A DNA stretch of 64,000 nucleotides. Source: Actinocrinis puniceicyclus (GTDB lineage Bacteria; Actinomycetota; Actinomycetes; Streptomycetales; Catenulisporaceae). Location: the NCBI RefSeq assembly GCF_018283645.1, contig NZ_JAGSXH010000022.1, positions 1-64,000 of the forward strand, in the 5' to 3' direction. Shown here piece after piece: positions 1 through 64,000 of the stretch. The notes under the pieces are model-generated. The model ran no database searches and was not told the DNA's origin. It saw only the letters and a program-made list of their open reading frames with translations. The position numbers and the translations under genes are program-made. The number at the start of each line of letters is the position of its first letter. Position 1 is the first letter of the stretch.

Positions 1-190
1 CCGCCGCACCCGTCCCCCAGCCCCAGCCCGTGTCGCCGCCGGGGCCGCCGCCGTAGGGGGCCACCGCGGCGCCCGAGCCGTAGAGGTCGGGAAGCTGATA
101 GGCGGGGGGCTGATACGGATCGCCGGTGGTGGCTACGAGACTTTCGTAGATCGGCGACCCGGCGATGTTCAGATCGGACGTGCTAGTCAT
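1..190 (-). CDS. Hypothetical protein, N-terminal fragment (runs off left edge)
   Basis: An ATG at 190-188 on the minus strand opens a frame that stays open to the window edge, giving 63 codons. The N-terminus begins MTSTSDLNIAGSPIYESL and then turns into a Pro/Gly/Tyr-rich, low-complexity stretch. A weak GAGGG Shine-Dalgarno-like stretch lies upstream. G/C dominates third positions, which supports coding. It lies downstream of the HATPase gene on the same strand, separated by 124 bp. I do not recognise the family; the Gly/Pro/Tyr-rich region would suit a disordered N-terminal extension of a secreted or membrane protein. Function unknown. Confidence 0.6.
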   Translation of the reverse strand, partial: MTSTSDLNIAGSPIYESLVATTGDPYQPPAYQLPDLYGSGAAVAPYGGGPGGDTGWGWGTGAA

Positions 191-314
191 CGATGTGCCC
201 TCGCCCTGTCGTGATCCTTCGCTGTTCGAAGGCTGTCCTTGAGGCGAATGCACGTACGGGTGTGCGGATCGGTTCACGGCGGCGGTGCGGGATTTGCGCG
301 GCGGGTCCGGACGG

Positions 315-857
315 TCAGGCGATCCCGGGGCACTCGTTGCGGCAGGGCAGCAGGGCCCAGACGGTGCGGCCCTCGCCCTGCTCCGTGTTCACGCCCCACA
401 GCTCGGTCAGCGCGCTGACAAGGATCAGGCCGCGCCCGCTCTCGACGTCCGGTTCGCGCACCCTCGGGCCGCTGGGTCCGCACCCCTGGTCGGTTATCGC
501 GAGGCAGACGGTGTGCGCGGTGGTCTGCAGCCGGCAGGTGATCTCGCTGCTGTCGGTGTGCACCAGCGCGTTGGTGAACAGTTCGCTGATGATCAGCACC
601 GCGTCCTCGTATACGGACTCGTCCACGCCCCACGAGTGCAACTGCTCGGCGACCCGGCTGCGCGCGGTCGAGACGCTGGCGCCGTGCGCCGGCAGGCAGA
701 AGACGTCGCGGTGCAGGAAGGCCGTCTTCTCGTCGAACGGATCGCCGGCGAGGGTGGCGGTGGCCATGGCGGCGGCCATGGCGGCGGCGTCGTCCTGGCT
801 CGGCACCGCTTCGACCGCGGCCGCCGGGGCACCCGGGGCCGGGTGGGAACGGTTCAC
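315..857 (-). CDS. HATPase_c anti-sigma-factor-like ATP-binding protein (RsbW/AbaA type)
   Basis: A 180-residue protein of the serine-kinase-like anti-sigma family (GHKL ATPase fold). Visible motifs are an N-box helix around ISELFTNALVHT, a G1-like ITDQGCG and a G2-like SGRGLILVSAL. Only the ATPase domain is present, after a roughly 40-residue Ala-rich start. I chose GTG 857 because GGAAGGCGAG precedes it by a normal distance; the frame is open further upstream but that part is unlikely to be translated. In Streptomyces, proteins of this type are commonly encoded divergently from an XRE regulator plus DUF397 protein, exactly the arrangement here. Probable role: partner-switching control of a sigma factor or developmental regulator. 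Target unknown. Confidence 0.82.
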   Translation of the reverse strand: MNRSHPAPGAPAAAVEAVPSQDDAAAMAAAMATATLAGDPFDEKTAFLHRDVFCLPAHGASVSTARSRVAEQLHSWGVDESVYEDAVLIISELFTNALVHTDSSEITCRLQTTAHTVCLAITDQGCGPSGPRVREPDVESGRGLILVSALTELWGVNTEQGEGRTVWALLPCRNECPGIA

Positions 858-1070
858 GGGGTTCTCGCCTTCCGCGCGGAGGTGATCGAGCCTTCCGCGG
901 CGCGCCCGGGGCGAGGGCTGCGGGAGCTGAATCACATGAATCACTATGCTGTCCGTCAGCAACGGATGGCAAGAGTCAACCTGGAAATTGCAGAAGTGGA
1001 TGAGCAGACTGTTCGCTGCGTTACCGACATGGCACACTGAGCCGCATGGCGGCCGGTGCGGAGGCAGAAC
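858..1070. promoter_or_regulatory. Divergent promoter region with short repeats
   Basis: 213 bp between the HATPase gene (left) and the XRE gene (right). It is more AT-rich than the flanks. Two direct GAATCAC heptamers lie at 929-935 and 938-944, 9 bp apart. An inverted repeat TCCGT-cagca-ACGGA lies at 952-966. These are candidate sites for the adjacent XRE regulator, which by family habit would autoregulate. Inference only. Confidence 0.4.
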
Positions 1071-1940
1071 GTGAGCGGTGACGGAAGATCGTCGGGTGGC
1101 GCCCCGACGGTGATGCGGATGGTCCTGGGTCGGCGCCTACAGGACCTGCGCGAGCAGGCCGGACTAGGGTACGAGGAGGCGGCGGCGGCATTGGACGTCA
1201 CGCACTCCACGATCCGCCGCATGGAGAAGGCGGAGGTCAGCCTCAAGATTCTCTATGTGGACCGGCTGCTGCGCACCTACGGCGTGACGGAGCCCAGCGA
1301 GATCGAGGCGTTCCTGAACCTGGTACGCGAGGCCAACCAGCCCGGCTGGTGGCACCGCTATCGGGACGTGCTGCCCGACTGGTTCAGCGCGCACGTGAGC
1401 CTTGAGGTCGAGGCGGCTCTCATCCGCGCGTACGAACCGCACTACGTGCACGGTCTGCTACAGACTCCTGACTACGCACGTACGGTGCTGCGCGCCGGAC
1501 TGCCGCACGCGCCCGAGGCGGAGATCGAGCGGCTCGTGCAGTTGCGCGTCGAGCGGCAGGCGCTGCTCGCGCGCAAGGACGCGCCGCGCTTCTGGGGCGT
1601 GATGGACGAGACGGTCTTCCGCCGGGCCACCGACCGCACGGTGCTGCGGGCCCAGGTGGACCGGCTCATCGAAGCCTGTTCCCTGCCCAACGTGACTCTC
1701 CAGGTGATGCCGTTCGCCGCAGGCCCGCACCCCGCGATGTACGGGCCGTTCTGTATCTTCCGGTTCCGCTTCCAGGAACTGCCGGACATCGTCTACAGCG
1801 AATCGCTGACCGGGGCCGTCTATATAGACGACCGCGACGACGTGTCCGTCTACCTGGAGGCTCTGGACCGGATGTGCGCACAAGCCGCACCCGCACCATC
1901 CACTGAGGCGTATCTCAGTGGCATTCGCAAGGAGATCTAG
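1071..1940 (+). CDS. XRE-family helix-turn-helix regulator with DUF5753 domain (WhiJ-like)
   Basis: Residues 15-70 form an XRE helix-turn-helix (LGRRLQDLREQAGLGYEEAA, then a recognition helix THSTIRRMEK). The remainder, with landmarks YEPHYVHGLLQTPDYAR and LPNVTLQVMPFAAGPH, is the DUF5753 domain found C-terminally in WhiJ-type regulators. 289 residues, normal for the family. GTG 1071 is chosen because GGAGG at 1060-1064 lies 6 nt ahead. The DUF397 gene follows 3 bp downstream, and its Shine-Dalgarno (AAGGAG) lies in the last codons of this gene, so the two are translationally linked. Expected role: DNA-binding regulator of development or secondary metabolism acting with the DUF397 protein. 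DNA target not known. Confidence 0.9.
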   Translation: MSGDGRSSGGAPTVMRMVLGRRLQDLREQAGLGYEEAAAALDVTHSTIRRMEKAEVSLKILYVDRLLRTYGVTEPSEIEAFLNLVREANQPGWWHRYRDVLPDWFSAHVSLEVEAALIRAYEPHYVHGLLQTPDYARTVLRAGLPHAPEAEIERLVQLRVERQALLARKDAPRFWGVMDETVFRRATDRTVLRAQVDRLIEACSLPNVTLQVMPFAAGPHPAMYGPFCIFRFRFQELPDIVYSESLTGAVYIDDRDDVSVYLEALDRMCAQAAPAPSTEAYLSGIRKEI

Positions 1941-1943
1941 AAG

Positions 1944-2186
1944 ATGACCGAAACCGCTATATACAACGGAATGCCGGCCACCCACCTGGGCGAGCACGGC
2001 TGGATGAAGCCCTGGAGCGGAGGCAACGGCGGAAACTGCGTCGAGGTCCTCAAGCTGCAGGACGGCAGGATCGCGGTCCGCCAGTCCACCGACCCCGAGG
2101 GGCCGGCGCTGGTGTACACCGTCTCCGAACTGTCCGCCTTCATCGAGGCGGCCAAGACCGGCGGCGCGGACTTCCTGCTCGCGTGA
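1944..2186 (+). CDS. DUF397 domain small protein
   Basis: 80 residues. The DUF397 signature is visible: W-S-G-G-N-G-G-N-C-V-E-V, then IAVRQSTDPEGPALVYT and a C-terminal FIEAAKTGGADFLL. Small DUF397 proteins pair with XRE/DUF5753 regulators in actinomycetes and are thought to modulate them. It sits 3 bp after the WhiJ-like gene, with AAGGAG overlapping the end of that gene as ribosome binding site, so co-expression is near certain. No enzymatic motif. Confidence 0.93.
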   Translation: MTETAIYNGMPATHLGEHGWMKPWSGGNGGNCVEVLKLQDGRIAVRQSTDPEGPALVYTVSELSAFIEAAKTGGADFLLA

Positions 2187-2204
2187 CCCGCATCACCGCT
2201 GTAC

Positions 2205-2290
2205 CGCAGTAACGCACGACCGCAGTAACGCACGACCGCAGTAACGCACGACCGCACCATCGCAGTACACAACATCGCAGTACACAGCAC
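2205..2290 (+). repeat. Tandem repeat, 16-bp unit x3 plus two 15-bp variants
   Basis: Three exact head-to-tail copies of CGCAGTAACGCACGAC occupy 2205-2220, 2221-2236 and 2237-2252. After an 8-bp spacer come two related 15-bp units beginning CGCAGTACACA (2261-2275 and 2276-2290). Period 16/15 bp, not a CRISPR (no spacers). The function is unknown; it lies just downstream of the DUF397 gene. Confidence 0.9.
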
Positions 2291-2591
2291 CAAGGTAAGT
2301 GGCATCAAAGTACGAACACCGCACCACCCACGTGACGGTGCACGGGACGTGTCCGGGCGCTGACCACGAATCCTGGTACAGTCCCGGTTCCGCCGTACGA
2401 GCAGCGCCCCGCCCCCACGGGCCTCACCCCCACAGGTCCTGCGGGTCCCTGCCACGAGGCGGAACCGGGCGTCGGGTGCCCCGCGCCCGACAGCCGATGA
2501 GTTCGCGCGGATTCGCCGCGCGCGGCGTCCGCGATCTGCGCGGCGACCGGCGGGACGGCCGGTCTGAGCCGGCATCGTCGGGCCCGGCCCC

Positions 2592-2603
2592 TATCTTGGG
2601 CAC
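2592..2603 (+). promoter_or_regulatory. Candidate leaderless promoter (-10) of the VOC gene
   Basis: TATCTT at 2592-2597 followed by six bases and then ATG 2604. No Shine-Dalgarno is present, so transcription probably starts at the A of the ATG. Confidence 0.5.
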
Positions 2604-3044
2604 ATGACCATTCAACGCATGGACAACGTCGGCATCGTCGTCGGCGACCTCGACGCCGCCATCGCCTTCTTCACCGCACTCGGCATGGAGCTGGAAGGCA
2701 GGATGCCGATCGAGGGAAGGTGGGCGGAAAAGGTCGTCGGGCTCGACGACATGCGAAGTGAGATCGCCATGATGCGGATCCCGAACGCCCAGGGCCGGCT
2801 CGAACTGGCGACATATCACACCCCGAAGGCGATCACCCCCGAGCCGGAGGTCACCCCGGCCAACACGCTCGGCCTGCACCGCGTCATGTTCGCCGTCGAC
2901 GACATCGAGGACACCCTCGCCCGCCTGCGCCCACACGGCGCCGAACTCGTCGGCGAAGTGACGCGGTACGAGGACAGCTATCTGCTCTGCTATCTGCGCG
3001 GGCCGAGTGGAATCATCCTCGCGCTGGCCGAGCAACTGAACTGA
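2604..3044 (+). CDS. VOC (glyoxalase/bleomycin resistance) superfamily protein
   Basis: 146 residues with two beta-alpha-beta-beta-beta repeats. The first runs MDNVGIVVGDLDAAIAFFTA; the second starts near LHRVMFAVDDIEDTLARL and ends YLRGPSGIILALAEQ. Candidate metal ligands are a His in the second module (LGLHRVMF) and the late Glu of ALAEQ, although the first-module His position is not canonical. Family members are glyoxalases, dioxygenases, epimerases or antibiotic-binding proteins, and the substrate cannot be told here. No Shine-Dalgarno: the start fits a leaderless mRNA. Monocistronic by spacing. Confidence 0.85.
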   Translation: MTIQRMDNVGIVVGDLDAAIAFFTALGMELEGRMPIEGRWAEKVVGLDDMRSEIAMMRIPNAQGRLELATYHTPKAITPEPEVTPANTLGLHRVMFAVDDIEDTLARLRPHGAELVGEVTRYEDSYLLCYLRGPSGIILALAEQLN

Positions 3045-3106
3045 GCTGAACCGAGCTGAACCGAATCGGGCACCGGCGCGCACGAGGCGGCCGCCCGCAA
3101 GCCCGT

Positions 3107-3133
3107 ACCGCGCGAACCGCGCGAACCGCGCGA
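3107..3133 (+). repeat. 9-bp tandem repeat x3 (ACCGCGCGA)
   Basis: Three exact copies of ACCGCGCGA followed by a partial fourth, in the noncoding stretch between the VOC and penicillin acylase genes. Just upstream, GAGCTGAACC is also repeated. Looks like replication-slippage microrepeats; no function assigned. Confidence 0.8.
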
Positions 3134-3297
3134 ACCGCCGAGTCCAGAACCCGGATCTGCACCGAAGAATCCGAGGCGTTCTCACGTCTTGGTCGAGTCT
3201 TGGCAGTACACTGACTGACTTTTGACCCTACCCGCGAGTAGGTTGACGCGACGCAAGGCACTCCTCACTCAGTGTTCTCTGCCCCGGAGCGTCAGCC

Positions 3298-6231
3298 ATG
3301 CGCCGTTCCCGAACCCACGCCCACCCGCGTACCCACATCCTCGCGGTCGCCGCAGCCGCGGGGGCACTCGTGCTCTCCGCGCTCGCCGGCCAGGCCCACG
3401 CCGCCGCGCCAGCCGGCCCCACCGACTACTGCGCCGGTCAGTGCTCCGACATCCTCCCGCCGGGGGAGAACGGAGCCGAAACCCTCGCCGACATCGTGCT
3501 GTTCAAGCTCTTCGGCATCCGTCCCGCGCACAACAACGACCAGCTGGGCAAATACGACAACCTGGTCACCGCGTACACGGGGTTGACGACCTCCCAGATC
3601 GACAACTTCTACAACGACTCCTCCTACGGCGTCCCCCCGGCGAACGTCGAACGCACCGAGACCCCGCAGGCCGGGGTCACCATCGTGCGCGACAGCGTCG
3701 GCATTCCGCACATCTACGGTCAGACGCGCGCCGAGACCGAGTTCGGGGCCGGATACGCCGGCGCCGAGGACCGGCTGTGGGTCATGGACCTGTTCCGGCA
3801 CATCGGCCGGGCCGAGCTGACCTCGTTCGCCGGCGGCGCGCCGGCCAACCGCGCCCTGGAGCAGAACCTGTGGCGCTCCGCCCCCTACACCGAGGTCGAC
3901 CTGCAGTCCCAGGTCGCCGCGCTGGCCGCGGAAGGCACCCGCGGCGCGCAGCTCAAGTCGGACATCGACGACTACCTCGCCGGCGTCAACGACTACATCG
4001 CGCTCGTGCGCGCCGGCAACGACTTCCCCGGCGAGTACGACCTGACCGGACAGCCGATGTCTGACTTCACCGAGACCGACGTGATCGCCATCGCCGCGGT
4101 GATCGGCGGCCTGTTCGGTAACGGCGGCGGCGGGGAGGTGCAGTCCGCGCTGGTCAAGCAGGCGGCCGAGGCCGCTTACGGGGTGAGCGAGGGCGACGCG
4201 ATCTGGGCCGCGCTGCGCGAGCAGAACGACCCGGAGACCACGCTGACCCTGCACGCGGGGCAGAGCTTCCCCTACGGCGAGACCTCGGGAGCGGTCCGCG
4301 GCGTGGCGATGCCGGACAGCGGCAGCGTGTCAGGCGTCAACATCGTGCAGAACGCCACCGGTTCGGCGAGCGGCGCGGCCGCGAAGACCACGGCCTCCGC
4401 CAGGTCGGCCACCAGTGCCGCCGCCACCGCGGAGGCCGTGCGGAACGCGGACGCGAAACTCGCGGCCAGGCTGCCGGCCGCGCTGCGCGCGAAGGCGGCC
4501 GGCAAGCTCGGCTCGCTCAACGGCATTCACGACGACGGCGCGCTGCCCGGCCTGAACCTGCCGGCGCCCGGTCAGCAGCACCCCGGCATGTCCAACGCGC
4601 TGGTGATCTCCGCCGCCGACAGCGCCTCGGGCCATCCGATCGCCGTCTTCGGCCCGCAGACCGGGTACTTCGCCCCGCAACTGCTGATGCTGGAGGAGAT
4701 CGAGGGACCTGGTTTGAGCGCACGAGGGGCCTCCTTCGCCGGGCTGAACCTGTATGTGGAGCTTGGCCGTGGCCCTAGCTACTCCTGGAGCGCCACCTCC
4801 AGTGAACAGGACACCACCGACACGTACGCCGTCACCCTGTGCAACCCGGACGGTTCGACGCCGAGCACGAGTTCGACCTCGTACCTGTTCCACGGCGTGT
4901 GCACCCCGATGGACAGACTGGTCCGGCACGACTCGTGGAGCCCCACCGTCGCCGACACCACCGCGGCCGGTTCCTACGACCTGACGATGTACCGGACCAA
5001 GTACGGGCTCGTCGAAGACACCGCGACGATCAGCGGTGTCCCGGTCGCGTACACGTCGCTGCGTTCGACCTACATGCACGAGGCCGATTCCGCGATCGGC
5101 TTCCAGATGTTCAACGACCCCGGCGTCATGTCCACCCCGCAGGGCTTCGAGAGCGCTGCCTCGAACATCGGCTACGACTTCAACTGGTTCTACGTCGACT
5201 CCGCTCATGCCGCGTACTTCAACTCGGGGCTGAACCCGGTGCGCGCCTCCGGGACCGACCCGAACCTGCCGATGTGGGGCACCGCCGCGGACGAATGGCA
5301 GGGCTGGAATCCGGCGGACAACACGGCCGACTACACCCCGCCCTCGGCGCACCCGAACTCGGTCGACCAGGACTACTACGTCAGCTGGAACAACAAGCAG
5401 GCCGTGGACTACAGCGCCGCCGACGGCAACTTCAGCTGGGGGCCGGTGCAGCGCTCCGACCTGCTCGACCAGGGCGTGAAGGCGTACCTGGCCACCGGGG
5501 CCAGGTTCACCCGCCCCGCGCTGGTGCAGGTGATGGAGCGGGCCGCGGTGACGGACCTGCGCGGCAGGCAGGTGCTGCCGCTGCTGCTCCAAGTGATCAA
5601 CAGCCAGCCGGTCACCGACCCGGGCCAGCAGGCCCTGGTCAACGAGCTGACGGCCTGGCTCGACGCCGGCGCGACCCTCACGCCGACCGCGTCCGGGTCG
5701 AAGACCTATCAGAACGCCGCCGCGATCCAGGTCTTCGACGCCTGGTGGCCGCTGCTGGTCCAGGCCGAGTTCCAGTCCGGCATGGGCACAGGCCTCTTCA
5801 ACGCCCTGCTCGGCGCCATGCAGGCCAACGAGTCCCCGTCGGGTGGCCAGCAGCTGTCCGCGGGCGCGTCGGGGTCCTCGAACCAGGCGCAGCCCCATAA
5901 GGGCTCTTCGTTCCAGTTCGGCTGGTGGGGCTACGTGAGCAAGGACCTGCGCGGCGTGCTCGGGCGGAGCGTCTCCGATCCGCTGCCGGTGAAGTACTGC
6001 GGCGGCGGCAGCCTGTCCGCGTGCCGCGGCGCGCTGCTCAGTTCCCTGACCCAGGCGGCGGCCGAGTCGGCATCGACCGTGTACTCGGGCGACTCGACGT
6101 GCTCGGCCGGCGACCAGTGGTGCGCCGACAGCATCATCCAGGACCCGCTCGGCGGCATCACCGACGGCCCGACGAACTGGCAGAACCGGCCCACCTTCCA
6201 GCAGGTCGTGGAGTACCCCTCCGGACCGTGA
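3298..6231 (+). CDS. Secreted penicillin acylase family protein (Ntn hydrolase)
   Basis: 977 residues. Residues 1-36 are a Sec-type signal peptide: Arg-rich start, hydrophobic AVAAAAGALVLSALAG, then cleavage near AHA-AP. The alpha-chain landmark GAEDRLWVMDLFRHIGRAEL is followed by the beta-chain start GMSNALVIS. Ser432 would be the autocatalytic N-terminal nucleophile, as in the SN(x)WV motif of penicillin G acylase and quorum-quenching AHL acylases. The protein is longer than classic members because of a Ser/Ala-rich linker (about 340-410) and a Cys-containing C-terminal tail. The likely substrate is an amide such as an N-acyl-homoserine lactone, lipopeptide or beta-lactam; it cannot be fixed from sequence. 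GGAG lies 9 nt before the ATG. A strong terminator follows directly. Confidence 0.93.
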   Translation: MRRSRTHAHPRTHILAVAAAAGALVLSALAGQAHAAAPAGPTDYCAGQCSDILPPGENGAETLADIVLFKLFGIRPAHNNDQLGKYDNLVTAYTGLTTSQIDNFYNDSSYGVPPANVERTETPQAGVTIVRDSVGIPHIYGQTRAETEFGAGYAGAEDRLWVMDLFRHIGRAELTSFAGGAPANRALEQNLWRSAPYTEVDLQSQVAALAAEGTRGAQLKSDIDDYLAGVNDYIALVRAGNDFPGEYDLTGQPMSDFTETDVIAIAAVIGGLFGNGGGGEVQSALVKQAAEAAYGVSEGDAIWAALREQNDPETTLTLHAGQSFPYGETSGAVRGVAMPDSGSVSGVNIVQNATGSASGAAAKTTASARSATSAAATAEAVRNADAKLAARLPAALRAKAAGKLGSLNGIHDDGALPGLNLPAPGQQHPGMSNALVISAADSASGHPIAVFGPQTGYFAPQLLMLEEIEGPGLSARGASFAGLNLYVELGRGPSYSWSATSSEQDTTDTYAVTLCNPDGSTPSTSSTSYLFHGVCTPMDRLVRHDSWSPTVADTTAAGSYDLTMYRTKYGLVEDTATISGVPVAYTSLRSTYMHEADSAIGFQMFNDPGVMSTPQGFESAASNIGYDFNWFYVDSAHAAYFNSGLNPVRASGTDPNLPMWGTAADEWQGWNPADNTADYTPPSAHPNSVDQDYYVSWNNKQAVDYSAADGNFSWGPVQRSDLLDQGVKAYLATGARFTRPALVQVMERAAVTDLRGRQVLPLLLQVINSQPVTDPGQQALVNELTAWLDAGATLTPTASGSKTYQNAAAIQVFDAWWPLLVQAEFQSGMGTGLFNALLGAMQANESPSGGQQLSAGASGSSNQAQPHKGSSFQFGWWGYVSKDLRGVLGRSVSDPLPVKYCGGGSLSACRGALLSSLTQAAAESASTVYSGDSTCSAGDQWCADSIIQDPLGGITDGPTNWQNRPTFQQVVEYPSGP

Positions 6232-6253
6232 GCGCGGCGCAGACCAGCGCGAT

Positions 6254-6295
6254 GACACCCGGCCCGGGCCTCGACGTAGGCCCGGGCCGGGTGTC
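6254..6295 (+). terminator. Strong intrinsic terminator (18-bp perfect stem)
   Basis: GACACCCGGCCCGGGCCT (6254-6271), six-base loop, then its exact reverse complement at 6278-6295, followed by GTTTC. It lies 22 bp after the penicillin acylase stop and would terminate that transcript. Confidence 0.93.
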
Positions 6296-6300
6296 GTTTC

Positions 6301-6328
6301 GCCCTTCGCCCTTCGCCCTTCGCCCTTC
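6301..6328 (+). repeat. 7-bp tandem repeat x4 (GCCCTTC)
   Basis: Four exact copies of GCCCTTC directly downstream of the terminator hairpin. On the opposite strand this is a GAAGGGC array. No function assigned; heptamer slippage is likely. Confidence 0.85.
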
Positions 6329-6383
6329 GCCGACGCTGGCGGCAGCGGCAGCGGCAGGCGGAGCACGATTTCACCGACAACTA

Positions 6384-6420
6384 TTTTTGTCTTGACAGAA
6401 AGAGTCGTCGGTGTGACCCT
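6384..6420 (+). promoter_or_regulatory. Promoter and operator of the wHTH/SRPBCC operon
   Basis: TTGACA (6392-6397), a 17-base spacer and GACCCT (6415-6420), six bases before ATG 6427, so the mRNA is probably leaderless. The -35 overlaps an imperfect palindrome TTTTTGTC-TT-GACAGAAA (6384-6401; 7 of 8 arm bases match), a plausible autoregulatory site for the encoded repressor. Inference from position. Confidence 0.55.
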
Positions 6421-6426
6421 GGGGCC

Positions 6427-7128
6427 ATGTTCGAGGTGACGGTGATCGAGGACCCGGCCGCGGCCGAGGCGGCCCTGGACCCCACGCGGGCCCGGCTGCT
6501 GGCCGAACTGGCCGAACCCGGCTCGGCGACCACGCTGGCCGCACGGGTCGCGCTGCCCAGGCAGAAGGTGAACTACCACCTGCGCGAGCTGGAACGGCAC
6601 GGCTTGGTGGAACTGGTCGAGGAGCGGCGCAAAGGCAACGTCACCGAGCGGGTGCTGCGCGCCACCGCCGCGTCCTACGTGATCTCTCCGGTCGCGCTGG
6701 CCGCGGTGCAGCCGGACCCGGGACGCGCGCCCGACCGGCTCTCCGCCCACTGGCTGCTCGCGCTCGCCGCCAAGCTGGTGCGCGACGTGGGCGAACTGCT
6801 GATCGGCGCGTCGCGCGAAAGCAGGCCGGTGGCCACCTTCGCCCTGGACGGCGAGGTGCGCTTCGCCTCGGCGGCCGACCGCGCCGCCTTCGCGACGGAA
6901 CTGGCCGCCGCGGTGGCGGGCCTGGTGAGCAAGTACCACGACGAATCGGCCCCGCGCGGCCGGCCGCACCGGGTGGTCGTGGCCGTGCACCCCGCGATCA
7001 AACCGGGCGGGCGGAACCCGGACGCGGCCGGGGCGACGGGTGACGAAGAAGTCTCTCCGACTGCGCATGACACGCGAGAAGCGCAAGGCGGACAAGAAGT
7101 GCGGACGATCGAGGAGCCCCTGAGATGA
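6427..7128 (+). CDS. ArsR-like winged-helix transcriptional regulator
   Basis: 233 residues. Residues 15-75 form a winged helix: LDPTRARLLAELAEPGSATT, the recognition helix PRQKVNYHLRELERHGLVEL, then a wing (ERRKGNVTERVLRA). The C-terminal half is helical with no metal-binding cysteines, so it is an ArsR/GntR-like repressor without an obvious metal site. Its stop overlaps the start of the SRPBCC gene by 4 bp, a common actinobacterial pairing in which the regulator controls its AHSA1-like partner. A palindrome over its -35 suggests autoregulation. The last 40 residues are polar and probably disordered. Confidence 0.88.
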   Translation: MFEVTVIEDPAAAEAALDPTRARLLAELAEPGSATTLAARVALPRQKVNYHLRELERHGLVELVEERRKGNVTERVLRATAASYVISPVALAAVQPDPGRAPDRLSAHWLLALAAKLVRDVGELLIGASRESRPVATFALDGEVRFASAADRAAFATELAAAVAGLVSKYHDESAPRGRPHRVVVAVHPAIKPGGRNPDAAGATGDEEVSPTAHDTREAQGGQEVRTIEEPLR

Positions 7129-7880
7129 CACACGAATTCGAACTGAGCGAGCAGATCGGGTTGGCGGCCACCCCCGAACAGGTCTGGGACGCGATCGCCA
7201 CCGGACCCGGCATCGACTCCTGGTTCATGGGCCGCAGCGAGATCGAGGCCCGCGAGGGCGGGCGCGGCCGGACGGACATGGGCGGATTCGTCGTCGAGTC
7301 CACGGTCACCGCCTGCGACCCGCGCAAGCGTTTCGCCTACCGCGGCGACCCCGCGCCGGACGGCGCCTTCCACGCCTTCGAGTATCTGATCGAGGCGCGC
7401 GAAGGCGGCAGTACCGTGCTGCGGTTCGTGCACAGCGGCTTCCTCGGCGACGACTGGGAAGCAGAGTACGACGCCCTGCGCAAGGGCGACCCGATGTACC
7501 TGCACAAACTCGCCCAGTACGTCCGGTACTTCCCCGGCCGCTACGGCGCGCCGATCTCCGGCTTCGCCGGTCAACGGTCCGACAAGGAGCGGGTGTGGGA
7601 GCTGTACCGCGCCGGTCTCGGCCTCACCGACCCGGTCGCCGTCGGCGACCGGGTGCACCTGACCCCGGGCGGTCTCACTGCGCTCGACGGCGAGGTGACC
7701 TACGTCAGCGAGGACTTCCTCGGGGTGCGCGCGGCGGACGGCTTCTACAGCTTCATCCACGGCTACCAGGGCGCGCTGGTCATCGGCCACCACGTCTACG
7801 GCGAACCCGGTCAGCCCGCACCGGACGTCAAGGCCCTCCAGGGCGCCTGGCAGACCTGGCTCGCCGCGACTTTCGCATAA
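7125..7880 (+). CDS. SRPBCC/AHSA1-like protein
   Basis: 251 residues. The START-like (SRPBCC) fold occupies roughly 1-145: FELSEQIGLAATPEQVWDAIATGPGIDSWF is a typical first strand and helices, and GSTVLRFVHSGF a typical late strand. The last 100 residues are an extension that may bind a second ligand. Members bind hydrophobic ligands or act as AHSA1-type cochaperone relatives. It overlaps the upstream regulator gene by 4 bp (ATGA), so expression is coupled. Ligand unknown. Confidence 0.88.
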   Translation: MTHEFELSEQIGLAATPEQVWDAIATGPGIDSWFMGRSEIEAREGGRGRTDMGGFVVESTVTACDPRKRFAYRGDPAPDGAFHAFEYLIEAREGGSTVLRFVHSGFLGDDWEAEYDALRKGDPMYLHKLAQYVRYFPGRYGAPISGFAGQRSDKERVWELYRAGLGLTDPVAVGDRVHLTPGGLTALDGEVTYVSEDFLGVRAADGFYSFIHGYQGALVIGHHVYGEPGQPAPDVKALQGAWQTWLAATFA

Positions 7881-7921
7881 CGCGGACCGCGCGCCGGGCG
7901 ACCACCAGGCCCGAGATCGCC

Positions 7922-7938
7922 GGCCGGCATCGCCGGCC
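7922..7938 (+). terminator. Candidate hairpin terminator after the SRPBCC gene
   Basis: GGCCGGC-atc-GCCGGCC, a perfect 7-bp stem with a 3-base loop, 41 bp after the stop codon. No T-tract follows, as is usual in high-GC actinobacteria. The rest of 7939-8166 shows no gene. Confidence 0.5.
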
Positions 7939-8179
7939 ACAGTGCCGCCCGGATCGCCGCGCGCGACCCGGGCGGCCGCAGATCGCGTCGCGTCCGCCGT
8001 CCCGCAAACCGCGGGAAAACGCCCTGCCGCGTGCGTAACGGCGCTGATCGCGGGCAACGAGAGAGGTGGCCGTCGCACGATGGCCTGACCGCCGGGTTGC
8101 TGAGATTCTGGCAATGAGAACGGAAAGGCTCGGGCACGGTGGTCCACGGCGGGCGGGTGACCTTGTTAGCCTGGCGAAC

Positions 8180-9451
8180 GTGCCCAAGCTGCATGCTCCG
8201 AACGGCCGTATAGTCCTGCTAGGTCCAGGCACCGGCGACGAGGTGACGCAGATCGACCCGAGCAACGTCTCAGTGCGGGGTACGGCGCCGGAACAGGACG
8301 CGGCCTCCGGCGACGCCGGCCCGGGCGACGACGCGCCCGCGGGGCGACACCACCCGCACCGACTGCTGCACGGCGGGCACCACCAGCACAATCCGGACTT
8401 CCCGGACGAGATCGCCGGGATCGAGAAGCACGGCGCCCTGATCGACCGCGCCGGCAAGCCCACCGCCGGGCCCGGCACGCGCGCCGGGGCCGCGGATGCG
8501 CCGCCCGCGGGCGCCGGCCGGCCGCAGAGCGCAACCGAACCGCCGCCCGCGATCGTCGCAGAGTCCGTGATCGCGGCGGAGGCAGTCATGGGCGGCGGCG
8601 GGCCGGCGGCGCCGGGGACGTGGCATCCCGGCGAGCAGGCACCGCAGCAGCCCCGGGCGGGCGCGCTGCGGCGGACCTACCGCCTGGTGCGCGAACTGGT
8701 CACCGAGACCTATCGCCGCGGCGTCGAGATCGAACTGATGCACCGCGCCTTCGGCTTCGCCGCCCTCGGCTTCGTCACGCTCGTCCCGCTGCTGATCGTG
8801 GTCGCCGCCGCGGCGCCGCTCAACGGCCGCACCTTCCCGGAGTGGGCGATCGCCGGGCTCGGCCTGTCCGGCCGGGCGGCGAAGGCGGTCAACGGCCTGT
8901 TCGGTCCGACGGCGAAGGTGCTGTCCACCACCACCGCGCTGAGCGTCGCGGTGCTGGCGGTCTTCGGTCTCTCCTTCGTCTCGGTGGTGCAGACCGGGAT
9001 GGCGCGGGTCTGGGAACTGCCCGCGGCGCGGCTGCTCTCGGTGTGGCGGCAGGCGATCTGGCTGGCCATGCTGGTCGGGCTGCTGCTGGTCGGCGCGGAC
9101 CTGGTCGCGTTCCTGCAAGGCGGCTGGTTCGTCACGACGGTGCGGTGGTGCGCCACGGCCGGCGGTTCGCTGGTGTTCTTCTGGTGGACCCAGCACTTCC
9201 TGTTGGAGAGCCGGGTGCCGTGGCGGGCGCTGCTGCCCGGCGCGGTGCTCACCGTCGCCGGGCTGGTGGGCCTGCGGCTGTTCTCGGCGTTGATCTTCGG
9301 CCCGATGATCGTGTCCAGCGCCCTGACCTACGGGTCGATCGGCGCGGTTCTGATCGTGGTCTCCTGGCTGATCGGTATCGGGTACGTGATAATCGGCGCG
9401 GCTCTGGTGGGCCGGGTGATCTACGACACGTGGGGAGGCGGCCGGGCGTGA
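8180..9451 (+). CDS. YihY/BrkB-family inner membrane protein
   Basis: About 423 residues. The C-terminal 270 carry the YihY/BrkB membrane domain. It has six hydrophobic segments, beginning FGFAALGFVTLVPLLIVVAAA and ending GSIGAVLIVVSWLIGIGYVIIGAALV, and the signature FSALIFGPMI. The first 140 residues are a Gly/Pro/His-rich, probably disordered cytoplasmic extension. Start choice: GTG 8180 follows TAGCCT by 7 nt (leaderless pattern) and codon bias is strong from there. ATG 8588 with GGAGG is an internal alternative giving a family-typical 287 residues. Despite the old name RNase BN, the family's function is uncertain, probably transport. A TfoX-like gene overlaps the end by 4 bp. Confidence 0.85.
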   Translation: MPKLHAPNGRIVLLGPGTGDEVTQIDPSNVSVRGTAPEQDAASGDAGPGDDAPAGRHHPHRLLHGGHHQHNPDFPDEIAGIEKHGALIDRAGKPTAGPGTRAGAADAPPAGAGRPQSATEPPPAIVAESVIAAEAVMGGGGPAAPGTWHPGEQAPQQPRAGALRRTYRLVRELVTETYRRGVEIELMHRAFGFAALGFVTLVPLLIVVAAAAPLNGRTFPEWAIAGLGLSGRAAKAVNGLFGPTAKVLSTTTALSVAVLAVFGLSFVSVVQTGMARVWELPAARLLSVWRQAIWLAMLVGLLLVGADLVAFLQGGWFVTTVRWCATAGGSLVFFWWTQHFLLESRVPWRALLPGAVLTVAGLVGLRLFSALIFGPMIVSSALTYGSIGAVLIVVSWLIGIGYVIIGAALVGRVIYDTWGGGRA

Positions 9452-9888
9452 GCGACCTATCGCCGCACGAACGTTTCGACCGGCTCGTCGGCGAACTGCT
9501 GGAGCGGCCCGGGATCAGCTACGGCGGCGACGAGCCGGGCGCCGCCAACCGCTTCGGCGCGAACGCGCTGAAGACGGGCGGCAAGATCTTCGCGATGCTG
9601 GTACGCGGCAGCCTCGTGCTGAAGCTGCCGCGCGGGCGGGTGGACGCCCTGGTCGACGCCGGGGAGGGCACGCGCTTCGATCCGCGCGGCGGGCGGCCCA
9701 TGACCGAGTGGCTGGTGCTCGATCCCGGCTCCACGCTCGACTGGTCGCCGTTGGCAGACGAGGCGATGCAGTATGTCGGCGCCGTGAACGCGAAGGCCGC
9801 CGGCGCGAAGGCCCGCATGAACGCCGCCGGCGCTCGTGCGGCCGCGGCCGCTCCGGTCAGCCGAGGCGCGCGCGCTCCGCGTCGGTGA
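9448..9888 (+). CDS. TfoX/Sxy N-terminal-like domain protein
   Basis: 146 residues. The central stretch GGKIFAMLVRGSLVLKLPRGRVDALVDAGEG, followed by FDPRGGRPMTEWLVL, matches the TfoX N-terminal domain, a small alpha/beta fold found alone in actinobacteria. The tail is Ala/Arg-rich. The GTG start overlaps the BrkB stop (GTGA) with GGGGAGG upstream. The last 32 bp overlap the 3' end of the convergent GNAT gene. Stand-alone TfoX-N proteins have no established role, and competence activation should not be assumed. Confidence 0.8.
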   Translation: MSDLSPHERFDRLVGELLERPGISYGGDEPGAANRFGANALKTGGKIFAMLVRGSLVLKLPRGRVDALVDAGEGTRFDPRGGRPMTEWLVLDPGSTLDWSPLADEAMQYVGAVNAKAAGAKARMNAAGARAAAAAPVSRGARAPRR

Positions 9889-10531
9889 GCGCGGTCTCCC
9901 GGCCGAGGAAGGTGAGCGGGCCCGGATCCGCGACGGTCAGCTCCCGGAAACCGATCCGGTCATAGAAGGCGCGCGCCGAGGTGTTCGCGGTGAGCATCGA
10001 CAGGTGCACGCGCGGTGCGCCGGCGGCGGCCAGTGCGTCGAACAGCGTGTAGGCCAGCAGGCGGCCGTAGCCGCGGCCCTGATAATCCGGCAGCAGGTCG
10101 ATGTGCAGGTGCGCCGGATAGTCCGCCAACTCGGGGACGATCATCCGCTCCGGCCAGTGCAACAGCGCCGCCATCTGCTCGTCGCGGGTCGCCGGTTCGC
10201 CCGTCGGCGCCGGATGCCGCTCGGCCACCAGCGGCAGCCACCGCTCGCGGAACTGCCTGACGAAGCGCGCCGTGTCCGATGTGCCCAGGATGTAGCCGAC
10301 CGCGCGGGCGCCGTCGTCGAGCACGAACGCCAGGTGCGGCTCAAGGTGGGCATACGGTGCGGCGAAGATGTCCGGCATGAGTTCCTGGTCGTCATAGAGC
10401 TGACGCGCATCGCCTCCCGCTTCCGCCGTGCGCATACAGATATCGAACATCGCCGCGCGGTCGTCCTCGCGATACAGGCGAATGCGGGGCGCGGCAGGCG
10501 TCGGAACGTTGTCGTCTCGGTCTTGACTCAT
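9857..10531 (-). CDS. GNAT family N-acetyltransferase
   Basis: 224 residues, starting MSQDRDD. The acetyl-CoA loop (Q/R-x-x-G-x-G/A) is PDYQGRGYGRLL, preceded by YPAHLHIDLLP and followed by VHLSMLTANTSARAFYDRIGF, a canonical GNAT C-terminal half. The N-terminal half (RLYREDDRAAMFDICMRTAEAGGDARQL) resembles the acetyltransferase-like domain appended to eukaryotic O-GlcNAcases and its bacterial homologues. Substrate unknown. It is convergent with, and overlaps by 32 bp, the TfoX-like gene. Confidence 0.92.
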   Translation of the reverse strand: MSQDRDDNVPTPAAPRIRLYREDDRAAMFDICMRTAEAGGDARQLYDDQELMPDIFAAPYAHLEPHLAFVLDDGARAVGYILGTSDTARFVRQFRERWLPLVAERHPAPTGEPATRDEQMAALLHWPERMIVPELADYPAHLHIDLLPDYQGRGYGRLLAYTLFDALAAAGAPRVHLSMLTANTSARAFYDRIGFRELTVADPGPLTFLGRETALTDAERARLG

Positions 10532-10649
10532 GCAGATCATCATCCCAGCACGGTGCTCCCATCCGCGCGGTTACCCGTCGCAGCTCACGCATTCCCGCGG
10601 GACGCCGTGTAGGCGAGATGTAGGCGCGGCCTATCAGACTGTGTTCGGA

Positions 10650-10690
10650 GCGTCGGTGTGGCGTGAGCACGGGGCATGCCACACCGACGC
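10650..10690 (+). promoter_or_regulatory. 13-bp inverted repeat upstream of the AfsR-like gene
   Basis: GCGTCGGTGTGGC (10650-10662) and its exact reverse complement GCCACACCGACGC (10678-10690), 15 bp apart, ending 8 bp before the TAACAT -10-like hexamer of the regulator gene. It lies between divergent genes, so it is better read as a bipartite operator than as a terminator. Confidence 0.6.
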
Positions 10691-10698
10691 AGTCGGCG

Positions 10699-10710
10699 TA
10701 ACATTCCGCC
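10699..10710 (+). promoter_or_regulatory. Candidate leaderless promoter (-10) of the AfsR-like gene
   Basis: TAACAT at 10699-10704, six bases, then ATG 10711. No Shine-Dalgarno or clear -35. Confidence 0.5.
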
Positions 10711-13700
10711 ATGGCCGCTGTAGACGGGGTATCCAGCGACGACAAGACGCCAACCGACGACACCACCACCGAAGCCAAGAACGCTGAGACGCACGTGCTC
10801 GTGCTCGGACCGGTCGGGCTCGGCCGGCCGTTTCGCGCGCCTTCCTCGAACATCCTGCGCGCGGTGCTCGCCGCGCTCGCCCTGGCCGGTCCGGGCGGCC
10901 TTTCGGCGGGAGAGCTGTTCGAGACGGTCTGGGGTTCCCGCGACGCCCGCTCCATGGACTCCACCCTGACCGTGAACATCCACCGGCTGCGCCAATGGCT
11001 GCGAACCGCGGCCTACGGCAAGGTATCCGTGACGCGCACGACGACCGGTTACGCGCTCCACCTCGCCGACGGCGAGGTGGACGCCGACCGGTTCCTCAGG
11101 CAGGTCGAGGCCGCCGAGACGCTGGAGACCGCCGCGAAAGCGGGCGCGCTCGGCGAGGCGCTGAGCCTCTGGCGCGGCCCGGCGCTCGCGGACGTGCCGG
11201 ACGGCAGCGCCGACCAGGCCGCGGTCATGCGCCTGGAACTGCGCAGGGTCACCGCCGTGGTCGAGTACGCCCGGGCCCTGCTCGGCATCGGGCAGGCGGA
11301 GCAGGCGGTGCACGCGCTCAGCCCGCTGGTCGAGACGTATCCGCTGGACGAGCGCGTGATCGGTGCGTGGATCGAGTCGCTGGCCGCCACCGGACGGCAG
11401 GCCGACGCGCTCGACGCCTACGAACGGCTGCGGCTGCGGCTGCGCGACGAGATAGGTGCGGACCCGGGCCGCGCGCTGAGCCAGGCGCTCACACGCGTAC
11501 TGCGACAGGAGATCGCGCAGCCGGTGGCCGAGGACCTGGACGAGTCCCCGCCGGCCGGGCGCCACACCGTGCTGACTCCGGCGCAACTGCCGGCCGACAC
11601 CTTCGCGTTCACCGGACGCGGCGCCGCGCTCGCGCGCTTGGAGGCGCTGACGCGAGACGAGGAGACACCCGGGCACCACTTCCGCATCGCCACGGTCACC
11701 GGTGCGGGCGGCATCGGCAAGACCGCGCTCGCCATCCACTGGGCACGCCACGCCTCCGCGTTCTTCCCCGACGGTCAGCTTTACGCGAACCTGCACGGCT
11801 TCTCCGCGACGCCGCCCGAGCGGCCGATCGACGTGCTCGGCCGGTTCCTGCGCGCGCTCGGCGTCGCCGGCGGCAGCGTGCCCGTGGACGTGGAGGAGGC
11901 CGCCGCGCTCTACCGGTCGCTGCTGGTCAATCGCAGCGTACTGATCGTTTTGGACAACGCCGCCGACGCCGCGCAGGTACGCCCGCTGCTGCCCGGTGCC
12001 GAGACCTGCCGGGTGCTGATCACCAGCCGGGACCGGCTCGACGGCCTGGTGGCCCTGGACGGCGCGCATCCGGTCGGCCTCGACGTGCTCAGCGAACGCG
12101 AGTGCGTCGAACTGCTCACCCGGATCCTGGGGGAGGCGCGCGCCGCCGCCGAACCCGAGACCCTGCTGGAGCTGGTGCGCGCCTGCGCCCGGCTGCCGCT
12201 GGCACTGCGGATCGCCGCCGCGCAGCTGGTCATCCGCCCGCAGCGCCCGATCGCGGAACTGGTCGGGCAGCTGGCTGCGGCCAGGCTCGACGCCCTGACG
12301 CTGGTCGGCGACGAGTCCAGCCAACTGCGCGCGGTCTTCGACCTCTCCTACGTGCGGCTCGATCCGCAGGCCCGGCGGTTGTTCCGGATGCTCGGCGCCA
12401 TCCCCGCGGTGGACCTGAGCGCTCAGTCCGCGGCGGTGCTGCTGGAGTGCGCGGCCGAAGAAGCGGAGCGGGCCCTCGGCCGGCTCACCGCCGCGCACCT
12501 GCTCACCGTCCACCTGCCGACCAGGTACGACTGCCACGACCTGCTGCGCGACTACGCCGGAGAACTCTCGCGCGCCGAGGACCCGGCGGCCGAGCGGGAA
12601 GCCGCGGCACACCGCCTGGCCGACTGGTACGAGGCCGGCGTCACGCACGCGGTCGAGAAGGTGTACCCCGACCGCGACCGGCTGCCCGACCGCGGTCCGG
12701 CCCGCGTCGCGGCCGCCGCCGGCGAGGACACCGGTGACGCCCTCGACTGGCTCCGGGTCGAGCACCGCAACCTGCTGGCCGTCATCGCGCACGCCGCCGA
12801 GCACGGCCCGCACTCGAACGCCTGGCGGATGGCGCTGGAGCTGCGGCCGCACTTCTACGCCGCCGAACTGCACGGCGACTGGTTCGCCGTGGTCGCCTCG
12901 GCGCGCCGCGCCCTGGAACGCGAACCCGGCGTGCTCGGTGACGCGGCCGTGCACGTGATGCTCGGGGACGTGGCGCAACTGCGCGGCCAAAGCGCCGCCG
13001 CGATCGAGGAGTACACGCACGCTCGCGCCGCCGCCGAGCAGGCCGGGTGGACCATCGGCGCGGCGATGGCGTCGATGCGGCTGGGCCTTGGGCACTTCGA
13101 CGTCGGGGAGCTGGAGGCCGCACGGGCCTGCTTCGAGCGCAGTCTGCGGTGGTACCGGGAGAGCGGCTCGAAGTTCGGCGTGGCGCGCGCGATCGGCAAC
13201 CTCGGCCTGGTGCACTGCGACACCGGCCCGCTGCGCAAGGCGATCGAGCTGCTCAAGCAGTACGACGAATCGAGGGCGGAACTCGGCTTCGCCCGCGCCC
13301 GCGCGCAGAGCCTGTGTGCGCTCGGCTACGCGCATTGGCGGGCCGGCGAGTTCGCCGAGGCGCGGCGGCTGCTCGACACCGCGCTGGAACTGGCCGAGAC
13401 CAGCGGGGAGACGCGCAGCGCCCGCCTCGCGCACTGCGACCTGGTCGCCCTGCACTGCGCGCTGGGCGACTACGCGCGCGCCCGCTATCACGCCACGCTG
13501 GCCGAGTCGCTCGGCGCGCAGGCCGGTACGCCGCGCGCCATGACGCAGACCGCCTTCGCCTGGGGTCTGATCCACGAGGGCGAGCGGGACTACGCGCGAG
13601 CACTCGAACACTACGACGAGGTGTTGCGCAGTGCCCTGGGCCACGGTGACTCGGACCACGAACTGTGCGCGCTGCTCGGCGGCGCGTCCGTGCGGCGGAT

Positions 13701-14046
13701 GCTCGGCGCGCTGAAGGAGTCGCTGCATCAGGCGCAGCAGGCCCTCGTGCTCAGCCACGAGCGCGGCTGTCGGCTGTTCGAGGCGCAGGCGCTGGTGGAG
13801 CTGGCCGAGACGCACCTGGCGCTGGGTCACCTGGATCGGGCGCGGCAGAACGCGCAGCGGGCGGTGGAGCTGGCCGGGGAGGTGGGCTACCGGCTCGCGC
13901 TGGCCAAGGCGCTGCGCGCGCTCGGCGACATTCTGCGCCACGCCGAGGGGGAGCAGGCGGCGCTGCCGAACTGGCGCGCCGCGCACGCCGTGTTCGCCGA
14001 GCTCGGCTCGCCCGAGGCGCGGCGGCTCGCGGTGCACGGCGTGTGA
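10711..14046 (+). CDS. AfsR/SARP-type regulator: OmpR-like DNA-binding, BTAD, NB-ARC and TPR domains
   Basis: 1111 residues. Residues 30-115 are an OmpR-like winged helix (SAGELFETVWGSRDARSMDS, VNIHRLRQWLR), and 120-265 a BTAD bacterial transcriptional activator domain (EVDADRFLRQVEAAE, LGEALSLWRGPALADV). Residues 300-560 are an NB-ARC STAND ATPase with Walker A GAGGIGKT (331-338) and a Walker B-like VLIVLDNAAD. About 600-1090 are TPR-type helices (IGNLGLVHCDTGPL and similar). This is the S. coelicolor AfsR layout: an ATP-switched activator of antibiotic or developmental genes. Monocistronic, with its own promoter and a nearby 13-bp inverted repeat. No biosynthetic cluster adjoins it, so it may act in trans. 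Confidence 0.92.
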   Translation: MAAVDGVSSDDKTPTDDTTTEAKNAETHVLVLGPVGLGRPFRAPSSNILRAVLAALALAGPGGLSAGELFETVWGSRDARSMDSTLTVNIHRLRQWLRTAAYGKVSVTRTTTGYALHLADGEVDADRFLRQVEAAETLETAAKAGALGEALSLWRGPALADVPDGSADQAAVMRLELRRVTAVVEYARALLGIGQAEQAVHALSPLVETYPLDERVIGAWIESLAATGRQADALDAYERLRLRLRDEIGADPGRALSQALTRVLRQEIAQPVAEDLDESPPAGRHTVLTPAQLPADTFAFTGRGAALARLEALTRDEETPGHHFRIATVTGAGGIGKTALAIHWARHASAFFPDGQLYANLHGFSATPPERPIDVLGRFLRALGVAGGSVPVDVEEAAALYRSLLVNRSVLIVLDNAADAAQVRPLLPGAETCRVLITSRDRLDGLVALDGAHPVGLDVLSERECVELLTRILGEARAAAEPETLLELVRACARLPLALRIAAAQLVIRPQRPIAELVGQLAAARLDALTLVGDESSQLRAVFDLSYVRLDPQARRLFRMLGAIPAVDLSAQSAAVLLECAAEEAERALGRLTAAHLLTVHLPTRYDCHDLLRDYAGELSRAEDPAAEREAAAHRLADWYEAGVTHAVEKVYPDRDRLPDRGPARVAAAAGEDTGDALDWLRVEHRNLLAVIAHAAEHGPHSNAWRMALELRPHFYAAELHGDWFAVVASARRALEREPGVLGDAAVHVMLGDVAQLRGQSAAAIEEYTHARAAAEQAGWTIGAAMASMRLGLGHFDVGELEAARACFERSLRWYRESGSKFGVARAIGNLGLVHCDTGPLRKAIELLKQYDESRAELGFARARAQSLCALGYAHWRAGEFAEARRLLDTALELAETSGETRSARLAHCDLVALHCALGDYARARYHATLAESLGAQAGTPRAMTQTAFAWGLIHEGERDYARALEHYDEVLRSALGHGDSDHELCALLGGASVRRMLGALKESLHQAQQALVLSHERGCRLFEAQALVELAETHLALGHLDRARQNAQRAVELAGEVGYRLALAKALRALGDILRHAEGEQAALPNWRAAHAVFAELGSPEARRLAVHGV

Positions 14047-14091
14047 CCGGCGGCCCCGGCGCCGGAGCGGCAGCACGCATACCCGACCGTC

Positions 14092-15669
14092 TCAGGCCAC
14101 GCCGAAGTCCAGCCGGTCGCCCATCGCGGCCACGTCCTCGCTGATCCGCGCCGCCGTCTCGACCAGCTCGGGCAACACCGTCGCGCGCGCGGTCTCGGCG
14201 TCGATGCGGCCCGCGTGCATGGAGACGTTGACGGCCGCGACCACGCGGCCGCGGCGATCCTTGATCGGGGCCGCCACGGACCGCAGTCCCTCCTCAAGCT
14301 CCTGATCCACCAGCGCGTAGCCGTCGGCCGCGGCCGCGGCCAGGATCGCCGTCAGCTCCCGGGGATCGGTGACCGTGAAGCGCGTCAAGGGCCTCAGATC
14401 CAGCTCTGCTATCAGGGCACTGCGAGCTGGTTCGGGCAGACCCGCCAGCAGCACGCGGCCCATTGAGGTCGCATAGGCCGGGAACCGCGTGCCCACGGTG
14501 ATCGCGACCTGCATGATCCGGCTGGTGGCCACGCGCGCGACGTAGGCGATCTGCGGCCCGCGCAGCACCGCGACCGACGCGGACTCGCGCACGCGTCGGC
14601 TGAGCCGCAGCAGATGCGGATGCACCACTTCCTCGGCGCCGCGGCCGCACAGCCGGGCGTACCCGAGTTCGAGCACTGCCGGCAGCGGCTCGAACAGCCG
14701 TCCCTGCTCGTCCGGGCAGCCGGCGTATCCCTGCGCCGACAAGGTGATCAATGCCCTGCGAACGGTGGCGCGGGGCAGCCCGGTGGCCTGTGCGACCGCG
14801 CTGAGGGTCATCCCGCCGCGATGATCCCCGAGCCGCACCAGAACCTCCAGACCGCGAGCCAGGGAGCGAAGATACTGCGCGCCGAGGTCGTGTTTGGGCC
14901 CGTCCACCGGCGCCGCGCCCGCGGGCGGGCGGTCCGCCCGGCGCTCGGCCGGCTGCGGCAGGTTCGCCGCGAGTAGCGCCACCTGCATCGACGCGGCGGT
15001 GCTGCGCAACCGCCCGAGGGCGAAGTCGCGCAGCGAATGCGCTGAGTGCCTGCTGGTGTGGCTCACCACGCTCACCGCAGCCCGGGCCACGCCGCCCGCC
15101 CGATCCCCGATGGGGACCGCGACGGCGACCAGCCCCGGTTCCAGCAGTTGGTCGTCCAGCGCCCAGCCGTCCCGCGCCGCCGCGGCGATCCGCTGGTCGA
15201 ACCCTGATTCGTCCGGGCCCGGCTCGGCGAACAGGGCGCCCGGGGCGCAGCGCGAGGCCGCGAGCACGTCGCCGACCCGGAACGTCGGCACCATGGTGCG
15301 CCGCCGCGGGACCTGCACGACGAAGCGCACGCCGCCCCGGTCCGGCACCGCCACCGACACCGACTCGTCCAACTCGTCCGCGAGCCGCACGGCAAGCGGT
15401 TCGAGCGCCTGCGTCACACCGCTGGCAGCGAGATACGCGTCGCCGAAGCGCATCGCGCGCGGCGCGAGCACCACCTCGCGCCCATCGGCGCGCAGGTAGT
15501 CCAGACACGTGAGAGTGCTCAGGACCCGGTCCACGGTCGAGCGCGCGAGACCGGTCTCCCGAACCAGATCCCCGGGACGCACCGTATCGCGCGGGCTCGC
15601 GCACACCGCACGCAGCACCGCGAGACCGCGCTCCAGCGGCGCGACGCGCTCGTGCGGACCCTCGGCCAC
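14092..15669 (-). CDS. Tandem-duplicated IclR-family regulator (probable pca regulator)
   Basis: 525 residues made of two complete IclR units in one chain. Unit 1 (about 8-245) has the winged helix VRPGDLVRETGLARSTVDRVLSTL and effector domain landmark VAVPIGDRAGGVARAAVSVV. Unit 2 (about 275-520) has LSAVAQATGLPRATVRRALITL and VAAPIKDRRGRVVAAVNVSM. Ordinary IclR proteins are about 260 residues, so this is a fused duplication. GTG 15669 is preceded by GGAAGGGAGCGAGG; the frame extends to 15789 but that would run through the operator. It is divergent from the protocatechuate operon, so by PcaR/PcaU/PobR precedent it probably responds to a pathway intermediate. Confidence 0.85.
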   Translation of the reverse strand: MAEGPHERVAPLERGLAVLRAVCASPRDTVRPGDLVRETGLARSTVDRVLSTLTCLDYLRADGREVVLAPRAMRFGDAYLAASGVTQALEPLAVRLADELDESVSVAVPDRGGVRFVVQVPRRRTMVPTFRVGDVLAASRCAPGALFAEPGPDESGFDQRIAAAARDGWALDDQLLEPGLVAVAVPIGDRAGGVARAAVSVVSHTSRHSAHSLRDFALGRLRSTAASMQVALLAANLPQPAERRADRPPAGAAPVDGPKHDLGAQYLRSLARGLEVLVRLGDHRGGMTLSAVAQATGLPRATVRRALITLSAQGYAGCPDEQGRLFEPLPAVLELGYARLCGRGAEEVVHPHLLRLSRRVRESASVAVLRGPQIAYVARVATSRIMQVAITVGTRFPAYATSMGRVLLAGLPEPARSALIAELDLRPLTRFTVTDPRELTAILAAAAADGYALVDQELEEGLRSVAAPIKDRRGRVVAAVNVSMHAGRIDAETARATVLPELVETAARISEDVAAMGDRLDFGVA

Positions 15670-15760
15670 CGCCTCGCTCCCTTCCGGCGCTCCCGGGCCG
15701 TGCGCCCGTCCGCCCGTTGACAAGCCGGAGGCGGGGACGGAGACTCGGGGGCAGCCGGTT

Positions 15761-15775
15761 TTGAACTTTAGTTCA
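15761..15775 (+). promoter_or_regulatory. Palindromic operator over the -35 of the catI-pobA operon
   Basis: TGAACT-TT-AGTTCA (15762-15775) is a perfect inverted repeat. It overlaps TTGAAC (15761-15766), which fits a -35 with a weak -10 near 15784-15789. A further GTTC-N7-GAAC follows at 15771-15785. Likely binding site of the divergent IclR regulator. Confidence 0.55.
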
Positions 15776-15807
15776 CCAGGCGAACACATTCAAGGTGGGA
15801 GCGGCGG

Positions 15808-16599
15808 ATGGACAAGACGGCGGCCTCAGCCGCGGCGGCGGTGGCCGACATCCGGGACGGCGCCTCGATCGCGGTGGGCGGCTTCGGCCTCAGCGGCGTG
15901 CCGAACGTCCTGATCGACGCCCTGTTCGAGGCGGGCGCGAGCGGGTTGTCCGTGGTGTCGAACAACTGCGGTGTGGACGGCGGCGGCCTCGGCGTGCTGC
16001 TCGCCGCGCGCCGCATCGACCGCGTCACCGGTTCCTACGTGGGCGAGAACAAGGAATTCGCCCGCCAGTACCTCGCCGGCGAACTGGAGGTCGAGTTGAT
16101 CCCGCAGGGCACGCTGGCCGAGCGGCTGCGCGCGGGCGGGTGCGGCATCCCGGCCTTCTACACCCCCGCGGGCGTCGGAACGCAGGTCGCCGAGGGCGGG
16201 CTGCCGTGGCGCTACGCCCCGGGCGGTTCGGTGGCGCTCTGCTCGCCGCCCAAGGAGGTGCGCGAGTTCGGCGGAGCGCAGTACGTGCTCGAATACGGGA
16301 TCGTCACCGACTACGCGCTCGTCCACGCGGCCAAGGGCGACCGGCACGGCAACCTGCTGTTCGCCAAGTCCGCGCGCAACTTCAACCCGCTCGCCGCGAT
16401 GGCCGGGCGGATCACCGTCGCCGAGGTGGAGGAACTGGTCGAGCCCGGCGTCCTCGATCCCGACGAGGTGCACCTGCCCGGGGTCTTCGTCCAGCGCGTC
16501 GTCGCGCTCACCGCGCGGCAGGCCGCGGACAAGCGGATCGAGAAGCGCACCGTCCGCACCGTCCGCACCGGCTCCGCCGAGACCCCGGCAGGCTCCTGA
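15808..16599 (+). CDS. catI: 3-oxoadipate CoA-transferase, alpha subunit
   Basis: 263 residues, family I CoA-transferase alpha subunit. Landmarks are [19 protein letters not shown] near the N-terminus, [20 protein letters not shown] and [15 protein letters not shown]. With the beta subunit encoded next, it transfers CoA from succinyl-CoA to 3-oxoadipate (PcaI/CatI). It is first in a seven-gene operon. The Shine-Dalgarno AAGGTGGGAG precedes the ATG. The C-terminal 15 residues (TVRTVRTGS repeats) are an unconserved tail. The symbols catI and pcaI are used interchangeably for this enzyme. Confidence 0.92.
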
Positions 16600-17231
16600 T
16601 GCCGTGGACCCGCGACCGCATGGCCGCCCGCGCGGCCGCCGAACTCGCCGACGGCGAGTACGTGAACCTCGGCATCGGCCTGCCGACCCTCATCCCGAAC
16701 CACCTGCCCGCCGGCGTGCACGTCACCCTCCAGTCGGAGAACGGGATCCTCGGCGTCGGACCGTACCCGGCCGCCGACGAGGTGGACCCGGACCTGATCA
16801 ACGCGGGCAAGGAGACCGTCACGGTACTGCCGGGCGCGGCCTTCTTCGATTCGGCCCTGTCCTTCGGCATGATCCGCGGCGGCCACATCGACACCGCGGT
16901 CCTCGGCGCGATGCAGGTCAGCGAACGCGGCGACCTGGCCAACTGGATGATCCCCGGAAAGCTGGTCAAGGGCATGGGCGGGGCCATGGACCTGGTGCAC
17001 GGCGCGAGGCGTGTCATCGTGCTGATGGAGCACACCGCGAGAGACGGCACGCCGAAGCTGCTCGAACGCTGCACGCTCCCGCTCACCGGCAGCGGCTGCG
17101 TGCACCGGATCATCACCGACCTCGGCGTCCTGGACGTGACCGACAAGGGCTTGCGCCTGGTCGAGACCGCGCCCGGGACCAGCGCCGAGGAGCTGGCCGC
17201 GCAGACCGCGGCCACCGTCATCGTCCCCTGA
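16599..17231 (+). CDS. catJ: 3-oxoadipate CoA-transferase, beta subunit
   Basis: 210 residues. The catalytic glutamate motif is [10 protein letters not shown], with the Glu of SENG forming the glutamyl-CoA intermediate. Other family landmarks are [38 protein letters not shown] and [10 protein letters not shown]. It starts at ATG 16599, overlapping the catI stop by one base (TGATG), so translation is coupled. It forms the heteromeric enzyme with the alpha subunit and is followed by pcaH. Confidence 0.93.
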
Positions 17232-17251
17232 TGCGCACGCAGGAGGTGCCC

Positions 17252-18031
17252 GTGTCGAGCGAACCGCCCGCCGAGACGCAGTCCGACATCGATGCCGAGA
17301 TCGAGGCGCTGCGCAAGGCGGCAGCCGCACGCGGACTGTCACACCCGGACCGCGACTATCCGCCCTACCGCAGCAGCATTCTGCGGCACCCGAGAGCGGC
17401 GCCCGTCGAGATCACCGATCCGGAGGCGGCCGAGCTGTCCGGCCCGGTGTTCGGCGCCGGGGACGTCACCGCGCTCGACGCGGACCTGACCCGCAGGCAC
17501 CGGGGCGAACCGCTCGGCGAGCGCATCACCGTCAGCGGACGGGTCCTGGACCGCGCCGGGCGCCCGATCCGCGGCCAGCTCGTGGAGATCTGGCAGGCCA
17601 ACGCCTCCGGGCGTTACGCCCACCAGCGCGACCAGCACCCGGCGCCGCTCGACCCGAACTTCACCGGCGTCGGCCGCTGCCTCACCGACGACCACGGCCG
17701 CTATCAGTTCACGACGATAAAACCGGGACCGTACCCGTGGCGCAACCACCTCAACGCCTGGCGGCCCGCGCACATCCACTTCTCGCTGTTCGGCGCCGCC
17801 TTCACCCAGCGGTTGATCACGCAGATGTACTTTCCCGGCGACCCGCTGTTCGGCTATGACCCGATCCTGCAGTCGGTCACCGACGAGGCGGCACGCGCAC
17901 GCCTGGTGGCCGGATACGAGCACGGCCGGTCGGTGCCGGAGTACTCGATGGCTTACACCTGGGACATCGTGCTGGACGGTCCGCGCGCGACCCTTTTCGA
18001 GCGGCCCGAAGCTGAAGAGGAGCGCCGCTGA
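17252..18031 (+). CDS. pcaH: Protocatechuate 3,4-dioxygenase, beta subunit
   Basis: 259 residues. It carries the non-haem Fe(III) ligand region: Tyr in KPGPYPWRNH and the two His of RPAHIHFSLFG; a second Tyr follows later. GRVLDRAGRPIRGQLVEIWQANASGRY is the conserved beta-sandwich start. It performs intradiol cleavage of protocatechuate to 3-carboxy-cis,cis-muconate with PcaG. GTG 17252 has an ideal AGGAGG five bases upstream; ATG 17231, overlapping the catJ stop, is the alternative and adds 7 residues. It overlaps pcaG by one base. Confidence 0.95.
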   Translation: MSSEPPAETQSDIDAEIEALRKAAAARGLSHPDRDYPPYRSSILRHPRAAPVEITDPEAAELSGPVFGAGDVTALDADLTRRHRGEPLGERITVSGRVLDRAGRPIRGQLVEIWQANASGRYAHQRDQHPAPLDPNFTGVGRCLTDDHGRYQFTTIKPGPYPWRNHLNAWRPAHIHFSLFGAAFTQRLITQMYFPGDPLFGYDPILQSVTDEAARARLVAGYEHGRSVPEYSMAYTWDIVLDGPRATLFERPEAEEERR

Positions 18032-18636
18032 TGACGATGCTGCCGGCCACCCCGTCCCAGACCATCGGGCCCTTCTACGGTTATGCGCTGCCGTTCGCCC
18101 GTGGCGGCGACATGGCGTCGGATGCGCATCCTGAGGCCGTGACCGTGCACGGTTACGTGCTCGACGGCGAGGGTGCGCCGATCCCGGACGCGCTGCTGGA
18201 GTTCTGGCAGCCGGCCCCGGACGGCTCGCTGACCGGCGCTCCCGGTTCGCTGCGCACCGACCCGACCACCGGCGTCCTGCTCGGGCGCGACCACACCGGG
18301 TTCACGGGCTTCGGCCGCGTCCCCACGGACGCCGACGGGCACTACGCGCTGCGCACACTGACACCCCCCGCGGTCGGCAAATCAGCACCCTATCTCTCTG
18401 TGTGCCTGTTCGCCCGCGGGCTGCTGCACCATCTCTACACCCGCGTCTACTTCCCCGAGCACGAGGCCGCGCAGGCCGCCGACCCGCTGCTCGCCGCGCT
18501 GCCGCCGCGACGGCGCGCCACGCTGGTCGCCCGCGGGCAAGGACCGCGCAGTTACCGCTTCGACGTGCGTATTCAGGGAGGTGACGGCGATGGGGCCGAT
18601 GCCGAGACGGTATTCCTCGCCTTCCCCCTGGGATGA
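18031..18636 (+). CDS. pcaG: Protocatechuate 3,4-dioxygenase, alpha subunit
   Basis: 201 residues, starting MTMLPATPSQTIGPFYGYAL, which is the hallmark N-terminus of PcaG. It has the same fold as PcaH but lacks the iron ligands; it completes the active site of the alpha-beta protomer. The ATG overlaps the pcaH stop (TGATG), with GAGGAGCG upstream. Its last 47 bp are overlapped by the pcaB start in another frame. Confidence 0.94.
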   Translation: MTMLPATPSQTIGPFYGYALPFARGGDMASDAHPEAVTVHGYVLDGEGAPIPDALLEFWQPAPDGSLTGAPGSLRTDPTTGVLLGRDHTGFTGFGRVPTDADGHYALRTLTPPAVGKSAPYLSVCLFARGLLHHLYTRVYFPEHEAAQAADPLLAALPPRRRATLVARGQGPRSYRFDVRIQGGDGDGADAETVFLAFPLG

Positions 18637-19621
18637 CGACCCGCCGGGCACGTTGCTCGCCGCTGAATCCGCGCTGGCGCGGGCGCAGGCCGAGCTGGGC
18701 CGCATCCCGCGGGCCGCCGCCGAGGCGATCGAACAGGCGACCCGGCAGGGCTACGACTACGACGAGATCCGAGCCCTCGGCCAGGAACGCGCGACCGTCG
18801 TCGTGCCCTTGGGCGAGGCCATCCGGGCGCGCCTGCCCGCGGAACACCACGAGCACCTGCACCGTCCCGCGACGAGCCAGGAAATCATCGACACGGCTCT
18901 GATGCTCCAGGCCGCGCGCACCCTCGGCCCGGTCACCGCGCTGCTGGACCGGTGCGCCGAGAGCCTCGGCGGCCTGACGCGGCGGTTCGGGGACACGCAC
19001 CAGCGCGCACGCGCCTTGCTGCAGCCCGCGCTGCCCAGCACCTTCGGCAACCTGCTGGGCTCCTGGCGGTCAGCCGTCGATGACGCGCGTTCACATCTGC
19101 ACGCGGTGCGGGAGCGCGGTCTGGCGGTGCAACTCGGCGGTCCAGTCGCAGACCTCGACGACCCGAGGCTGGTCCAGGCCTTCGCCGAATCGCTCGGGCT
19201 CACCGCGCCGGGCCGCGCCTGGCACACCGTGCGCACGCGCGTGGTGGACCTGGCCGCCGCGCTCGGCCTTACCGTCGGGGTGCTCGGGAAGATCGGCGCG
19301 GACGTGATCGTGTTGTCCCAGGCCGAAGTCGGCGAACTGGCGCAGGGAGCGGCGGGCCGTTCGTCGTCGATGCCCGACAAACAGAACCCGGCCCGCGCGG
19401 TCCAGCTGGTGGCGCTCGCCGCACGCGCCCCCGGGCTCGTCGCCACGGTGTTCGCGGCGCTGCCGCAGGAGCTGCAACGGGCAGCGGGCCGTTGGCAGGC
19501 CGAGGACGCGACGGTCAGGGAACTGCTCGTGCTCGCCGGTGAGGCGGCGCACCACGCGGCCATCCTCTTGGAGGGGCTGGTCGTCCACCCCGACCGGATG
19601 AAAGCGAACCTCGATGCCTGA
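18590..19621 (+). CDS. pcaB: 3-carboxy-cis,cis-muconate cycloisomerase (short form)
   Basis: 343 residues of the fumarase/aspartase superfamily. The signature loop GRSSSMPDKQNP (246-257) carries the catalytic serine region; HRPATSQEIIDTALMLQ is the first conserved region (Glu where Asp is common). It converts 3-carboxymuconate to 4-carboxymuconolactone. ATG 18590 is chosen because GGGAGG lies 8 nt upstream; the gene begins inside pcaG. It is shorter than the 430-450 residues of Pseudomonas PcaB: the C-terminal ADSL_C-like domain is missing, and the N-terminus lacks the usual first 15-20 residues. Still likely functional, as the three superfamily signatures are intact. Confidence 0.88.
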   Translation: MGPMPRRYSSPSPWDDDPPGTLLAAESALARAQAELGRIPRAAAEAIEQATRQGYDYDEIRALGQERATVVVPLGEAIRARLPAEHHEHLHRPATSQEIIDTALMLQAARTLGPVTALLDRCAESLGGLTRRFGDTHQRARALLQPALPSTFGNLLGSWRSAVDDARSHLHAVRERGLAVQLGGPVADLDDPRLVQAFAESLGLTAPGRAWHTVRTRVVDLAAALGLTVGVLGKIGADVIVLSQAEVGELAQGAAGRSSSMPDKQNPARAVQLVALAARAPGLVATVFAALPQELQRAAGRWQAEDATVRELLVLAGEAAHHAAILLEGLVVHPDRMKANLDA

Positions 19622-20921
19622 TCCCGCCCTCCTGCACCACCGCCGCGACGGCGGTCCGCTCGACGGCGGCGCCGCGGGCGGCGGGCCGCACGCCGGCCGC
19701 GTCCCGCTGATCCTCGGCCCGTCCCTCGGCACCAGCCTGCGTCTCTGGGACGAAGCGGTGCCCGCGCTCGCGGCCGACCGCGTCGTGATCCGCTACGACC
19801 TGCCCGGCCACGGCGCGAGCCCGGCCGAAGCCCTACCGGACCTGTCCGCCGGCGCGACCCGCGTCGCAGACCTCGCACAAGCCGTGCTGCGGCTGGCCGA
19901 CGCGCTCGGCATCGACCGCTTCGACTACGCCGGCGTTTCGCTCGGCGGCGCGATAGGCGCCTGGCTCGCGGTGCACCATCCGCGCCGGGTCCGCTCGCTC
20001 GCGCTGATCTGTACCTCCGCCCGGTTCGGCGATACGGCGCAGTGGCGCGAGCGGGCGAAGCTGGTGCGCGACGAGGGAACAGGGCCGGTTGCCGACGCCG
20101 CGCCGGGGCGCTGGTTCCGTGCGCCCTTCGCCGCCTCCGGCGCGCCGATCGCCGCCGCGCTGCTGGAGGACCTGCGCACCGCCGACCCGGCCGGATACGC
20201 AGCCTGCTGCGACGCGCTGGCCGGCTTCGACCTGCGCGGCGATCTGGCCGCCGTGGCCGCGCCGACGCTCGTCGTGGCGGGGCGCGACGATGTCAGCACC
20301 CCGGTGCCCCACGCGCGCGAACTGGCCGACGGGATCCCGGCCGCGAGCCTGCTCGAACTGGCCGCCGCCGCGCATCTCGCCGTCGCGGAGCGGCCGCACG
20401 CGGTCGCACGGGCCCTGCGCGACCACTTCGCAGACGTCGAATGCACGGATGCCGAATACGACGCCGAATACACGTGTGCCGAACCCGCGGGCACGGCGGC
20501 CCGCGCCCCGGCGATTTCGCGTTCCGATGCAGCGCACGCCGCGGGCATGTCCGTCCGCCGCGCCGTCCTCGGAGACGAGCACGTGGACGCCGTCGTCGCG
20601 CGGACCACCGCGTTCACCGCCGACTTCCAGGACTTCATCACCCGATACGCGTGGGGCGGGATCTGGACCCGGCCCGGTCTCGAGCGGCGAACCCGCAGCG
20701 CGGTCACGCTGACCGCGCTCGTCGCGCTCGGGCACCACGACGAGTTGGCCATGCACGTGCGCGGCGCGTTGCGCAACGGGCTGAGCCGCGACGAGCTCGC
20801 CGAGATCCTGCTGCAGACCGCGGTCTACTGCGGGGTGCCAGCTGCCAACGCGGCCTTCGCCGTCGCGCAGCGCGCGCTCGCGCAACTGGACGGCGCCGAA
20901 GACCAGAAACCAGAGCACTGA
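19614..20921 (+). CDS. pcaL: Fused 3-oxoadipate enol-lactonase / 4-carboxymuconolactone decarboxylase
   Basis: 435 residues, a PcaD-PcaC fusion as in Streptomyces and Rhodococcus. Residues 1-275 form an alpha/beta hydrolase with nucleophile elbow GVSLGG (Ser109), acid in AGRDD (about 225) and His254 (AAHLAV). A 40-residue acidic/Ala linker leads to the carboxymuconolactone decarboxylase domain (about 315-430), with RTRSAVTLTALVALGHHDEL and the helix YCGVPAANAAFAVA. It catalyses decarboxylation and lactone hydrolysis to 3-oxoadipate, the substrate of CatIJ. It overlaps pcaB by 8 bp. Confidence 0.95.
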   Translation: MPDPALLHHRRDGGPLDGGAAGGGPHAGRVPLILGPSLGTSLRLWDEAVPALAADRVVIRYDLPGHGASPAEALPDLSAGATRVADLAQAVLRLADALGIDRFDYAGVSLGGAIGAWLAVHHPRRVRSLALICTSARFGDTAQWRERAKLVRDEGTGPVADAAPGRWFRAPFAASGAPIAAALLEDLRTADPAGYAACCDALAGFDLRGDLAAVAAPTLVVAGRDDVSTPVPHARELADGIPAASLLELAAAAHLAVAERPHAVARALRDHFADVECTDAEYDAEYTCAEPAGTAARAPAISRSDAAHAAGMSVRRAVLGDEHVDAVVARTTAFTADFQDFITRYAWGGIWTRPGLERRTRSAVTLTALVALGHHDELAMHVRGALRNGLSRDELAEILLQTAVYCGVPAANAAFAVAQRALAQLDGAEDQKPEH

Positions 20922-20952
20922 TGGATCACCGAAGGACCATGGGGAGGGCGAT

Positions 20953-22125
20953 GTGCGCACCAGCGTCGGCATCATAGGCGCCGGGCCGGCGGGCCTGCTG
21001 CTCGCGCACCTGCTGCGGCAGGCCGGGATCGACAACGTCGTGCTGGAGAACCGCACCCGCGCGTACGTCGAGCACCGGCAGCGCGCCGGGGTGCTGGAAC
21101 AGAACACCGTCGACGTGCTGCGCGCCTCGGGCGCCGGCGAGCGGATGGACCGGGTCGGCCTGCGGCACGACGGCATCGAGCTGCGCTTCGCCCGCGAGGC
21201 CCACCGCGTCGACTTCCCCACGCGCACCGGCGGCCGCAGCGTGATGGTGTACGCGCAGACCGAGGTCGTCAAGGACCTGATCCAGCTCGCGCAGCAGCGC
21301 GACGGCAGGGTGCTGTTCGAGGCTGAGGCTTTCGCGATCGAGCACACCGAGACCCTGCGACCGGTCATCCGCTACCGGCATGAGGGCGCCGAGCACGCAC
21401 TGGAGTGCGACGTCGTCGCGGCCTGCGACGGTTTCCACGGAATCGGGCGCCGCTCGGTCCCGCCCGGCCGGTTGAACACATACGAGCGCGAATACCCGTT
21501 CGCCTGGCTCGGCATCCTCGCCGACGTCCCGCCCTCCTGCGACGAGCTGATCTATGCCAACCACGAACGCGGATTCGCCTTGCACAGCATGCGCTCCCCG
21601 CACGTCAGCCGCCTGTATCTCCAGGTCGCGCCGGATGAGGACCTGAACGCCTGGCCGGACGAGCGGATCTGGGCCGAACTGGACACCCGGTTCGAGCTGC
21701 CCGGCTGGCGCCTGGAGCGCGGCCGCATCACGGAGAAGGGCATCACCCCGATGCGCAGCTTCGTGGCCGAGCCGCTGCGCCACGGCCGCCTCTTCCTCGT
21801 CGGTGACGCGGCGCACATAGTGCCCCCGACCGGCGCCAAGGGCCTCAATCTCGCCGCCGCCGACGCGACGCTGCTGGCCGCCGCGATCATCCGGGCGCAC
21901 GACAAGGGCGACGAGAGCCTGCTGGACGCCTACTCGGACACGGCGCTGCGGCGCGTATGGCGGGCCGAGCACTTCTCCTACTTCATGACGACGATGCTGC
22001 ACCGCGACCCGCGGCAGGACGAGTTCGCCCACCGGCTCCAACTGTCGAACCTGCACTACATCGCCGCTTCGGACGCCGCGGCCGCCTCTCTCGCCGAGAA
22101 CTATGTCGGCCTGCCCGTGGTGTGA
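20953..22125 (+). CDS. pobA: 4-hydroxybenzoate 3-monooxygenase
   Basis: 390 residues of the class A flavoprotein hydroxylases. Its motifs are GIIGAGPAGLLLAHLL (FAD dinucleotide fold), the DG motif in VVAACDGFHGIGRRSVP, and GDAAHIVPPTGAKGLNLA (FAD ribityl). EHRQRAGVLEQNTVDVL is typical of PobA. It makes protocatechuate from 4-hydroxybenzoate, feeding PcaGH. GTG 20953 has GGGGAGGG upstream. Last gene of the operon, 31 bp after pcaL. Cofactor preference (NADH or NADPH) cannot be told confidently. Confidence 0.95.
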   Translation: MRTSVGIIGAGPAGLLLAHLLRQAGIDNVVLENRTRAYVEHRQRAGVLEQNTVDVLRASGAGERMDRVGLRHDGIELRFAREAHRVDFPTRTGGRSVMVYAQTEVVKDLIQLAQQRDGRVLFEAEAFAIEHTETLRPVIRYRHEGAEHALECDVVAACDGFHGIGRRSVPPGRLNTYEREYPFAWLGILADVPPSCDELIYANHERGFALHSMRSPHVSRLYLQVAPDEDLNAWPDERIWAELDTRFELPGWRLERGRITEKGITPMRSFVAEPLRHGRLFLVGDAAHIVPPTGAKGLNLAAADATLLAAAIIRAHDKGDESLLDAYSDTALRRVWRAEHFSYFMTTMLHRDPRQDEFAHRLQLSNLHYIAASDAAAASLAENYVGLPVV

Positions 22126-22180
22126 TGTCCGGCGAGGGTGCGCGGGCCCGCTCGGCTCCCGCTCTCCCGGCGGGTGACGG

Positions 22181-23137
22181 TCAGCGCGGCGTGGCCGCCG
22201 TCGCCGCGCCGACGAAGTCGAGGGCGGTGCGGATCACCCCCGGGTCGCGCAGGATCCTGTTGTGGCCCAGGCCGTTCGTGGCGACCAGTCGCGCGCCCCG
22301 CCACGCCGCCGCCACCGACCTGCCCAGACTGTAGGGGACCTGCCGGTCGTGTTCGTCGTGGATGACCAGCAGCGGCGGCAGCGCGGCGTCGTGCGCGGCG
22401 CGCGCCCGGGCGGCCGCGTCGAACATCGACAGCGGCCGGCCGGCGCGCCGTTCCAGACGACGCTCCAGCCCCGCGCGGATCCGGTCGCCCGCGCCGAGCG
22501 CCGCCGCGAAACCGTGCAGGTACGCTCCGGCGTCCGGCATCGGCGAGATCAGCACCAGGCGCCCCGCGGGCAGCCCGTCCAGCGCCGCCGTAGCCGCGGC
22601 GCCGCCGCCCAGCGAATGCCCGACGATCGCGTGTGCGGGTCCGAACACGCGCGGCGCGGCGTGCAGCGCGGCGATGAACTCCGTGATCAGCGCGCGTTTC
22701 GGGCCGAACGAACCCGGGCCGGAGTCGCCGTGGCTGGGCGCGTCGATCGCCACCACGCGGAACCCGGCCGCGGCCAGCGGCGCGACGAAGCCGGCGAACT
22801 GGCCGCGATGGCCGCCCCAGCCGTGGATCAGGTACACGACCGGACCCGAGTCGCCCCAGACCTCCGCGACGAACGCCGGGCCGTCGCCCGTCGCGCGCAG
22901 CGGGATGGTCACGACGCCCCCGGGCGCGGCCGGCGCGCTGCGTGAGCGATCCGCGTGCCGCACCGTCAGCCACAGCCGCTCCGCCCAAAGTGAGCCCAGA
23001 CCCGGCGCGGCGCGCTCCAAGGCCCGGAACGAGGCGCGAACCGCCCGCTCCCGCACCGACCGTCGCCATGTCGCCGAAGAAGAACGAACGATCGTGCTTT
23101 TATTGATTCCGGTTTCGCGCACCGGGGCTTCGCTCAT
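22181..23137 (-). CDS. Alpha/beta hydrolase
   Basis: 318 residues. Landmarks are the oxyanion strand VYLIHGWGGHRGQFAGFV, the nucleophile elbow GHSLGG, an acid near VIHDEHDRQVPY and a terminal His in GLGHNRILRD. The fold resembles serine esterases/lipases; the substrate is unknown. ATG 23137 has GGAG 7 nt upstream. It follows the TetR gene by 56 bp on the same strand, so the two may be an operon. Codons 13-20 contain a 20-bp sequence identical to the segment directly upstream of tetR; see findings. If that is an operator, translation may start further in, for example at GTG 23044. Confidence 0.85.
   Translation of the reverse strand: MSEAPVRETGINKSTIVRSSSATWRRSVRERAVRASFRALERAAPGLGSLWAERLWLTVRHADRSRSAPAAPGGVVTIPLRATGDGPAFVAEVWGDSGPVVYLIHGWGGHRGQFAGFVAPLAAAGFRVVAIDAPSHGDSGPGSFGPKRALITEFIAALHAAPRVFGPAHAIVGHSLGGGAAATAALDGLPAGRLVLISPMPDAGAYLHGFAAALGAGDRIRAGLERRLERRAGRPLSMFDAAARARAAHDAALPPLLVIHDEHDRQVPYSLGRSVAAAWRGARLVATNGLGHNRILRDPGVIRTALDFVGAATAATPR
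23079..23098 (+). promoter_or_regulatory. 20-bp element, copy 1 (candidate TetR operator)
   Basis: GAAGAACGAACGATCGTGCT, with an ACGATCGT palindromic core. An exact inverted copy occupies 23851-23870, directly before the tetR ATG. This copy lies in the first codons of the hydrolase gene. Confidence 0.55.
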
Positions 23138-23193
23138 CGGAAGTCTCCAAGACATCGGGGCGGGTAGCCGGCCGGCCGACTGCCCGCTATCGG

Positions 23194-23850
23194 TTACCGC
23201 GCCGTCGGCCGCGCGCCATCGGTGTGTGCCGCCGGTCCGGACTGCGCCGGCGGTGGGACGCGGACCGCGGCCAGCAGCGCCTCGAAGGCGCGCCGGGCCC
23301 ACTCCTGCGCCCGCGGATCGTCCAGCAGCCTGCGGGCGTGGAAGAACCCGAGCATGACGCCGTGCAGGTCGTGCGCGAACTGCTCGGGGTCGGCGTCCGC
23401 CCGGAACTCGCCCTGCGCGATCCCGGTGCGAAACATCTGCGCGACCGAGTCGGCGAAGTCGCGGTGGTCGCGAACCAGCTGGTCACGCACCGGCCCGGGC
23501 TGGTCGTCGAACTCCGCGGAAGCCGACACGAAAAGGCACTCCGAGCCGCCTTCCGTGATCGCCGCGAGCCAGCGCTCGAACAGCGCGCGCACCCTTGGTT
23601 CGCCGCGCGGCGCCCGCAACGCGGGCCGCAGCACCTCCTCGGCGAACAGATCGCGCGCCCGCTCCAGCACCTGCATCTGAAGCGACTCCTTCGACTTGAA
23701 GTGCGCGAACAGCCCGCTCTTCGACAGCTCCAGCCGGGCCGCGAGCGAGCCGATCGTCAATCCGGACAGGCCGAGCCGCGCGGCCGTCCTGGTCGCCTCG
23801 TCCAGAACCGCCAGCCGGGTCGCCTCGCCTTTACTCACCCGAACAGTCAT
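23194..23850 (-). CDS. TetR-family transcriptional regulator
   Basis: 218 residues. The helix-turn-helix is TIGSLAARLELSKSGLFAHFKSKESL (about 32-58), typical of TetR; the ligand domain has the C-terminal FDDQPGPVRDQLVRDHRDFADSVAQMF pattern of the YbiH/TetR_C subfamily. ATG 23850 overlaps the phosphopantetheinyl transferase stop by 4 bp. The 20 bp immediately before the ATG form a repeated element (23851-23870) and lie in the 3' end of the upstream gene, a plausible autorepression site. It probably controls the downstream hydrolase. Ligand unknown. Confidence 0.9.
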   Translation of the reverse strand: MTVRVSKGEATRLAVLDEATRTAARLGLSGLTIGSLAARLELSKSGLFAHFKSKESLQMQVLERARDLFAEEVLRPALRAPRGEPRVRALFERWLAAITEGGSECLFVSASAEFDDQPGPVRDQLVRDHRDFADSVAQMFRTGIAQGEFRADADPEQFAHDLHGVMLGFFHARRLLDDPRAQEWARRAFEALLAAVRVPPPAQSGPAAHTDGARPTAR

Positions 23851-24599
23851 AGCACGATCGTTCGTTCTTCGGTAGCTCCGTGCCCGTCCGGGGTCACGGT
23901 CACCGCGGTCAGCAGCAGCCCGTCGCGCACCAGCCAGCGCCCCGCGAACCCGGTGCGCGCCACTCCGGCCACCACCGGACCCGGCACCAGCAGTCGCGCG
24001 TGGAATGCACCCGTCCCGTCGGGCTCCCCGTCCGCGGGCTCGGCGAACTCGACGCTGGCGTCCTCGAATCCGAGCCAGCGGCCGGTGAGCGGGAACCATG
24101 CCTTGTACACCGACTCCTTGGCGCTGAACAGCAGCCGGTCCCAGTGCACTCCCGGCCGCGTCGCCACCAGCCGCGAGAGCCGCGGACGCTCCTGTGGCAC
24201 CGTGATCGCGCCCAGGACCTCCGGCGGCAACGGCTCGTGCGGCTCCGCGTCCACGCCCACCGCGGTCAGGTCCGCGGCCCGCGCGACCACGGCGGCGCGG
24301 TACCCCACGCAGTGCGTCATGCTGCCCACGATGCCGTCCGGCCAGCGCGGCGCGCCGCGTTCCCCGGGCAGGATCGGCACCGCCGCGACGCCGAGCCGCG
24401 CCAGCGCCTGGCGCGCGCAGTGGCGCACCGTGGTGAACTCCAGCCGCCGTTTCTCGACCGCCTTGGCGAGCAGCGCGCGCTCCTGCGGGAAAAGGGTGGC
24501 CTGCGGCGGGTCCTCCAGCGCCTCGACCGCCACGGCCTTCGGCGGCAACAACTGCTCGATCACGCCCCGGTCACGCCCGTCCGTGCGCGATGTCAGCAC
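23847..24599 (-). CDS. 4'-phosphopantetheinyl transferase superfamily protein (EntD/PptT type)
   Basis: 250 residues. The Mg/CoA motifs are GVDAEPHEPLP and FSAKESVYKAWFPL, with HCVGYRAAVVA upstream: the arrangement of EntD, SchPPT and PptT. The enzyme installs phosphopantetheine on acyl or peptidyl carrier proteins of PKS, NRPS or fatty acid synthases. No carrier-protein gene is in the window, so it probably serves clusters elsewhere. It is encoded directly upstream of and overlapping tetR, which suggests co-transcription with tetR and the hydrolase. The start could be internal (GTG codons a few residues in). Confidence 0.92.
   Translation of the reverse strand: MLTSRTDGRDRGVIEQLLPPKAVAVEALEDPPQATLFPQERALLAKAVEKRRLEFTTVRHCARQALARLGVAAVPILPGERGAPRWPDGIVGSMTHCVGYRAAVVARAADLTAVGVDAEPHEPLPPEVLGAITVPQERPRLSRLVATRPGVHWDRLLFSAKESVYKAWFPLTGRWLGFEDASVEFAEPADGEPDGTGAFHARLLVPGPVVAGVARTGFAGRWLVRDGLLLTAVTVTPDGHGATEERTIVL
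23851..23870 (-). promoter_or_regulatory. 20-bp element, copy 2 (candidate TetR operator)
   Basis: Reads GAAGAACGAACGATCGTGCT on the minus strand and abuts the tetR ATG. Identical to 23079-23098 on the plus strand. It also encodes the last residues of the phosphopantetheinyl transferase. Confidence 0.55.
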
Positions 24600-24690
24600 T
24601 CTCGATCACGCACGCAGTGTGGCAGGCCGCGCGCGGGCCCGCCAAGCGCCGTCTCGGCGGACGGGACGAGAGCGCGTGCGCCCGGGTTGA

Positions 24691-24716
24691 GTGCCCTTGT
24701 CGAGTGCCCTTGTCGA
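24691..24716 (+). repeat. 13-bp tandem repeat x2
   Basis: Two exact head-to-tail copies of GTGCCCTTGTCGA, 30 bp upstream of the FAD dehydrogenase promoter. Could be an operator pair or a slippage product. Confidence 0.75.
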
Positions 24717-24744
24717 GCGCGCGTGCCATGCGCCGAACCCCGCA

Positions 24745-24774
24745 TTGAGCGGCGGTCCGGCCGCGGCCTACGAT
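24745..24774 (+). promoter_or_regulatory. Candidate sigma-70-type promoter of the FAD dehydrogenase gene
   Basis: TTGAGC (24745-24750), an 18-base spacer and TACGAT (24769-24774). The predicted transcription start near 24781 leaves a roughly 35-nt leader to GTG 24816. Confidence 0.5.
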
Positions 24775-24815
24775 CGGTCGGGCGCAAGGTGACGAAGAGA
24801 CGAGGTGCGGTCGTC

Positions 24816-26465
24816 GTGGACGCGGATGTCATCGTCGTCGGGGGTGGACTGGCCGGGCTGGTCGCGACCGCCCAGCTGGCCGACGCCGGGCGGCGGGTGA
24901 TCGTCGTCGAACAGGAGCCCGAGGCCTCGCTCGGCGGACAGGCCCACTGGTCCTTCGGCGGGCTGTTCCTGGTCGACTCGCCGGAGCAGCGCCGCATGGG
25001 CATCCGCGACTCTCGCGAGCTGGCCTGGCAGGACTGGCTCGGCACGGCCGGCTTCGACCGCCCCGAGGACTACTGGCCGCGCCGCTGGGCCGAGGCATAC
25101 GTCGAGTTCGCCACCACCGAGAAGCGCCCCTGGCTGCACGCCCAGGGCGTGCGCTTCTTCCCCGTCGTCGGCTGGGCCGAACGCGGCGGCCAGCTCGCCG
25201 ACGGCCAAGGCAACTCGGTGCCGCGCTTCCACATCACCTGGGGTACCGGTCCCGGTATCGTCGAGCCCTTCGAACGCCGGGTGCGCGCCGCGGCGGCTCA
25301 GGGACTGGTCAGGTTCGCGTTCCGGCACCGGGTCGACGAACTGACCATGACCGGCGGGGTCGTGGACGGAGTGCGCGGCACGATACTCGAGCCCAGCGAC
25401 GCCCGCCGCGGCTCGCCCAGCTCCCGCGCCGCGGCGGGCGAGTTCTCCTTCCGCGCGCAGGCCGTGCTCGTCACCTCGGGCGGCCTGGGCGGCAACCACG
25501 ACCTGGTGCGCCGCAACTGGCCCGCCCGGCTCGGCACGCCGCCGCGCACGATGCTCTCCGGGGTGCCCGCGCACGTGGACGGCCGCATGCTGGAGATCGC
25601 CGCGTCCGCGGGCGGCCGGCTGATCAACAGCGACCGGATGTGGCACTACACCGAGGGCGTGGCCAACTGGAACCCGATCTGGCCGCTGCACGGCATCAGG
25701 ATCCTTCCGGGCCCCTCGTCCCTGTGGCTCGACGCGCTCGGCCGGCGCCTGCCGGTCCCGCTCTTCCCCGGCTTCGACACGCTCGGCACCCTCGAACACA
25801 TCATGCGCACCGGATACGAGCACACCTGGTTCGTGCTCACCCAGAAGATCATCGAGAAGGAGTTCGCGCTCTCCGGCTCCGAGCAGAACCCGGACCTGAC
25901 CGGCAAGAGCATCAGGCAACTGCTGAACCGGGTCGGGCGCGGCGCCCCCGGCCCGGTCGAGGCGTTCAAGCGGCACGGCGCAGACTTCGTGGTCGCCGGC
26001 TCGCTGCCGCGGCTGATCGACGGCATGAACGCGCTCACCGACGCCCCGTTGCTCGACCCGGCCGAGGTCACCCGGCAGGTGCGGGCCCGCGATCGGGAGA
26101 TAGGCAACCGGTTCACCAAGGACCTGCAAGTTACCGCGATCCGCGGCGCGCGCGCCTACCTCGGCGACCGGTTGATCCGGGTCGCCGCGCCGCACCGGCT
26201 GCTCGATCCCAAGGCCGGACCGCTGATCGCCGTAAAACTCAGTATCCTGACGCGAAAGACGCTCGGCGGCCTGGAGACCGACCTGTCCGGACGGGTGCTG
26301 CGCGCCGACGGCCAGCCGCTGTCCGGCCTGTACGCGGCCGGGGAGGTGGCCGGATTCGGCGGCGGCGGAATGCACGGCTACCGCTCGCTGGAGGGGACCT
26401 TCCTCGGCGGCTGTCTGTTCTCCGGCCGCACCGCCGGACGCGCGGCCGCCGAGGCGGTAGCCTGA
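24816..26465 (+). CDS. FAD-binding dehydrogenase (COG3573, ketosteroid-dehydrogenase-like)
   Basis: 549 residues. The N-terminal dinucleotide fold is DADVIVVGGGLAGLVATAQLADAG, and the C-terminal FAD closure is GGLETDLSGRVLRADGQPLSGLYAAGEVAGFGGGGMHG. The succinate dehydrogenase/fumarate reductase-like FAD superfamily, specifically the predicted oxidoreductase group related to 3-ketosteroid-delta1-dehydrogenase, matches well in length. Substrate unknown; no steroid genes flank it. GTG 24816 is preferred (GACGAGG upstream); GTG 24789 is an in-frame alternative. Monocistronic, ending at a bidirectional hairpin. Confidence 0.9.
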   Translation: MDADVIVVGGGLAGLVATAQLADAGRRVIVVEQEPEASLGGQAHWSFGGLFLVDSPEQRRMGIRDSRELAWQDWLGTAGFDRPEDYWPRRWAEAYVEFATTEKRPWLHAQGVRFFPVVGWAERGGQLADGQGNSVPRFHITWGTGPGIVEPFERRVRAAAAQGLVRFAFRHRVDELTMTGGVVDGVRGTILEPSDARRGSPSSRAAAGEFSFRAQAVLVTSGGLGGNHDLVRRNWPARLGTPPRTMLSGVPAHVDGRMLEIAASAGGRLINSDRMWHYTEGVANWNPIWPLHGIRILPGPSSLWLDALGRRLPVPLFPGFDTLGTLEHIMRTGYEHTWFVLTQKIIEKEFALSGSEQNPDLTGKSIRQLLNRVGRGAPGPVEAFKRHGADFVVAGSLPRLIDGMNALTDAPLLDPAEVTRQVRARDREIGNRFTKDLQVTAIRGARAYLGDRLIRVAAPHRLLDPKAGPLIAVKLSILTRKTLGGLETDLSGRVLRADGQPLSGLYAAGEVAGFGGGGMHGYRSLEGTFLGGCLFSGRTAGRAAAEAVA

Positions 26466-26533
26466 CCGCCGGAGCCGAGTGGAGCAGGGTTCTGATGGCT
26501 AAACGGGCCGGTGCGTCAGTGGTCTGAAGAACC

Positions 26534-26556
26534 GGCGTGTATGAAAGTTACACGCC
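26534..26556. terminator. Hairpin terminator between convergent genes
   Basis: GGCGTGTA-tgaaagt-TACACGCC, a perfect 8-bp stem with a 7-base loop, between the FAD dehydrogenase stop and the stop of the membrane protein gene on the other strand. It could serve both. Confidence 0.7.
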
Positions 26557-26586
26557 CGGCCGTCCCTTGAGGCCTGCGCCGCGCGG

Positions 26587-27525
26587 TCAGAACGTGCCCT
26601 GCACGGTCGCCGGGGCCGATCCGTGCGCCTGGTCCGTCGTCACGCTCACCGAAAAGGTGTCCCCGCCCGGGTCGTGCGCCCCGGTGTGCCTGAACTGCAC
26701 CGCGATGACGAATGGCTTGGCCGGCAGCGTCGTGCCCTGCTTCAGCGTGAACGTGTAGACCAGGCCGCCGTCCGAGCCCGCGACGGTCTTCACGTCGAAG
26801 GCCGTTATGTCATGGTTCGACCAGTAGCTGTCCGGGGTCAGGCCCGGGGTCGGCGTCACGCGCACGATCAGCTGGAGCGCCGAGAGCGGCTCGGCCGGGT
26901 CCAGGCTCACGTCCTGCTCGCTCCAACTCGCGTTGGTCGCGGGGGCCACCGAGCCGGTCGCGGTCAGCGGCGCGGAGCCGGTGGCCGTCGCCGCCGACGA
27001 GGACGGCGCGGCGGAGGGAGCGCCCTGGCCGAGACCCGCCGTCTGCGTGGCCGTCTGCGTGGCGCTCTGCGCGGCCTGCCCGCTCTGCGATGCGCGCCCC
27101 GGCGCGCTGGGGGATTCGCCGTGCGAGGTCCCGGAGGCGGCCGGGCCGCCACCGCCGACGGCGGGCGGCGAACTGTGGCGCGCGGCGGCGTTCGGCGCGG
27201 TGTCGGGGCTGCTGACCTCGACCGTCGCCGTCACGCCGACGGCCACCGTCGCGCACAGCGCCGCCGCCACGATCCCGGTCGGCACGCCCGCCAAGCGCAG
27301 CTTCAGCACCGTGCCGCGGCCTCGTGCGCCCACGCCGCCGTCCAGCCGCTCACGCACCATGGTGCGGATGCGCTGCGTGTCGGGCTCGTATCCGCCGGTC
27401 TCCAGCTCCAGCACCTCGGTCAGCCACTCGACCGGTTCGTAGCGCGGCCTGGACACCAGTTCGGACGAGCCGGTCACCTGAGCGTCCGGCTCGTCCGCGT
27501 CCTTCCCCGCGCCCGAATCCCTCAT
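26587..27525 (-). CDS. Single-pass membrane protein partner of a SigE-like sigma factor (putative anti-sigma)
   Basis: 312 residues. The N-terminal about 75 residues are cytoplasmic, with TRRIRTMVRERLDGGV-like basic helices. One transmembrane helix (IVAAALCATVAVGVTATVEV) is followed by a 75-residue Ser/Ala/Gln-rich linker and an Ig-like or CBM-like beta-rich extracellular domain of about 115 residues ending VQGTF. The start codon overlaps the sigma gene stop (ATGA), the usual layout of a sigma/anti-sigma pair. There is no zinc-binding HxxxCxxC motif, so if it is an anti-sigma factor it is not the ZAS type. Function inferred from position and topology. Confidence 0.7.
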   Translation of the reverse strand: MRDSGAGKDADEPDAQVTGSSELVSRPRYEPVEWLTEVLELETGGYEPDTQRIRTMVRERLDGGVGARGRGTVLKLRLAGVPTGIVAAALCATVAVGVTATVEVSSPDTAPNAAARHSSPPAVGGGGPAASGTSHGESPSAPGRASQSGQAAQSATQTATQTAGLGQGAPSAAPSSSAATATGSAPLTATGSVAPATNASWSEQDVSLDPAEPLSALQLIVRVTPTPGLTPDSYWSNHDITAFDVKTVAGSDGGLVYTFTLKQGTTLPAKPFVIAVQFRHTGAHDPGGDTFSVSVTTDQAHGSAPATVQGTF

Positions 27526-28091
27526 CGTGTCGCCTCGTCCCGGTCCGTTGTGCCGACCGGCCGCGCACCGAGCAGCGCGGCGAGTTCGGCCACGCCCCGG
27601 GAGGTCTGGCTCTTGACCGTGCCGACCGCTATCCCGAGCGTGGCGGCTGTTTCCTGCTCGCTCAGCCCGTAATAGTGTCGCAGCACGACGCAGGCCCGCT
27701 TGCGCACGGGCAGCCGTTGCAGCGCGGCCCGCACGTCGGCGTTCGCAGCGACGTCCGGACCGTCGATCTGGTCGGTCCACGCCGCGCCGAGCAGCCGCCA
27801 GCCGCGCCGCTCGCGCACCAGCCGGCGCACCCGGCTGGCCGCCAGGTTCACCACGATCCGCCGCACATAGGCCAGCGGCATGTCGGCGCGGATGACCTGG
27901 TCCCAGCGCTTCCATGCCTGGGTGAACGCCTCCGCGGTCAGATCCTCGGCCGCGTCGGGGTCGCCGGACAACAGGTACGCCAGCCGGGCCAGGTCGCGGT
28001 GGTGGGCATCGAAGAACGCGTCGAACCGGGCGCGAGCCTCCGCGTCGAAGGTCCGCGCCGTGCGTATGTGAGTCACTGTGGTGGCCGCCAC
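27522..28091 (-). CDS. SigE-family ECF RNA polymerase sigma factor
   Basis: 189 residues. Region 2 is FDAFFDAHHRDLARLAYLLSGDPDAAEDLTAEAFTQAWKRWDQV with the conserved DxxDAEDLT-like helix; region 4 is LPVRKRACVVLRHYYGLSEQETAATLGIAVGTVKSQTSRGVAEL. This is the actinobacterial SigE (SigE70) subfamily. The start is written at GTG 28091, with GTG 28076 possible. A membrane partner is encoded immediately downstream with a 4-bp overlap. Promoter specificity unknown. Confidence 0.9.
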   Translation of the reverse strand: MAATTVTHIRTARTFDAEARARFDAFFDAHHRDLARLAYLLSGDPDAAEDLTAEAFTQAWKRWDQVIRADMPLAYVRRIVVNLAASRVRRLVRERRGWRLLGAAWTDQIDGPDVAANADVRAALQRLPVRKRACVVLRHYYGLSEQETAATLGIAVGTVKSQTSRGVAELAALLGARPVGTTDRDEATR

Positions 28092-28229
28092 GGTAGTGGA
28101 CCGTAGCAGCCGTGTTCGGATCGCGACAGGGCCGGTGACCTTATCTCGCTATGCAAGGAAGCTGAATAAGTGCGTTATGCGGATGCTGATTCGGCGTCGG
28201 CGAAGGTCTTGCTCCCGGCCCGATCGCCC

Positions 28230-28252
28230 GGCCGGCGCTCGATCCGCCGGCC
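28230..28252 (-). terminator. Hairpin terminator after the AlaX-like gene
   Basis: GGCCGGCG-ctcgatc-CGCCGGCC, a perfect 8-bp stem and 7-base loop, 4 bp after the stop codon on the minus strand. The following 28092-28229 is comparatively AT-rich and probably holds the sigma gene promoter; no gene seen there. Confidence 0.65.
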
Positions 28253-28256
28253 GCGG

Positions 28257-29159
28257 TCAACCGCGCTTCGGCACCGTGACGGCCACCAGTTCGGTGCCGT
28301 CCTCGCTCAGCGACACGCTGGTGGTCAGCGACCCGAGCTCGCCGAGCCGGGAGACGTGCGTGCCGCCGCAGTCGACCGAGGCGGCGCCCTGCGGCAGTGC
28401 GCACACCCAGCGGCGGCGCGCGGTCAGTTCCGGTCCCGGCGTCTCGACCCGCACCGGCGCGTCGGTCGCGATCCAGTCGGCCAGGCGCGCGTTGACCCGC
28501 GCCGTGATCGCGTCGAGCGATTCGGCCAGGCCGTCCGGGTCGAAGCCCTTCTTGCGCAGCGACTTGCCGATCCGGTACCGGTCCGTGCTCGCGTGCGGGT
28601 CCATCCGGGAGCGGTCCATCGCCAGGGCGTCGAAGTCCGGGGAGCCGAGGGCGTCGAGCCGCACCGGCTTGTGCCAGCGCTCGGCCAGGGTCTCGTTGAG
28701 CGCGAAGGCCAGCAGGTGGCAGCCGGTGTGCACGGCCGAGAGGGCGGCCCGCCTGGGGGCGTCCACCCGCAGCACCACGGCGCGGCCGAGCAGAGACTTC
28801 GGTTCGACCCGGGTGCCGGCGACGTCGACGAGATGCACCGCGAGCCACGTCCACTGCGGGTCCGCGCGCCGCACCGGGATCTGGTCGCCGAGCGCGAATT
28901 CGCCCTCGGGCCCGATCGCCCCGGTCGCGCAGTCCACCACCGGGCAGCGGGCCCCGCCGAACTCCACCGTGTCGAACTCGATGATGCCGCTGTCGCCGGG
29001 CTGGTCCGGCCAGGTGTGGTCGAGCGGGTGGAACGGAGTCGTGTCGGTCACGACGCCGATGACGCCACCGGGTAAGGGCACTGCGGCGACAATGGTCGAA
29101 CTGCCCTCTGTCGTTCCGCTCGGAAAAGTCACCAGCGTGGTGGTGTTCGCAAGTGCCAT
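28257..29159 (-). CDS. AlaX-like alanyl-tRNA editing / metal-dependent hydrolase
   Basis: 300 residues. The tRNA_SAD editing domain is recognisable by the two zinc-ligand motifs HTGCH (HxxxH, in VHTGCHLLAFALNE) and CGGTH (CxxxH, in VDCGGTHVSRLGELG). The N-terminal beta-barrel (DTTPFHPLDHTWPDQPGDSG) corresponds to the second domain of AlaRS C-terminal editing modules. Such stand-alone proteins deacylate Ser- or Gly-mischarged tRNA(Ala); the LRKKGFDPDG insert is non-canonical. Closest class is AlaX-II/“alanyl-tRNA editing protein”. ATG 29159 is preceded by a weak TGGGG. Divergent from the Nudix gene. Confidence 0.85.
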   Translation of the reverse strand: MALANTTTLVTFPSGTTEGSSTIVAAVPLPGGVIGVVTDTTPFHPLDHTWPDQPGDSGIIEFDTVEFGGARCPVVDCATGAIGPEGEFALGDQIPVRRADPQWTWLAVHLVDVAGTRVEPKSLLGRAVVLRVDAPRRAALSAVHTGCHLLAFALNETLAERWHKPVRLDALGSPDFDALAMDRSRMDPHASTDRYRIGKSLRKKGFDPDGLAESLDAITARVNARLADWIATDAPVRVETPGPELTARRRWVCALPQGAASVDCGGTHVSRLGELGSLTTSVSLSEDGTELVAVTVPKRG

Positions 29160-29264
29160 GCCCCAAGTGTCGCACCTGGGCAGCGCCGCGATGGGTCGTT
29201 CGCGAGGACCCGCGGCGCGTTTGGTGTCGGCTTGCGACCCAGCGCGCACAGGCGTGCGCCGCCC

Positions 29265-29294
29265 GTGCCGTGCCGTGCCGTGCTGTGCCGTGCC
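29265..29294 (+). repeat. 5-bp tandem repeat x6 (GTGCC)
   Basis: Six copies of GTGCC, the fourth ending in T, in the divergent region between the AlaX-like and Nudix genes, about 30 bp ahead of the Nudix -10. Slippage-prone; it could vary promoter geometry between strains. Confidence 0.8.
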
Positions 29295-29322
29295 GCCCGG
29301 CCGCGGCGCGTTTCCGCCCGGA

Positions 29323-29335
29323 TATGATTCGGCGC
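29323..29335 (+). promoter_or_regulatory. Candidate leaderless promoter (-10) of the Nudix gene
   Basis: TATGAT (29323-29328), seven bases, then GTG 29336; no Shine-Dalgarno. Confidence 0.5.
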
Positions 29336-29878
29336 GTGGCCGAGGCGACGCGAGGGGAAGAGCGGGCCGGCGCTGGACCGCCGCCGGATCTGCCCGTGCG
29401 GCGCACGGCCCGGATCGTGCTCGCCGACGAGCGGGACCGGATCCTGCTGTTCCGCTTCGTCGACAACGATTCGACCATCCCGGGCGGTACCTGGTGGGGG
29501 ACCGTCGGCGGCGGCGTGCACGAGGGCGAGTCGCTATCGCAGGCCGCCGCGCGGGAGCTGTTCGAGGAGACCGGCCTGCGCGTCCCGCCGCAGCGCTTCG
29601 ACGTCGTGGTCGCGCGCAACCGGGGCGTGGCGCGGTTCTTCGGTCAGGAGCGGTGGTACGAGAACCACTACTACTTCCTGCGCGCCGCGGGCTTCGAGCT
29701 CGACGCGAGCGGCTGGGAGCAGATCGAGCGGGCCGCGATCGCCGAGCACCGCTGGTGGTCCGCCGCCGAACTGGCCGCGACCGCCGAGAGCGTCCACCCG
29801 CCCGGCCTCGCCCGGCTCCTGCCCGACCTGCTGGCCGGCCGGCTGCCGCGCGAGCCGGTCGAGGTCGGACCGGACTGA
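29336..29878 (+). CDS. Nudix hydrolase
   Basis: 180 residues. The Nudix box is complete: G-GGVHEGE-SLSQAAA-REL-FEETGL (GX5EX7REUXEEXGU), about residues 61-83. Preceding VRRTARIVLADERDRILLFRF and the aromatic WYENHYYFLRA are typical of the NUDIX fold. It hydrolyses a nucleoside diphosphate linked to another moiety; no substrate-specificity motif is recognisable. I favour GTG 29336 on the leaderless pattern; ATG 29324 is 4 codons upstream but overlaps the -10. Confidence 0.9.
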   Translation: MAEATRGEERAGAGPPPDLPVRRTARIVLADERDRILLFRFVDNDSTIPGGTWWGTVGGGVHEGESLSQAAARELFEETGLRVPPQRFDVVVARNRGVARFFGQERWYENHYYFLRAAGFELDASGWEQIERAAIAEHRWWSAAELAATAESVHPPGLARLLPDLLAGRLPREPVEVGPD

Positions 29879-29955
29879 TCGAGCGCCCGGGACCGACGCG
29901 GCCGCACGGGCCGGCGAAGCGCCGCGGCCTCCTCGTTTCCCGCCGATCCGCCGGA

Positions 29956-29967
29956 TACAGTGCATTC
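29956..29967 (+). promoter_or_regulatory. Candidate leaderless promoter (-10) of pxpA
   Basis: TACAGT (29956-29961), six bases, then ATG 29968; no Shine-Dalgarno. Confidence 0.5.
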
Positions 29968-30768
29968 ATGGCGTACGGCACGCTGTCCAACGGCTCCCGG
30001 CCCGGCACCAGCCAGGGCGTCGACCTGAACGCCGACCTCGGCGAGGGCCTCGGCGGTCGGCAGCTCACCGACGACGAGGCGCTGCTCACCATGGTGACCA
30101 GCGCGAACATCGCCTGCGGCTTCCACGCCGGGGACCCGTCGACGATGCGCCGAGTCTGCGCCCTGGCCGCCGCGCGCGGGGTACGCATCGGCGCGCAGGT
30201 CTCCTACCACGACCTGGTCGGTTTCGGCCGCAGGCCGATGGAGGTCCCGCCGCGCGAGCTGGCCGACGAGGTCGCCTACCAGATCGGCGCGCTGCGGGTC
30301 TTCGCGCAGGCCGCGGGCACCGAGCTGGCGTACGTCAAACCGCACGGCGCGCTGTACAACCGGATCGTGTGGGACGAGAGCCAGGCCGACGCGGTCGTCG
30401 ACGGAATCCTGCTGACCGGAGCCGATCTGCCGGTGCTCGGGCTGCCCGGCTCGGCGGTGCACCGCGCGGCGGCCGCGGCGCGGCTTCCCATCGTCACCGA
30501 GGCATTCGCCGACCGCGCCTACCGCCCGGACGGCACGCTCGTGCCGCGTACCGAGCCGGGCGCGGTGATCAGCGACCCGGAGCAGGTGATCAAGCGCTCG
30601 GTGATGATGGTCACCGAGGGCTCCGTGTTCGCCGCGACGGGCCAGCGCGTGCCGGTCGCGGCCGAATCCCTGTGCCTGCACGGCGACACGCCCGGCGCCG
30701 TGGAACTCGCCGCGCGGGTGCGCGAGGCGCTGATCGGCGCCGGGGTCGACATCCGGCCGTTCGTGTAG
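29968..30768 (+). CDS. pxpA: 5-oxoprolinase subunit A (LamB/YcsF family)
   Basis: 266 residues. The family signature is intact: GVDLNADLGEGLGG near residue 20, ANIACGFHAGDP, VKPHGALYN and TEAFADRAYRPDGTLVPR. With PxpB and PxpC it performs ATP-dependent opening of 5-oxoproline to glutamate. The fused pxpBC gene follows 13 bp downstream on the same strand, so the three activities are co-expressed. The first 15 residues are an unconserved Ser/Gly-rich tail. Confidence 0.95.
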   Translation: MAYGTLSNGSRPGTSQGVDLNADLGEGLGGRQLTDDEALLTMVTSANIACGFHAGDPSTMRRVCALAAARGVRIGAQVSYHDLVGFGRRPMEVPPRELADEVAYQIGALRVFAQAAGTELAYVKPHGALYNRIVWDESQADAVVDGILLTGADLPVLGLPGSAVHRAAAAARLPIVTEAFADRAYRPDGTLVPRTEPGAVISDPEQVIKRSVMMVTEGSVFAATGQRVPVAAESLCLHGDTPGAVELAARVREALIGAGVDIRPFV

Positions 30769-30781
30769 ATCCGCCCCCGCG

Positions 30782-32437
30782 ATGATCCCGCTGCGGTACG
30801 GAAGACACGCTCTGCTCGTCGAGTGCGAGGACCTCGACGAGGTCGCCGCCCTGCACGCCGAACTGGCGCGCAGGCGCCGCGCGGGGACCCTGCCGCCGGT
30901 GCACGACCTCGTCCCGGCCGAACGCACGGTCCTGATCGACGGCCTCGACGACCCGGCGGCGCTCGCCGCGCAACTGGTGACCTGGACGCCGACGCCGGTG
31001 GAGGCGGCGCGCGGCCCGGCGATCCACCTCGCGGTCCACTACGACGGCCCCGACCTCGACGAGGTCGCCGAGGCCTGGGGCGTGCCGCGCGACCAGGTCG
31101 CGGCCATCCACTCAGCGCACGAATACCGCGTCGCCTTCTGCGGGTTCGCTCCCGGATTCGCGTACCTGACCGGCCTGCCCGAGCGGTATCACCTGCCGCG
31201 CCGGCGCACACCGCGACCGAGCGTGCCGCCCGGTTTCGTCGCGGTCGCCGGGCCCTACACCGGGGTCTATCCGAGCGCGTCCCCCGGGGGCTGGAACCTG
31301 ATCGGCGCCACGGACGCAGAGCTCTGGGATCTGAGACGGGACGAGCCGGCGCTGCTCGTCCCGGGCGGCACCGTGCGCTTCGTTCCCGCCTCCGGCCGAC
31401 CGGCCGCCTCGCCATCCGGCGGACCGGTGTGCCGCGAACCGGCCCGCGTCCGCGATGCCGCACGCGAGCGCGACCCCGCACGCGAGCCGTATCCCGAAAG
31501 CGAGGCCGGACCCGCCGCCGGACCCGCCGCCGGACCCGCGGTCGAGATCCTGCGCGCCGGCGCCTTGACGACCGTCCAGGATCTCGGCCGTCCCGGCTAC
31601 GCCCACCTCGGCGTCCCGCGCAGCGGCGCGCTGGACCTGGCCGCGCACCGGCTGGCGAACCGTCTCGTCGGCAACGAGCCCGAGGCGGCCACGCTGGAGA
31701 CCACGGTCAGTGGCCTGACGCTGCGCGCGCTCGCGCCGACGCTCGTCGCGGTGTGCGGCGCGGTCGCGCCGATCCGGCTCGACGGCCGCCCTGCGCCGTG
31801 GTGCGCGCCGATCGCGCTGCGGCCCGGCCAGACGCTGGACGTCGGCGCCGCGGCCCGGGGCGTGCGCAGCTACGTGGCCTTCGCCGGGGGAGTGGCCGTC
31901 GAGTCCGTGCTCGGCAGCCGCTCGACCGACCTGCTCGCCGGACTCGGCGCCCGGCCGTCGCAGACCGGCCGCAACGGGCTGCGCGACGGTGACCTCCTCC
32001 CGCTCGGCGCGCCCACGGGCCCGCCGCGTCCGGCCGACACGCACCCCGTCACCGCCCCGGCCGCGCCCGGCTCAGTGCTCGAACTCCCGGTGCTGCCCGG
32101 GCCGCGCCCCGCCTCGTTCCCGGCGGCGGCCTGGCGGGTGCTCACCGGCGGCGAGTACGTCGTCTCCGCGGCGTCGAACCGGATCGCGCTGCGGCTCGAC
32201 GGCCCCGCCCTCGAGCGCGGCGGACCGGACACGATCCCGAGCGAGGGCGCGGTCCTCGGCGCGATCCAGGTGCCGGCGGACGGCAGACCCATCGTCTTCC
32301 TCGCCGACCACCCGCCGACCGGCGGCTACCCCGTGATCGGGGTGGTGCCGGCCGCCGCGCTCGGTCCGGCGGCCCAGGCCCCGCCCGGCGCGCGCCTGCG
32401 TTTCCGCGCCACAGGACATCGCGGCGTGCCCGGCTGA
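30782..32437 (+). CDS. pxpBC: Fused 5-oxoprolinase subunits B and C
   Basis: 551 residues. Residues 1-205 are PxpB (allophanate hydrolase subunit 1-like): IHLAVHYDGPDLDEVAEAWG, YRVAFCGFAPGFAYLTGLP, RPSVPPGFVAVAGPYTGVYP. Residues 260-551 are PxpC (subunit 2-like): ILRAGALTTVQDLGRPGYAH, SEGAVLGAIQVPADGRPIVF, DHPPTGGYPVIGVV. A roughly 50-residue Arg/Glu/Pro linker joins them and holds a GPAA triple repeat coded by three 12-bp DNA repeats (31505-31540). Separate genes in E. coli; fusion forms occur in actinobacteria. Completes PxpABC with pxpA. Confidence 0.94.
   Translation: MIPLRYGRHALLVECEDLDEVAALHAELARRRRAGTLPPVHDLVPAERTVLIDGLDDPAALAAQLVTWTPTPVEAARGPAIHLAVHYDGPDLDEVAEAWGVPRDQVAAIHSAHEYRVAFCGFAPGFAYLTGLPERYHLPRRRTPRPSVPPGFVAVAGPYTGVYPSASPGGWNLIGATDAELWDLRRDEPALLVPGGTVRFVPASGRPAASPSGGPVCREPARVRDAARERDPAREPYPESEAGPAAGPAAGPAVEILRAGALTTVQDLGRPGYAHLGVPRSGALDLAAHRLANRLVGNEPEAATLETTVSGLTLRALAPTLVAVCGAVAPIRLDGRPAPWCAPIALRPGQTLDVGAAARGVRSYVAFAGGVAVESVLGSRSTDLLAGLGARPSQTGRNGLRDGDLLPLGAPTGPPRPADTHPVTAPAAPGSVLELPVLPGPRPASFPAAAWRVLTGGEYVVSAASNRIALRLDGPALERGGPDTIPSEGAVLGAIQVPADGRPIVFLADHPPTGGYPVIGVVPAAALGPAAQAPPGARLRFRATGHRGVPG
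31505..31540 (+). repeat. 12-bp in-frame tandem repeat x3 in the pxpBC linker
   Basis: Three copies of GCCGGACCCGCC (last base differs in the third), coding AGPA repeats between the PxpB and PxpC domains. In-frame, so copy-number change would only alter linker length. Confidence 0.9.
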
Positions 32438-32455
32438 GCCGAGCGCCGCGCAGAC

Positions 32456-33628
32456 TCACCCCACGCGGTGCGCGCCGCGCGCGGGAATCGCCCGGAAGAT
32501 CTCCGCCTGCGGGAGCGCCGCGAGAACCCGCTCGCCGACCCGCCGCGCGTCGCCGACCGAGACGAGCGCGATCGCGCTGCCGCCGAAGCCGCCGCCGGTC
32601 ATGCGCGCGCCATGCGCCCCCGCCTCCAGCGCGGCGTCGACCACCAGGTCGAGTTCCGCGCAGGAGACCTCGAAGTCGTCGCGCAGGGACCGGTGCGACG
32701 CGGTCAGCAGTTCGCCCGCCGCGCGCAGCCGGTCGCCCGCCGGCGCACCCTGTGTCAGCAGGCTGACGAACTGCTCGACCCGCGCGTCCTCGGTCACCAC
32801 GTGCCGCACCCGGCGCGCCGTGACCTCGTCGAGCTGCGCCGCCGCCCGGTCCAGGTCCGCCGGCGCCAGATCGCGAAGCGCCCGCACGCCGAGCGCCGCC
32901 GCGGCCTTCTCGCAGCTCGCGCGCCGCGCCGGATAGCCGGACTCGCCCAGGTCGTGGCTCACCCGCGTGTCCGCCACCAGCAGCGTGAGACCCGCCCCGG
33001 CCAGGTCGAACGGGTGCGCGGTGATCTGGAACGAACGGGTGTCGATGAACAACACCCTGCCTTCCTGCCCGAACGCCGAGGCGAGCTGGTCGAGCGGACC
33101 GCAGGGCACGTGCGCGTACTCGTTCTCAGCGTACTGCGACAAGCGGGCCAGGTCCGCGGTGCTCAGCCGCGCCCCGGCGAGCCCGGCCAGCGCCAGGCCG
33201 GTCGCGCATTCGAGCGCCGCCGAGGAGGACAGGCCCGCGCCGACCGGAACCGTCGAGGCGAACGCGAGGTCCGCTCCCGCGAAGTCGTCCGGCAGCACGC
33301 CGCCGCCGCGCAGCGCCCAGGCCACCCCCGCCGGATACTGCGGCCAGCCCTGCGGCACGCCGGGGGACAGGTCCGCCAGCGCGACCTCGGCCACCTGGTG
33401 GTCGCCCGCCGCGGAAACCACCCGCAGCCGCCCGTCCGTGCGCCGTGCGGCGGCGGCGACCGTGTAACGGTCGATGGCCATCGGCAGCACGAAACCCTCG
33501 TTGTAGTCGGTGTGCTCGCCGATCACGTTGACCCGGCCCGGGGCCGCCCACACGCCCTCCGGGGAGCCGCCGTACACGGACGCGAACAGGTTGGCCGCCT
33601 CGGCGGCGATCGGGTCGACGGCGTTCAC
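32456..33628 (-). CDS. galK: Galactokinase
   Basis: 390 residues, GHMP kinase family. The galactokinase signature GRVNVIGEHTDYNEGFVLPMAI (about 31-52), the ATP loop VPVGAGLSSSAALE and the C-terminal MTGGGFGGSAIAL are all intact. It phosphorylates galactose to Gal-1-P, which GalT then exchanges with UDP-glucose. GTG 33628 is preceded by GGAGGGAAG. It is the third gene of galT-galE-galK on the minus strand; a 12-bp palindrome lies in the 57-bp gap to galE, so it may have additional control. Confidence 0.96.
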   Translation of the reverse strand: MNAVDPIAAEAANLFASVYGGSPEGVWAAPGRVNVIGEHTDYNEGFVLPMAIDRYTVAAAARRTDGRLRVVSAAGDHQVAEVALADLSPGVPQGWPQYPAGVAWALRGGGVLPDDFAGADLAFASTVPVGAGLSSSAALECATGLALAGLAGARLSTADLARLSQYAENEYAHVPCGPLDQLASAFGQEGRVLFIDTRSFQITAHPFDLAGAGLTLLVADTRVSHDLGESGYPARRASCEKAAAALGVRALRDLAPADLDRAAAQLDEVTARRVRHVVTEDARVEQFVSLLTQGAPAGDRLRAAGELLTASHRSLRDDFEVSCAELDLVVDAALEAGAHGARMTGGGFGGSAIALVSVGDARRVGERVLAALPQAEIFRAIPARGAHRVG

Positions 33629-33648
33629 GGGCTCTGCTTCCCTCCGGT

Positions 33649-33660
33649 GTGTACGTACAC
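33649..33660. promoter_or_regulatory. 12-bp perfect palindrome between galE and galK
   Basis: GTGTACGTACAC, self-complementary, 20 bp upstream of the galK start and partly adjacent to its Shine-Dalgarno. Candidate operator or small hairpin. Unassigned. Confidence 0.45.
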
Positions 33661-33685
33661 TGGTTCCGCGTCCGGGGCGCGCATG

Positions 33686-34690
33686 TCAGGACGCGTGCGG
33701 TGCCTGCTCGCGCAACGACTTGGCGAAGCCCCAGGCGTCGCGGACCATCGTGTCCAGGTCCGGCCGCGCGGGCCGCCAGCCGAGTTCCGTGCGTGCCCGT
33801 TCCGCGCCGGCCACCAGCGCCGCCGGGTCGCCCGCGCGCCGCCCGGCCTGCGTCCGCGGGATCTCCAGGCCGGTCACCCGGGCCGCCGCGTCGATCACCT
33901 CGCGCACCGTGAAGCCCCGGCCGTTGCCGAGGTTGCAGATCAGGTGCTCGCCCGCGCGCGCCCGGCCCAGCGCCAACAGGTGCGCCTCGGCCAGGTCGGC
34001 CACGTGGATGTAGTCGCGCACGCAGGTCCCGTCGGACGTCGGATAGTCGGTGCCGAAGACGGTGATCGCGGGCCGTTCGCCCAGCGCCGCCTTGAGCACC
34101 AGCGGGATCAGGTGGGACTCGGGCTCGTGCCGCTCGCCGAAACCGTGGTAGGCCCCTGCGACGTTGAAGTAGCGCAGCGAGACCGCCGCGAGGCCGTGCG
34201 CCGCGGCCTCGGCCGAGATCATGTGGTCCACGGCCAGCTTCGTCGCGCCGTACGGATTCGTCGGCGCGGTGCGCGCGCTCTCCGGGATCGGCAGCGCCTC
34301 CGGCTCGCCGTACACGGCGGCGGTGGAGGAGAACACCAGCCGGCGCACCGCGGCCTCGCGCATCGCCTCCAGCAGCAGGTGCGTGCCGATCACGTTGTTC
34401 GCCCAGTATTTCTCCGGATGCGTCACCGACTCGCCGACCTGGGAGAAGGCGGCGAAGTGCAGCACCGCCGCGTAGGAAGGGTCGAGCACCTTCGCCGCGG
34501 TGTCGTGGACGCGCCCCTCGACGAACTCGGCGCCCTGCGGCACCCCGGCGCGGTGGCCGGTCGACAGATCATCGAGCACTGTCACCCGGTGGCCGGATTC
34601 GAGCAGCAGCGCGGCCACCACCGAGCCGATGTAGCCGGCGCCGCCGGTCACCAGCACCCGGGGGCGCTCGGCCGGCTCAGAGACCGTCAT
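33686..34690 (-). CDS. galE: UDP-glucose 4-epimerase
   Basis: 334 residues, extended SDR family. NAD-binding VTGGAGYIGSVVAALLLESGH is at the N-terminus; the catalytic set is FSSTAAVYGEP plus YGATK (YxxxK) and SLRYFNVAGA. It interconverts UDP-galactose and UDP-glucose to regenerate the GalT donor. It overlaps galT by 4 bp and precedes galK by 57 bp. Length normal. Confidence 0.96.
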   Translation of the reverse strand: MTVSEPAERPRVLVTGGAGYIGSVVAALLLESGHRVTVLDDLSTGHRAGVPQGAEFVEGRVHDTAAKVLDPSYAAVLHFAAFSQVGESVTHPEKYWANNVIGTHLLLEAMREAAVRRLVFSSTAAVYGEPEALPIPESARTAPTNPYGATKLAVDHMISAEAAAHGLAAVSLRYFNVAGAYHGFGERHEPESHLIPLVLKAALGERPAITVFGTDYPTSDGTCVRDYIHVADLAEAHLLALGRARAGEHLICNLGNGRGFTVREVIDAAARVTGLEIPRTQAGRRAGDPAALVAGAERARTELGWRPARPDLDTMVRDAWGFAKSLREQAPHAS

Positions 34691-35784
34691 CCCGCAACCT
34701 CTCGCAGCCTCGCGGCCGCCCGCTCGGGCGACACGTCGTTCATGAAGGCACCCATCCCGGACTCCGTGCCGGCCAGGTACTTCAGCTTGTCCGCGGTGCG
34801 CAGCACGGTGAACAGCTCAAGGTGCAGCGCCAGTTCGGACCGCGCCTCGCCCGGGGTGACCGGGGCCTGGTGCCACGCCGCAATGTACGGGGTCGGCGCC
34901 GAACGCCCGGTGAACAGCCGGTCGAAACGGCCCAACAGCTCCAGGTAGGCGCCCGGAAAGGCGGCCCGCTGGGCCTCGTCCAGCCGGGTGAAGTCGCCGA
35001 CCCGCCGGTTCGGGTACAGGTGCACCTCGTACGGCCAGCGCGCGGCGAACGGCACGAACGCGGTCCACTCGCTGTTCTCCAGCACCACCCGCTCGCCGGC
35101 CCGCTCCGCCACGAGCACGTCGTCGAAGAGGTTGCGCCCGGTGCGGGCCCGGTGCGCGGCGGCGCTCTCCTGCGCGCGCGCGGTCTTCGGGGGCAGATAC
35201 GGGAACGCGTAGATCTGGCCGTGCGGATGCGTGAGCGTGACGCCGATCTCGTTGCCGCGGTTCTCGAAGCAGTACACCTGCCTGATGCCCGGCAGTGCGC
35301 ACAGCTCGGCCGTGCGGTCGGTCCACGCCTCCAGCACGAGCATCACGCGGGCCTCATCGAGCCCTGCGAAGGTGGCGTCGTGGTCGGAGGTGAAGCAGAC
35401 CACTTCGCACCGCCCGCCGCCGAGGTGCGCGCGGTGCGGCAGCGGGCCGGCGAGCGTGTCCGCGGGTGCCGGGATACCGCTCAGTGACGGGAAGCGGTTC
35501 TCGAAGACGGCGACCTCGTAGTCCGGCGCCGGGATCTCGCTGTGCCATTGGTCCGTGGACGGGCACAGCGGGCAGCTGTTCGTGGGGGGAAGATAGGGCC
35601 GGCCCTGCCGGTGCGCGGCCACCGCCACCCACTCGCCCTGCACCGGGTCGAAGCGGGTTTCGCTGGTCGTGTAGACGGCCTCCAGCGGTCGCTGATCCGC
35701 GAAAGCGGCCCTGGCCTCGGCGTCTCCGGCGTCGTAATAGATCAGCTCACGGCCGTCGGCCAGCTGTGTGACGGTCTTCTTCAC
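34687..35784 (-). CDS. galT: Galactose-1-phosphate uridylyltransferase
   Basis: 365 residues of the HIT superfamily. The active-site motif is LTHPHGQIYAFPYLPP (nucleophilic His in HPH), the zinc-site NSCPLCPS (CxxC) is present, and FENRFPSLSG is typical. It exchanges UMP between UDP-glucose and Gal-1-P. I prefer GTG 35784 because AAGGAG (35791-35796) lies exactly 6 nt upstream; ATG 35799 would place that Shine-Dalgarno inside the gene. First gene of the gal operon, divergent from the DeoR regulator. Confidence 0.95.
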   Translation of the reverse strand: MKKTVTQLADGRELIYYDAGDAEARAAFADQRPLEAVYTTSETRFDPVQGEWVAVAAHRQGRPYLPPTNSCPLCPSTDQWHSEIPAPDYEVAVFENRFPSLSGIPAPADTLAGPLPHRAHLGGGRCEVVCFTSDHDATFAGLDEARVMLVLEAWTDRTAELCALPGIRQVYCFENRGNEIGVTLTHPHGQIYAFPYLPPKTARAQESAAAHRARTGRNLFDDVLVAERAGERVVLENSEWTAFVPFAARWPYEVHLYPNRRVGDFTRLDEAQRAAFPGAYLELLGRFDRLFTGRSAPTPYIAAWHQAPVTPGEARSELALHLELFTVLRTADKLKYLAGTESGMGAFMNDVSPERAAARLREVAG

Positions 35785-35800
35785 CGGTAGCTCCTTCATC

Positions 35801-35862
35801 GAACATATTCAAACACGGTTGAACGTTAAGTCACAAGGGCTAGCATGGTTTCGAACGTTCGA
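35801..35862. promoter_or_regulatory. Divergent galT/deoR control region with GAAC/GTTC inverted repeats
   Basis: TTCAA-acacgg-TTGAA (35808-35823) and the 12-bp perfect palindrome TCGAACGTTCGA (35851-35862) lie between galT and deoR. GGTT(..)GAACGTT is shared by both. These are the best candidates for sites of the adjacent DeoR regulator. Confidence 0.5.
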
Positions 35863-35950
35863 CACAGCCCGTTCCGGCGGACCACAATGAGCCGAGCCGC
35901 ACCGGGACCGGTTCGGGCCCGGGGGGACGGGACGGCGATAAGGAGCAGCG

Positions 35951-36766
35951 ATGGCGCAGGCCGAGACCGACGAAGGCCGCGGGCTGCTGGCCGAGCAACG
36001 CCGCGCCGCGATCGCCGCGGAGGTGCGCGCCCGCGGCGGGGTGCGGGTGACCGACCTGGTGCTGCGTTTCGGTGTCTCCGACATGACCGTGCGACGCGAC
36101 TTGGACGCGCTGGCGCGCGACGGGCTGCTGGAGAAGGTGCACGGCGGCGCGGTCGCGCTCGGCGAGTCCAGCGCGCACGAACCCGGATTCGAGGCCAAGC
36201 GCACCCTGGAGACCGCGGCCAAGGAGGCCATAGCCGAGGCCGCCGCCGCGCTGGTCCCGCGCGGCGGAGCCGTCGCCCTGTCCGCCGGCACCACCACCTA
36301 CGCGCTCGCCCGGCGGCTCACCGACGTCTCCGAGTTGACCGTGGTCACCAACTCGATGCGCATCGCCGAACTGTTCGCGCAGCGGCTGCGCCCGCCGGGC
36401 GCCCGCCACGGGGCCACGGTCGTGCTCACCGGCGGCATGCGCACGCCCTCGGACGCGCTGGTCGGCCCGGTCGCCGACCAGGCGATCCGCTCGCTGAACT
36501 TCGATCTGGCCTTCGTCGGCTGCCACGGCATCTCCATCGCCGCCGGCCTGTCCACCCCGAACCTGGCCGAGGCGGAGACCAACCGGGCCCTGATCGCGGC
36601 CGCGCGCCGGGTCGTCGCGGTCGCGGACCACAGCAAGTGGGGGCTGGCCGGGCTGGCGACCTTCGCCCCGCTCACCGCCGTCGACACGTGGGTGACCGAC
36701 GGCGGCCTGGCCGAGACGGCATGCGCCGAGGCCGCCGAACACGTCCGCCACCTCCTGATCGCTTGA
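35951..36766 (+). CDS. DeoR/GlpR-family regulator (probable gal regulator)
   Basis: 271 residues. The DeoR helix-turn-helix is VRVTDLVLRFGVSDMTVRRDLDALARDGLLEKVHGGAV (about 30-68). The sugar-phosphate isomerase-like effector domain has LSAGTTTYALARRL, NLDLAFVGCHGIS-like FDLAFVGCHG and VADHSKWG. AAGGAG precedes the ATG. Divergent from galT, so it probably represses gal genes and responds to a phosphorylated sugar such as Gal-1-P. It converges with the short-gapped GH42 gene (33 bp between stops). Confidence 0.93.
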   Translation: MAQAETDEGRGLLAEQRRAAIAAEVRARGGVRVTDLVLRFGVSDMTVRRDLDALARDGLLEKVHGGAVALGESSAHEPGFEAKRTLETAAKEAIAEAAAALVPRGGAVALSAGTTTYALARRLTDVSELTVVTNSMRIAELFAQRLRPPGARHGATVVLTGGMRTPSDALVGPVADQAIRSLNFDLAFVGCHGISIAAGLSTPNLAEAETNRALIAAARRVVAVADHSKWGLAGLATFAPLTAVDTWVTDGGLAETACAEAAEHVRHLLIA

Positions 36767-36799
36767 CCGCCTCGGGCCTCTCGCCGAACGGGCGTCGCG

Positions 36800-38752
36800 C
36801 TACTGCGCGTGGTCCAGGGTGAACGGGTACACCGCGCCGTCCGCGCCGACCCGCCGCACCGTTTCGAGTGTGTCAGGCGTCTGAGTGTCGAACTCGACGC
36901 CGGCGTCGAGCGCCGCGCGCCGCAGGATCTCCCGCAGCGTGCCCGGATCCGGCCGCGTCGAGACGTACCAGGCGTGTCCCCGGCCGAAGCGATGCCGCGT
37001 CACCGCCGGATGCCCGGCAGCCGGGCCGTCGCCATAAGCCAGGACCGACTCGGCGCCGCGCAGCTCGACCGGCTCCGCCCACAGCGTGCCGGTCCCCGCC
37101 GCGTCGCCGCCGTCGACCGGCTTGAGCGCGACCGCCTGCCCCTGGGCCAGCGGCAGGAACTCGTCCACCCGCACGCCGAGCAGGTCCCGCAGCGCGCCGG
37201 GGTAACCACCCAGGTGCACCGCGTCGTTCTCGTCGACGATCCCGGAGAAGAAGGAGACCACCAGCGTGCCGCCGCCCTCGACATAGCGGCGCAGGTTGTC
37301 GGCCCACCGCGACGTCAGGATGTACGACTGCGGAACCACGACCAGGCGGTAGCGCGACAAGCCGGCGCTCGGGTGCGCGAAGTCCGCGGTCACGTGCGCG
37401 CGCCACAGCTGCTCGTAGTAGGCGAACTGCGCGTCCACGAACCGCACGTCCACCGAGGGCCGGGAGTCCAGCTCCAGCGCCCACCAGGACTCCCAGTCCC
37501 ACACGATCGCGGTGTCCGCCCGCACGCGCGAGCCGCGCACCTCGCGCAGCTGCTCCAGCCGCCGGCCCAGCGCCACCACCTCGCGCCAGATCCGCGAGTC
37601 GGTGCCCGCATGCGGCAGCATCGCCGAGTGGTACTTCTCGGAGCCGGCCCGCGACGCGCGCCACTGGAAGAACAGCACGCCGTCCGCGCCGCGGGCCACA
37701 TGGGCCAGGGAGTTGCGCATCATCTCGCCGGGCAGCTTCGCCACGTTGCGCTCCTGCCAGTTCACCGCGCTGGTCGAGTGCTCCATCAGCAGCCAGGGCG
37801 CCCCGCCGGCCAGCGACCGGCACAGGTCCGCCGCCATCGCCAGTTCGATGTGCCGCACCGGGGAGCCGGCGGTCGTGTAGTGGTCGTCGGAGACCAGGTC
37901 CACCTCCCGCGCCCACGACCACAGGTCCATGGACTTGTTCAACAGCGCCATGAAGTTCGTCGTCACCGGGATGGCCGGGTTGTGCGCCTTGACGATGTCC
38001 CGCTCGGCCTTGAACAGCTCCAGGATCGACGCGGAGCTGAAGCGCGCGAAATCCAGCCGCTGCGCCGGGTTCACCCCGGTCGGCGCCTCGCGCGGCGCGT
38101 CGATCTCGTCCCAGGCGGTGTAGGTCTGGCCCCAGAACGACGTGCCCCAGGCCGCGTTCAGCGCGTCGAGCGAGCCGTACTTGCCTTGCAGCCATTCCCG
38201 GAAGGCGGCCACCGAGTACGGGCAGTAGCACTCCGAGACGTGGCAGCCGTACTCGTTGTGGATGTGCCAGAGCACCACCGCCGGATGGCCGGCGTACCGG
38301 GCGGCCAGCTGCTCGGCGATCCGGCGGCAGGCCGCGCGGTACTCGGGCGCGTGCGGGCAGTAGGTCTGCCGCGCGCCGCCGCCGAGCACGTGGCCCTCAC
38401 GGGTCACCGGCCGGATGTCCGGATGCGCCTTGCGGAACCAGGCCGGGGGAGCCGCGGTGGGCGTGGCCAGGTCGACGTGGATGCCGGCCTCGTGCAGCAG
38501 GCCGATGATCCGGTCCAGCCAGCCGAACTCGAACCTGCCCGGCTCCGGTTCCAGCTTGACCCAGGAGAAGATGCCCAGGCTCACCAGGTTCACCCCGGCC
38601 TCGCGCATCAGCGCGACGTCCTCGGCCCACACCTCTTCGGGCCACTGCTCCGGGTTGTAGTCCCCGCCGTAAGCCAGAGCGTCCAGCCGCGGCCACGCCG
38701 CCCGCTCGATGCCGTAGTGGCTCACCGTGCGCGAACCGTCTGCGTCAGCCAT
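36800..38752 (-). CDS. Beta-galactosidase, GH42, C-terminally shortened copy
   Basis: 650 residues. GH42 features are DYNPEQWPEEVW, acid/base Glu167 in HIHNEYG, nucleophile Glu324 in LLMEHSTSAVNW, and the zinc-type cysteines around YCPHAPEY and SECYCP. The trimerisation domain and beta-sandwich follow. The protein stops at YPFTLDHAQ, whereas the paralogue continues about 36 residues through the C-terminal Greek-key domain. The stop lies 33 bp from the deoR stop, consistent with a deletion at the island edge. It hydrolyses beta-galactosides intracellularly after ABC import. Second of two tandem GH42 genes (39-bp gap). Confidence 0.94.
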   Translation of the reverse strand: MADADGSRTVSHYGIERAAWPRLDALAYGGDYNPEQWPEEVWAEDVALMREAGVNLVSLGIFSWVKLEPEPGRFEFGWLDRIIGLLHEAGIHVDLATPTAAPPAWFRKAHPDIRPVTREGHVLGGGARQTYCPHAPEYRAACRRIAEQLAARYAGHPAVVLWHIHNEYGCHVSECYCPYSVAAFREWLQGKYGSLDALNAAWGTSFWGQTYTAWDEIDAPREAPTGVNPAQRLDFARFSSASILELFKAERDIVKAHNPAIPVTTNFMALLNKSMDLWSWAREVDLVSDDHYTTAGSPVRHIELAMAADLCRSLAGGAPWLLMEHSTSAVNWQERNVAKLPGEMMRNSLAHVARGADGVLFFQWRASRAGSEKYHSAMLPHAGTDSRIWREVVALGRRLEQLREVRGSRVRADTAIVWDWESWWALELDSRPSVDVRFVDAQFAYYEQLWRAHVTADFAHPSAGLSRYRLVVVPQSYILTSRWADNLRRYVEGGGTLVVSFFSGIVDENDAVHLGGYPGALRDLLGVRVDEFLPLAQGQAVALKPVDGGDAAGTGTLWAEPVELRGAESVLAYGDGPAAGHPAVTRHRFGRGHAWYVSTRPDPGTLREILRRAALDAGVEFDTQTPDTLETVRRVGADGAVYPFTLDHAQ

Positions 38753-38791
38753 CCGATGATCTCCTCTCGCCCGATCTTCCGCCCGTTCGTA

Positions 38792-40867
38792 TCACGCCCG
38801 CCGAACGACGCGCACACCCCCCGCCGGAATCCCGACGACCCCGGTGAACCGCTCGCCGGTCAGCACATCCACCCCGGACGCCGCGATCTCGGCCTCCAGC
38901 TCGCCGTGGTTGATGGCGAAGAGATACGACGCGCCGTCGGATGTCTTGCGCGCGACCAGTTCCAGCGTGTCAGGGGTCTGCGTGTCGAACGGGACGCCGG
39001 CGTCGGCGGCCGCCCGGCGCAGGATCTCGCGCAGCGTTTCGGCATCCGGGCGTGTCGAGACGTACCAGGCGTGCCCGTCGCCGAACGCGTGCCTGGTGAC
39101 CGCGGCCTTCCCCGCGGCCGGGCCGTCCGCGTAGCGCAGTACAGCCTCGGCGCCGCGCAGATCCACGTCCTCGGCCCAGACCGTCGCGCTCGCCGCGCCG
39201 GGCGCCGCCGCGCCGTCGTGCGCGCGGTCCGCGGTGAGCCGCACCGTCCAGTCCGCCCGCAGCGGCAGGAACTCCTCCACCCACACCCCGAGCAGTTCCC
39301 GCAGCGCGCCCGGGTAGCCGCCGAGCCACACCGAGTCGTCCTGGTCCACGATCCCGGAGAAGTACGACACCACGAGCGTCCCGCCGCCGCGCACGTACCG
39401 GCGCAGGTTCTCGGCCCACTCCGGCCGGCACAGGTAGAGCTGCGGCGCGACGACCAACCGGTACTTCGACAGGTCGGCACCCGGATGGGCGATGTCGCTC
39501 GTCACGTGCGCGCGCCACAACGCCTCGTGGTAAGCGAGCTGACGCTCCTTGAAGTCCAGGTCCACCGAGGGCCGGAAGGTGTGCTCCAGGGCCCACCAGG
39601 ACTCCCAGTCCCACAGCACCGCCGCGTCGGCCAGCACCGTCGAACCCTGGATCTCCCGCAGCGCGGCCAGGTCGGCGCCGAGGCTGACCACCTCCCGCCA
39701 GACGCGGGAGCCGGTGCCCCCGTGCGGCACCATCGCGGAGTGGAACTTCTCTCCGCCGCCGCGCGACGCGCGCCACTGGAAGAACAGCGCGCCGTCCGCG
39801 CCGCGCGCCACGTGCGCGAGCGTGTTGCGCCGCATCTGCCCGGGCCGTTTGGCCAGGTTGCGCGGCTGCCAGCTGACCGCGCTGGTCGAGTGCTCCATCA
39901 GCAGCCACGGACCGCCGCCGCCGACCGAGCGGGTGAAGTCCGCACACAGCGCCAGTTCGATGTGATTGTCCTGGCGCTCGGCCGAAAGGTAGTGGTCGTT
40001 GGCCGCCAGGTCCGTGTGCCGCGCCCACTCCCACACGTCCAGCGCCTTGCAGTTGACCAGCTGGAAGTTGGTGGTGATCGGCACCTCGGCGCGTCCCGCC
40101 GCCTGCGTGCGGGCCCTGACGGCATCGCGCTCGGCGGCGTAGAGCTCCAGCAGCGAGTCCGAGGTGAAGCGGCGGAAGTCCAGCCGGTGGGCCGGATTCA
40201 CGTCCGCCATCGGCGCGCGGCGCGGCGCGTCGATCTGCGACCAGTCCGAGTACTGCTGCCCCCAGAACGCGGTGGTCCAGGCGGCGTTGAGAGCGTCGAG
40301 CGAGCCGTACCTGCCCCGCAGCCACTCCCGGAATGCGGCCGCTGATACCGGGCAGTAGCACTCCGCGGTGGGCGCGCCGTACTCGTTGTGCACATGCCAC
40401 ATGACGACGGCCGGGTGCGCGGCGTATCGCGCGGCGAGCCGGTCCGCGATCCGGCGGCAGGCCGCGCGGTACTCGGGCGCGTGCGGGCAGTAGGTCTGGC
40501 GCGCCGAGCCGCCGAGTACCACGCCCTCGGCCGTGACCGGACGCACGTGCGGATACGCGGACAGGAACCAGGCCGGGGCGGCCGCGGTGGGCGTGGCCAG
40601 GTCGACGTGGATGCCGGCCTCGTGCAGCAGGCCGATGATCCGGTCCAGCCAGGCGAACTCGAACACGCCGGGCGCCGGCTCCAGCAGCGCCCAGGAGAAG
40701 ATGCCGAGGCTGACCAGGTTGACCCCGGCCTCGCGCATCAGGGCGACGTCCTCGATCCACACCTCTTCGGGCCACTGCTCCGGGTTGTAGTCCGCTCCGT
40801 AGGCGAGCGCGTCGAGCCGCGGCCACAGGGTCGCCGCGCGCACGGTCCGCTCGACCTGGAGAGTCAT
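38792..40867 (-). CDS. Beta-galactosidase, GH42, full-length copy
   Basis: 691 residues, starting MTLQVERT at ATG 40867 with AAGGGG upstream. Acid/base Glu162 in HVHNEYG, nucleophile Glu325 in LLMEHSTSAVSW, zinc-type Cys in TYCPHAPEY and AECYCP. The C-terminal domain is complete (ELEAEIAASGVDVLTGERF...GIPAGGVRVVRRA). It is a close paralogue of the downstream gene: nucleotide identity is very high over the first 100 codons, so this is a tandem duplication. First gene transcribed leftward from the 40.9-41.0 kb control region shared with the sugar importer. Confidence 0.95.
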   Translation of the reverse strand: MTLQVERTVRAATLWPRLDALAYGADYNPEQWPEEVWIEDVALMREAGVNLVSLGIFSWALLEPAPGVFEFAWLDRIIGLLHEAGIHVDLATPTAAAPAWFLSAYPHVRPVTAEGVVLGGSARQTYCPHAPEYRAACRRIADRLAARYAAHPAVVMWHVHNEYGAPTAECYCPVSAAAFREWLRGRYGSLDALNAAWTTAFWGQQYSDWSQIDAPRRAPMADVNPAHRLDFRRFTSDSLLELYAAERDAVRARTQAAGRAEVPITTNFQLVNCKALDVWEWARHTDLAANDHYLSAERQDNHIELALCADFTRSVGGGGPWLLMEHSTSAVSWQPRNLAKRPGQMRRNTLAHVARGADGALFFQWRASRGGGEKFHSAMVPHGGTGSRVWREVVSLGADLAALREIQGSTVLADAAVLWDWESWWALEHTFRPSVDLDFKERQLAYHEALWRAHVTSDIAHPGADLSKYRLVVAPQLYLCRPEWAENLRRYVRGGGTLVVSYFSGIVDQDDSVWLGGYPGALRELLGVWVEEFLPLRADWTVRLTADRAHDGAAAPGAASATVWAEDVDLRGAEAVLRYADGPAAGKAAVTRHAFGDGHAWYVSTRPDAETLREILRRAAADAGVPFDTQTPDTLELVARKTSDGASYLFAINHGELEAEIAASGVDVLTGERFTGVVGIPAGGVRVVRRA

Positions 40868-41063
40868 CCGAGTACCCCTTCGCTGAGAACCATGATTGGG
40901 AGCGTTCACGGAACGGTAACGGAGAAGTCTCGCTCTGTTCCAGCCCCTAGTCACCTCTTGACAGTCGAAGATCCTGTCATGAATCTGGGAGCGTTCACAA
41001 CGCCGTAACGAGAAAGTTACCGCGCCCGGCCCGTTCGCCCAACCCTCTCTTCTTGGAGTGGCA
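40868..41063. promoter_or_regulatory. Divergent GH42/importer promoter region with two LacI-type operators
   Basis: Two near-identical elements starting TGGGAGCGTTCAC lie at 40897-40928 and 40986-41017; both continue with N6-GTAACG and (G/A)GA(A/G)AGT-like ends. The core resembles the pseudo-palindromic LacI/CebR-type site. A promoter TTGACA (40958-40963), 17-base spacer, GAATCT (40981-40986) reads toward the binding protein gene, with the second operator starting at its -10. The LacI regulator encoded at 44.4 kb is the obvious ligand. Confidence 0.7.
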
Positions 41064-42374
41064 ATGAAGCTCTCCCGCGCCGTCACCACGGCAGCGTGCG
41101 GTCTCGCCGCGCTCGCCCTCGCGGCCGGCTGCTCGTCGTCAGGCGGCTCCGCCCCGGCCTCGTCGGGCGCGAATCAGAAGGTGGATCTGACCTTCTGGTC
41201 CTGGGTGCCCAACATGGACAGGATCGTCGCCGCGTGGAACCAGGCGCACCCCGACATCCAGGTCACCTTCACCAAGGCCGCCGGCGGCGACGCGGAACTG
41301 ACGAAGCTGCTCACCTCCGGCAAGGCGAAGACGATGCCGGACATCGCGCAGGTGGAGTACCAGTCGCTGCCGACCATGGTGTCCAACAACTACCTTGCCG
41401 ACATCTCGAAGTACGTGGACGGCGTCAGGAGCGACTACCCGGACGGGCTGTGGAACCAGGTCACGCTCGGCACCGGCGCGGTCTACGGCGTGCCGCAGGA
41501 CGCGGCGCCGCTGGCGTTCTTCTACCGCACGGACCTGTTCAAGAAGTACAACCTGACCCCGCCGGCCACCTGGGCGCAGTACCAGAGCGAGGCCGGGCAA
41601 CTGCACCGGGCGAACCCCTCGGTGTACCTCGGCGACACCGCCACCACCGACGGGGGCCTTTTCTCGGGGCTGACCCAGCAGGCCGGGGCCAAGTGGTGGT
41701 CCGCCAAGGGCGACTCCTGGACGGTGGGCATCGACTCGCCCGCTTCGCGGAAGGTCGCGTCCTACTGGGGCGCTCTGGTCAAGCAGGGCGCGGTCGACAA
41801 CAAGACCGCCTGGACCGCCGACTGGAGCAAGGCGCTGGACAACGGCACATACCTGTCCTGGATCGCCGCAGTCTGGGCGCCCGGCACGCTCGCCTCGGAA
41901 GCGGCCGACACCTCGGGCAAGTGGGCGATGGCCGCGCTGCCGCAGTGGAACGCCGGCGACCAGGTGACCGGCAGCTGGGGCGGCTCGGCCACCTCGGTGA
42001 CGGCGGACTCCAAGCACCCGCAGCAGGCCGCGCAGTTCATCACGTGGCTCAACCACGAAAGCCAGGGCACCGATCTGCTCGTCACCGACGGCAGCGTGTA
42101 CCCCGCCTCGCTGGCGGCCGAGTCCGGCTCCGCGCTCGCGGTGCCGTCCTTCGTCTCCGGCCAGAGCGACTTCTACACGCAGGCGAAGCAGTACTCGAAG
42201 GAAGCCGCCACGGCGACCTGGGGCCCGGACGTGAACGTCGCCTACAGCGCCTTCTCGGACGCGTTCGGCGCCGCGGCGACCAACAAGGGCGACTTCCTGG
42301 CCGCCCTGGCCACCGTGCAGCAGAAGGTGGTCGCGGACATGAGGACCAACGGGTTCACGGTCAGCGGCGGCTGA
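41064..42374 (+). CDS. Sugar ABC transporter substrate-binding lipoprotein
   Basis: 436 residues. The lipoprotein signal has lipobox LAAGC (Cys25). Family 1 sugar-binding landmarks are VDLTFWSWVPNMDRIVAAWNQAHPDIQVTF and YGVPQDAAPLAFFYRTDLFKKY. It binds an oligosaccharide outside the cell and delivers it to the two permeases encoded next. GGAG precedes ATG 41064. Neighbouring GH42 genes and LacI suggest galactosides such as lacto- or galacto-oligosaccharides. A hairpin in the following gap may raise its dose over the permeases. Confidence 0.93.
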   Translation: MKLSRAVTTAACGLAALALAAGCSSSGGSAPASSGANQKVDLTFWSWVPNMDRIVAAWNQAHPDIQVTFTKAAGGDAELTKLLTSGKAKTMPDIAQVEYQSLPTMVSNNYLADISKYVDGVRSDYPDGLWNQVTLGTGAVYGVPQDAAPLAFFYRTDLFKKYNLTPPATWAQYQSEAGQLHRANPSVYLGDTATTDGGLFSGLTQQAGAKWWSAKGDSWTVGIDSPASRKVASYWGALVKQGAVDNKTAWTADWSKALDNGTYLSWIAAVWAPGTLASEAADTSGKWAMAALPQWNAGDQVTGSWGGSATSVTADSKHPQQAAQFITWLNHESQGTDLLVTDGSVYPASLAAESGSALAVPSFVSGQSDFYTQAKQYSKEAATATWGPDVNVAYSAFSDAFGAAATNKGDFLAALATVQQKVVADMRTNGFTVSGG

Positions 42375-42424
42375 CCAGGGCACGCACGGCCGGCGTGCGT
42401 TCCGCCGGCGCGCACACCACCGGA

Positions 42425-42453
42425 TCCCGCGGTTCGCCGCATCGGCCGCGGGA
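42425..42453 (+). terminator. Intercistronic hairpin between binding protein and permease genes
   Basis: TCCCGCGG, 13-base loop, CCGCGGGA (8-bp perfect arms), 50 bp after the binding protein stop and 43 bp before the permease ATG. Such stem-loops commonly attenuate or stabilise so that the binding protein is over-produced. Confidence 0.55.
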
Positions 42454-42496
42454 CCCGGTAACCGCCCCGTATACCCGGACTTGAGGAGAAGAGAAC

Positions 42497-43471
42497 ATGG
42501 CGGCGACCGAAGTCGTCGAGGCGGCCCGCGCCGGCGGGACCGCGCCGCGCCGCAGGCGCTGGAGCCCGGCGCCCCGGCGCACCCCGTACGCCTTCATGGT
42601 CCCGGCGACCGTGCTGTTCACCGCGGTCTTCCTCGTGCCGCTGGGCTACACGGTCTATCTCAGCACGCAGAAGACGCAGATCCAGGGGCTGGGCCTGGGC
42701 CGGGGCGCGCGCCGGCAGGTCTTCACCGGATTCGGCGACTACACCGGCGTCCTGCACGACTCCGAGTTCTGGCACAGCGTCCTGCGGGCGCTGCTCTACG
42801 GCTGCGTCCTGATCCCGGTGATGCTCGGCCTGGCCGCGCTGTTCGCGCTCATCCTGGACGCCCAGCGGGTCCGGTTCCAGCGCTTCGGCCGGATCGCGAT
42901 CTTCCTGCCCTACGCGGTGCCCACCCTGATCGGCTCGATCCTGTGGGGGATGATGTATCTGCCCTCTGTCTCGCCGTTCGTCTCGGTGATGCACACGCTG
43001 TTCGGCACCACGAGCGTGAACTTCTTCGGCGCGCACGCGGTGTATCTGTCCATTGCCAACATCGGCGTCTGGGGCGGCACCGGCTTCAACATGATGGTGC
43101 TGTACACCGCGCTGCGCTCGCTGCCGCAGGAGGTGTACGAGGCGGCGCGGATCGACGGCTCCGGCGAGTTCCAGATCGCGTGGCGCATCAAGCTGCCGAT
43201 GATCCGGCCCTCGGTCATCATGACCGCGATCTTCTCCACGATCGCCACGCTGCAGGTGTTCAACGAGCCGTACACCATCCACACCATGTCCGCGGGCGCG
43301 GTCTCCTCCACCTGGACCCCGCTGATGACGATCTATCACGACACTTACACCGGCGACGACGTGTTCGCGGGGTCGGCGGAGTCGATCGTCATCGCGGTAC
43401 TGATGTTCCTGGTCTCCATCGCCGTGCTGCGCCTGACCAACCGCCAGACCTTCGGAGGCGAGTCCCAGTGA
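42497..43471 (+). CDS. Sugar ABC transporter permease (MalF-type)
   Basis: 324 residues with six predicted membrane segments (first FMVPATVLFTAVFLVPLGYTVYL). The EAA loop that contacts the ATPase is YEAARIDGSGEFQIAWRIKLP. Works with the next gene product and an ATPase that is absent here; in actinobacteria a shared MsiK-type ATPase encoded elsewhere energises such systems. Strong Shine-Dalgarno GAGGAGAAGA. Overlaps the next gene by 4 bp. Confidence 0.94.
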   Translation: MAATEVVEAARAGGTAPRRRRWSPAPRRTPYAFMVPATVLFTAVFLVPLGYTVYLSTQKTQIQGLGLGRGARRQVFTGFGDYTGVLHDSEFWHSVLRALLYGCVLIPVMLGLAALFALILDAQRVRFQRFGRIAIFLPYAVPTLIGSILWGMMYLPSVSPFVSVMHTLFGTTSVNFFGAHAVYLSIANIGVWGGTGFNMMVLYTALRSLPQEVYEAARIDGSGEFQIAWRIKLPMIRPSVIMTAIFSTIATLQVFNEPYTIHTMSAGAVSSTWTPLMTIYHDTYTGDDVFAGSAESIVIAVLMFLVSIAVLRLTNRQTFGGESQ

Positions 43472-44355
43472 GCGGCCAGACCCGCGGCGGGTCCCGGTAC
43501 GCCCGCCGCGCGCACCGCGGCCGCCGCACCCGGCGCACCGCGCTCGTGCCCACCGCGATCCTCCTGCTCGGCTCCCTCTACGCGCTGCTGCCGGTCGCCT
43601 GGGTCGTGGCGGCGTCGACGAAGAACAACACCCAACTGTTCAACCTGTTCGCCTTCCGGCCCGGCAACGCCCTGCTCGGTAATCTCAGCACGCTGACCTC
43701 CTATCGCGGCGGGATCTTCTGGACCTGGATGTGGAACACCGCGCTGTACGCCGGCGGCGGCGCGATCCTGTCCGCGGCGCTGTCCGCCCTGACCGGCTAC
43801 ACCTTCGCCAAGTACCGGTTCCGCGGCAAGACGATGCTGTTCAACCTGATCCTGGTCGGCGTCCTGGTCCCCGCGGTCGTCCTCGCCGTCCCGCAGTACC
43901 TGCTGGTGGCGAAGCTCGGGCTGGCCGACACGTACTGGTCCGTGCTCATCCCCTCGATCGTCTCGCCCTACGGCATCTACCTGGCCCGCATCTACGCCGG
44001 GGCGTGCGTGCCCGACGAGGTGATCGAGGCGGCGCGGATGGACGGCTCCGGCGAGTGGCGCACCTTCCTGCGGATCGCGGTGCCGATGATGGGACCGGGC
44101 CTGGTGACCATCTTCCTGTTCCAGTTCGTGGCGATCTGGAACAACTTCCTGCTGCCGTGGCTGATGCTCGGCAGCGACACGAAGTTCCCGCTGACGGTCG
44201 GGCTCTACACGCTGCTGACGCAGGGCACCAGCCAGCCAGCGCTGTACACCGTCGTGATCACCGGGGCGCTGCTGTCGATCGTCCCGCTGGTCGTGCTGTT
44301 CCTCCTGTTGCAGCGGTTCTGGCGGGTCGACCTGTCCGCGGGGTCGGTCAAGTGA
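43468..44355 (+). CDS. Sugar ABC transporter permease (MalG-type)
   Basis: 295 residues, six membrane segments, EAA loop VIEAARMDGSGEWRTFLRIAVP and the typical end RVDLSAGSVK. GTG 43468 overlaps the MalF-type stop (GTGA). Pairs with the upstream permease for import of the sugar bound by the lipoprotein. The LacI gene begins 52 bp downstream. Confidence 0.94.
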   Translation: MSGQTRGGSRYARRAHRGRRTRRTALVPTAILLLGSLYALLPVAWVVAASTKNNTQLFNLFAFRPGNALLGNLSTLTSYRGGIFWTWMWNTALYAGGGAILSAALSALTGYTFAKYRFRGKTMLFNLILVGVLVPAVVLAVPQYLLVAKLGLADTYWSVLIPSIVSPYGIYLARIYAGACVPDEVIEAARMDGSGEWRTFLRIAVPMMGPGLVTIFLFQFVAIWNNFLLPWLMLGSDTKFPLTVGLYTLLTQGTSQPALYTVVITGALLSIVPLVVLFLLLQRFWRVDLSAGSVK

Positions 44356-44407
44356 CAGACTGCTCTCACCAGGCGAACTCGGTCGGGCGAACAGAAGCGG
44401 GTGAACG

Positions 44408-45457
44408 GTGAACGGCAGCGGGGGCGGGGGCGGTCACGGCCTGGCGCCGCGGCGCGCCCGCCCGACGATCGAGGACGTGGCGGCGGAGGCCGGGGTCTCG
44501 CGCGGCACGGTCTCGCGCGTGCTCAACGGCGGCGTGAACGTCTCCCCGGCCGCGCTGGCCGCGGTGAACAAGGCGATCAAGCAGACCGGCTACGTCGTCA
44601 ACCACCACGCCCGCTCGCTGGTCACCCAGCGTTCCCGGTCGGTGGCGTTCATCCTCTCCGAGCCGCAGGAGAAGTTCTTCGAGGACCCCAACTTCCCGAT
44701 CCTGCTGCGCGGCTGCACGCAGGCGCTGGCGGAACACGACATGCCGCTGCTGCTGTCGATCGCGGGCACCCAGGAGGACCGCGAGCGGATCGTGCGCTTC
44801 ATCGCGGCCGGCCACATCGACGGCGCGCTGCTGGTCTCGACCCACGCGGGCAACCCGGTGGTGGACCGCCTCACCGGCCTCGGCGTCCCCGCGGTGGCGT
44901 GCGGGCTGCCGATCGGCCACGAGCACGACCTGGCGTACGTCGCGGTCAACGAGGCCGAGGGCGCGCGGCAGGCGACGGCGCACCTGGCCGGGCTCGGCCG
45001 CAGGCGGATCGCGACCGTGACCGGCCCGATGGACACTCCCGGCGGCCGCGACCGGCTGGCCGGATACCGCGACGCGCTGCGCACCGCCGGGCTCGACCGG
45101 GACGAGTCCCTGGTCGCGCACGGCGACTACACGCAGATCTCCGGGGAAGCGGCGATGACGAAGCTGCTCAAGGACAACCCGGACATCGACGCCGTGTTCG
45201 TGGCCTCGGACCTGATGGCCGTCGGCGCGATCGACGCGATCACGCGCTCGGGCCGGCGCGTACCCGACGACGTCGCGGTGGTCGGCTTCGACGACTCCCC
45301 GGCGGCGCTGACCGCGCGCCCGCAGCTGACGACGGTGCGCCAGCCGTTCCGCCGCATCTCCCAGGAGATGGTCCGCCTGCTGCTGGCGAGGCTGGACGGG
45401 CAGGAGCCCGCCGCGGTGATACTGCCGACGGAACTGGTCGTGCGCGCCTCGGCGTGA
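44408..45457 (+). CDS. LacI-family repressor of the galactoside island
   Basis: 349 residues. N-terminal HTH is PTIEDVAAEAGVSRGTVSRVLNG with hinge helix VVNHHARSLVTQRSRSVAFI. The periplasmic-binding-like core has the dimer/effector landmarks DAVFVASDLMAVGAIDAI and DVAVVGFDDSPAALTARPQLTTVRQP. An extra Gly-rich segment opens the protein. It is last in the importer cluster and probably binds the two repeated sites at 40.9-41.0 kb, giving coordinated control of importer and GH42 genes. Confidence 0.94.
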   Translation: MNGSGGGGGHGLAPRRARPTIEDVAAEAGVSRGTVSRVLNGGVNVSPAALAAVNKAIKQTGYVVNHHARSLVTQRSRSVAFILSEPQEKFFEDPNFPILLRGCTQALAEHDMPLLLSIAGTQEDRERIVRFIAAGHIDGALLVSTHAGNPVVDRLTGLGVPAVACGLPIGHEHDLAYVAVNEAEGARQATAHLAGLGRRRIATVTGPMDTPGGRDRLAGYRDALRTAGLDRDESLVAHGDYTQISGEAAMTKLLKDNPDIDAVFVASDLMAVGAIDAITRSGRRVPDDVAVVGFDDSPAALTARPQLTTVRQPFRRISQEMVRLLLARLDGQEPAAVILPTELVVRASA

Positions 45458-45535
45458 CGGCGGCCGGCCATCGGTGTCCGGCGTCCGGCAAACCAGAACA
45501 CGAATTCACGTTCGCCGAATCAGCGCGGTCCGCGG

Positions 45536-45576
45536 TTGCTATGAGACGTTTTATTCAGTACGTTGGCGGCAACGTA
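45536..45576 (+). promoter_or_regulatory. Promoter with overlapping palindromic operator for the secreted trio
   Basis: TTGCTA (45536-45541), 17-base spacer, TACGTT (45559-45564). The -10 is embedded in TACGTTG-gcgg-CAACGTA (45559-45576), an 18-bp palindrome with 7-bp perfect arms. It is 131 bp upstream of the Tat protein gene. The regulator is unknown; the LacI protein encoded next door is one candidate. Otherwise 45458-45706 holds no convincing gene. Confidence 0.55.
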
Positions 45577-45706
45577 TCAGCATACTGCGAGGCACGGGGC
45601 GTCCGTGGCGCTATCCCGCGCGGACGCCTGACCCACCGCGCCGATCCCACCCCGCGGCGCGGCCGGAAGAGCCTGATCCGGGCTCCTCACCTCAAGGATG
45701 GCACCT

Positions 45707-47224
45707 GTGGCCAAAGGTCACCGGGCCGGCGCTGCCGCCGCGTCGGCCGTACGAAGGCGTGCCGGGAGAACGAAGCCGGAAAGCGCCGAGCCGCGAAACC
45801 AGTCCGATCCGACCGAACCCACGACCGCCGCGAGCGCGCGGCCGAGCCGCCGCGCCGTGCTGACCGGCGGCGTGGGAGCCGGCGTGCTCGTCGCACTGCC
45901 GGACGTACTCGTCGCGGCTCCCGCCCGCGCGGCCGCCTCCACCCCGGGGTCCGCAGCCGCCACCACCGCGCCACCCGCGCACTTCTTCCTCTACGGCTCG
46001 ACCGGGCCGAGTTCGCCGCCGGCCGTGCAAGGCTGGCGCCCACCCGCCGCGCGTAACGCCCCCGCGCCCGCGCCGCGCACGGTCGGCACCGGGCTGGCCG
46101 CGCGGCCGGCCCGCTCCGCGGACGGCGCGAGCGTCGCCTTCCCGACCGTGCTGACCGGGCCCGGCGGCGCGGACGTGACGCTGTCCGTCGTCGACGCGGC
46201 CTCCGGCGCGGTCCAGACCGAGGCCACCGTGCACCTGCCCGGCGTCCCGGCCGACGCGTCCGTCCTGGTCCGCCCAGTCTTCGCGGGCGCCGTCACGGTC
46301 GCCCTGGTGATCGCCGTGAGCGTGCCGAGCGGCTGGCACACCTTCCGGAAGTCCGCCGCCGCTGGCACCGCCGTCGTCACCCCGTCCGCGAACTGGACGA
46401 CACATCACGTTCTGGCCTACCTCGACCGCCGCACCGGCACCTTCACCGGACCGTTCGACCTCGCAGACGCGCCCTCGCTCGCCTGGACCGACTCGGTCGC
46501 CGACGCCGAGAACCTCTACCTGTGGACGATCCGCGAACCCGCGGTGTCCGTCGGCACCAAGGCCGAGCCGCTGCCCGCGCCCCCGGTCAGGCTGCTGACC
46601 TTCCCGCTCGGCTCCGCCCGCCCCGGCCGCTCGGTACGCTCGGCCGGCACCTGGCCGGGCGGTGCCACCGGGCTGGTGCTGTCCACCGGGGACGTCGTAC
46701 GTGTAGTGGATGGCCGCGACCTCGAGGTGTACACGCCAGGCAGCGATGCGAGGTCCCGTCGCGTCCGCTTCGCCGAACTGCAGATGGACACCGCCAAGGC
46801 TGGCGCGACCAACCTGCACGCCCGTCCGGACGGCACGCTCGTCATCACCAACGCCGCCTTCGGCCGGGCGCTCGTCGTCGACCCGGCCGCCGGATTCCGC
46901 ACCGTCGCGGCGCTCGAATTCCCGCGCCCGAGGATCTCCCTGGGCGGCCCCGACGCGAAGAGCGCGCTGTCCCCGGACGGATCAGTGCTCTACACCCTCG
47001 GCTCCGCGGACGCGGGCGGCCTCAGCGCCTACGACCTGTCCACCGGAGCACTCGTCGCGGCCTACGGCGACGGGTCCCACTACTCGGGGGTCTACCGGCT
47101 GCCGAGCGGCACCGTGCTCGGCGTCGCCGGCGCCGAGACCGGCTCCCGGCTCGGATTCCTCACCGCGGACCTGAGCCTGCTCGGCACGGTCGGCACCGAC
47201 ATGTACGTGGCGGAGGTGTTCTGA
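45707..47224 (+). CDS. Tat-exported beta-propeller-like protein
   Basis: 505 residues. The N-terminal 45 residues are polar; a twin-arginine signal follows, SRRAVLTGGVGAGVLVALP, with cleavage near ARA-AA. The mature part has repeated four-stranded blades: TLSVVDAASGAVQTEATV, HVLAYLDRRTGTFTGPFDL, LRPDGTLVITNAAFGRAL-like LHARPDGTLVITN, LSPDGSVLYTLGSADAGGLSAYD. The family is not one I can name. GTG 45707 is favoured (AAGGATG 6 nt upstream); ATG 45698 would put the Shine-Dalgarno in the gene. It is translated together with the next gene (2-bp gap). Confidence 0.75.
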   Translation: MAKGHRAGAAAASAVRRRAGRTKPESAEPRNQSDPTEPTTAASARPSRRAVLTGGVGAGVLVALPDVLVAAPARAAASTPGSAAATTAPPAHFFLYGSTGPSSPPAVQGWRPPAARNAPAPAPRTVGTGLAARPARSADGASVAFPTVLTGPGGADVTLSVVDAASGAVQTEATVHLPGVPADASVLVRPVFAGAVTVALVIAVSVPSGWHTFRKSAAAGTAVVTPSANWTTHHVLAYLDRRTGTFTGPFDLADAPSLAWTDSVADAENLYLWTIREPAVSVGTKAEPLPAPPVRLLTFPLGSARPGRSVRSAGTWPGGATGLVLSTGDVVRVVDGRDLEVYTPGSDARSRRVRFAELQMDTAKAGATNLHARPDGTLVITNAAFGRALVVDPAAGFRTVAALEFPRPRISLGGPDAKSALSPDGSVLYTLGSADAGGLSAYDLSTGALVAAYGDGSHYSGVYRLPSGTVLGVAGAETGSRLGFLTADLSLLGTVGTDMYVAEVF

Positions 47225-47226
47225 AC

Positions 47227-47946
47227 ATGGCCGGTTTCGACACCGCGAGCACCGTGCAGAACCAGGTCCCGGCGGCAATCAACTACTGGGGCAAGCCGGC
47301 GTTCTGGGTGCGGTACTTCTCGCCCTGCTACTACACTGCGCTCAACTCCGACCCGGTCACCGAGTGCACGGCCGTCTGGAACGGCAACAGCAGCTCGCCG
47401 AGGCTCGGCGTGATCAGTGCGCCGACCCAGTCGCGGCTCAACGGCACCAGCTCCGAAGGCCACGCCGACGCCCAGACGTTCATCAGTTCGCTGATCTCGA
47501 CGTACACCTCGGTGGGCCCGCTCCAGCTGCCCGCGAACGGAGTCCTGTACTGCTGGCTGGACCAGGAGGCCTCGACCTCGCTGAGCCTGTCCTACTGGAA
47601 CGGCTGGGCCGGGTACGTCAACGGATACGCATACGCCGGCGGGCACCCGTTCCACGCCGCGCTGTACTGCAACCCGTACGCCGCCCCGCCGAACTGCTCG
47701 GTGATCGACAGCTCCTCCGCGGTGCACTGCTACGCGGTGTGGTCCAGCGAACCGCTCAGGTGCTCCAACACCCTCGCCAACCCGCCGGCCTGGGCCGCCG
47801 AGTCGTGCTCCGGGGTGACCACCATGCTGTGGCAGTACTGGGACGAAGGCATCTGCTACAGCACCTCGGCCAATGTCGACCTCGACGTCGGGCGCCCCAA
47901 CACCAGCTACGGCAACTACTGCTTCTACCTCAGTTCGAAGCCGTAG
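47227..47946 (+). CDS. Cysteine-rich DUF1906/Rv2525c-like glycoside-hydrolase-like protein without own signal peptide
   Basis: 239 residues with ten cysteines. The opening MAGFDTASTVQNQV and the later VLYCWLDQEAS and LWQYWDEGICYS...VDLDV resemble the TIM-barrel glycoside-hydrolase-like domain of DUF1906/Rv2525c and GH25 relatives (GFD strand, D-x-E strand, terminal D). No signal peptide or membrane segment is present, which is odd for a protein rich in cysteines. It starts 2 bp after the stop of the Tat-exported propeller. It may be carried out by that partner, may be a disulfide protein by another route, or may be cytoplasmic with free or metal-bound thiols. The domain call is moderate. Confidence 0.65.
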   Translation: MAGFDTASTVQNQVPAAINYWGKPAFWVRYFSPCYYTALNSDPVTECTAVWNGNSSSPRLGVISAPTQSRLNGTSSEGHADAQTFISSLISTYTSVGPLQLPANGVLYCWLDQEASTSLSLSYWNGWAGYVNGYAYAGGHPFHAALYCNPYAAPPNCSVIDSSSAVHCYAVWSSEPLRCSNTLANPPAWAAESCSGVTTMLWQYWDEGICYSTSANVDLDVGRPNTSYGNYCFYLSSKP

Positions 47947-47959
47947 CGGGGGCGTCGCG

Positions 47960-48808
47960 GTGCTCGCAGGGCCTCTCAACCCGCCGCAAGCGGCGCTCTC
48001 CGGCGTCGTGCTCGGCAGCGGCGCGCTGTTGCTCCTGGCCGCAGCGGCGAAGCTGGGACGCACGGCGCGCCGCGCCGCGGCGCGCGGGCAGGACGCCGGA
48101 GAGGACGCCGGCGAGGGCGGGGCGATCCGCGCGGCGCTGCGGATCGGGCCGTCGCGCTGGCGCCGGGTCGAACTGATCGCGGGCCTGGTGGAAACCGCGA
48201 CCGGCGCGGCGGTGTGCCTCGGTTACCGTCCCGCCGTCGCGGGCACCGCCATGGCGATTCAGGGTACGATATTCCTGTCCTTACTGACATATGCCCGCCT
48301 GGTGAAGGCGCCGGGCGGGTGCGCTTGTGTCCGCCGGCCCGAACACCCCGGCGCGACGGTCGGCCGGCCGGCCCAGGCGCGTGCGGGCTTCCTGCTCGCG
48401 GCCGGAGTCACGCAGGCAGTCGGCGCGCCTCTTACGCAGCGGTGGTGGGGGAGCGGGTCGGCAGTCGCGGAGCGGATCGCCGCCGCCGCGATCGCCCTGG
48501 GCGTCCTGGCGGCTCTGCTGGAAGCCGAGCAGCCCTGGCGCACGCCGCGCTGTGGCCGCCGGATCTTGTCGCCCCGGCGCGACGCGTTCGCGGCGCTGGC
48601 GAGGCACGGCACGTTCGCGGCCGTGTCCGCCGCGGCGGGTCCGTTCGCCGGCGGCCACACGCATCGGCGAGACGGCTGCGCCGACGAGTTCGCGTTCCGG
48701 GCGACCGGACGCGTGGTCGTCTTCCGCGTCAGCCGCACCGGGCCCGGCGGCGCGCCCGCTGTCCAGGCCCGGGTCGAGGCCGTCCTCGACCCGGGCCCGG
48801 CGGCGTGA
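47960..48808 (+). CDS. MauE/DoxX-like integral membrane protein
   Basis: 282 residues. Four to five hydrophobic segments (ALSGVVLGSGALLLLAAAAKLG, LIAGLVETATGAAVCLGY, TAMAIQGTIFLSLLTYARL, RAGFLLAAGVTQAVGAPL) resemble MauE/DoxX-type redox-associated membrane proteins. A CxC motif (GCACVRRPEHP) follows the third helix. The C-terminal 100 residues are cytoplasmic and Arg/Ala-rich. GTG 47960 is preceded by GGGGG; 13 bp follow the cysteine-rich gene, so the three genes are one unit. Inferred job: membrane thiol/disulfide chemistry for the partner. Confidence 0.65.
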   Translation: MLAGPLNPPQAALSGVVLGSGALLLLAAAAKLGRTARRAAARGQDAGEDAGEGGAIRAALRIGPSRWRRVELIAGLVETATGAAVCLGYRPAVAGTAMAIQGTIFLSLLTYARLVKAPGGCACVRRPEHPGATVGRPAQARAGFLLAAGVTQAVGAPLTQRWWGSGSAVAERIAAAAIALGVLAALLEAEQPWRTPRCGRRILSPRRDAFAALARHGTFAAVSAAAGPFAGGHTHRRDGCADEFAFRATGRVVVFRVSRTGPGGAPAVQARVEAVLDPGPAA

Positions 48809-48837
48809 AGAACGCTGCACCGATCGACGCGTCACGG

Positions 48838-48892
48838 CGGCGGGCCGGGCACCGGACCGGTCACTCGACCGGAGCCGGTACCCGGCCCGCCG
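48838..48892. terminator. Large bidirectional terminator hairpin
   Basis: CGGCGGGCCGGG (48838-48849) and its exact complement CCCGGCCCGCCG (48881-48892) enclose 31 bases that themselves fold through ACCGG/CCGGT repeats. It lies between convergent operons ending at 48808 and 48928. Confidence 0.85.
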
Positions 48893-48927
48893 TGCTGCGT
48901 GGTTCCTTCGGTTCGCGCCGGGGTCGC

Positions 48928-49887
48928 TCAGCCCTTCACCGAGCCGGCCAGCAGGCCGCGCACGAAGTAGCGCTGGAGCGAGAAGAACACCGCGAGCGGG
49001 ACGATGATGGCGATGAACGCGCCCGCGGTCAGCAGCTCCCATCGTCCGCCGAACGAGCCGACCATCTGGGACAGCCGCACGGTCAGCGGCTCGACCGCCT
49101 GCGAGCCGCCCGCGAAGGTCAGGCCCACCAGCAGGTCGTTCCACACCCACAGGAACTGGAAGATGGCGAACGCGGCCAGCGCCGGGGTCGCCAGCGGCAG
49201 GATGATCGTGCGGAACACCCGGAAGTGTGACGCCCCGTCGACCAGCCCCGCCTCGATCAGGTCTCGCGGGATCTGCGCGATGAAGTTGTGCAGCAGGTAG
49301 ATCGCCAGCGGCAGCGCGAACATCGTGTGCGCCGTCCACAGCGACACGTACGTGCCGCTGACGTTCAGCGCCGGGATGAGCGCGATGGTGCCGATGTGCG
49401 CGCCGCCGGAGAACAACTGGAGCAGCGGGACCAGCGCCAGCTGCAACGGGACCACCTGGAGCGCGAAGATGAAGAAGAACAGCGCGTCGCTGCCCCTGAA
49501 CTTCACCCACGCCAGCACGTAGGCCGCCATCGCCGCGATGCTCAGCGGGAACAGCGTGGCCGGGATGGTGATGGCCAGCGAGTTGACCAGGAACGGCATG
49601 ATGCCGCCGGAGGTACCGAAGTTGGCGCTGTGGAAAAGCACGGTGTTGTAGTTCGACAACGTCAACTGCGGATGCGCGAACGCCGTCCACCAGCCGGAGG
49701 TCGCGGACGCGCCGGACGGCCGGAACGAGGCGATGAACAGGCCGAAGGTGGGGACCGTCCACAGCACGGTGAGCAGGATCACGAGGACCGAGGCGAGCGG
49801 GGAGGCGAAGGAGCGGCGTACCGCCTTCACGGCCGACCCGGTCGGGCCCGTGTTGATCGGGGAAACGACTTCGGCAGGAGTGCTCAC
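48928..49887 (-). CDS. Carbohydrate ABC transporter permease (AglG/MalG-type)
   Basis: 319 residues. Six membrane segments, EAA-type loop LIEAGLVDGASHFRVFRTIILP and the family end RGLLAGSVKG. GTG 49887 overlaps the upstream permease stop by 4 bp. Third gene of an SBP-permease-permease operon on the minus strand. No ATPase gene in the window. Confidence 0.93.
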   Translation of the reverse strand: MSTPAEVVSPINTGPTGSAVKAVRRSFASPLASVLVILLTVLWTVPTFGLFIASFRPSGASATSGWWTAFAHPQLTLSNYNTVLFHSANFGTSGGIMPFLVNSLAITIPATLFPLSIAAMAAYVLAWVKFRGSDALFFFIFALQVVPLQLALVPLLQLFSGGAHIGTIALIPALNVSGTYVSLWTAHTMFALPLAIYLLHNFIAQIPRDLIEAGLVDGASHFRVFRTIILPLATPALAAFAIFQFLWVWNDLLVGLTFAGGSQAVEPLTVRLSQMVGSFGGRWELLTAGAFIAIIVPLAVFFSLQRYFVRGLLAGSVKG

Positions 49888-50894
49888 CGGATCTGCCTCT
49901 CCCGTCGTAGCAGGACGATGTTGTACCCCACCAGCGGCAGGACGCCGGCGAACAGAATGACCGCGAGCGCGCTGCCCTTGCCGGTGTCGAAGTTGGTGAA
50001 GGTCTGCGAGTACATGTCGTTGGCCAGCACCTCGGTGCCGAAGTTGCCGCCGGTCATGGTGCGGATGATGTCGAACAGCTTCAGGGTGATGATCATCACC
50101 GTGGTCAGCACCACGATCAGCGTATTGCGGATCATCGGCAGGGTGATGCGGAACGCCATCGCCAGCCCCCGCGCGCCGTCCACCTTCGCCGCGTCGATGA
50201 TGTCGTCCGGGATGGCCTTGATCGCCGCGGACAGCACCACCATGGCGAACCCGGTCTGCGACCAGACCATGATCACCATGAGCAGGAAGTTGTTGAGCGG
50301 GTGGGTCAGGATCCAGTCCGGCGGATTGTGCCAGCCCAGCTTCATCACGATCTCGCTCAGCAGTCCGGTCTGCGGCCTGCCGGGCGCGCGGTAGTCGTAG
50401 ACGAACTTCCAGATGATCGACGCGCCGACGAACGAGATCGCCATCGGCATGAAGATCAGCGACTTGTACACCGACTGCCATCTGAGCCGGTCCACCAGCA
50501 CGGCCATCAGCAGCCCGAGCACGGTCGCCACGATCGGTGCGATCAGGATCCACAGCAGCGTGTTGATCAGCGCCTGTTGGGCCGAGTGGTTGGTGAACGC
50601 CCAGGTGTAGTTCTTCCCGCTGATGAAGGCGGTGGAGTCGTCGTTGTAGAAGCTCAGATAGATCGTGCGGATCGCCGGGATGACCAGCCCCACCGCCAGC
50701 AGGATCAGCGCGGGGCCGAGCAGCACCGTGATGGTCATCGGCCGGTGCAGCCGGCCGGTGGCCCGGCCGGCTGCCACGAAGATGATCAGGCCGACCCCGA
50801 AGAAGATCAGGATGGCCTCGCCGCTCTGACCGAGCTTCGAGGCCGCGTCACTCGCGGTGCCGGCCAGGAACGGGTGTACGGGCGCGGACATCAT
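49884..50894 (-). CDS. Carbohydrate ABC transporter permease (AglF/MalF-type)
   Basis: 336 residues. An additional N-terminal membrane segment (AILIFFGVGLIIFVAAG) precedes the six-helix core; the EAA loop is IIDAAKVDGARGLAMAFRITLP. The long N-terminus and YNDDSTAFISGKNYTW are typical of alpha-glucoside (AglF-like) permeases. 46 bp downstream of the binding protein gene, 4-bp overlap with the next permease. Confidence 0.93.
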   Translation of the reverse strand: MMSAPVHPFLAGTASDAASKLGQSGEAILIFFGVGLIIFVAAGRATGRLHRPMTITVLLGPALILLAVGLVIPAIRTIYLSFYNDDSTAFISGKNYTWAFTNHSAQQALINTLLWILIAPIVATVLGLLMAVLVDRLRWQSVYKSLIFMPMAISFVGASIIWKFVYDYRAPGRPQTGLLSEIVMKLGWHNPPDWILTHPLNNFLLMVIMVWSQTGFAMVVLSAAIKAIPDDIIDAAKVDGARGLAMAFRITLPMIRNTLIVVLTTVMIITLKLFDIIRTMTGGNFGTEVLANDMYSQTFTNFDTGKGSALAVILFAGVLPLVGYNIVLLRRERQIR

Positions 50895-50940
50895 CCGGCC
50901 TCCGGGGTGCGGAGGCCGGACGATGCGATCGAGCTCTGCG

Positions 50941-52347
50941 TCACGACGACGGCCAAGCGCTGTCGATGTCCTGCGCGACCTGGGTGGTGTTCCAGCCCTG
51001 GGCGAACCACGCGGTCATCGCCTTCCACTCCTCCCCGGAGCCGATGGCGGCCGGCATCAGGTCCGAGGCGTCGAACCGGAAAGTGGAGTTCGGGTCGGTC
51101 AGGTACTTCGCGGACAGCTGGTCGATCGGGTCGGTGTAGAGGGTCTTGTCGACCTTCTCGTTCGCGGACACCCAGCCGCGGGCGACCTTGATCCGGGCCT
51201 CGGCCCACTGCGGAGTGGACAGGTAGTTCTGCACCGCCTGCACCTCGGGCCGCGAGGAGAACGCGGTCACGAACTCGCCGCCGCCCTCGACCGGGGTCTG
51301 CGTGGAGCCGGCCGCCGGCAGGTAGAACGCGAACACGTCGCCGTCAGGCCCGACCTGGGTGCCGGTCGGCCACTGCGCCTCGTAGAACGAGGCCTGCTGG
51401 AGCATCCAGCAGTCACCCTTGAGGATCGGCTTGCCCGCGTCCTGGAAGGTGGTGGTCGCGATGGTCTTCACGCCACCGAAGCCGCCGTTCACCCACGCCG
51501 GGTTGAGCATCCAGTTCTGGACGGTCTTCATCGCGTCCTGGATCTGCGGGTCGGAGAACTTCGCCTTGTGGCTGACCCAGTCGTCGTAGACCTGGCCGCC
51601 GTACTTGCCGAGCACGACCTCCTCGAGCCAGTCCGTGGCCGGCCAGCCGGTCGCCGTGCCGGAACTGATGCCGCCGCACCACGGCTTGCCCTTGCCGGAG
51701 GTCGCGATCTTCGCCGACAGCGACATCAGGTCGCTCCAGGTGGTGGGCACCTGGTAGCCCGCCGTCCTGAACGCCTTGGGCGAGTACCAGACCAGGGACT
51801 TCATGTTCGCGCTCATCGGCGCGGCGTAGAACGTCCCGTTGACGGTGGCGTACTGCTTCCAGATCGGTGCCCAGTTGTTCTCGTTGGACACCGTGTCGGC
51901 CGGCGGCTTGACCACCTTGTGCGTCTTGACCATCTGGGCCAGCAGGCCCGGCTGCGGGATGACGGCCAGGTCCGGGGCGTTGCCGCCGGAGACCCGAACG
52001 CCCAGCTGCGACTCGAAGTCGTTCGAGCCCTCGTACGAGATCTTGATCCCGGTGCAGTGCGTGAACTGCGCCCACGACTTCTGCAGGGAGTCCGACTCGG
52101 GACTGATGATCGAGGCGAACATCGTCACGGTCGTCCCCGAGTGGCCCGCATACGCCTGGTACTGCGCGCAGTCGCCGGTGAGGGAGGGTGTGGCCTGCGT
52201 GCCCTTCGAACCGCTGCTGCACGCGGCCGCGAGCAGCGAGGCGGATGCGGCGGCGGTGAGCAGTGCTCGTCGTCTGGCGTGTGGCCGTGTGTGCTCGTCG
52301 TGGCTCCGGGTACGTGGCCCCCGTGTGCCAGAGGTGCTGAACATCAT
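50941..52347 (-). CDS. Carbohydrate ABC transporter substrate-binding lipoprotein (AglE-like)
   Basis: 468 residues. The lipobox LAAACSS follows a basic, Arg-rich signal (RRRALLTAAASASL). The mature protein reads TVTMFASIISPESDSLQKSW and later FYAAPMSANMKSLVWYSPKAF, a family 1 binding protein of the AglE type. Several Cys pairs (TGDCAQY, THCTGI, KPWCGG, GDCWML) could form disulfides. GAGG precedes ATG ATG. First gene of the second sugar importer; the substrate may be an alpha-glucoside, but no glycosidase adjoins it. Confidence 0.92.
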   Translation of the reverse strand: MMFSTSGTRGPRTRSHDEHTRPHARRRALLTAAASASLLAAACSSGSKGTQATPSLTGDCAQYQAYAGHSGTTVTMFASIISPESDSLQKSWAQFTHCTGIKISYEGSNDFESQLGVRVSGGNAPDLAVIPQPGLLAQMVKTHKVVKPPADTVSNENNWAPIWKQYATVNGTFYAAPMSANMKSLVWYSPKAFRTAGYQVPTTWSDLMSLSAKIATSGKGKPWCGGISSGTATGWPATDWLEEVVLGKYGGQVYDDWVSHKAKFSDPQIQDAMKTVQNWMLNPAWVNGGFGGVKTIATTTFQDAGKPILKGDCWMLQQASFYEAQWPTGTQVGPDGDVFAFYLPAAGSTQTPVEGGGEFVTAFSSRPEVQAVQNYLSTPQWAEARIKVARGWVSANEKVDKTLYTDPIDQLSAKYLTDPNSTFRFDASDLMPAAIGSGEEWKAMTAWFAQGWNTTQVAQDIDSAWPSS

Positions 52348-52808
52348 CGTCCTCGATCCCTGACTCGCTGATTTCCGGTGCGTTCTCAGGAAAGTCGTTG
52401 ACTCGGCCCGAGAAACGACACATGAGATGCAACCTTGGTTTTGTTGCCGCGTCCAGCGTTATAGCTGGATCAACCCGGTAACGATTCGGCCAACCTATTC
52501 GGCCGCGTCGTGATGACGGGTGATGGCGCACGTCGCGCCCCTTCACGCCTGGAAACTACTCGCCCGGCGAGCGCGGCGAAGGATTCACCCGCCGCAATGG
52601 GCCGAATGGGTGGGAATCGCCGGGGTCAGGCAGTATGGGTTAGCCCGAAAGCAGTAGACCGCGGTGTCCGGCCGTCCGGGCGCCGAGAACTGGCGCTGCC
52701 GACCGCATTCGGCTGCCCGCCCGTCCGGCGCGACCTGGCGCGGGGCGCGGGGCGAACGATCCGCGCGTTCCCGGCCGGGCTGTCCCATCCGGCCGATAAG
52801 GTGCGGTC
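52348..52808. other. Divergent intergenic region, 461 bp
   Basis: Between the AglE-like gene (leftward) and recD2 (rightward). The left half is AT-richer and includes an inverted repeat CCAGC-gttata-GCTGG near 52453-52468 on the plus strand, embedded around a TATAAC hexamer read leftward, a candidate operator/promoter for the importer. The right half shows no gene with convincing start or codon bias. recD2's own TAAGGT hexamer closes the region. Confidence 0.5.
52797..52808 (+). promoter_or_regulatory. Candidate leaderless promoter (-10) of recD2
   Basis: TAAGGT (52797-52802), six bases, ATG 52809; no Shine-Dalgarno. Confidence 0.5.
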
Positions 52809-55079
<2,271 letters not shown>

Positions 55080-55091
<12 letters not shown>

Positions 55092-55928
55092 TTTCACCGC
55101 GGCCGGCGCGAACCCGCTGGCGTGGCCCTCCCACCAGCGCAGCGCGAAGTCGTACGCCGCCCGCACGCCGAACAGCCGTGCCCGCGCGGCGCCCACCGGA
55201 CCCGTCCGCACCGCGCCGGTCTCCGCTTCGAAGCCGCGGCCGAGTCGCCCGAACCGGGAGTCGTCCAGGTCGACGCCCTCGAACGCCGTCCAGCCATCGC
55301 CCGGCCAGTCCGCGATCCGGCACTGGTACGCGCGCCGCGGCCGCGCCAGCTGCGGGGCGTACTCGGCGAGGTGGAAAGCCGTGCACGCGTCGTAGCCGAC
55401 GCCGAGCAGCAGCACCTTGGCGTCGGCTTCGTGCAGGGCGCCGAGCGGCGAGTCCCAGCCCAGGTGACACTCCAGCTTGTGCACGGCCATCAGCTGGCGC
55501 GCCCGCGGACCCACCGCCGCGAGCGAGGTCTGCGGATGTGTGCTGCGGCATGCGCCCGGCATGGTCCTTACGCACTCCGCGAGTGCCCCCATACCGGACG
55601 ACGGAGTGGTGCGCGGGTCGAAGGCGGGCAGTCCCGCGCGATAAGCCTTGACCTGCTCGGCGTCCAGCCCCGCGACGGCTTGACGGTGGACGCGGGAGGT
55701 GGTGGAGTTCCACGCGGTCTGCGTGGGCACGACCACGGTGCCGGTGGAGCCCACCTGATCGAGTAGAGCCCTGGCGACGGTGTATGCGCAACGGGTGCGC
55801 GGGGCGACCCGGCGCAGCGAGCAGTGTACGAGCACGATATCGCCCGGTGCGAGGCCCAGGCCCGCCAATTGCCTGGTCAGCCGCCTGCATTCGCGCTGCT
55901 GCGTCATCGGGGGCATCCGTCTGGGCAC
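55080..55928 (-). CDS. AAC(3)-type aminoglycoside N-acetyltransferase
   Basis: 282 residues of the antibiotic_NAT family. Characteristic blocks are GLAPGDIVLVHCSLRRV, GSTGTVVVPTQTAWNSTTSR, RTMPGACRSTHPQTSLAAVGPRA, ECHLGWDSPLGALHEADAKVLLLGVGYDACTAFHLAEY. Acetyl-CoA-dependent 3-N-acetylation of 2-deoxystreptamine antibiotics is the family activity; many chromosomal homologues are cryptic or have other substrates. GTG 55928 follows TACCTT by 6 nt (leaderless pattern); ATG 55916 and 55907 are alternatives. 221 bp downstream of the PheRS-like gene. Confidence 0.9.
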
Positions 55929-55934
55929 CAGGAC

Positions 55935-55940
55935 AAGGTA
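55935..55940 (-). promoter_or_regulatory. Candidate leaderless promoter (-10) of the AAC(3) gene
   Basis: TACCTT on the minus strand, six bases before GTG 55928. Confidence 0.45.
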
Positions 55941-56149
55941 GCGCCGCCCGGCCGCCCGGTCTGCCGGAACGTGAAACTTACCGCCGTACGAGTGAAGAAT
56001 TGAAGAAACACGGGTGAAGAAAGGCGCGGCCGACGCGTTGGCTCGGTGGGTCGATGCGGACCTGGTTTGGTCGCGCCGGCCCTCCGGTCCGCTGTTCATC
56101 GGGGCATGAGGCGGGAATGAGAAGCGGGTGAGTTACCGGATCGCTGTCC

Positions 56150-57292
56150 TCATCCGGCTGTCGCCGCCCACTGGTAGGCGGTGCCGCGATGTACGGCCGC
56201 GTAGATGCGGTCCCGCAGCAGGTTCGCTTCGTGATCGGTCAGCGTGCGTTCCAGGTCTCTGAGAACGACGCGCACCAGCAGGTTGTCCTGGTCAGCGCGC
56301 GCGCCCAACCGGTCGCGGGCCGCGGCGGGCAGGGTCGCGAGCGGCGTACGCGAAAGGATCTGCACGGATTCGACCTGCGCCGCGCCCGGGCCGAGCGCGT
56401 CGCGCACCCGGTCGCCCAGGTCCTCGGCCGAGTCGCCCTCGTTCACCGCGACGGACAGGTCCCGGCGCACCGGCGGCATCGCGGAGACCGCACGGTACGG
56501 CTCCAGGTCCAGCATCTGCCCGGCGATCCGGGGATCTGACGCACGCAGCAGCCGGATGTCCGGCACCGACTTGACCAGCATCAGCAGCCTGTCGAGCCCG
56601 GGGCCCAGCGCGAGACCGCGGTACGCGTCGTCGAGGCCCGCGCGGGCCAGGACGCCGGGGTGCGCGAGACCGCCCTCGCCGATCTCGATCCACTCCCCGT
56701 TTACCAGCACGTCAGCCTGCTGGCCGTTCAGCGTGTAGGGGTGTACGCGCGATTCGAGGCGGTGAGCGGCGCCGGGCAGCAGCGCGTTGAGGATGAGCGC
56801 GATCATCTCTCGCAGATCCGCGTCGCCGAGTCGCGGCGTACGGCGGCTGATACGCCACAGGTCCACTTGATGCGGCGTGCCGGTGTGCAACCGGTCGATC
56901 GCATCGCGCCGATAGACCATCCCAGGGCACACGAGCAGTACATCGTCGGCTGGGTCGGCGGCCAACGCGCGCAAGGCGGCCGGGACGAGCGCGCTCGAGT
57001 GGCTACGCAGCATCCGCTGCTCATCCACATAGCGGGTGTATCGCGCGTCACGCGTTACATCGCTCGGGTCATAACCGAGGGCGTCGTAGTTGTCCGCGAT
57101 CGGCACGATGCGTTCACCACGGCACCAGCGCACCTCGCACCCCCATGCGTCGGCGAGGGCACGTACCGCGCGGTCGAGCACGAGCTGCACCGCGTGCGCG
57201 CCCTCGCGCGGGTCGGACAGGTCACGGATCGCCAGGTCGCGCTCGAGGTGCTCGGCGGACAGCGCGACGGCCGAGGCAGGCAACGGGTTCAT
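56150..57292 (-). CDS. Single-chain phenylalanyl-tRNA-synthetase-like protein (PheS core + FDX-ACB)
   Basis: 380 residues. Residues 30-275 are a class II synthetase core of PheS type: motif 2 region MVYRRDAIDRLHTGTPHQVD, then WIEIGEGGLAHPGVL and motif 3 GLALGPGLDRLLMLVKSVPDIRLL. Residues 285-378 are a ferredoxin-fold anticodon-binding domain like the PheT C-terminus (PPVRRDLSVAV, LRDLERTLTDHEANLLRDRI). The layout mimics mitochondrial single-chain PheRS, but the bacterial PheS coiled-coil and the PheT editing and B domains are missing. It is additional to the normal alpha2beta2 enzyme, which is not in the window. Motif 2 Glu positions are Asp. A structured leader with a short ORF precedes it; AGGAAG is its Shine-Dalgarno. 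Function unknown. Confidence 0.88.
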   Translation of the reverse strand: MNPLPASAVALSAEHLERDLAIRDLSDPREGAHAVQLVLDRAVRALADAWGCEVRWCRGERIVPIADNYDALGYDPSDVTRDARYTRYVDEQRMLRSHSSALVPAALRALAADPADDVLLVCPGMVYRRDAIDRLHTGTPHQVDLWRISRRTPRLGDADLREMIALILNALLPGAAHRLESRVHPYTLNGQQADVLVNGEWIEIGEGGLAHPGVLARAGLDDAYRGLALGPGLDRLLMLVKSVPDIRLLRASDPRIAGQMLDLEPYRAVSAMPPVRRDLSVAVNEGDSAEDLGDRVRDALGPGAAQVESVQILSRTPLATLPAAARDRLGARADQDNLLVRVVLRDLERTLTDHEANLLRDRIYAAVHRGTAYQWAATAG

Positions 57293-57297
57293 CAGAG

Positions 57298-57436
57298 GAC
57301 TTCCTGTCTGGTTGGAGCGGACGGTTCGGGAGAACCCCTGGTCCGTCGGCTCGAACCCTGCGGAAGTCGCTAGCGGCCTGAAGCGGCCGAGGCGTGGGGA
57401 AGCGCGACCCCTGCGGTTCCCGGACGGGACCAGGGG
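57298..57436 (-). promoter_or_regulatory. Candidate translational attenuator of the PheRS-like gene
   Basis: In mRNA order: hairpin A, CCCCTG/CAGGGG with inner TCCC/GGGA (57436-57408); anti-SD GACTTCC (57368-57362); hairpin B, CGGAC-cagg-GGTTC/GAACC-GTCCG (57345-57318); and the SD-containing GGAAGTC (57304-57298), which is perfectly complementary to the anti-SD. The 5' arm of A, CCCCTGGTCC (57436-57427), is also perfectly complementary over 10 nt to GGACCAGGGG (57344-57335) in hairpin B. So A and B compete with a long-range A:B helix, as expected of an attenuator. Visible complementarity is certain; regulation is inferred. Confidence 0.55.
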
Positions 57437-57471
57437 CCGGTAAATCGGTATGTCACGACTACCGAGGCCAC
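57370..57471 (-). CDS. Putative leader peptide (33 codons) of the PheRS-like gene
   Basis: GTG 57471 opens a 33-codon frame rich in Val, Ser, Ala and Pro with Tyr8, Phe10 and Trp14 codons (VTYRFTGPW). Its stop TAG (57372-57370) lies one base before the anti-SD sequence. It passes through hairpin A. TATGCT sits 6 nt before the GTG, so the mRNA would begin with this ORF, as at other leaderless genes here. A ribosome at the stop would cover the anti-SD and free the downstream Shine-Dalgarno. The frame is open further upstream, so the start is chosen on the -10 position. Confidence 0.45.
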   Translation of the reverse strand: MASVVVTYRFTGPWSRPGTAGVALPHASAASGR

Positions 57472-57477
57472 GTGTCC

Positions 57478-57483
57478 AGCATA
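57478..57483 (-). promoter_or_regulatory. Candidate -10 for the leader/PheRS-like transcript
   Basis: TATGCT on the minus strand, six bases before GTG 57471. No convincing -35. Confidence 0.4.
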
Positions 57484-57529
57484 CGGGATCGAACCGGCGC
57501 GCAGCCCGCCGGAGAAATCTTCCGGGCGA

Positions 57530-57557
57530 TGTCGAGATGCGGCCTTCCCCGTTCGAC
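57530..57557 (+). promoter_or_regulatory. Candidate ECF42-type promoter of the yciI-like/sigma operon
   Basis: TGTCGA (57530-57535), 18-base spacer, CGAC (57554-57557). As I recall, TGTCGA is the reported -35 hallmark of the ECF42 sigma group and CGA-type sequences its -10. Position 72 bp upstream of the YciI-like ATG fits autoregulation by the sigma factor encoded downstream. Confidence 0.55.
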
Positions 57558-57628
57558 GCGTAGACAGGAAAGGCGAAAGGCGCCCACGGCCCGGCTCATC
57601 CCCAGGCCGGAATCGGAAGGTACTGCAC

Positions 57629-57988
57629 ATGCGATACATGTCACTGATCAAGATCGATCCCGCCGGCGTGCCCGAGGGCGGCCCGAGCGAGGAGCTGATG
57701 ACCGAGATGGGCAAGCTGATCGAGGAGATGACCAAGGCCGGGGTGCTGCTCGACACCGCGGGTCTCGCGCCGCTGGAGGAGTCGACCCGGGTGCAGCTGT
57801 CCGGCGGGAAGCTGACCGTGCTCGACGGCCCGTTCACCGAGGCCAAGGAGTTCGTCGGCGGTTACGCGCTGATGCAGTGCCGCTCCCAGGACGAGGCGGT
57901 GGAGTGGGCGAAGCGTTTCCTGACCATCCACGGCGACCAGTGGGAGATCTCCCTGGAGGTCCGCGCGGTGCAGGAGCCGGACGCGTAG
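57629..57988 (+). CDS. YciI/DGPF-domain protein, ECF42 accessory
   Basis: 119 residues. YCII-related fold with the LDGPFTEAKEFVGGY motif that names DGPF proteins; ferredoxin-like beta-alpha-beta repeats (MRYMSLIKI, ALMQCRSQDEAVEWAKRF). GGAAGG lies 9 nt upstream of the ATG. DGPF genes sit next to ECF42 sigma factor genes in most actinobacteria and appear to be their main target, exactly as here. Biochemical role unknown; YciI relatives include small dehalogenase/lactonase-like enzymes. Confidence 0.9.
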   Translation: MRYMSLIKIDPAGVPEGGPSEELMTEMGKLIEEMTKAGVLLDTAGLAPLEESTRVQLSGGKLTVLDGPFTEAKEFVGGYALMQCRSQDEAVEWAKRFLTIHGDQWEISLEVRAVQEPDA

Positions 57989-58072
57989 CCTCCCTCACCG
58001 TCTCGGCGGCGCCGTGCGGAGCGCCGCAGGGGGCGCTTTGCGCAGGCGCCGCCGCGGCGGTGAGATGGGGGT

Positions 58073-59344
58073 GTGAACCAAGCCGACGAGCGGACCCGGC
58101 GCGCGGTCGAGGCGGTGTGGCGGATCGAGGCGCCCCGCCTGATCGCCGGGCTGGCCCGGATCGTCGGCGATATCGGCGTGGCCGAGGACCTGGCGCAGGA
58201 CGCGTTGATCGCAGCGTTGGAGCAATGGCCGGACGAGGGGGTACCGCGCAGTCCCGGCGCCTGGCTGATGGCGGTGGGCAAGCGGCGCGCCGTGGACCTG
58301 ATCCGCCGCGACCGGACGTACGCGCGCAAGCTCGCGCTGGTCGGCCGGGACCTCGACGCGGACGAATCGGAGTCAGGTCTCGGGATCGAGCCTGACGCGA
58401 TCGAGGACGACCTGCTCGGGCTGGTGTTCACCGCCTGCCATCCGGTGCTCGCCCCGCAGGCGCGCGTGGCGCTCACGCTGCGGCTGCTCGGCGGTCTCAC
58501 CACCGTGCAGATCGCCCGCGCGTACCTCGTACCGGAGGCCACGATCGCGCAACGCATCGTGCGTGCCAAACGGCTGCTCACGCAGCAACGGGTGCCGTTC
58601 GAGGTTCCGGCCGGGGCGCAGCTGGCCGAGCGGTTGCCCTCGGTCCTCGAGGTGGTCTATCTCATCTTCAACGAGGGCTACTCGGCGACCGCGGGGGACG
58701 ACTGGATGCGCCCCGCGCTGTGCGAGGACGCGCTGCGCCTGGCCCGGGTGCTGGCCGGCCTCATGCCGGCGGAGCCTGAGGTGCACGGCCTGGCCGCGCT
58801 ACTGGAGATCCAGTCCTCGCGGGTCGCGGCCCGCGGCGGCGCGGGCGGCGGCGTGGTACTGCTGGCCGATCAGGACCGGGGGCGCTGGAACCGGCTGATG
58901 ATCCGCCGCGGCTTCGCGGCCCTGGCGAAAGCCGACGCGCTGGCGAAGGCGAGAGGCCGGGCCCCCGGGCCCTACCTGCTGCAAGCCGCGATCGCGGCGT
59001 CGCACGCACGAGCCCTGACCACGCAGGACACCGACTGGGCCGTCATCGCGCGCCTTTACGACGCTCTCATCGTTCTGCTTCCATCACCGGTCGTCGCGCT
59101 CAACCGCGCGGTCGTCGTGGGCATGGCGCGCGGGCCGGCCGCCGGGCTGGCCCTGGTGGACGAACTGGCCGGCTCCGGCGAGCTGAAGGACTATCACCTG
59201 CTGCCGGCGGTGCGCGCGGACCTGCTCGCCCGGCTCGGCCGATACGGCGAGGCGCGCACAGAGCTCGAATACGCCGCGCCGCTGGCGCGCAACGCCGCCG
59301 AACGCGCGCTGCTGCTCGAACGCGCTGCCGCGCTGCCGCGCTGA
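58073..59344 (+). CDS. ECF42-group RNA polymerase sigma factor with C-terminal TPR extension
   Basis: 423 residues. Sigma region 2 (RLIAGLARIVGDIGVAEDLAQDALIAALEQWP) and region 4 (LTLRLLGGLTTVQIARAYLVPEATIAQRIVRAKRLL) occupy the first about 185 residues. The remaining 235 form a helical DUF6596/TPR extension (LEVVYLIFNEGYSATAGDDW, YLLQAAIAASHARALTTQDTDW, LYDALIVLLPSPVVALNRAVVVGMA), characteristic of ECF42. The extension replaces a separate anti-sigma factor in control of activity. GTG start 85 bp after the DGPF gene. Confidence 0.92.
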   Translation: MNQADERTRRAVEAVWRIEAPRLIAGLARIVGDIGVAEDLAQDALIAALEQWPDEGVPRSPGAWLMAVGKRRAVDLIRRDRTYARKLALVGRDLDADESESGLGIEPDAIEDDLLGLVFTACHPVLAPQARVALTLRLLGGLTTVQIARAYLVPEATIAQRIVRAKRLLTQQRVPFEVPAGAQLAERLPSVLEVVYLIFNEGYSATAGDDWMRPALCEDALRLARVLAGLMPAEPEVHGLAALLEIQSSRVAARGGAGGGVVLLADQDRGRWNRLMIRRGFAALAKADALAKARGRAPGPYLLQAAIAASHARALTTQDTDWAVIARLYDALIVLLPSPVVALNRAVVVGMARGPAAGLALVDELAGSGELKDYHLLPAVRADLLARLGRYGEARTELEYAAPLARNAAERALLLERAAALPR

Positions 59345-59376
59345 CCTGTGCCCGCGGCGCAACACCACGTGTTCGT

Positions 59377-59391
59377 GCCGGCTCAGCCGGC
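59377..59391 (+). terminator. Weak candidate hairpin after the ECF42 gene
   Basis: GCCGGC-tca-GCCGGC, 33 bp after the sigma stop codon. Short stem, no T-tract. Confidence 0.35.
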
Positions 59392-59456
59392 CGGGCCGGG
59401 CGGCGGCGACTGACGCTCGCTCGCCCACACTCGCAGCGGACCTGCGGCGTCATGGT

Positions 59457-59488
59457 TCGGTAAGGGGGTCGTAATCGGTCGGTAAGGG
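59457..59488 (+). promoter_or_regulatory. Direct repeat TCGGTAAGGG x2 upstream of the molybdo-oxidoreductase gene
   Basis: Exact decamers at 59457-59466 and 59479-59488, 22 bp apart (about two helical turns), 46 bp before ATG 59534. Shaped like a response-regulator or activator site. Confidence 0.4.
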
Positions 59489-59533
59489 CGTTGGTGCTGG
59501 TGAAGTGGGGTGTGCGCGGGATTCGATGGGCAC

Positions 59534-60772
59534 ATGGCCAGATTCGAGTTCCCGACGCCGCCGTCCTGGTTGCGGCGCGGACCGCTGCGCGAGGGCGCGT
59601 TCCGCAGTTCCCTGCACGACGAACGCACCGCCGCGCTGCTGGGCACGGCGCTCGGCGTCGCGTTCGCCACCGCGTTCCTGACCGGTTTGATCAGCCACGA
59701 ACTGCAACTGCGGCACCCGCCGAGCTGGATTCCGGACCGGCCGGTGTGGATCTACCGGTTCACCCAGGGCCTGCACGTGGCGTCGGGCCTGGCCGCCGTT
59801 CCGCTGCTGCTGGCGAAGCTGTGGACGGTCTATCCGCGGCTGTTCACATGGCCGCCCCTCTCGTCGCTGCGGCACGGTCTGGAACGGCTCTCGATCCTGG
59901 TGCTGGTCGCCGGGGCCGTCTTCCAGTTGGTCACCGGCCTGCTCAACGTGATCCAGTGGTATCCGTGGGCGTTCGCGTTCGTGCCGACGCACTATCAGGT
60001 CGCGTGGATCACCGTAGGCGCGCTGATCGTGCATATCGCGGTCAAAGCACCGGCGATCGCGCGCGGCTACCGACGATCGGCCGTACCGGCGGCTTCGACC
60101 GTGTCTACTGCCGTGCCTGCCGAACCGGCGGCATCGGTCGTACCGGCCGTCCAGCCCGAGGCGGCCTCAACGCGGCCCGGCACAGTCAGCCGTCGTTCGC
60201 TGCTTACCGCGACGGGCGCCGCGGTCGGCGTCGTCACGCTGACCACCGTGGGCCAGTCGGTGACCTCGCTGCGCGGCCTCGACCTGCTCGCGCCGCGCGA
60301 CCCCTCGGTCGGGCCGCAGGGCGTGCCGATCAACCGGACCGCAGCCCAAGCCGGGGTGCTCACCAGCGCCCATGACCCGGCCTGGCGGCTCGAGGTCGCC
60401 GGGCCGCGTCCCTTCCGCCTGTCCCTGGCTCAACTCGGCGCGCTCCCGCAATGCGAGGCGGCGCTGCCGATCGCGTGCGTCGAAGGCTGGTCGGTCAACG
60501 GCCGCTGGGCCGGGGTTCGGCTGCGCGACCTGTTGGATCGGGCCGGCGCGGCGCCCGGCGCCGACATCCGCATCGTCTCGCTCGAGCGGTCCGGGTTCTA
60601 CGCCACCACCACGATGCCGCGCGAGTACGCGCGCGACCCGCTCACGCTGCTGGCGCTGCGGCTCGGCGGGCTGCCGCTGAGCGTCGACCACGGATATCCG
60701 GCCCGGATCATCGCGCCGGGCCGGCCGGGTGTGCTGCAAACCAAGTGGGTCCAGCGGATCGAGGTGCTGTGA
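59534..60772 (+). CDS. Membrane-anchored molybdopterin-dependent oxidoreductase (sulfite-oxidase fold)
   Basis: 412 residues. The N-terminal 190 hold four membrane helices with well-placed His residues (GLISHEL, QGLHVASG, THYQVA, IVHIAVK), suggesting a cytochrome b-like haem domain. After an Ala/Val linker comes SRRSLLTATGAAVGVVTL, a twin-Arg-like segment. The C-terminal 140 residues are an oxidoreductase molybdopterin-binding domain with the Mo-ligand Cys in LPIACVEGWSVNGRWAGV. The predicted extracellular Mo domain would pass electrons to haem in the membrane. Substrate unknown. Overlaps the next gene by one base. Confidence 0.88.
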   Translation: MARFEFPTPPSWLRRGPLREGAFRSSLHDERTAALLGTALGVAFATAFLTGLISHELQLRHPPSWIPDRPVWIYRFTQGLHVASGLAAVPLLLAKLWTVYPRLFTWPPLSSLRHGLERLSILVLVAGAVFQLVTGLLNVIQWYPWAFAFVPTHYQVAWITVGALIVHIAVKAPAIARGYRRSAVPAASTVSTAVPAEPAASVVPAVQPEAASTRPGTVSRRSLLTATGAAVGVVTLTTVGQSVTSLRGLDLLAPRDPSVGPQGVPINRTAAQAGVLTSAHDPAWRLEVAGPRPFRLSLAQLGALPQCEAALPIACVEGWSVNGRWAGVRLRDLLDRAGAAPGADIRIVSLERSGFYATTTMPREYARDPLTLLALRLGGLPLSVDHGYPARIIAPGRPGVLQTKWVQRIEVL

Positions 60773-61467
60773 TGTCGAGTGGACGGTATCTCAGGGTGCG
60801 GGTACCAGCGTTCCGGTCCGCCGCCGCCGCCGCCGCGGCCCGCCCAGCGCTGTTCGCCAGGATCGCGCTCGGCGCGTTCGGCGCGTGGGTGGCCAGCATC
60901 GGTGCGCGGGCACTGCTGCGCGGGCACCCCTTCTCCGCGAACGCGCCGGTCGGCCGCTGGCTGATCGGCGGGGTGATCGCGCACGACGCCGTGATCGCTC
61001 CGGTGGTGTTCCTGGCTAGCGCGGCGATGGTCCGTCTGACCGGCCCGCGCACGCGTCAGGCGCTGGCGGCGTTGCTGCTGATCGGCGGTTCGGTACTGAT
61101 CGTCGGTCTGCCTGATGTGTTGCGCAAAGGCCACAACCCGAATCCGACCGTGACCCCCTTGGACTACACCCGCAACCTGGCCGTCGTGCTGCTCGCCGTG
61201 GCGGGCGGGGTGCTGCTCACCACCGCGGCGAGCGCGGCGCGCGCGGCGCGCCGGCGGCGATTGTGCCGCGGGGCCGAGGTGAGCGCCGCCGTGCGGGCCG
61301 CACCGGCCGAAGCGCGGGAGGGCCGGATCGTGAACGACGACGCGAACCGGACGACCGCGGTCGAGTCCGGCGCGGCCGAGTCCGGCGCGGGCGAATCCAG
61401 TGCGGTCGAATCCAGTGCGGTCGAATCCGGCGCGGTCGAATCCGGCGCGGGCGAGAGCGGTGGCTGA
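60772..61467 (+). CDS. Membrane protein, partner of the molybdo-oxidoreductase, with repeat tail
   Basis: 231 residues. Four hydrophobic segments (ALFARIALGAFGAWVASIGA, GGVIAHDAVIAPVVFLASAAM, ALAALLLIGGSVLIVG, NLAVVLLAVAGGVLLTTAA) with a conserved-looking H-D in the second. No recognised family. The ATG overlaps the upstream stop (TGATG), so it is probably a subunit or assembly partner. The last 36 residues are seven pentapeptide repeats of the type A-V/G/A-E-S-G/S encoded by seven 15-bp units. Confidence 0.75.
   Translation: MSSGRYLRVRVPAFRSAAAAAAARPALFARIALGAFGAWVASIGARALLRGHPFSANAPVGRWLIGGVIAHDAVIAPVVFLASAAMVRLTGPRTRQALAALLLIGGSVLIVGLPDVLRKGHNPNPTVTPLDYTRNLAVVLLAVAGGVLLTTAASAARAARRRRLCRGAEVSAAVRAAPAEAREGRIVNDDANRTTAVESGAAESGAGESSAVESSAVESGAVESGAGESGG
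61357..61461 (+). repeat. 15-bp in-frame minisatellite x7
   Basis: Seven 15-bp units of the form GCGGTCGAATCCGGC with point differences, coding AVESG/AGESS-type pentapeptides at the C-terminus of the preceding membrane protein. In frame and next to the stop codon; number of units is likely to vary between strains. Confidence 0.92.
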
Positions 61468-61545
61468 TTCTGTCTCCCGCACGCCGACGACCTGAACCTG
61501 ATCGGCTACGACCTGACCGACGGCCCGTCCTGGACCGGCCCGCCG

Positions 61546-62427
61546 TCACTCGATCTTGAAGGCCACGGCCGCGTAGCAGGAGACCTCCGCGTCCGTGACG
61601 CTGGAAAGTCCGTTGTGCTCGTCGGGCCGCCAGCGGTGCGCGACCGTCACCCCCGGTTCCACCAGGTCCCAGCCCGCGAAGAACCTCGTGAAGTCCGCGC
61701 GGGTGCGCGGTTGCAGAGTGCCCACGGACGACCGGTAGACCATCGACGCCTTCTCCGACGCCTCCGGGGCGAAATCGGAAGTGCCGTGCGAGATCACCAG
61801 CGCGCTGCCCGGCGCGACGGCGTCCTTCAGCCGCTCGACGATGGCGTATGCGCCGCCCTCCGTATCGCCGCCCCGCTGATCTGGCACGGCGTCGTGCGAG
61901 GCGCCGAACTCGTCCGAGACGTCGAGGTCGTCGGCGACGAAGGGCAGCACCGAGTTGAGGCTCAGCGCGACCGGGCGGGAGAGGTCCAGGGTCTCGTGCA
62001 GCGCCGGGGCCGACAGGATCGATCCGGGCTTTCTCAGGTCCGCCTCGACATAGGCGGTGCGCCCGGCGGGGTGGCTGCGCAGGAGGGCCTGCGCGTGCGT
62101 GAGCACGATCGGGTCGTTGTCGACGTAGACGATCCGCGCGTCGGGCGAGACTTCCTGCGCGATCTCGTGCAGGTTCGGCGACGTAGGTATGCCGGTGCCG
62201 ATGTCGAGGAACTGCCGCAACCCGCGCCGCGCGAGGTAGCGCGTGGACCGGTGCATGAACTCCCGGTTGGCGCGAGCAGTGACCAGCGCCGTGGGGAACG
62301 CGGCCATCACCCGGCCGACCGCCTCCCGGTCCGCGGGGAAGTTGGTCCGCCCGCCCAAGTAGTAGTCATACATCCGGGCCGCGTGCGGCCGGTCCAGCTG
62401 CAAGTCAACGCCGGTCTCGTCGTCCAT
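61546..62427 (-). CDS. DUF574 SAM-dependent methyltransferase
   Basis: 293 residues. The N-terminal signature RPHAARMYDYYLGGRTNFPADREA is the hallmark of actinobacterial DUF574 S-adenosyl methyltransferases. SAM binding is LDIGTGIPTSPNLHE with VYVDNDPIVLTHAQALL. GGAAGGAC precedes the ATG. These proteins are highly multiplied in Streptomyces genomes; targets are mostly unknown. Convergent with the repeat-tail membrane protein gene. Monocistronic. Confidence 0.94.
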   Translation of the reverse strand: MDDETGVDLQLDRPHAARMYDYYLGGRTNFPADREAVGRVMAAFPTALVTARANREFMHRSTRYLARRGLRQFLDIGTGIPTSPNLHEIAQEVSPDARIVYVDNDPIVLTHAQALLRSHPAGRTAYVEADLRKPGSILSAPALHETLDLSRPVALSLNSVLPFVADDLDVSDEFGASHDAVPDQRGGDTEGGAYAIVERLKDAVAPGSALVISHGTSDFAPEASEKASMVYRSSVGTLQPRTRADFTRFFAGWDLVEPGVTVAHRWRPDEHNGLSSVTDAEVSCYAAVAFKIE

Positions 62428-62704
62428 GCCCAGTGTCCTTCCGCCCGTGGCGCAGACCGCAACAATACCGCGAACGCCGAATCAGAGTTCGCAGTCGCCC
62501 GCTCGATCCGGTGGGGGGCGGTCGCGCGGCCGAACGCGCGCCGGTCGGTTCACTACCGCACGCTCGATAATCCGCGAGGCCGTTGAACAATACGGGCCCG
62601 TCTCTGGTTGCCTGGAGTGCATAAGAGCCCTTTCCAGGCCCTTTCACCGACGGCCGGCCCGGCACGGAACGGCGAGGTGCCCGCGAACGCCCGGAGCGTC
62701 CCTG

Positions 62705-62854
62705 ATGATTGACCCGGTACACCCGTCGACGGCGCTCTGCGCCGAACGGGCCGTGGGCGCGGACACGGGTCTGACGGCCCGCCGCATATTCGACCCCGGC
62801 GCGAGCGTCGCCGTCGAAGACGTCTGCCGCCGCCGGTGGGATTCGCTTCGGTGA
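62705..62854 (+). CDS. Small protein (49 residues) translationally coupled to a sigma-like gene
   Basis: ATG 62705 with GGAG 8-9 nt upstream; sequence starts MIDPVHPSTALCAERAV and ends CRRRWDSLR. Its stop TGA overlaps the GTG start of the sigma-like gene (GTGA). No recognised domain. The overlap and Shine-Dalgarno favour a real small gene or a coupling ORF, but codon bias over 49 codons is not decisive. Confidence 0.5.
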   Translation: MIDPVHPSTALCAERAVGADTGLTARRIFDPGASVAVEDVCRRRWDSLR

Positions 62855-63408
62855 CACGCGAGGAGCCGCCGACGCGTGCGGGGTCCCGGCTCACCGGGTA
62901 TCTGCATTTGTCGTTCACCGTCTTCGTCGAGAAGCACCAGATCATCTGGCTGAAGTTCGCGCACCTCAACGTCGGCGCCGAGGCCGCCGCGGAAGAGATC
63001 GTCGACGAGGTGACCGCGCAACTGGCGGAGAACTGGGAGCACGCGCTCGCGCAGGACAGTGTCGAACGCTACGCCCTCAACCTCGTCAAGACCGCGGTCG
63101 TGCGCTGGCAGGCCGAGCACGCCGCGCCCTGCGACTTCGTGCCCAACGCGGCGTTCCTGCGCGCGATCCGCGACGGGCGCAACGATTTCGCCGTGCTGGA
63201 CGAGTCGCTCGGCCTGTTCAGCGCGATCTCGGAACTGCCCGAGCGTCAGTACATGGTCATCGTGCTCTGCTTCGTGCTCGGCTACTCGGACCAGGACGCG
63301 GCGCGGCTGCTGGGCATCAAACTGACCACCGTACGCACCCACATCCACCACGCCCGCCGGCGTCTGGCCAAGCAGCTCGATCTGCGCGCCCCGGACTGCG
63401 AGGACTGA
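62851..63408 (+). CDS. Sigma-70 region-4-containing regulator (ECF-like)
   Basis: 185 residues. The C-terminal region is sigma region 4: ISELPERQYMVIVLCFVLGYSDQDAARLLGIKLTTVRTHIHHARRRLAKQ. The N-terminal half (GYLHLSFTVFVEKHQIIWLKFAHLNVGAEAAAEEIVDEVTAQLAENW) is a diverged region 2 lacking strong -10 recognition residues. A family of such proteins with an adjacent helical partner is common in actinobacteria. GTG 62851 overlaps the small upstream ORF; GTG 62836 is another possibility. The next gene starts 8 bp after the stop. Confidence 0.8.
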   Translation: MTREEPPTRAGSRLTGYLHLSFTVFVEKHQIIWLKFAHLNVGAEAAAEEIVDEVTAQLAENWEHALAQDSVERYALNLVKTAVVRWQAEHAAPCDFVPNAAFLRAIRDGRNDFAVLDESLGLFSAISELPERQYMVIVLCFVLGYSDQDAARLLGIKLTTVRTHIHHARRRLAKQLDLRAPDCED

Positions 63409-63416
63409 TCTGCACC

Positions 63417-64000
63417 GTGTCCCACCTGATGACGACGATCGACGATCTGCTACGCGACGCGCGCGTCCTGGCCGACGATTACTGCGACTACCAGCCCCCG
63501 GCCGTGGAACTGCGGCTCGCCCGCGCGCTCGCCCGGCGGGCGATGCGCGCCGAGTACCCGGAGAGCACACGCCCCGCGGCGGCCGCGCCCAACCGCGGCT
63601 CGGAACCCGAACAGGCCCGGCACGAGCTGGACCTGACCTGCACGCTCGTATTGAACTGGCCGCAGGCCGCGGCGAGCTTCGCGCGGCTGACCGAGACCCT
63701 CAACGACCCGGACGGCGCGCTGGTCTTCGCCTGCCTGCTGCACTTGACGGCCCGCGAGGAAGGCGCGCGGTTCTGGTGGAAGTTCGCCGCCGGCGCGGGC
63801 AATCCGACCGCGGCGTTCTGCCTCTACCTCGACCACCGCCGGCACGCGGAGTACCGCGACGCGGACTACTGGCGCCGGCAGTCCTCCTGCCTCAGGGTCA
63901 ACCCCCTTCCGCGCAGCCGCGTGACCTGCGCGCCGGGCACCCTGCTGCCGCGCAGGGAACTGCGTGCGCTGCTCGCCGAATGCCACGAGGGCCGGCACCC
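63417..64000 (+). CDS. Helical partner protein of the sigma-like regulator (runs off right edge)
   Basis: Open from GTG 63417 to the window end (194 codons visible). Starts MSHLMTTIDDLLRDARVLADDYCDY; includes LVFACLLHLTAREEGARFWWKFAAGAGNPTAAFCLYLDHRR, a helix-rich segment seen in actinobacterial proteins encoded beside sigma-like regulators. No membrane segment in the visible part. Probably co-transcribed with the sigma-like gene and may modulate it. Length and C-terminus unknown. Confidence 0.75.
   Translation, partial: MSHLMTTIDDLLRDARVLADDYCDYQPPAVELRLARALARRAMRAEYPESTRPAAAAPNRGSEPEQARHELDLTCTLVLNWPQAAASFARLTETLNDPDGALVFACLLHLTAREEGARFWWKFAAGAGNPTAAFCLYLDHRRHAEYRDADYWRRQSSCLRVNPLPRSRVTCAPGTLLPRRELRALLAECHEGRH

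Follow-up and report, generated by a model that had tools for sequence, protein, structure and literature searches.

A putative leaderless phenylalanine-codon attenuator upstream of srmL, a gene for a nearly phenylalanine-free PheRS-like protein

Introduction

The auxiliary tryptophanyl-tRNA synthetase TrpRS1 of Streptomyces coelicolor is reportedly resistant to indolmycin, and its gene, trpRS1, is said to be controlled by ribosome-mediated transcriptional attenuation. The pheST attenuator of gamma-proteobacteria is terminator-based. In erm-type attenuators a 1:2 helix, together with a helix between segment 3 and the Shine-Dalgarno sequence, alternates with a 2:3 helix, and a stalled ribosome exposes the Shine-Dalgarno sequence. 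Attenuators with a single sensor codon are unusual.

The work of Vecchione and Sello (2010; J. Bacteriol. 192:3565) and Kitabatake (2002) on trpRS1 is cited in PMC4787780. Seliverstov et al. 2005 (PMC1262725) name the pheST attenuator of gamma-proteobacteria, describe trpS2 and leuS attenuators in Actinobacteria as well as translational ileS T-boxes, and state that in Actinobacteria phenylalanine operons are not preceded by conserved RNA structures. Leaderless polycysteine leader ORFs in mycobacteria (Canestrari et al. 2020) are cited in PMC13236596.

The locus described here lies in a 64,000-nucleotide stretch of DNA from Actinocrinis puniceicyclus, here called the window. It contains srmL, a gene for a nearly phenylalanine-free, monomeric PheRS-like enzyme, preceded by a leader that we hold with good confidence to be a ribosome-mediated translational attenuator, sensing charged tRNA-Phe and controlling srmL.

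Elements of the leader

The leader and srmL are located on the minus strand (Table 1). All elements of the original prediction, namely TATGCT, the GTG at 57471, the ORF, its stop, GACTTCC, GGAAGTC and a 10-nt complement, lie where it had placed them. The leader peptide of the window has a tyrosine at position 8, a phenylalanine at position 10 and a tryptophan at position 14.

Table 1. Coordinates of the leader elements and of srmL in the window.
Feature	Position	Strand	Remarks
-10 element TATGCT	57478..57483	-	six bases ahead of the leader start GTG 57471
Leader ORF, 33 codons, MASVVVTYRFTGPWSRPGTAGVALPHASAASGR	57370..57471	-	homologous ORF (18-33 codons) at 57 srmL loci
Leader stop TAG	57372-57370	-	one base before GACTTCC 57368-57362
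Sensor codon UUU, Phe10	57442..57444	-	sole invariant codon in the leader peptide
Segment 1, CCCCTGGTCC	57427..57436	-	begins five bases past the Phe codon; partner is segment 2 or 4; basis: covariation in alignments A1 and A4, own-versus-cross duplex test
Segment 2	57404..57423	-	partner is segment 1 (OFF) or segment 3 (ON)
Segment 3, anti-Shine-Dalgarno	57353..57372	-	core GACTTCC 57368-57362, adjoining the leader stop
Segment 4, GGACCAGGGG	57335..57344	-	pairs with segment 1 over a long range; of all helices in the leader, 1:4 covaries most strongly
Segment 5, Shine-Dalgarno GGAAGTC of srmL	57298..57304	-	5 nt ahead of ATG 57292; partner is segment 3
srmL gene, 380 aa	56150..57292	-	PheS catalytic and ferredoxin-fold anticodon-binding domains; NF051887

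Taken as a single sequence, the leader is mildly unusual, and the case for structure in it is weak. A perfect complement of at least 10 nt, with arms at least 60 nt apart, occurs in 17 of 1000 dinucleotide shuffles of the leader. The minimum-free-energy folding proposed with the original prediction was run and gave a z of -1.3; neither this nor the accessibility of the Shine-Dalgarno sequence at equilibrium was decisive, and they inclined towards OFF in all states but the one with a ribosome at the stop codon. The single-sequence statistics being weak, the attenuator claim rests on comparison. Rfam gave no match above a gathering threshold in the window and, up to an E of 10, nothing relevant in the leader. 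There is no terminator-like site in the leader, and NCBIfam and Pfam searches with the leader peptides returned no family.

The SrmL protein and its loss of phenylalanine

The srmL product matches NCBIfam entry NF051887 ('PheS-related mystery ligase SrmL') over the whole model, with 518 bits against a cut-off of 300. It stays below the cut-offs of TIGR00468, the canonical bacterial PheS (91 bits; cut-off 237), and of TIGR00469, the mitochondrial-type PheRS family (95 bits; cut-off 258). With Pfam, the class II core of PheRS is recognised, and the FDX-ACB domain scores 30.3 bits, just below its cut-off of 31.1. An AlphaFold2 model of SrmL, calculated from 13 relatives, has a pLDDT of 87.7. This model can be superposed onto human mitochondrial PheRS (PDB entries 3cmq and 5mgv) with a Z of 33.8 over 346 of the 380 residues, at a sequence identity of 24%; its match to PheS alone, with a Z of about 25, is well below this. 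The predicted architecture is that of mitochondrial-type PheRS, a single chain with a PheS catalytic domain and a ferredoxin-fold anticodon-binding domain. A separate canonical pheS (281 bits against TIGR00468) is present on another contig of the same genome.

The distribution of srmL is sporadic: it is present in three of 392 genomes of the order and three of 396 genomes of the phylum. No conserved partner gene was found beside it; its neighbours are common only to closely related genomes, and srmL is therefore a single-gene unit. Within limited searches of papers, none naming SrmL was found. In same-family relatives, truncated remnants of srmL are present at three loci (L002, L003 and L006); the gene of G001 lacks its first third and in G006 and G004 only carboxy-terminal pieces are left. 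These remnants probably reflect decay of the cassette. Downstream of srmL and on the same strand, a gene at 55080-56099 matches Antibiotic_NAT with 238 bits and resembles aminoglycoside 3-N-acetyltransferases; its NCBIfam scores fall far short of the cut-offs set for resistance types.

SrmL of the window does not contain a single phenylalanine in its 380 residues, although the composition of the window's genes would predict 10.9 (P about 2e-5); the composition control consisted of the window genes and the loci. Among the 35 other coding-like genes of the window, none of at least 200 amino acids is phenylalanine-free, the fewest being four. Of 61 SrmL relatives, 38 are likewise devoid of phenylalanine and the rest contain one to five, giving a frequency of 0.22% versus 5.63% in 54 canonical PheS sequences. 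Expressed as SrmL to canonical PheS ratios, phenylalanine stands at 0.04, tyrosine at 0.97 and tryptophan at 1.89, so that tyrosine and tryptophan are not depleted. A distant parcubacterial homologue, 30% identical, has 14 phenylalanines. In the Arthrobacter group (L045-L080) most SrmL proteins have two phenylalanines, up to five, while nearly all other family members have none. Four phenylalanine-free genes first sorted as non-srmL were recognised by their position as srmL genes. Phenylalanine-free SrmL is also found in metagenome-assembled genomes assigned to KSB1, Steroidobacter and Acidobacteria (L038, L082 and L086), by transfer between phyla or by mis-binning, and at L082 the RF leader MPLARTHVFAFRFTGPGLFQASGVAIVR is present as well.

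The replacements extend into the active site, where FPFT of canonical PheRS has become HPYT and GFAFG has become GLALG, leaving the pocket without the two phenylalanines that bind the substrate phenylalanine. The amino acid of SrmL may therefore not be phenylalanine, and the enzyme could be a ligase with another substrate or job that is merely expressed during phenylalanine starvation, not a backup PheRS. The curated name 'mystery ligase' is in keeping with this, as is the presence of HPY in place of FPF in nearly all aligned relatives. However, SrmL retains motifs 2 and 3 of class II synthetases as well as the anticodon-binding domain, the model matches mitochondrial PheRS from end to end, and the loss of FPF can also be explained by a general removal of phenylalanine; another substrate is thus possible, although we think it rather unlikely.

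Biosynthetic enzymes tend to contain less of the amino acid that they produce. To our knowledge, and within limited searches of papers, no synthetase has been described from which the cognate amino acid has been purged this far. An enzyme purged of phenylalanine is useful only if it has to be made without Phe-tRNA.

Conservation of the leader

A scan of genome contigs yielded 59 relatives, mostly from actinobacteria. The comparison of homologues proposed as a check of the original prediction came out in its favour: of the about 60 srmL loci whose upstream DNA could be read, 57 carry the same leader, and both the anti-Shine-Dalgarno and the long-range pairs co-evolve. A covariance model also finds three loci that had been excluded from model building (L035, L071 and L085). 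Upstream of one Arthrobacter srmL copy (L074, 2600-3000) no recognisable leader was seen.

In 49 of 54 relatives a TANNNT box is located 6-7 nt ahead of the leader start, compared with 1.0% of all ATG and GTG codons at the same loci. With the box only 6-7 nt away from the start codon, the transcript from which the leader ORF is translated is probably leaderless. The TATGCT noted in the original prediction thus takes on a changed meaning, implying a leaderless ORF that has no ribosome-binding site.

Phenylalanine is present in all 54 aligned leader peptides, and no other residue is. Its codon is UUU in 51 of the 54, in contrast to the srmL genes, where 41 of their own 42 phenylalanine codons are UUC. 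The residues kept next best are a proline at +3 (52 of 54) and an arginine at -1 (41 of 54). In most leaders the sensor phenylalanine is codon 6 to 10, and a C-rich segment follows a few bases later. Of the three residues first suggested as sensors, phenylalanine is upheld; tyrosine and tryptophan are not conserved. A short ORF ahead of the gene, in which a codon for the amino acid to be sensed is conserved, is a mark of ribosome-mediated attenuators, and the srmL leader has one.

Pairings and their co-evolution

In an unbiased scan of all column pairs of a 50-leader alignment, the helix 57436-57429:57335-57342 (1:4), which is the long-range complement of the original prediction, came first for covariation, and the local hairpin 1:2 came second. 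In a 32-leader alignment, 91.9% of the 1:4 cells are paired, with 19 double-change cells against a shuffled mean of 7.5; slid versions of the helix, used as control, are 40-68% paired, with a maximum of 67.8%. For 1:2 there are 18 double-change cells against a shuffled mean of 5.3.

Segments 3 and 5 align poorly, and co-evolution was therefore tested without an alignment. In this own-versus-cross test the duplex energy of two segments within a genome is compared with that between genomes, the segments being placed solely with reference to the positions of the Phe codon, the leader stop and the gene start. Ten segment pairings are possible, and sets of 8, 13 and 27 cluster representatives were used. 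The pairings 1:2, 1:4, 2:3 and 3:5 are better within genomes in all three sets, with z values for the 27 representatives of -7.6, -7.1, -3.1 and -6.8, respectively, which are indicative because cluster representatives are related. The pairings 1:3, 2:4, 2:5 and 3:4 show no such advantage in this test; 1:5 gives a marginal signal in one set, and 4:5 a weak positive one in two of the three. The helices 1:2, 2:3 and 3:effector are mutually exclusive, 2:3 giving the weakest signal of them, and nearly all control pairings are negative. Judged by sequence comparison, the four positive pairings are those of classical attenuator wiring plus one long-range pair. The hairpin set first proposed was thus correct in 1:4 and in the pairing of anti-Shine-Dalgarno and Shine-Dalgarno, and it missed the helix between segment 2 and the anti-Shine-Dalgarno. 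With a conserved leader and co-evolving pairings, a leader-peptide attenuator in front of the PheRS-like gene is well supported.

The effector of this wiring hides the Shine-Dalgarno sequence, as in translational attenuators: 3:5 co-evolves and forms more pairs than region-3 shuffles in 45 of 53 leaders. The alternative structures might still decide on Rho-dependent termination of transcription rather than on ribosome access, a kind of control that has been suggested for some actinobacterial leader peptides (PMC1262725). The co-evolution of the Shine-Dalgarno with its complement and the lack in the leader of an intrinsic terminator, the effector of the transcriptional subtype, make this an unlikely account, although the two levels of control are not mutually exclusive.

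Folding of the leader

Folding was calculated for the nascent RNA and at equilibrium. In nascent RNA that ends at segment 3 and carries no ribosome, 1:2 is predicted with 10.1 expected pairs and 2:3 with 3.2; when a ribosome on the Phe codon covers segment 1, 2:3 rises to 13.7. This gain is at least two pairs in 44 of 53 leaders and negative in none, and 2:3 with the ribosome on the Phe codon exceeds controls with a shuffled segment 3 in 47 of 53. In the window, 57420-57403:57371-57353 replaces 57440-57424:57423-57404. L084, L088 and L047 are among the leaders in which 2:3 is predicted even when no ribosome is stalled. A stall at the Phe codon should therefore expose the Shine-Dalgarno sequence, for which segment 3 is the complement.

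In the equilibrium calculations OFF has the lower ensemble energy, by an average of 5.7 kcal/mol, and 1:4 contributes 7.4 kcal/mol to the ON ensemble. In full-length equilibrium folds the accessibility of the Shine-Dalgarno sequence is not raised by a ribosome on the Phe codon; the only ribosome position that raises it is the leader stop codon, where the median opening cost falls from 6.4 to 3.5 kcal/mol. As OFF is favoured at equilibrium and a ribosome on the Phe codon does not open the Shine-Dalgarno sequence, the ON state must be kinetic. Folding calculations alone would favour the opposite sign, in which a stall turns srmL off.

The same leader type before canonical pheST

A covariance model built on srmL leaders only (R1) was used to scan 396 genomes of the phylum. 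It matched the leader of a canonical pheS-pheT operon in another family (L098, 1498-1647; MRMRRFPCPGSFHPGMPVDRSPVDLP), in which 1:4 has 11 base pairs, pheS starts 74 nt past the leader stop and pheT comes next. The phylum scan had other matches (L099-L106); of the seven listed, L098 alone keeps the TTT codon, 1:4 with its two arms and a pheS downstream, and the rest look like chance. In three same-family relatives of L098 pheS is preceded by VSRLAHHRFPRPGWLTRGY, MAALRFPCPGRTAWGR and VTTQLQRFSCPG, in each case with a UUU codon, a hairpin and a -10 box close by. The RF-type leaderless phenylalanine leader is thus found at four canonical pheST loci (L098, L146, L147 and L149) of one family in the same phylum. 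A strict leader scan of 188 pheS upstream regions returned these four; the reverse strand gave no match, and shuffled sets gave one at most. Against shuffles, the 2:3 helix of the four pheST leaders does not stand out clearly, and 1:4 does so in three of them. The strict scan found no RF leader upstream of the canonical pheS of the srmL genome itself. We know of no Rfam family that covers the RF-type leader of canonical pheST. From the match of R1 and the four pheST leaders it follows that the leader type belongs to PheRS control.

Two other upstream regions of canonical pheS were noted. At L165, from a different genome of the class, an ATG ORF, MTGSTLRFTAPSDAAAVLR, lies on the reverse strand at about 270-330 of the upstream region; a 14-bp perfect long-range complement follows the RF codon, and the -10 box is not of the TANNNT form. 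In a further genome (L158, 495-570), a GGUGGUACCGCGG motif precedes a hairpin and a U-run; this element is probably a T-box.

Direction of the switch

The original prediction had a ribosome that finishes the ORF free the Shine-Dalgarno sequence, and one stalled at the sensor codon leave it hidden. Under this sign, translation of the whole leader covers the anti-Shine-Dalgarno at the stop codon, so that plentiful Phe-tRNA turns srmL on and a stall turns it off. The anti-Shine-Dalgarno does adjoin the leader stop in most relatives, and the equilibrium folds agree in so far as a ribosome at the stop opens the Shine-Dalgarno sequence. However, this sign leaves the co-evolving pairings 1:2 and 2:3 without a function, it would shut off a phenylalanine-free PheRS-like enzyme exactly when Phe-tRNA is short, and at canonical pheST, which has the same leader type, repression at starvation is senseless. 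We regard it as improbable. The 2:3 helix, the phenylalanine-poor SrmL and the canonical pheST leaders fit the reverse, and it is the near absence of phenylalanine from SrmL and the shared leader type that lead us to place ON at starvation.

Even less probable is that the leader senses a ribosome-targeting antibiotic by stalling at Arg-Phe, in the manner of erm or ABC-F genes, with SrmL as a resistance factor. Translational attenuators of that kind are known for resistance genes, and an arginine does precede the phenylalanine in most leaders. Yet the phenylalanine alone is invariant, serine takes the place of arginine in the Geodermatophilus group and UUU is retained although UUC is the usual codon; moreover, the leader type recurs before canonical pheST, and SrmL is a phenylalanine-depleted homologue of PheRS. 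Chance complementarity in GC-rich DNA, for which the single-sequence statistics would speak, is hardly credible in view of 57 conserved loci, covariation with controls, matches on held-out loci and co-evolution confined to the attenuator pairings.

Proposed mechanism

The four pairings, the conserved codon, the phenylalanine depletion and the predicted fold come from the comparison of related sequences; from them we infer which way the switch works in the cell, that 1:4 serves as a latch and that SrmL is catalytic. Transcription would start at or beside the GTG of the leaderless leader ORF. When Phe-tRNA is plentiful, the ribosome would clear the single UUU and depart, the local 1:2 hairpin would form, and segment 3, left free, would pair with the Shine-Dalgarno sequence, so that srmL is off. 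When Phe-tRNA is short, the ribosome would stall on UUU and cover segment 1, segment 2 would capture segment 3 as it emerges, and the exposed Shine-Dalgarno sequence would turn srmL on. Once the stalled ribosome moves, 1:4 may pair around the 2:3 helix and latch the ON state; this latch is proposed because 1:4 and 2:3 are nested and compatible and because of the energy that 1:4 adds to the ON ensemble. As SrmL contains almost no phenylalanine, its synthesis could be completed even when there is no Phe-tRNA, and the enzyme would then most likely restore Phe-tRNA charging as a backup PheRS. On balance we lean towards SrmL being a starvation-proof backup PheRS, purged of phenylalanine down to its active site, which a leaderless Phe-codon attenuator switches on and which travels with this switch as a single-gene cassette.

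Such a scheme would give a testable job to a family that is curated and unexplained, and the enzyme would have been remodelled to do without the amino acid whose scarcity triggers its synthesis. A phenylalanine-rich PheRS becomes unmakeable once charging of Phe-tRNA fails, be it by starvation or by a natural PheRS inhibitor; if the scheme is true, SrmL and its switch break this deadlock, and srmL would offer a clean example, from nature, of the bootstrapping problem that aminoacyl-tRNA synthetases face. Should SrmL prove to work as a PheRS, the changes in its pocket may give clues to natural PheRS inhibitors and to the ways in which producers and neighbours cope with these compounds.

Comparison with known systems

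The srmL leader would work like known attenuators, and by analogy its nearest precedent is the auxiliary trpRS1 of S. coelicolor. On the reading proposed here, both are second, auxiliary actinobacterial aminoacyl-tRNA synthetase genes under ribosome-mediated attenuation; that of trpRS1 concerns tryptophan and is transcriptional, whereas that proposed for srmL concerns phenylalanine, is translational and leaderless, uses a single codon and serves an enzyme devoid of its cognate amino acid. The gamma-proteobacterial pheST attenuator also places a leader with Phe codons before PheRS genes, but it controls canonical PheRS, and the srmL leader has no Rfam match. The trpS2 and leuS attenuators and the ileS T-boxes are likewise examples of RNA-controlled actinobacterial synthetase genes, and the ileS T-boxes also hide the Shine-Dalgarno sequence; they differ in the amino acid and in using terminators or direct tRNA binding. 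The mycobacterial polycysteine leaders share with the srmL leader a leaderless short ORF and an amino-acid attenuator in an actinobacterium, and differ in having a run of Cys codons and cysteine-responsive operons. Erm-type attenuators have the same wiring, with the stall caused by an antibiotic instead of missing charged tRNA. Human mitochondrial PheRS resembles SrmL in being a monomer with a PheS-type catalytic domain and a ferredoxin-fold anticodon-binding domain, while SrmL, at the low identity given above, lacks the FPF motif and almost all phenylalanine. Set against these systems, what is new is the leader family, its phenylalanine specificity in Actinobacteria, where the earlier survey found no phenylalanine attenuator (PMC1262725), its translational, leaderless, single-codon form, its being common to canonical pheST and SrmL, and the purge of phenylalanine from the enzyme.
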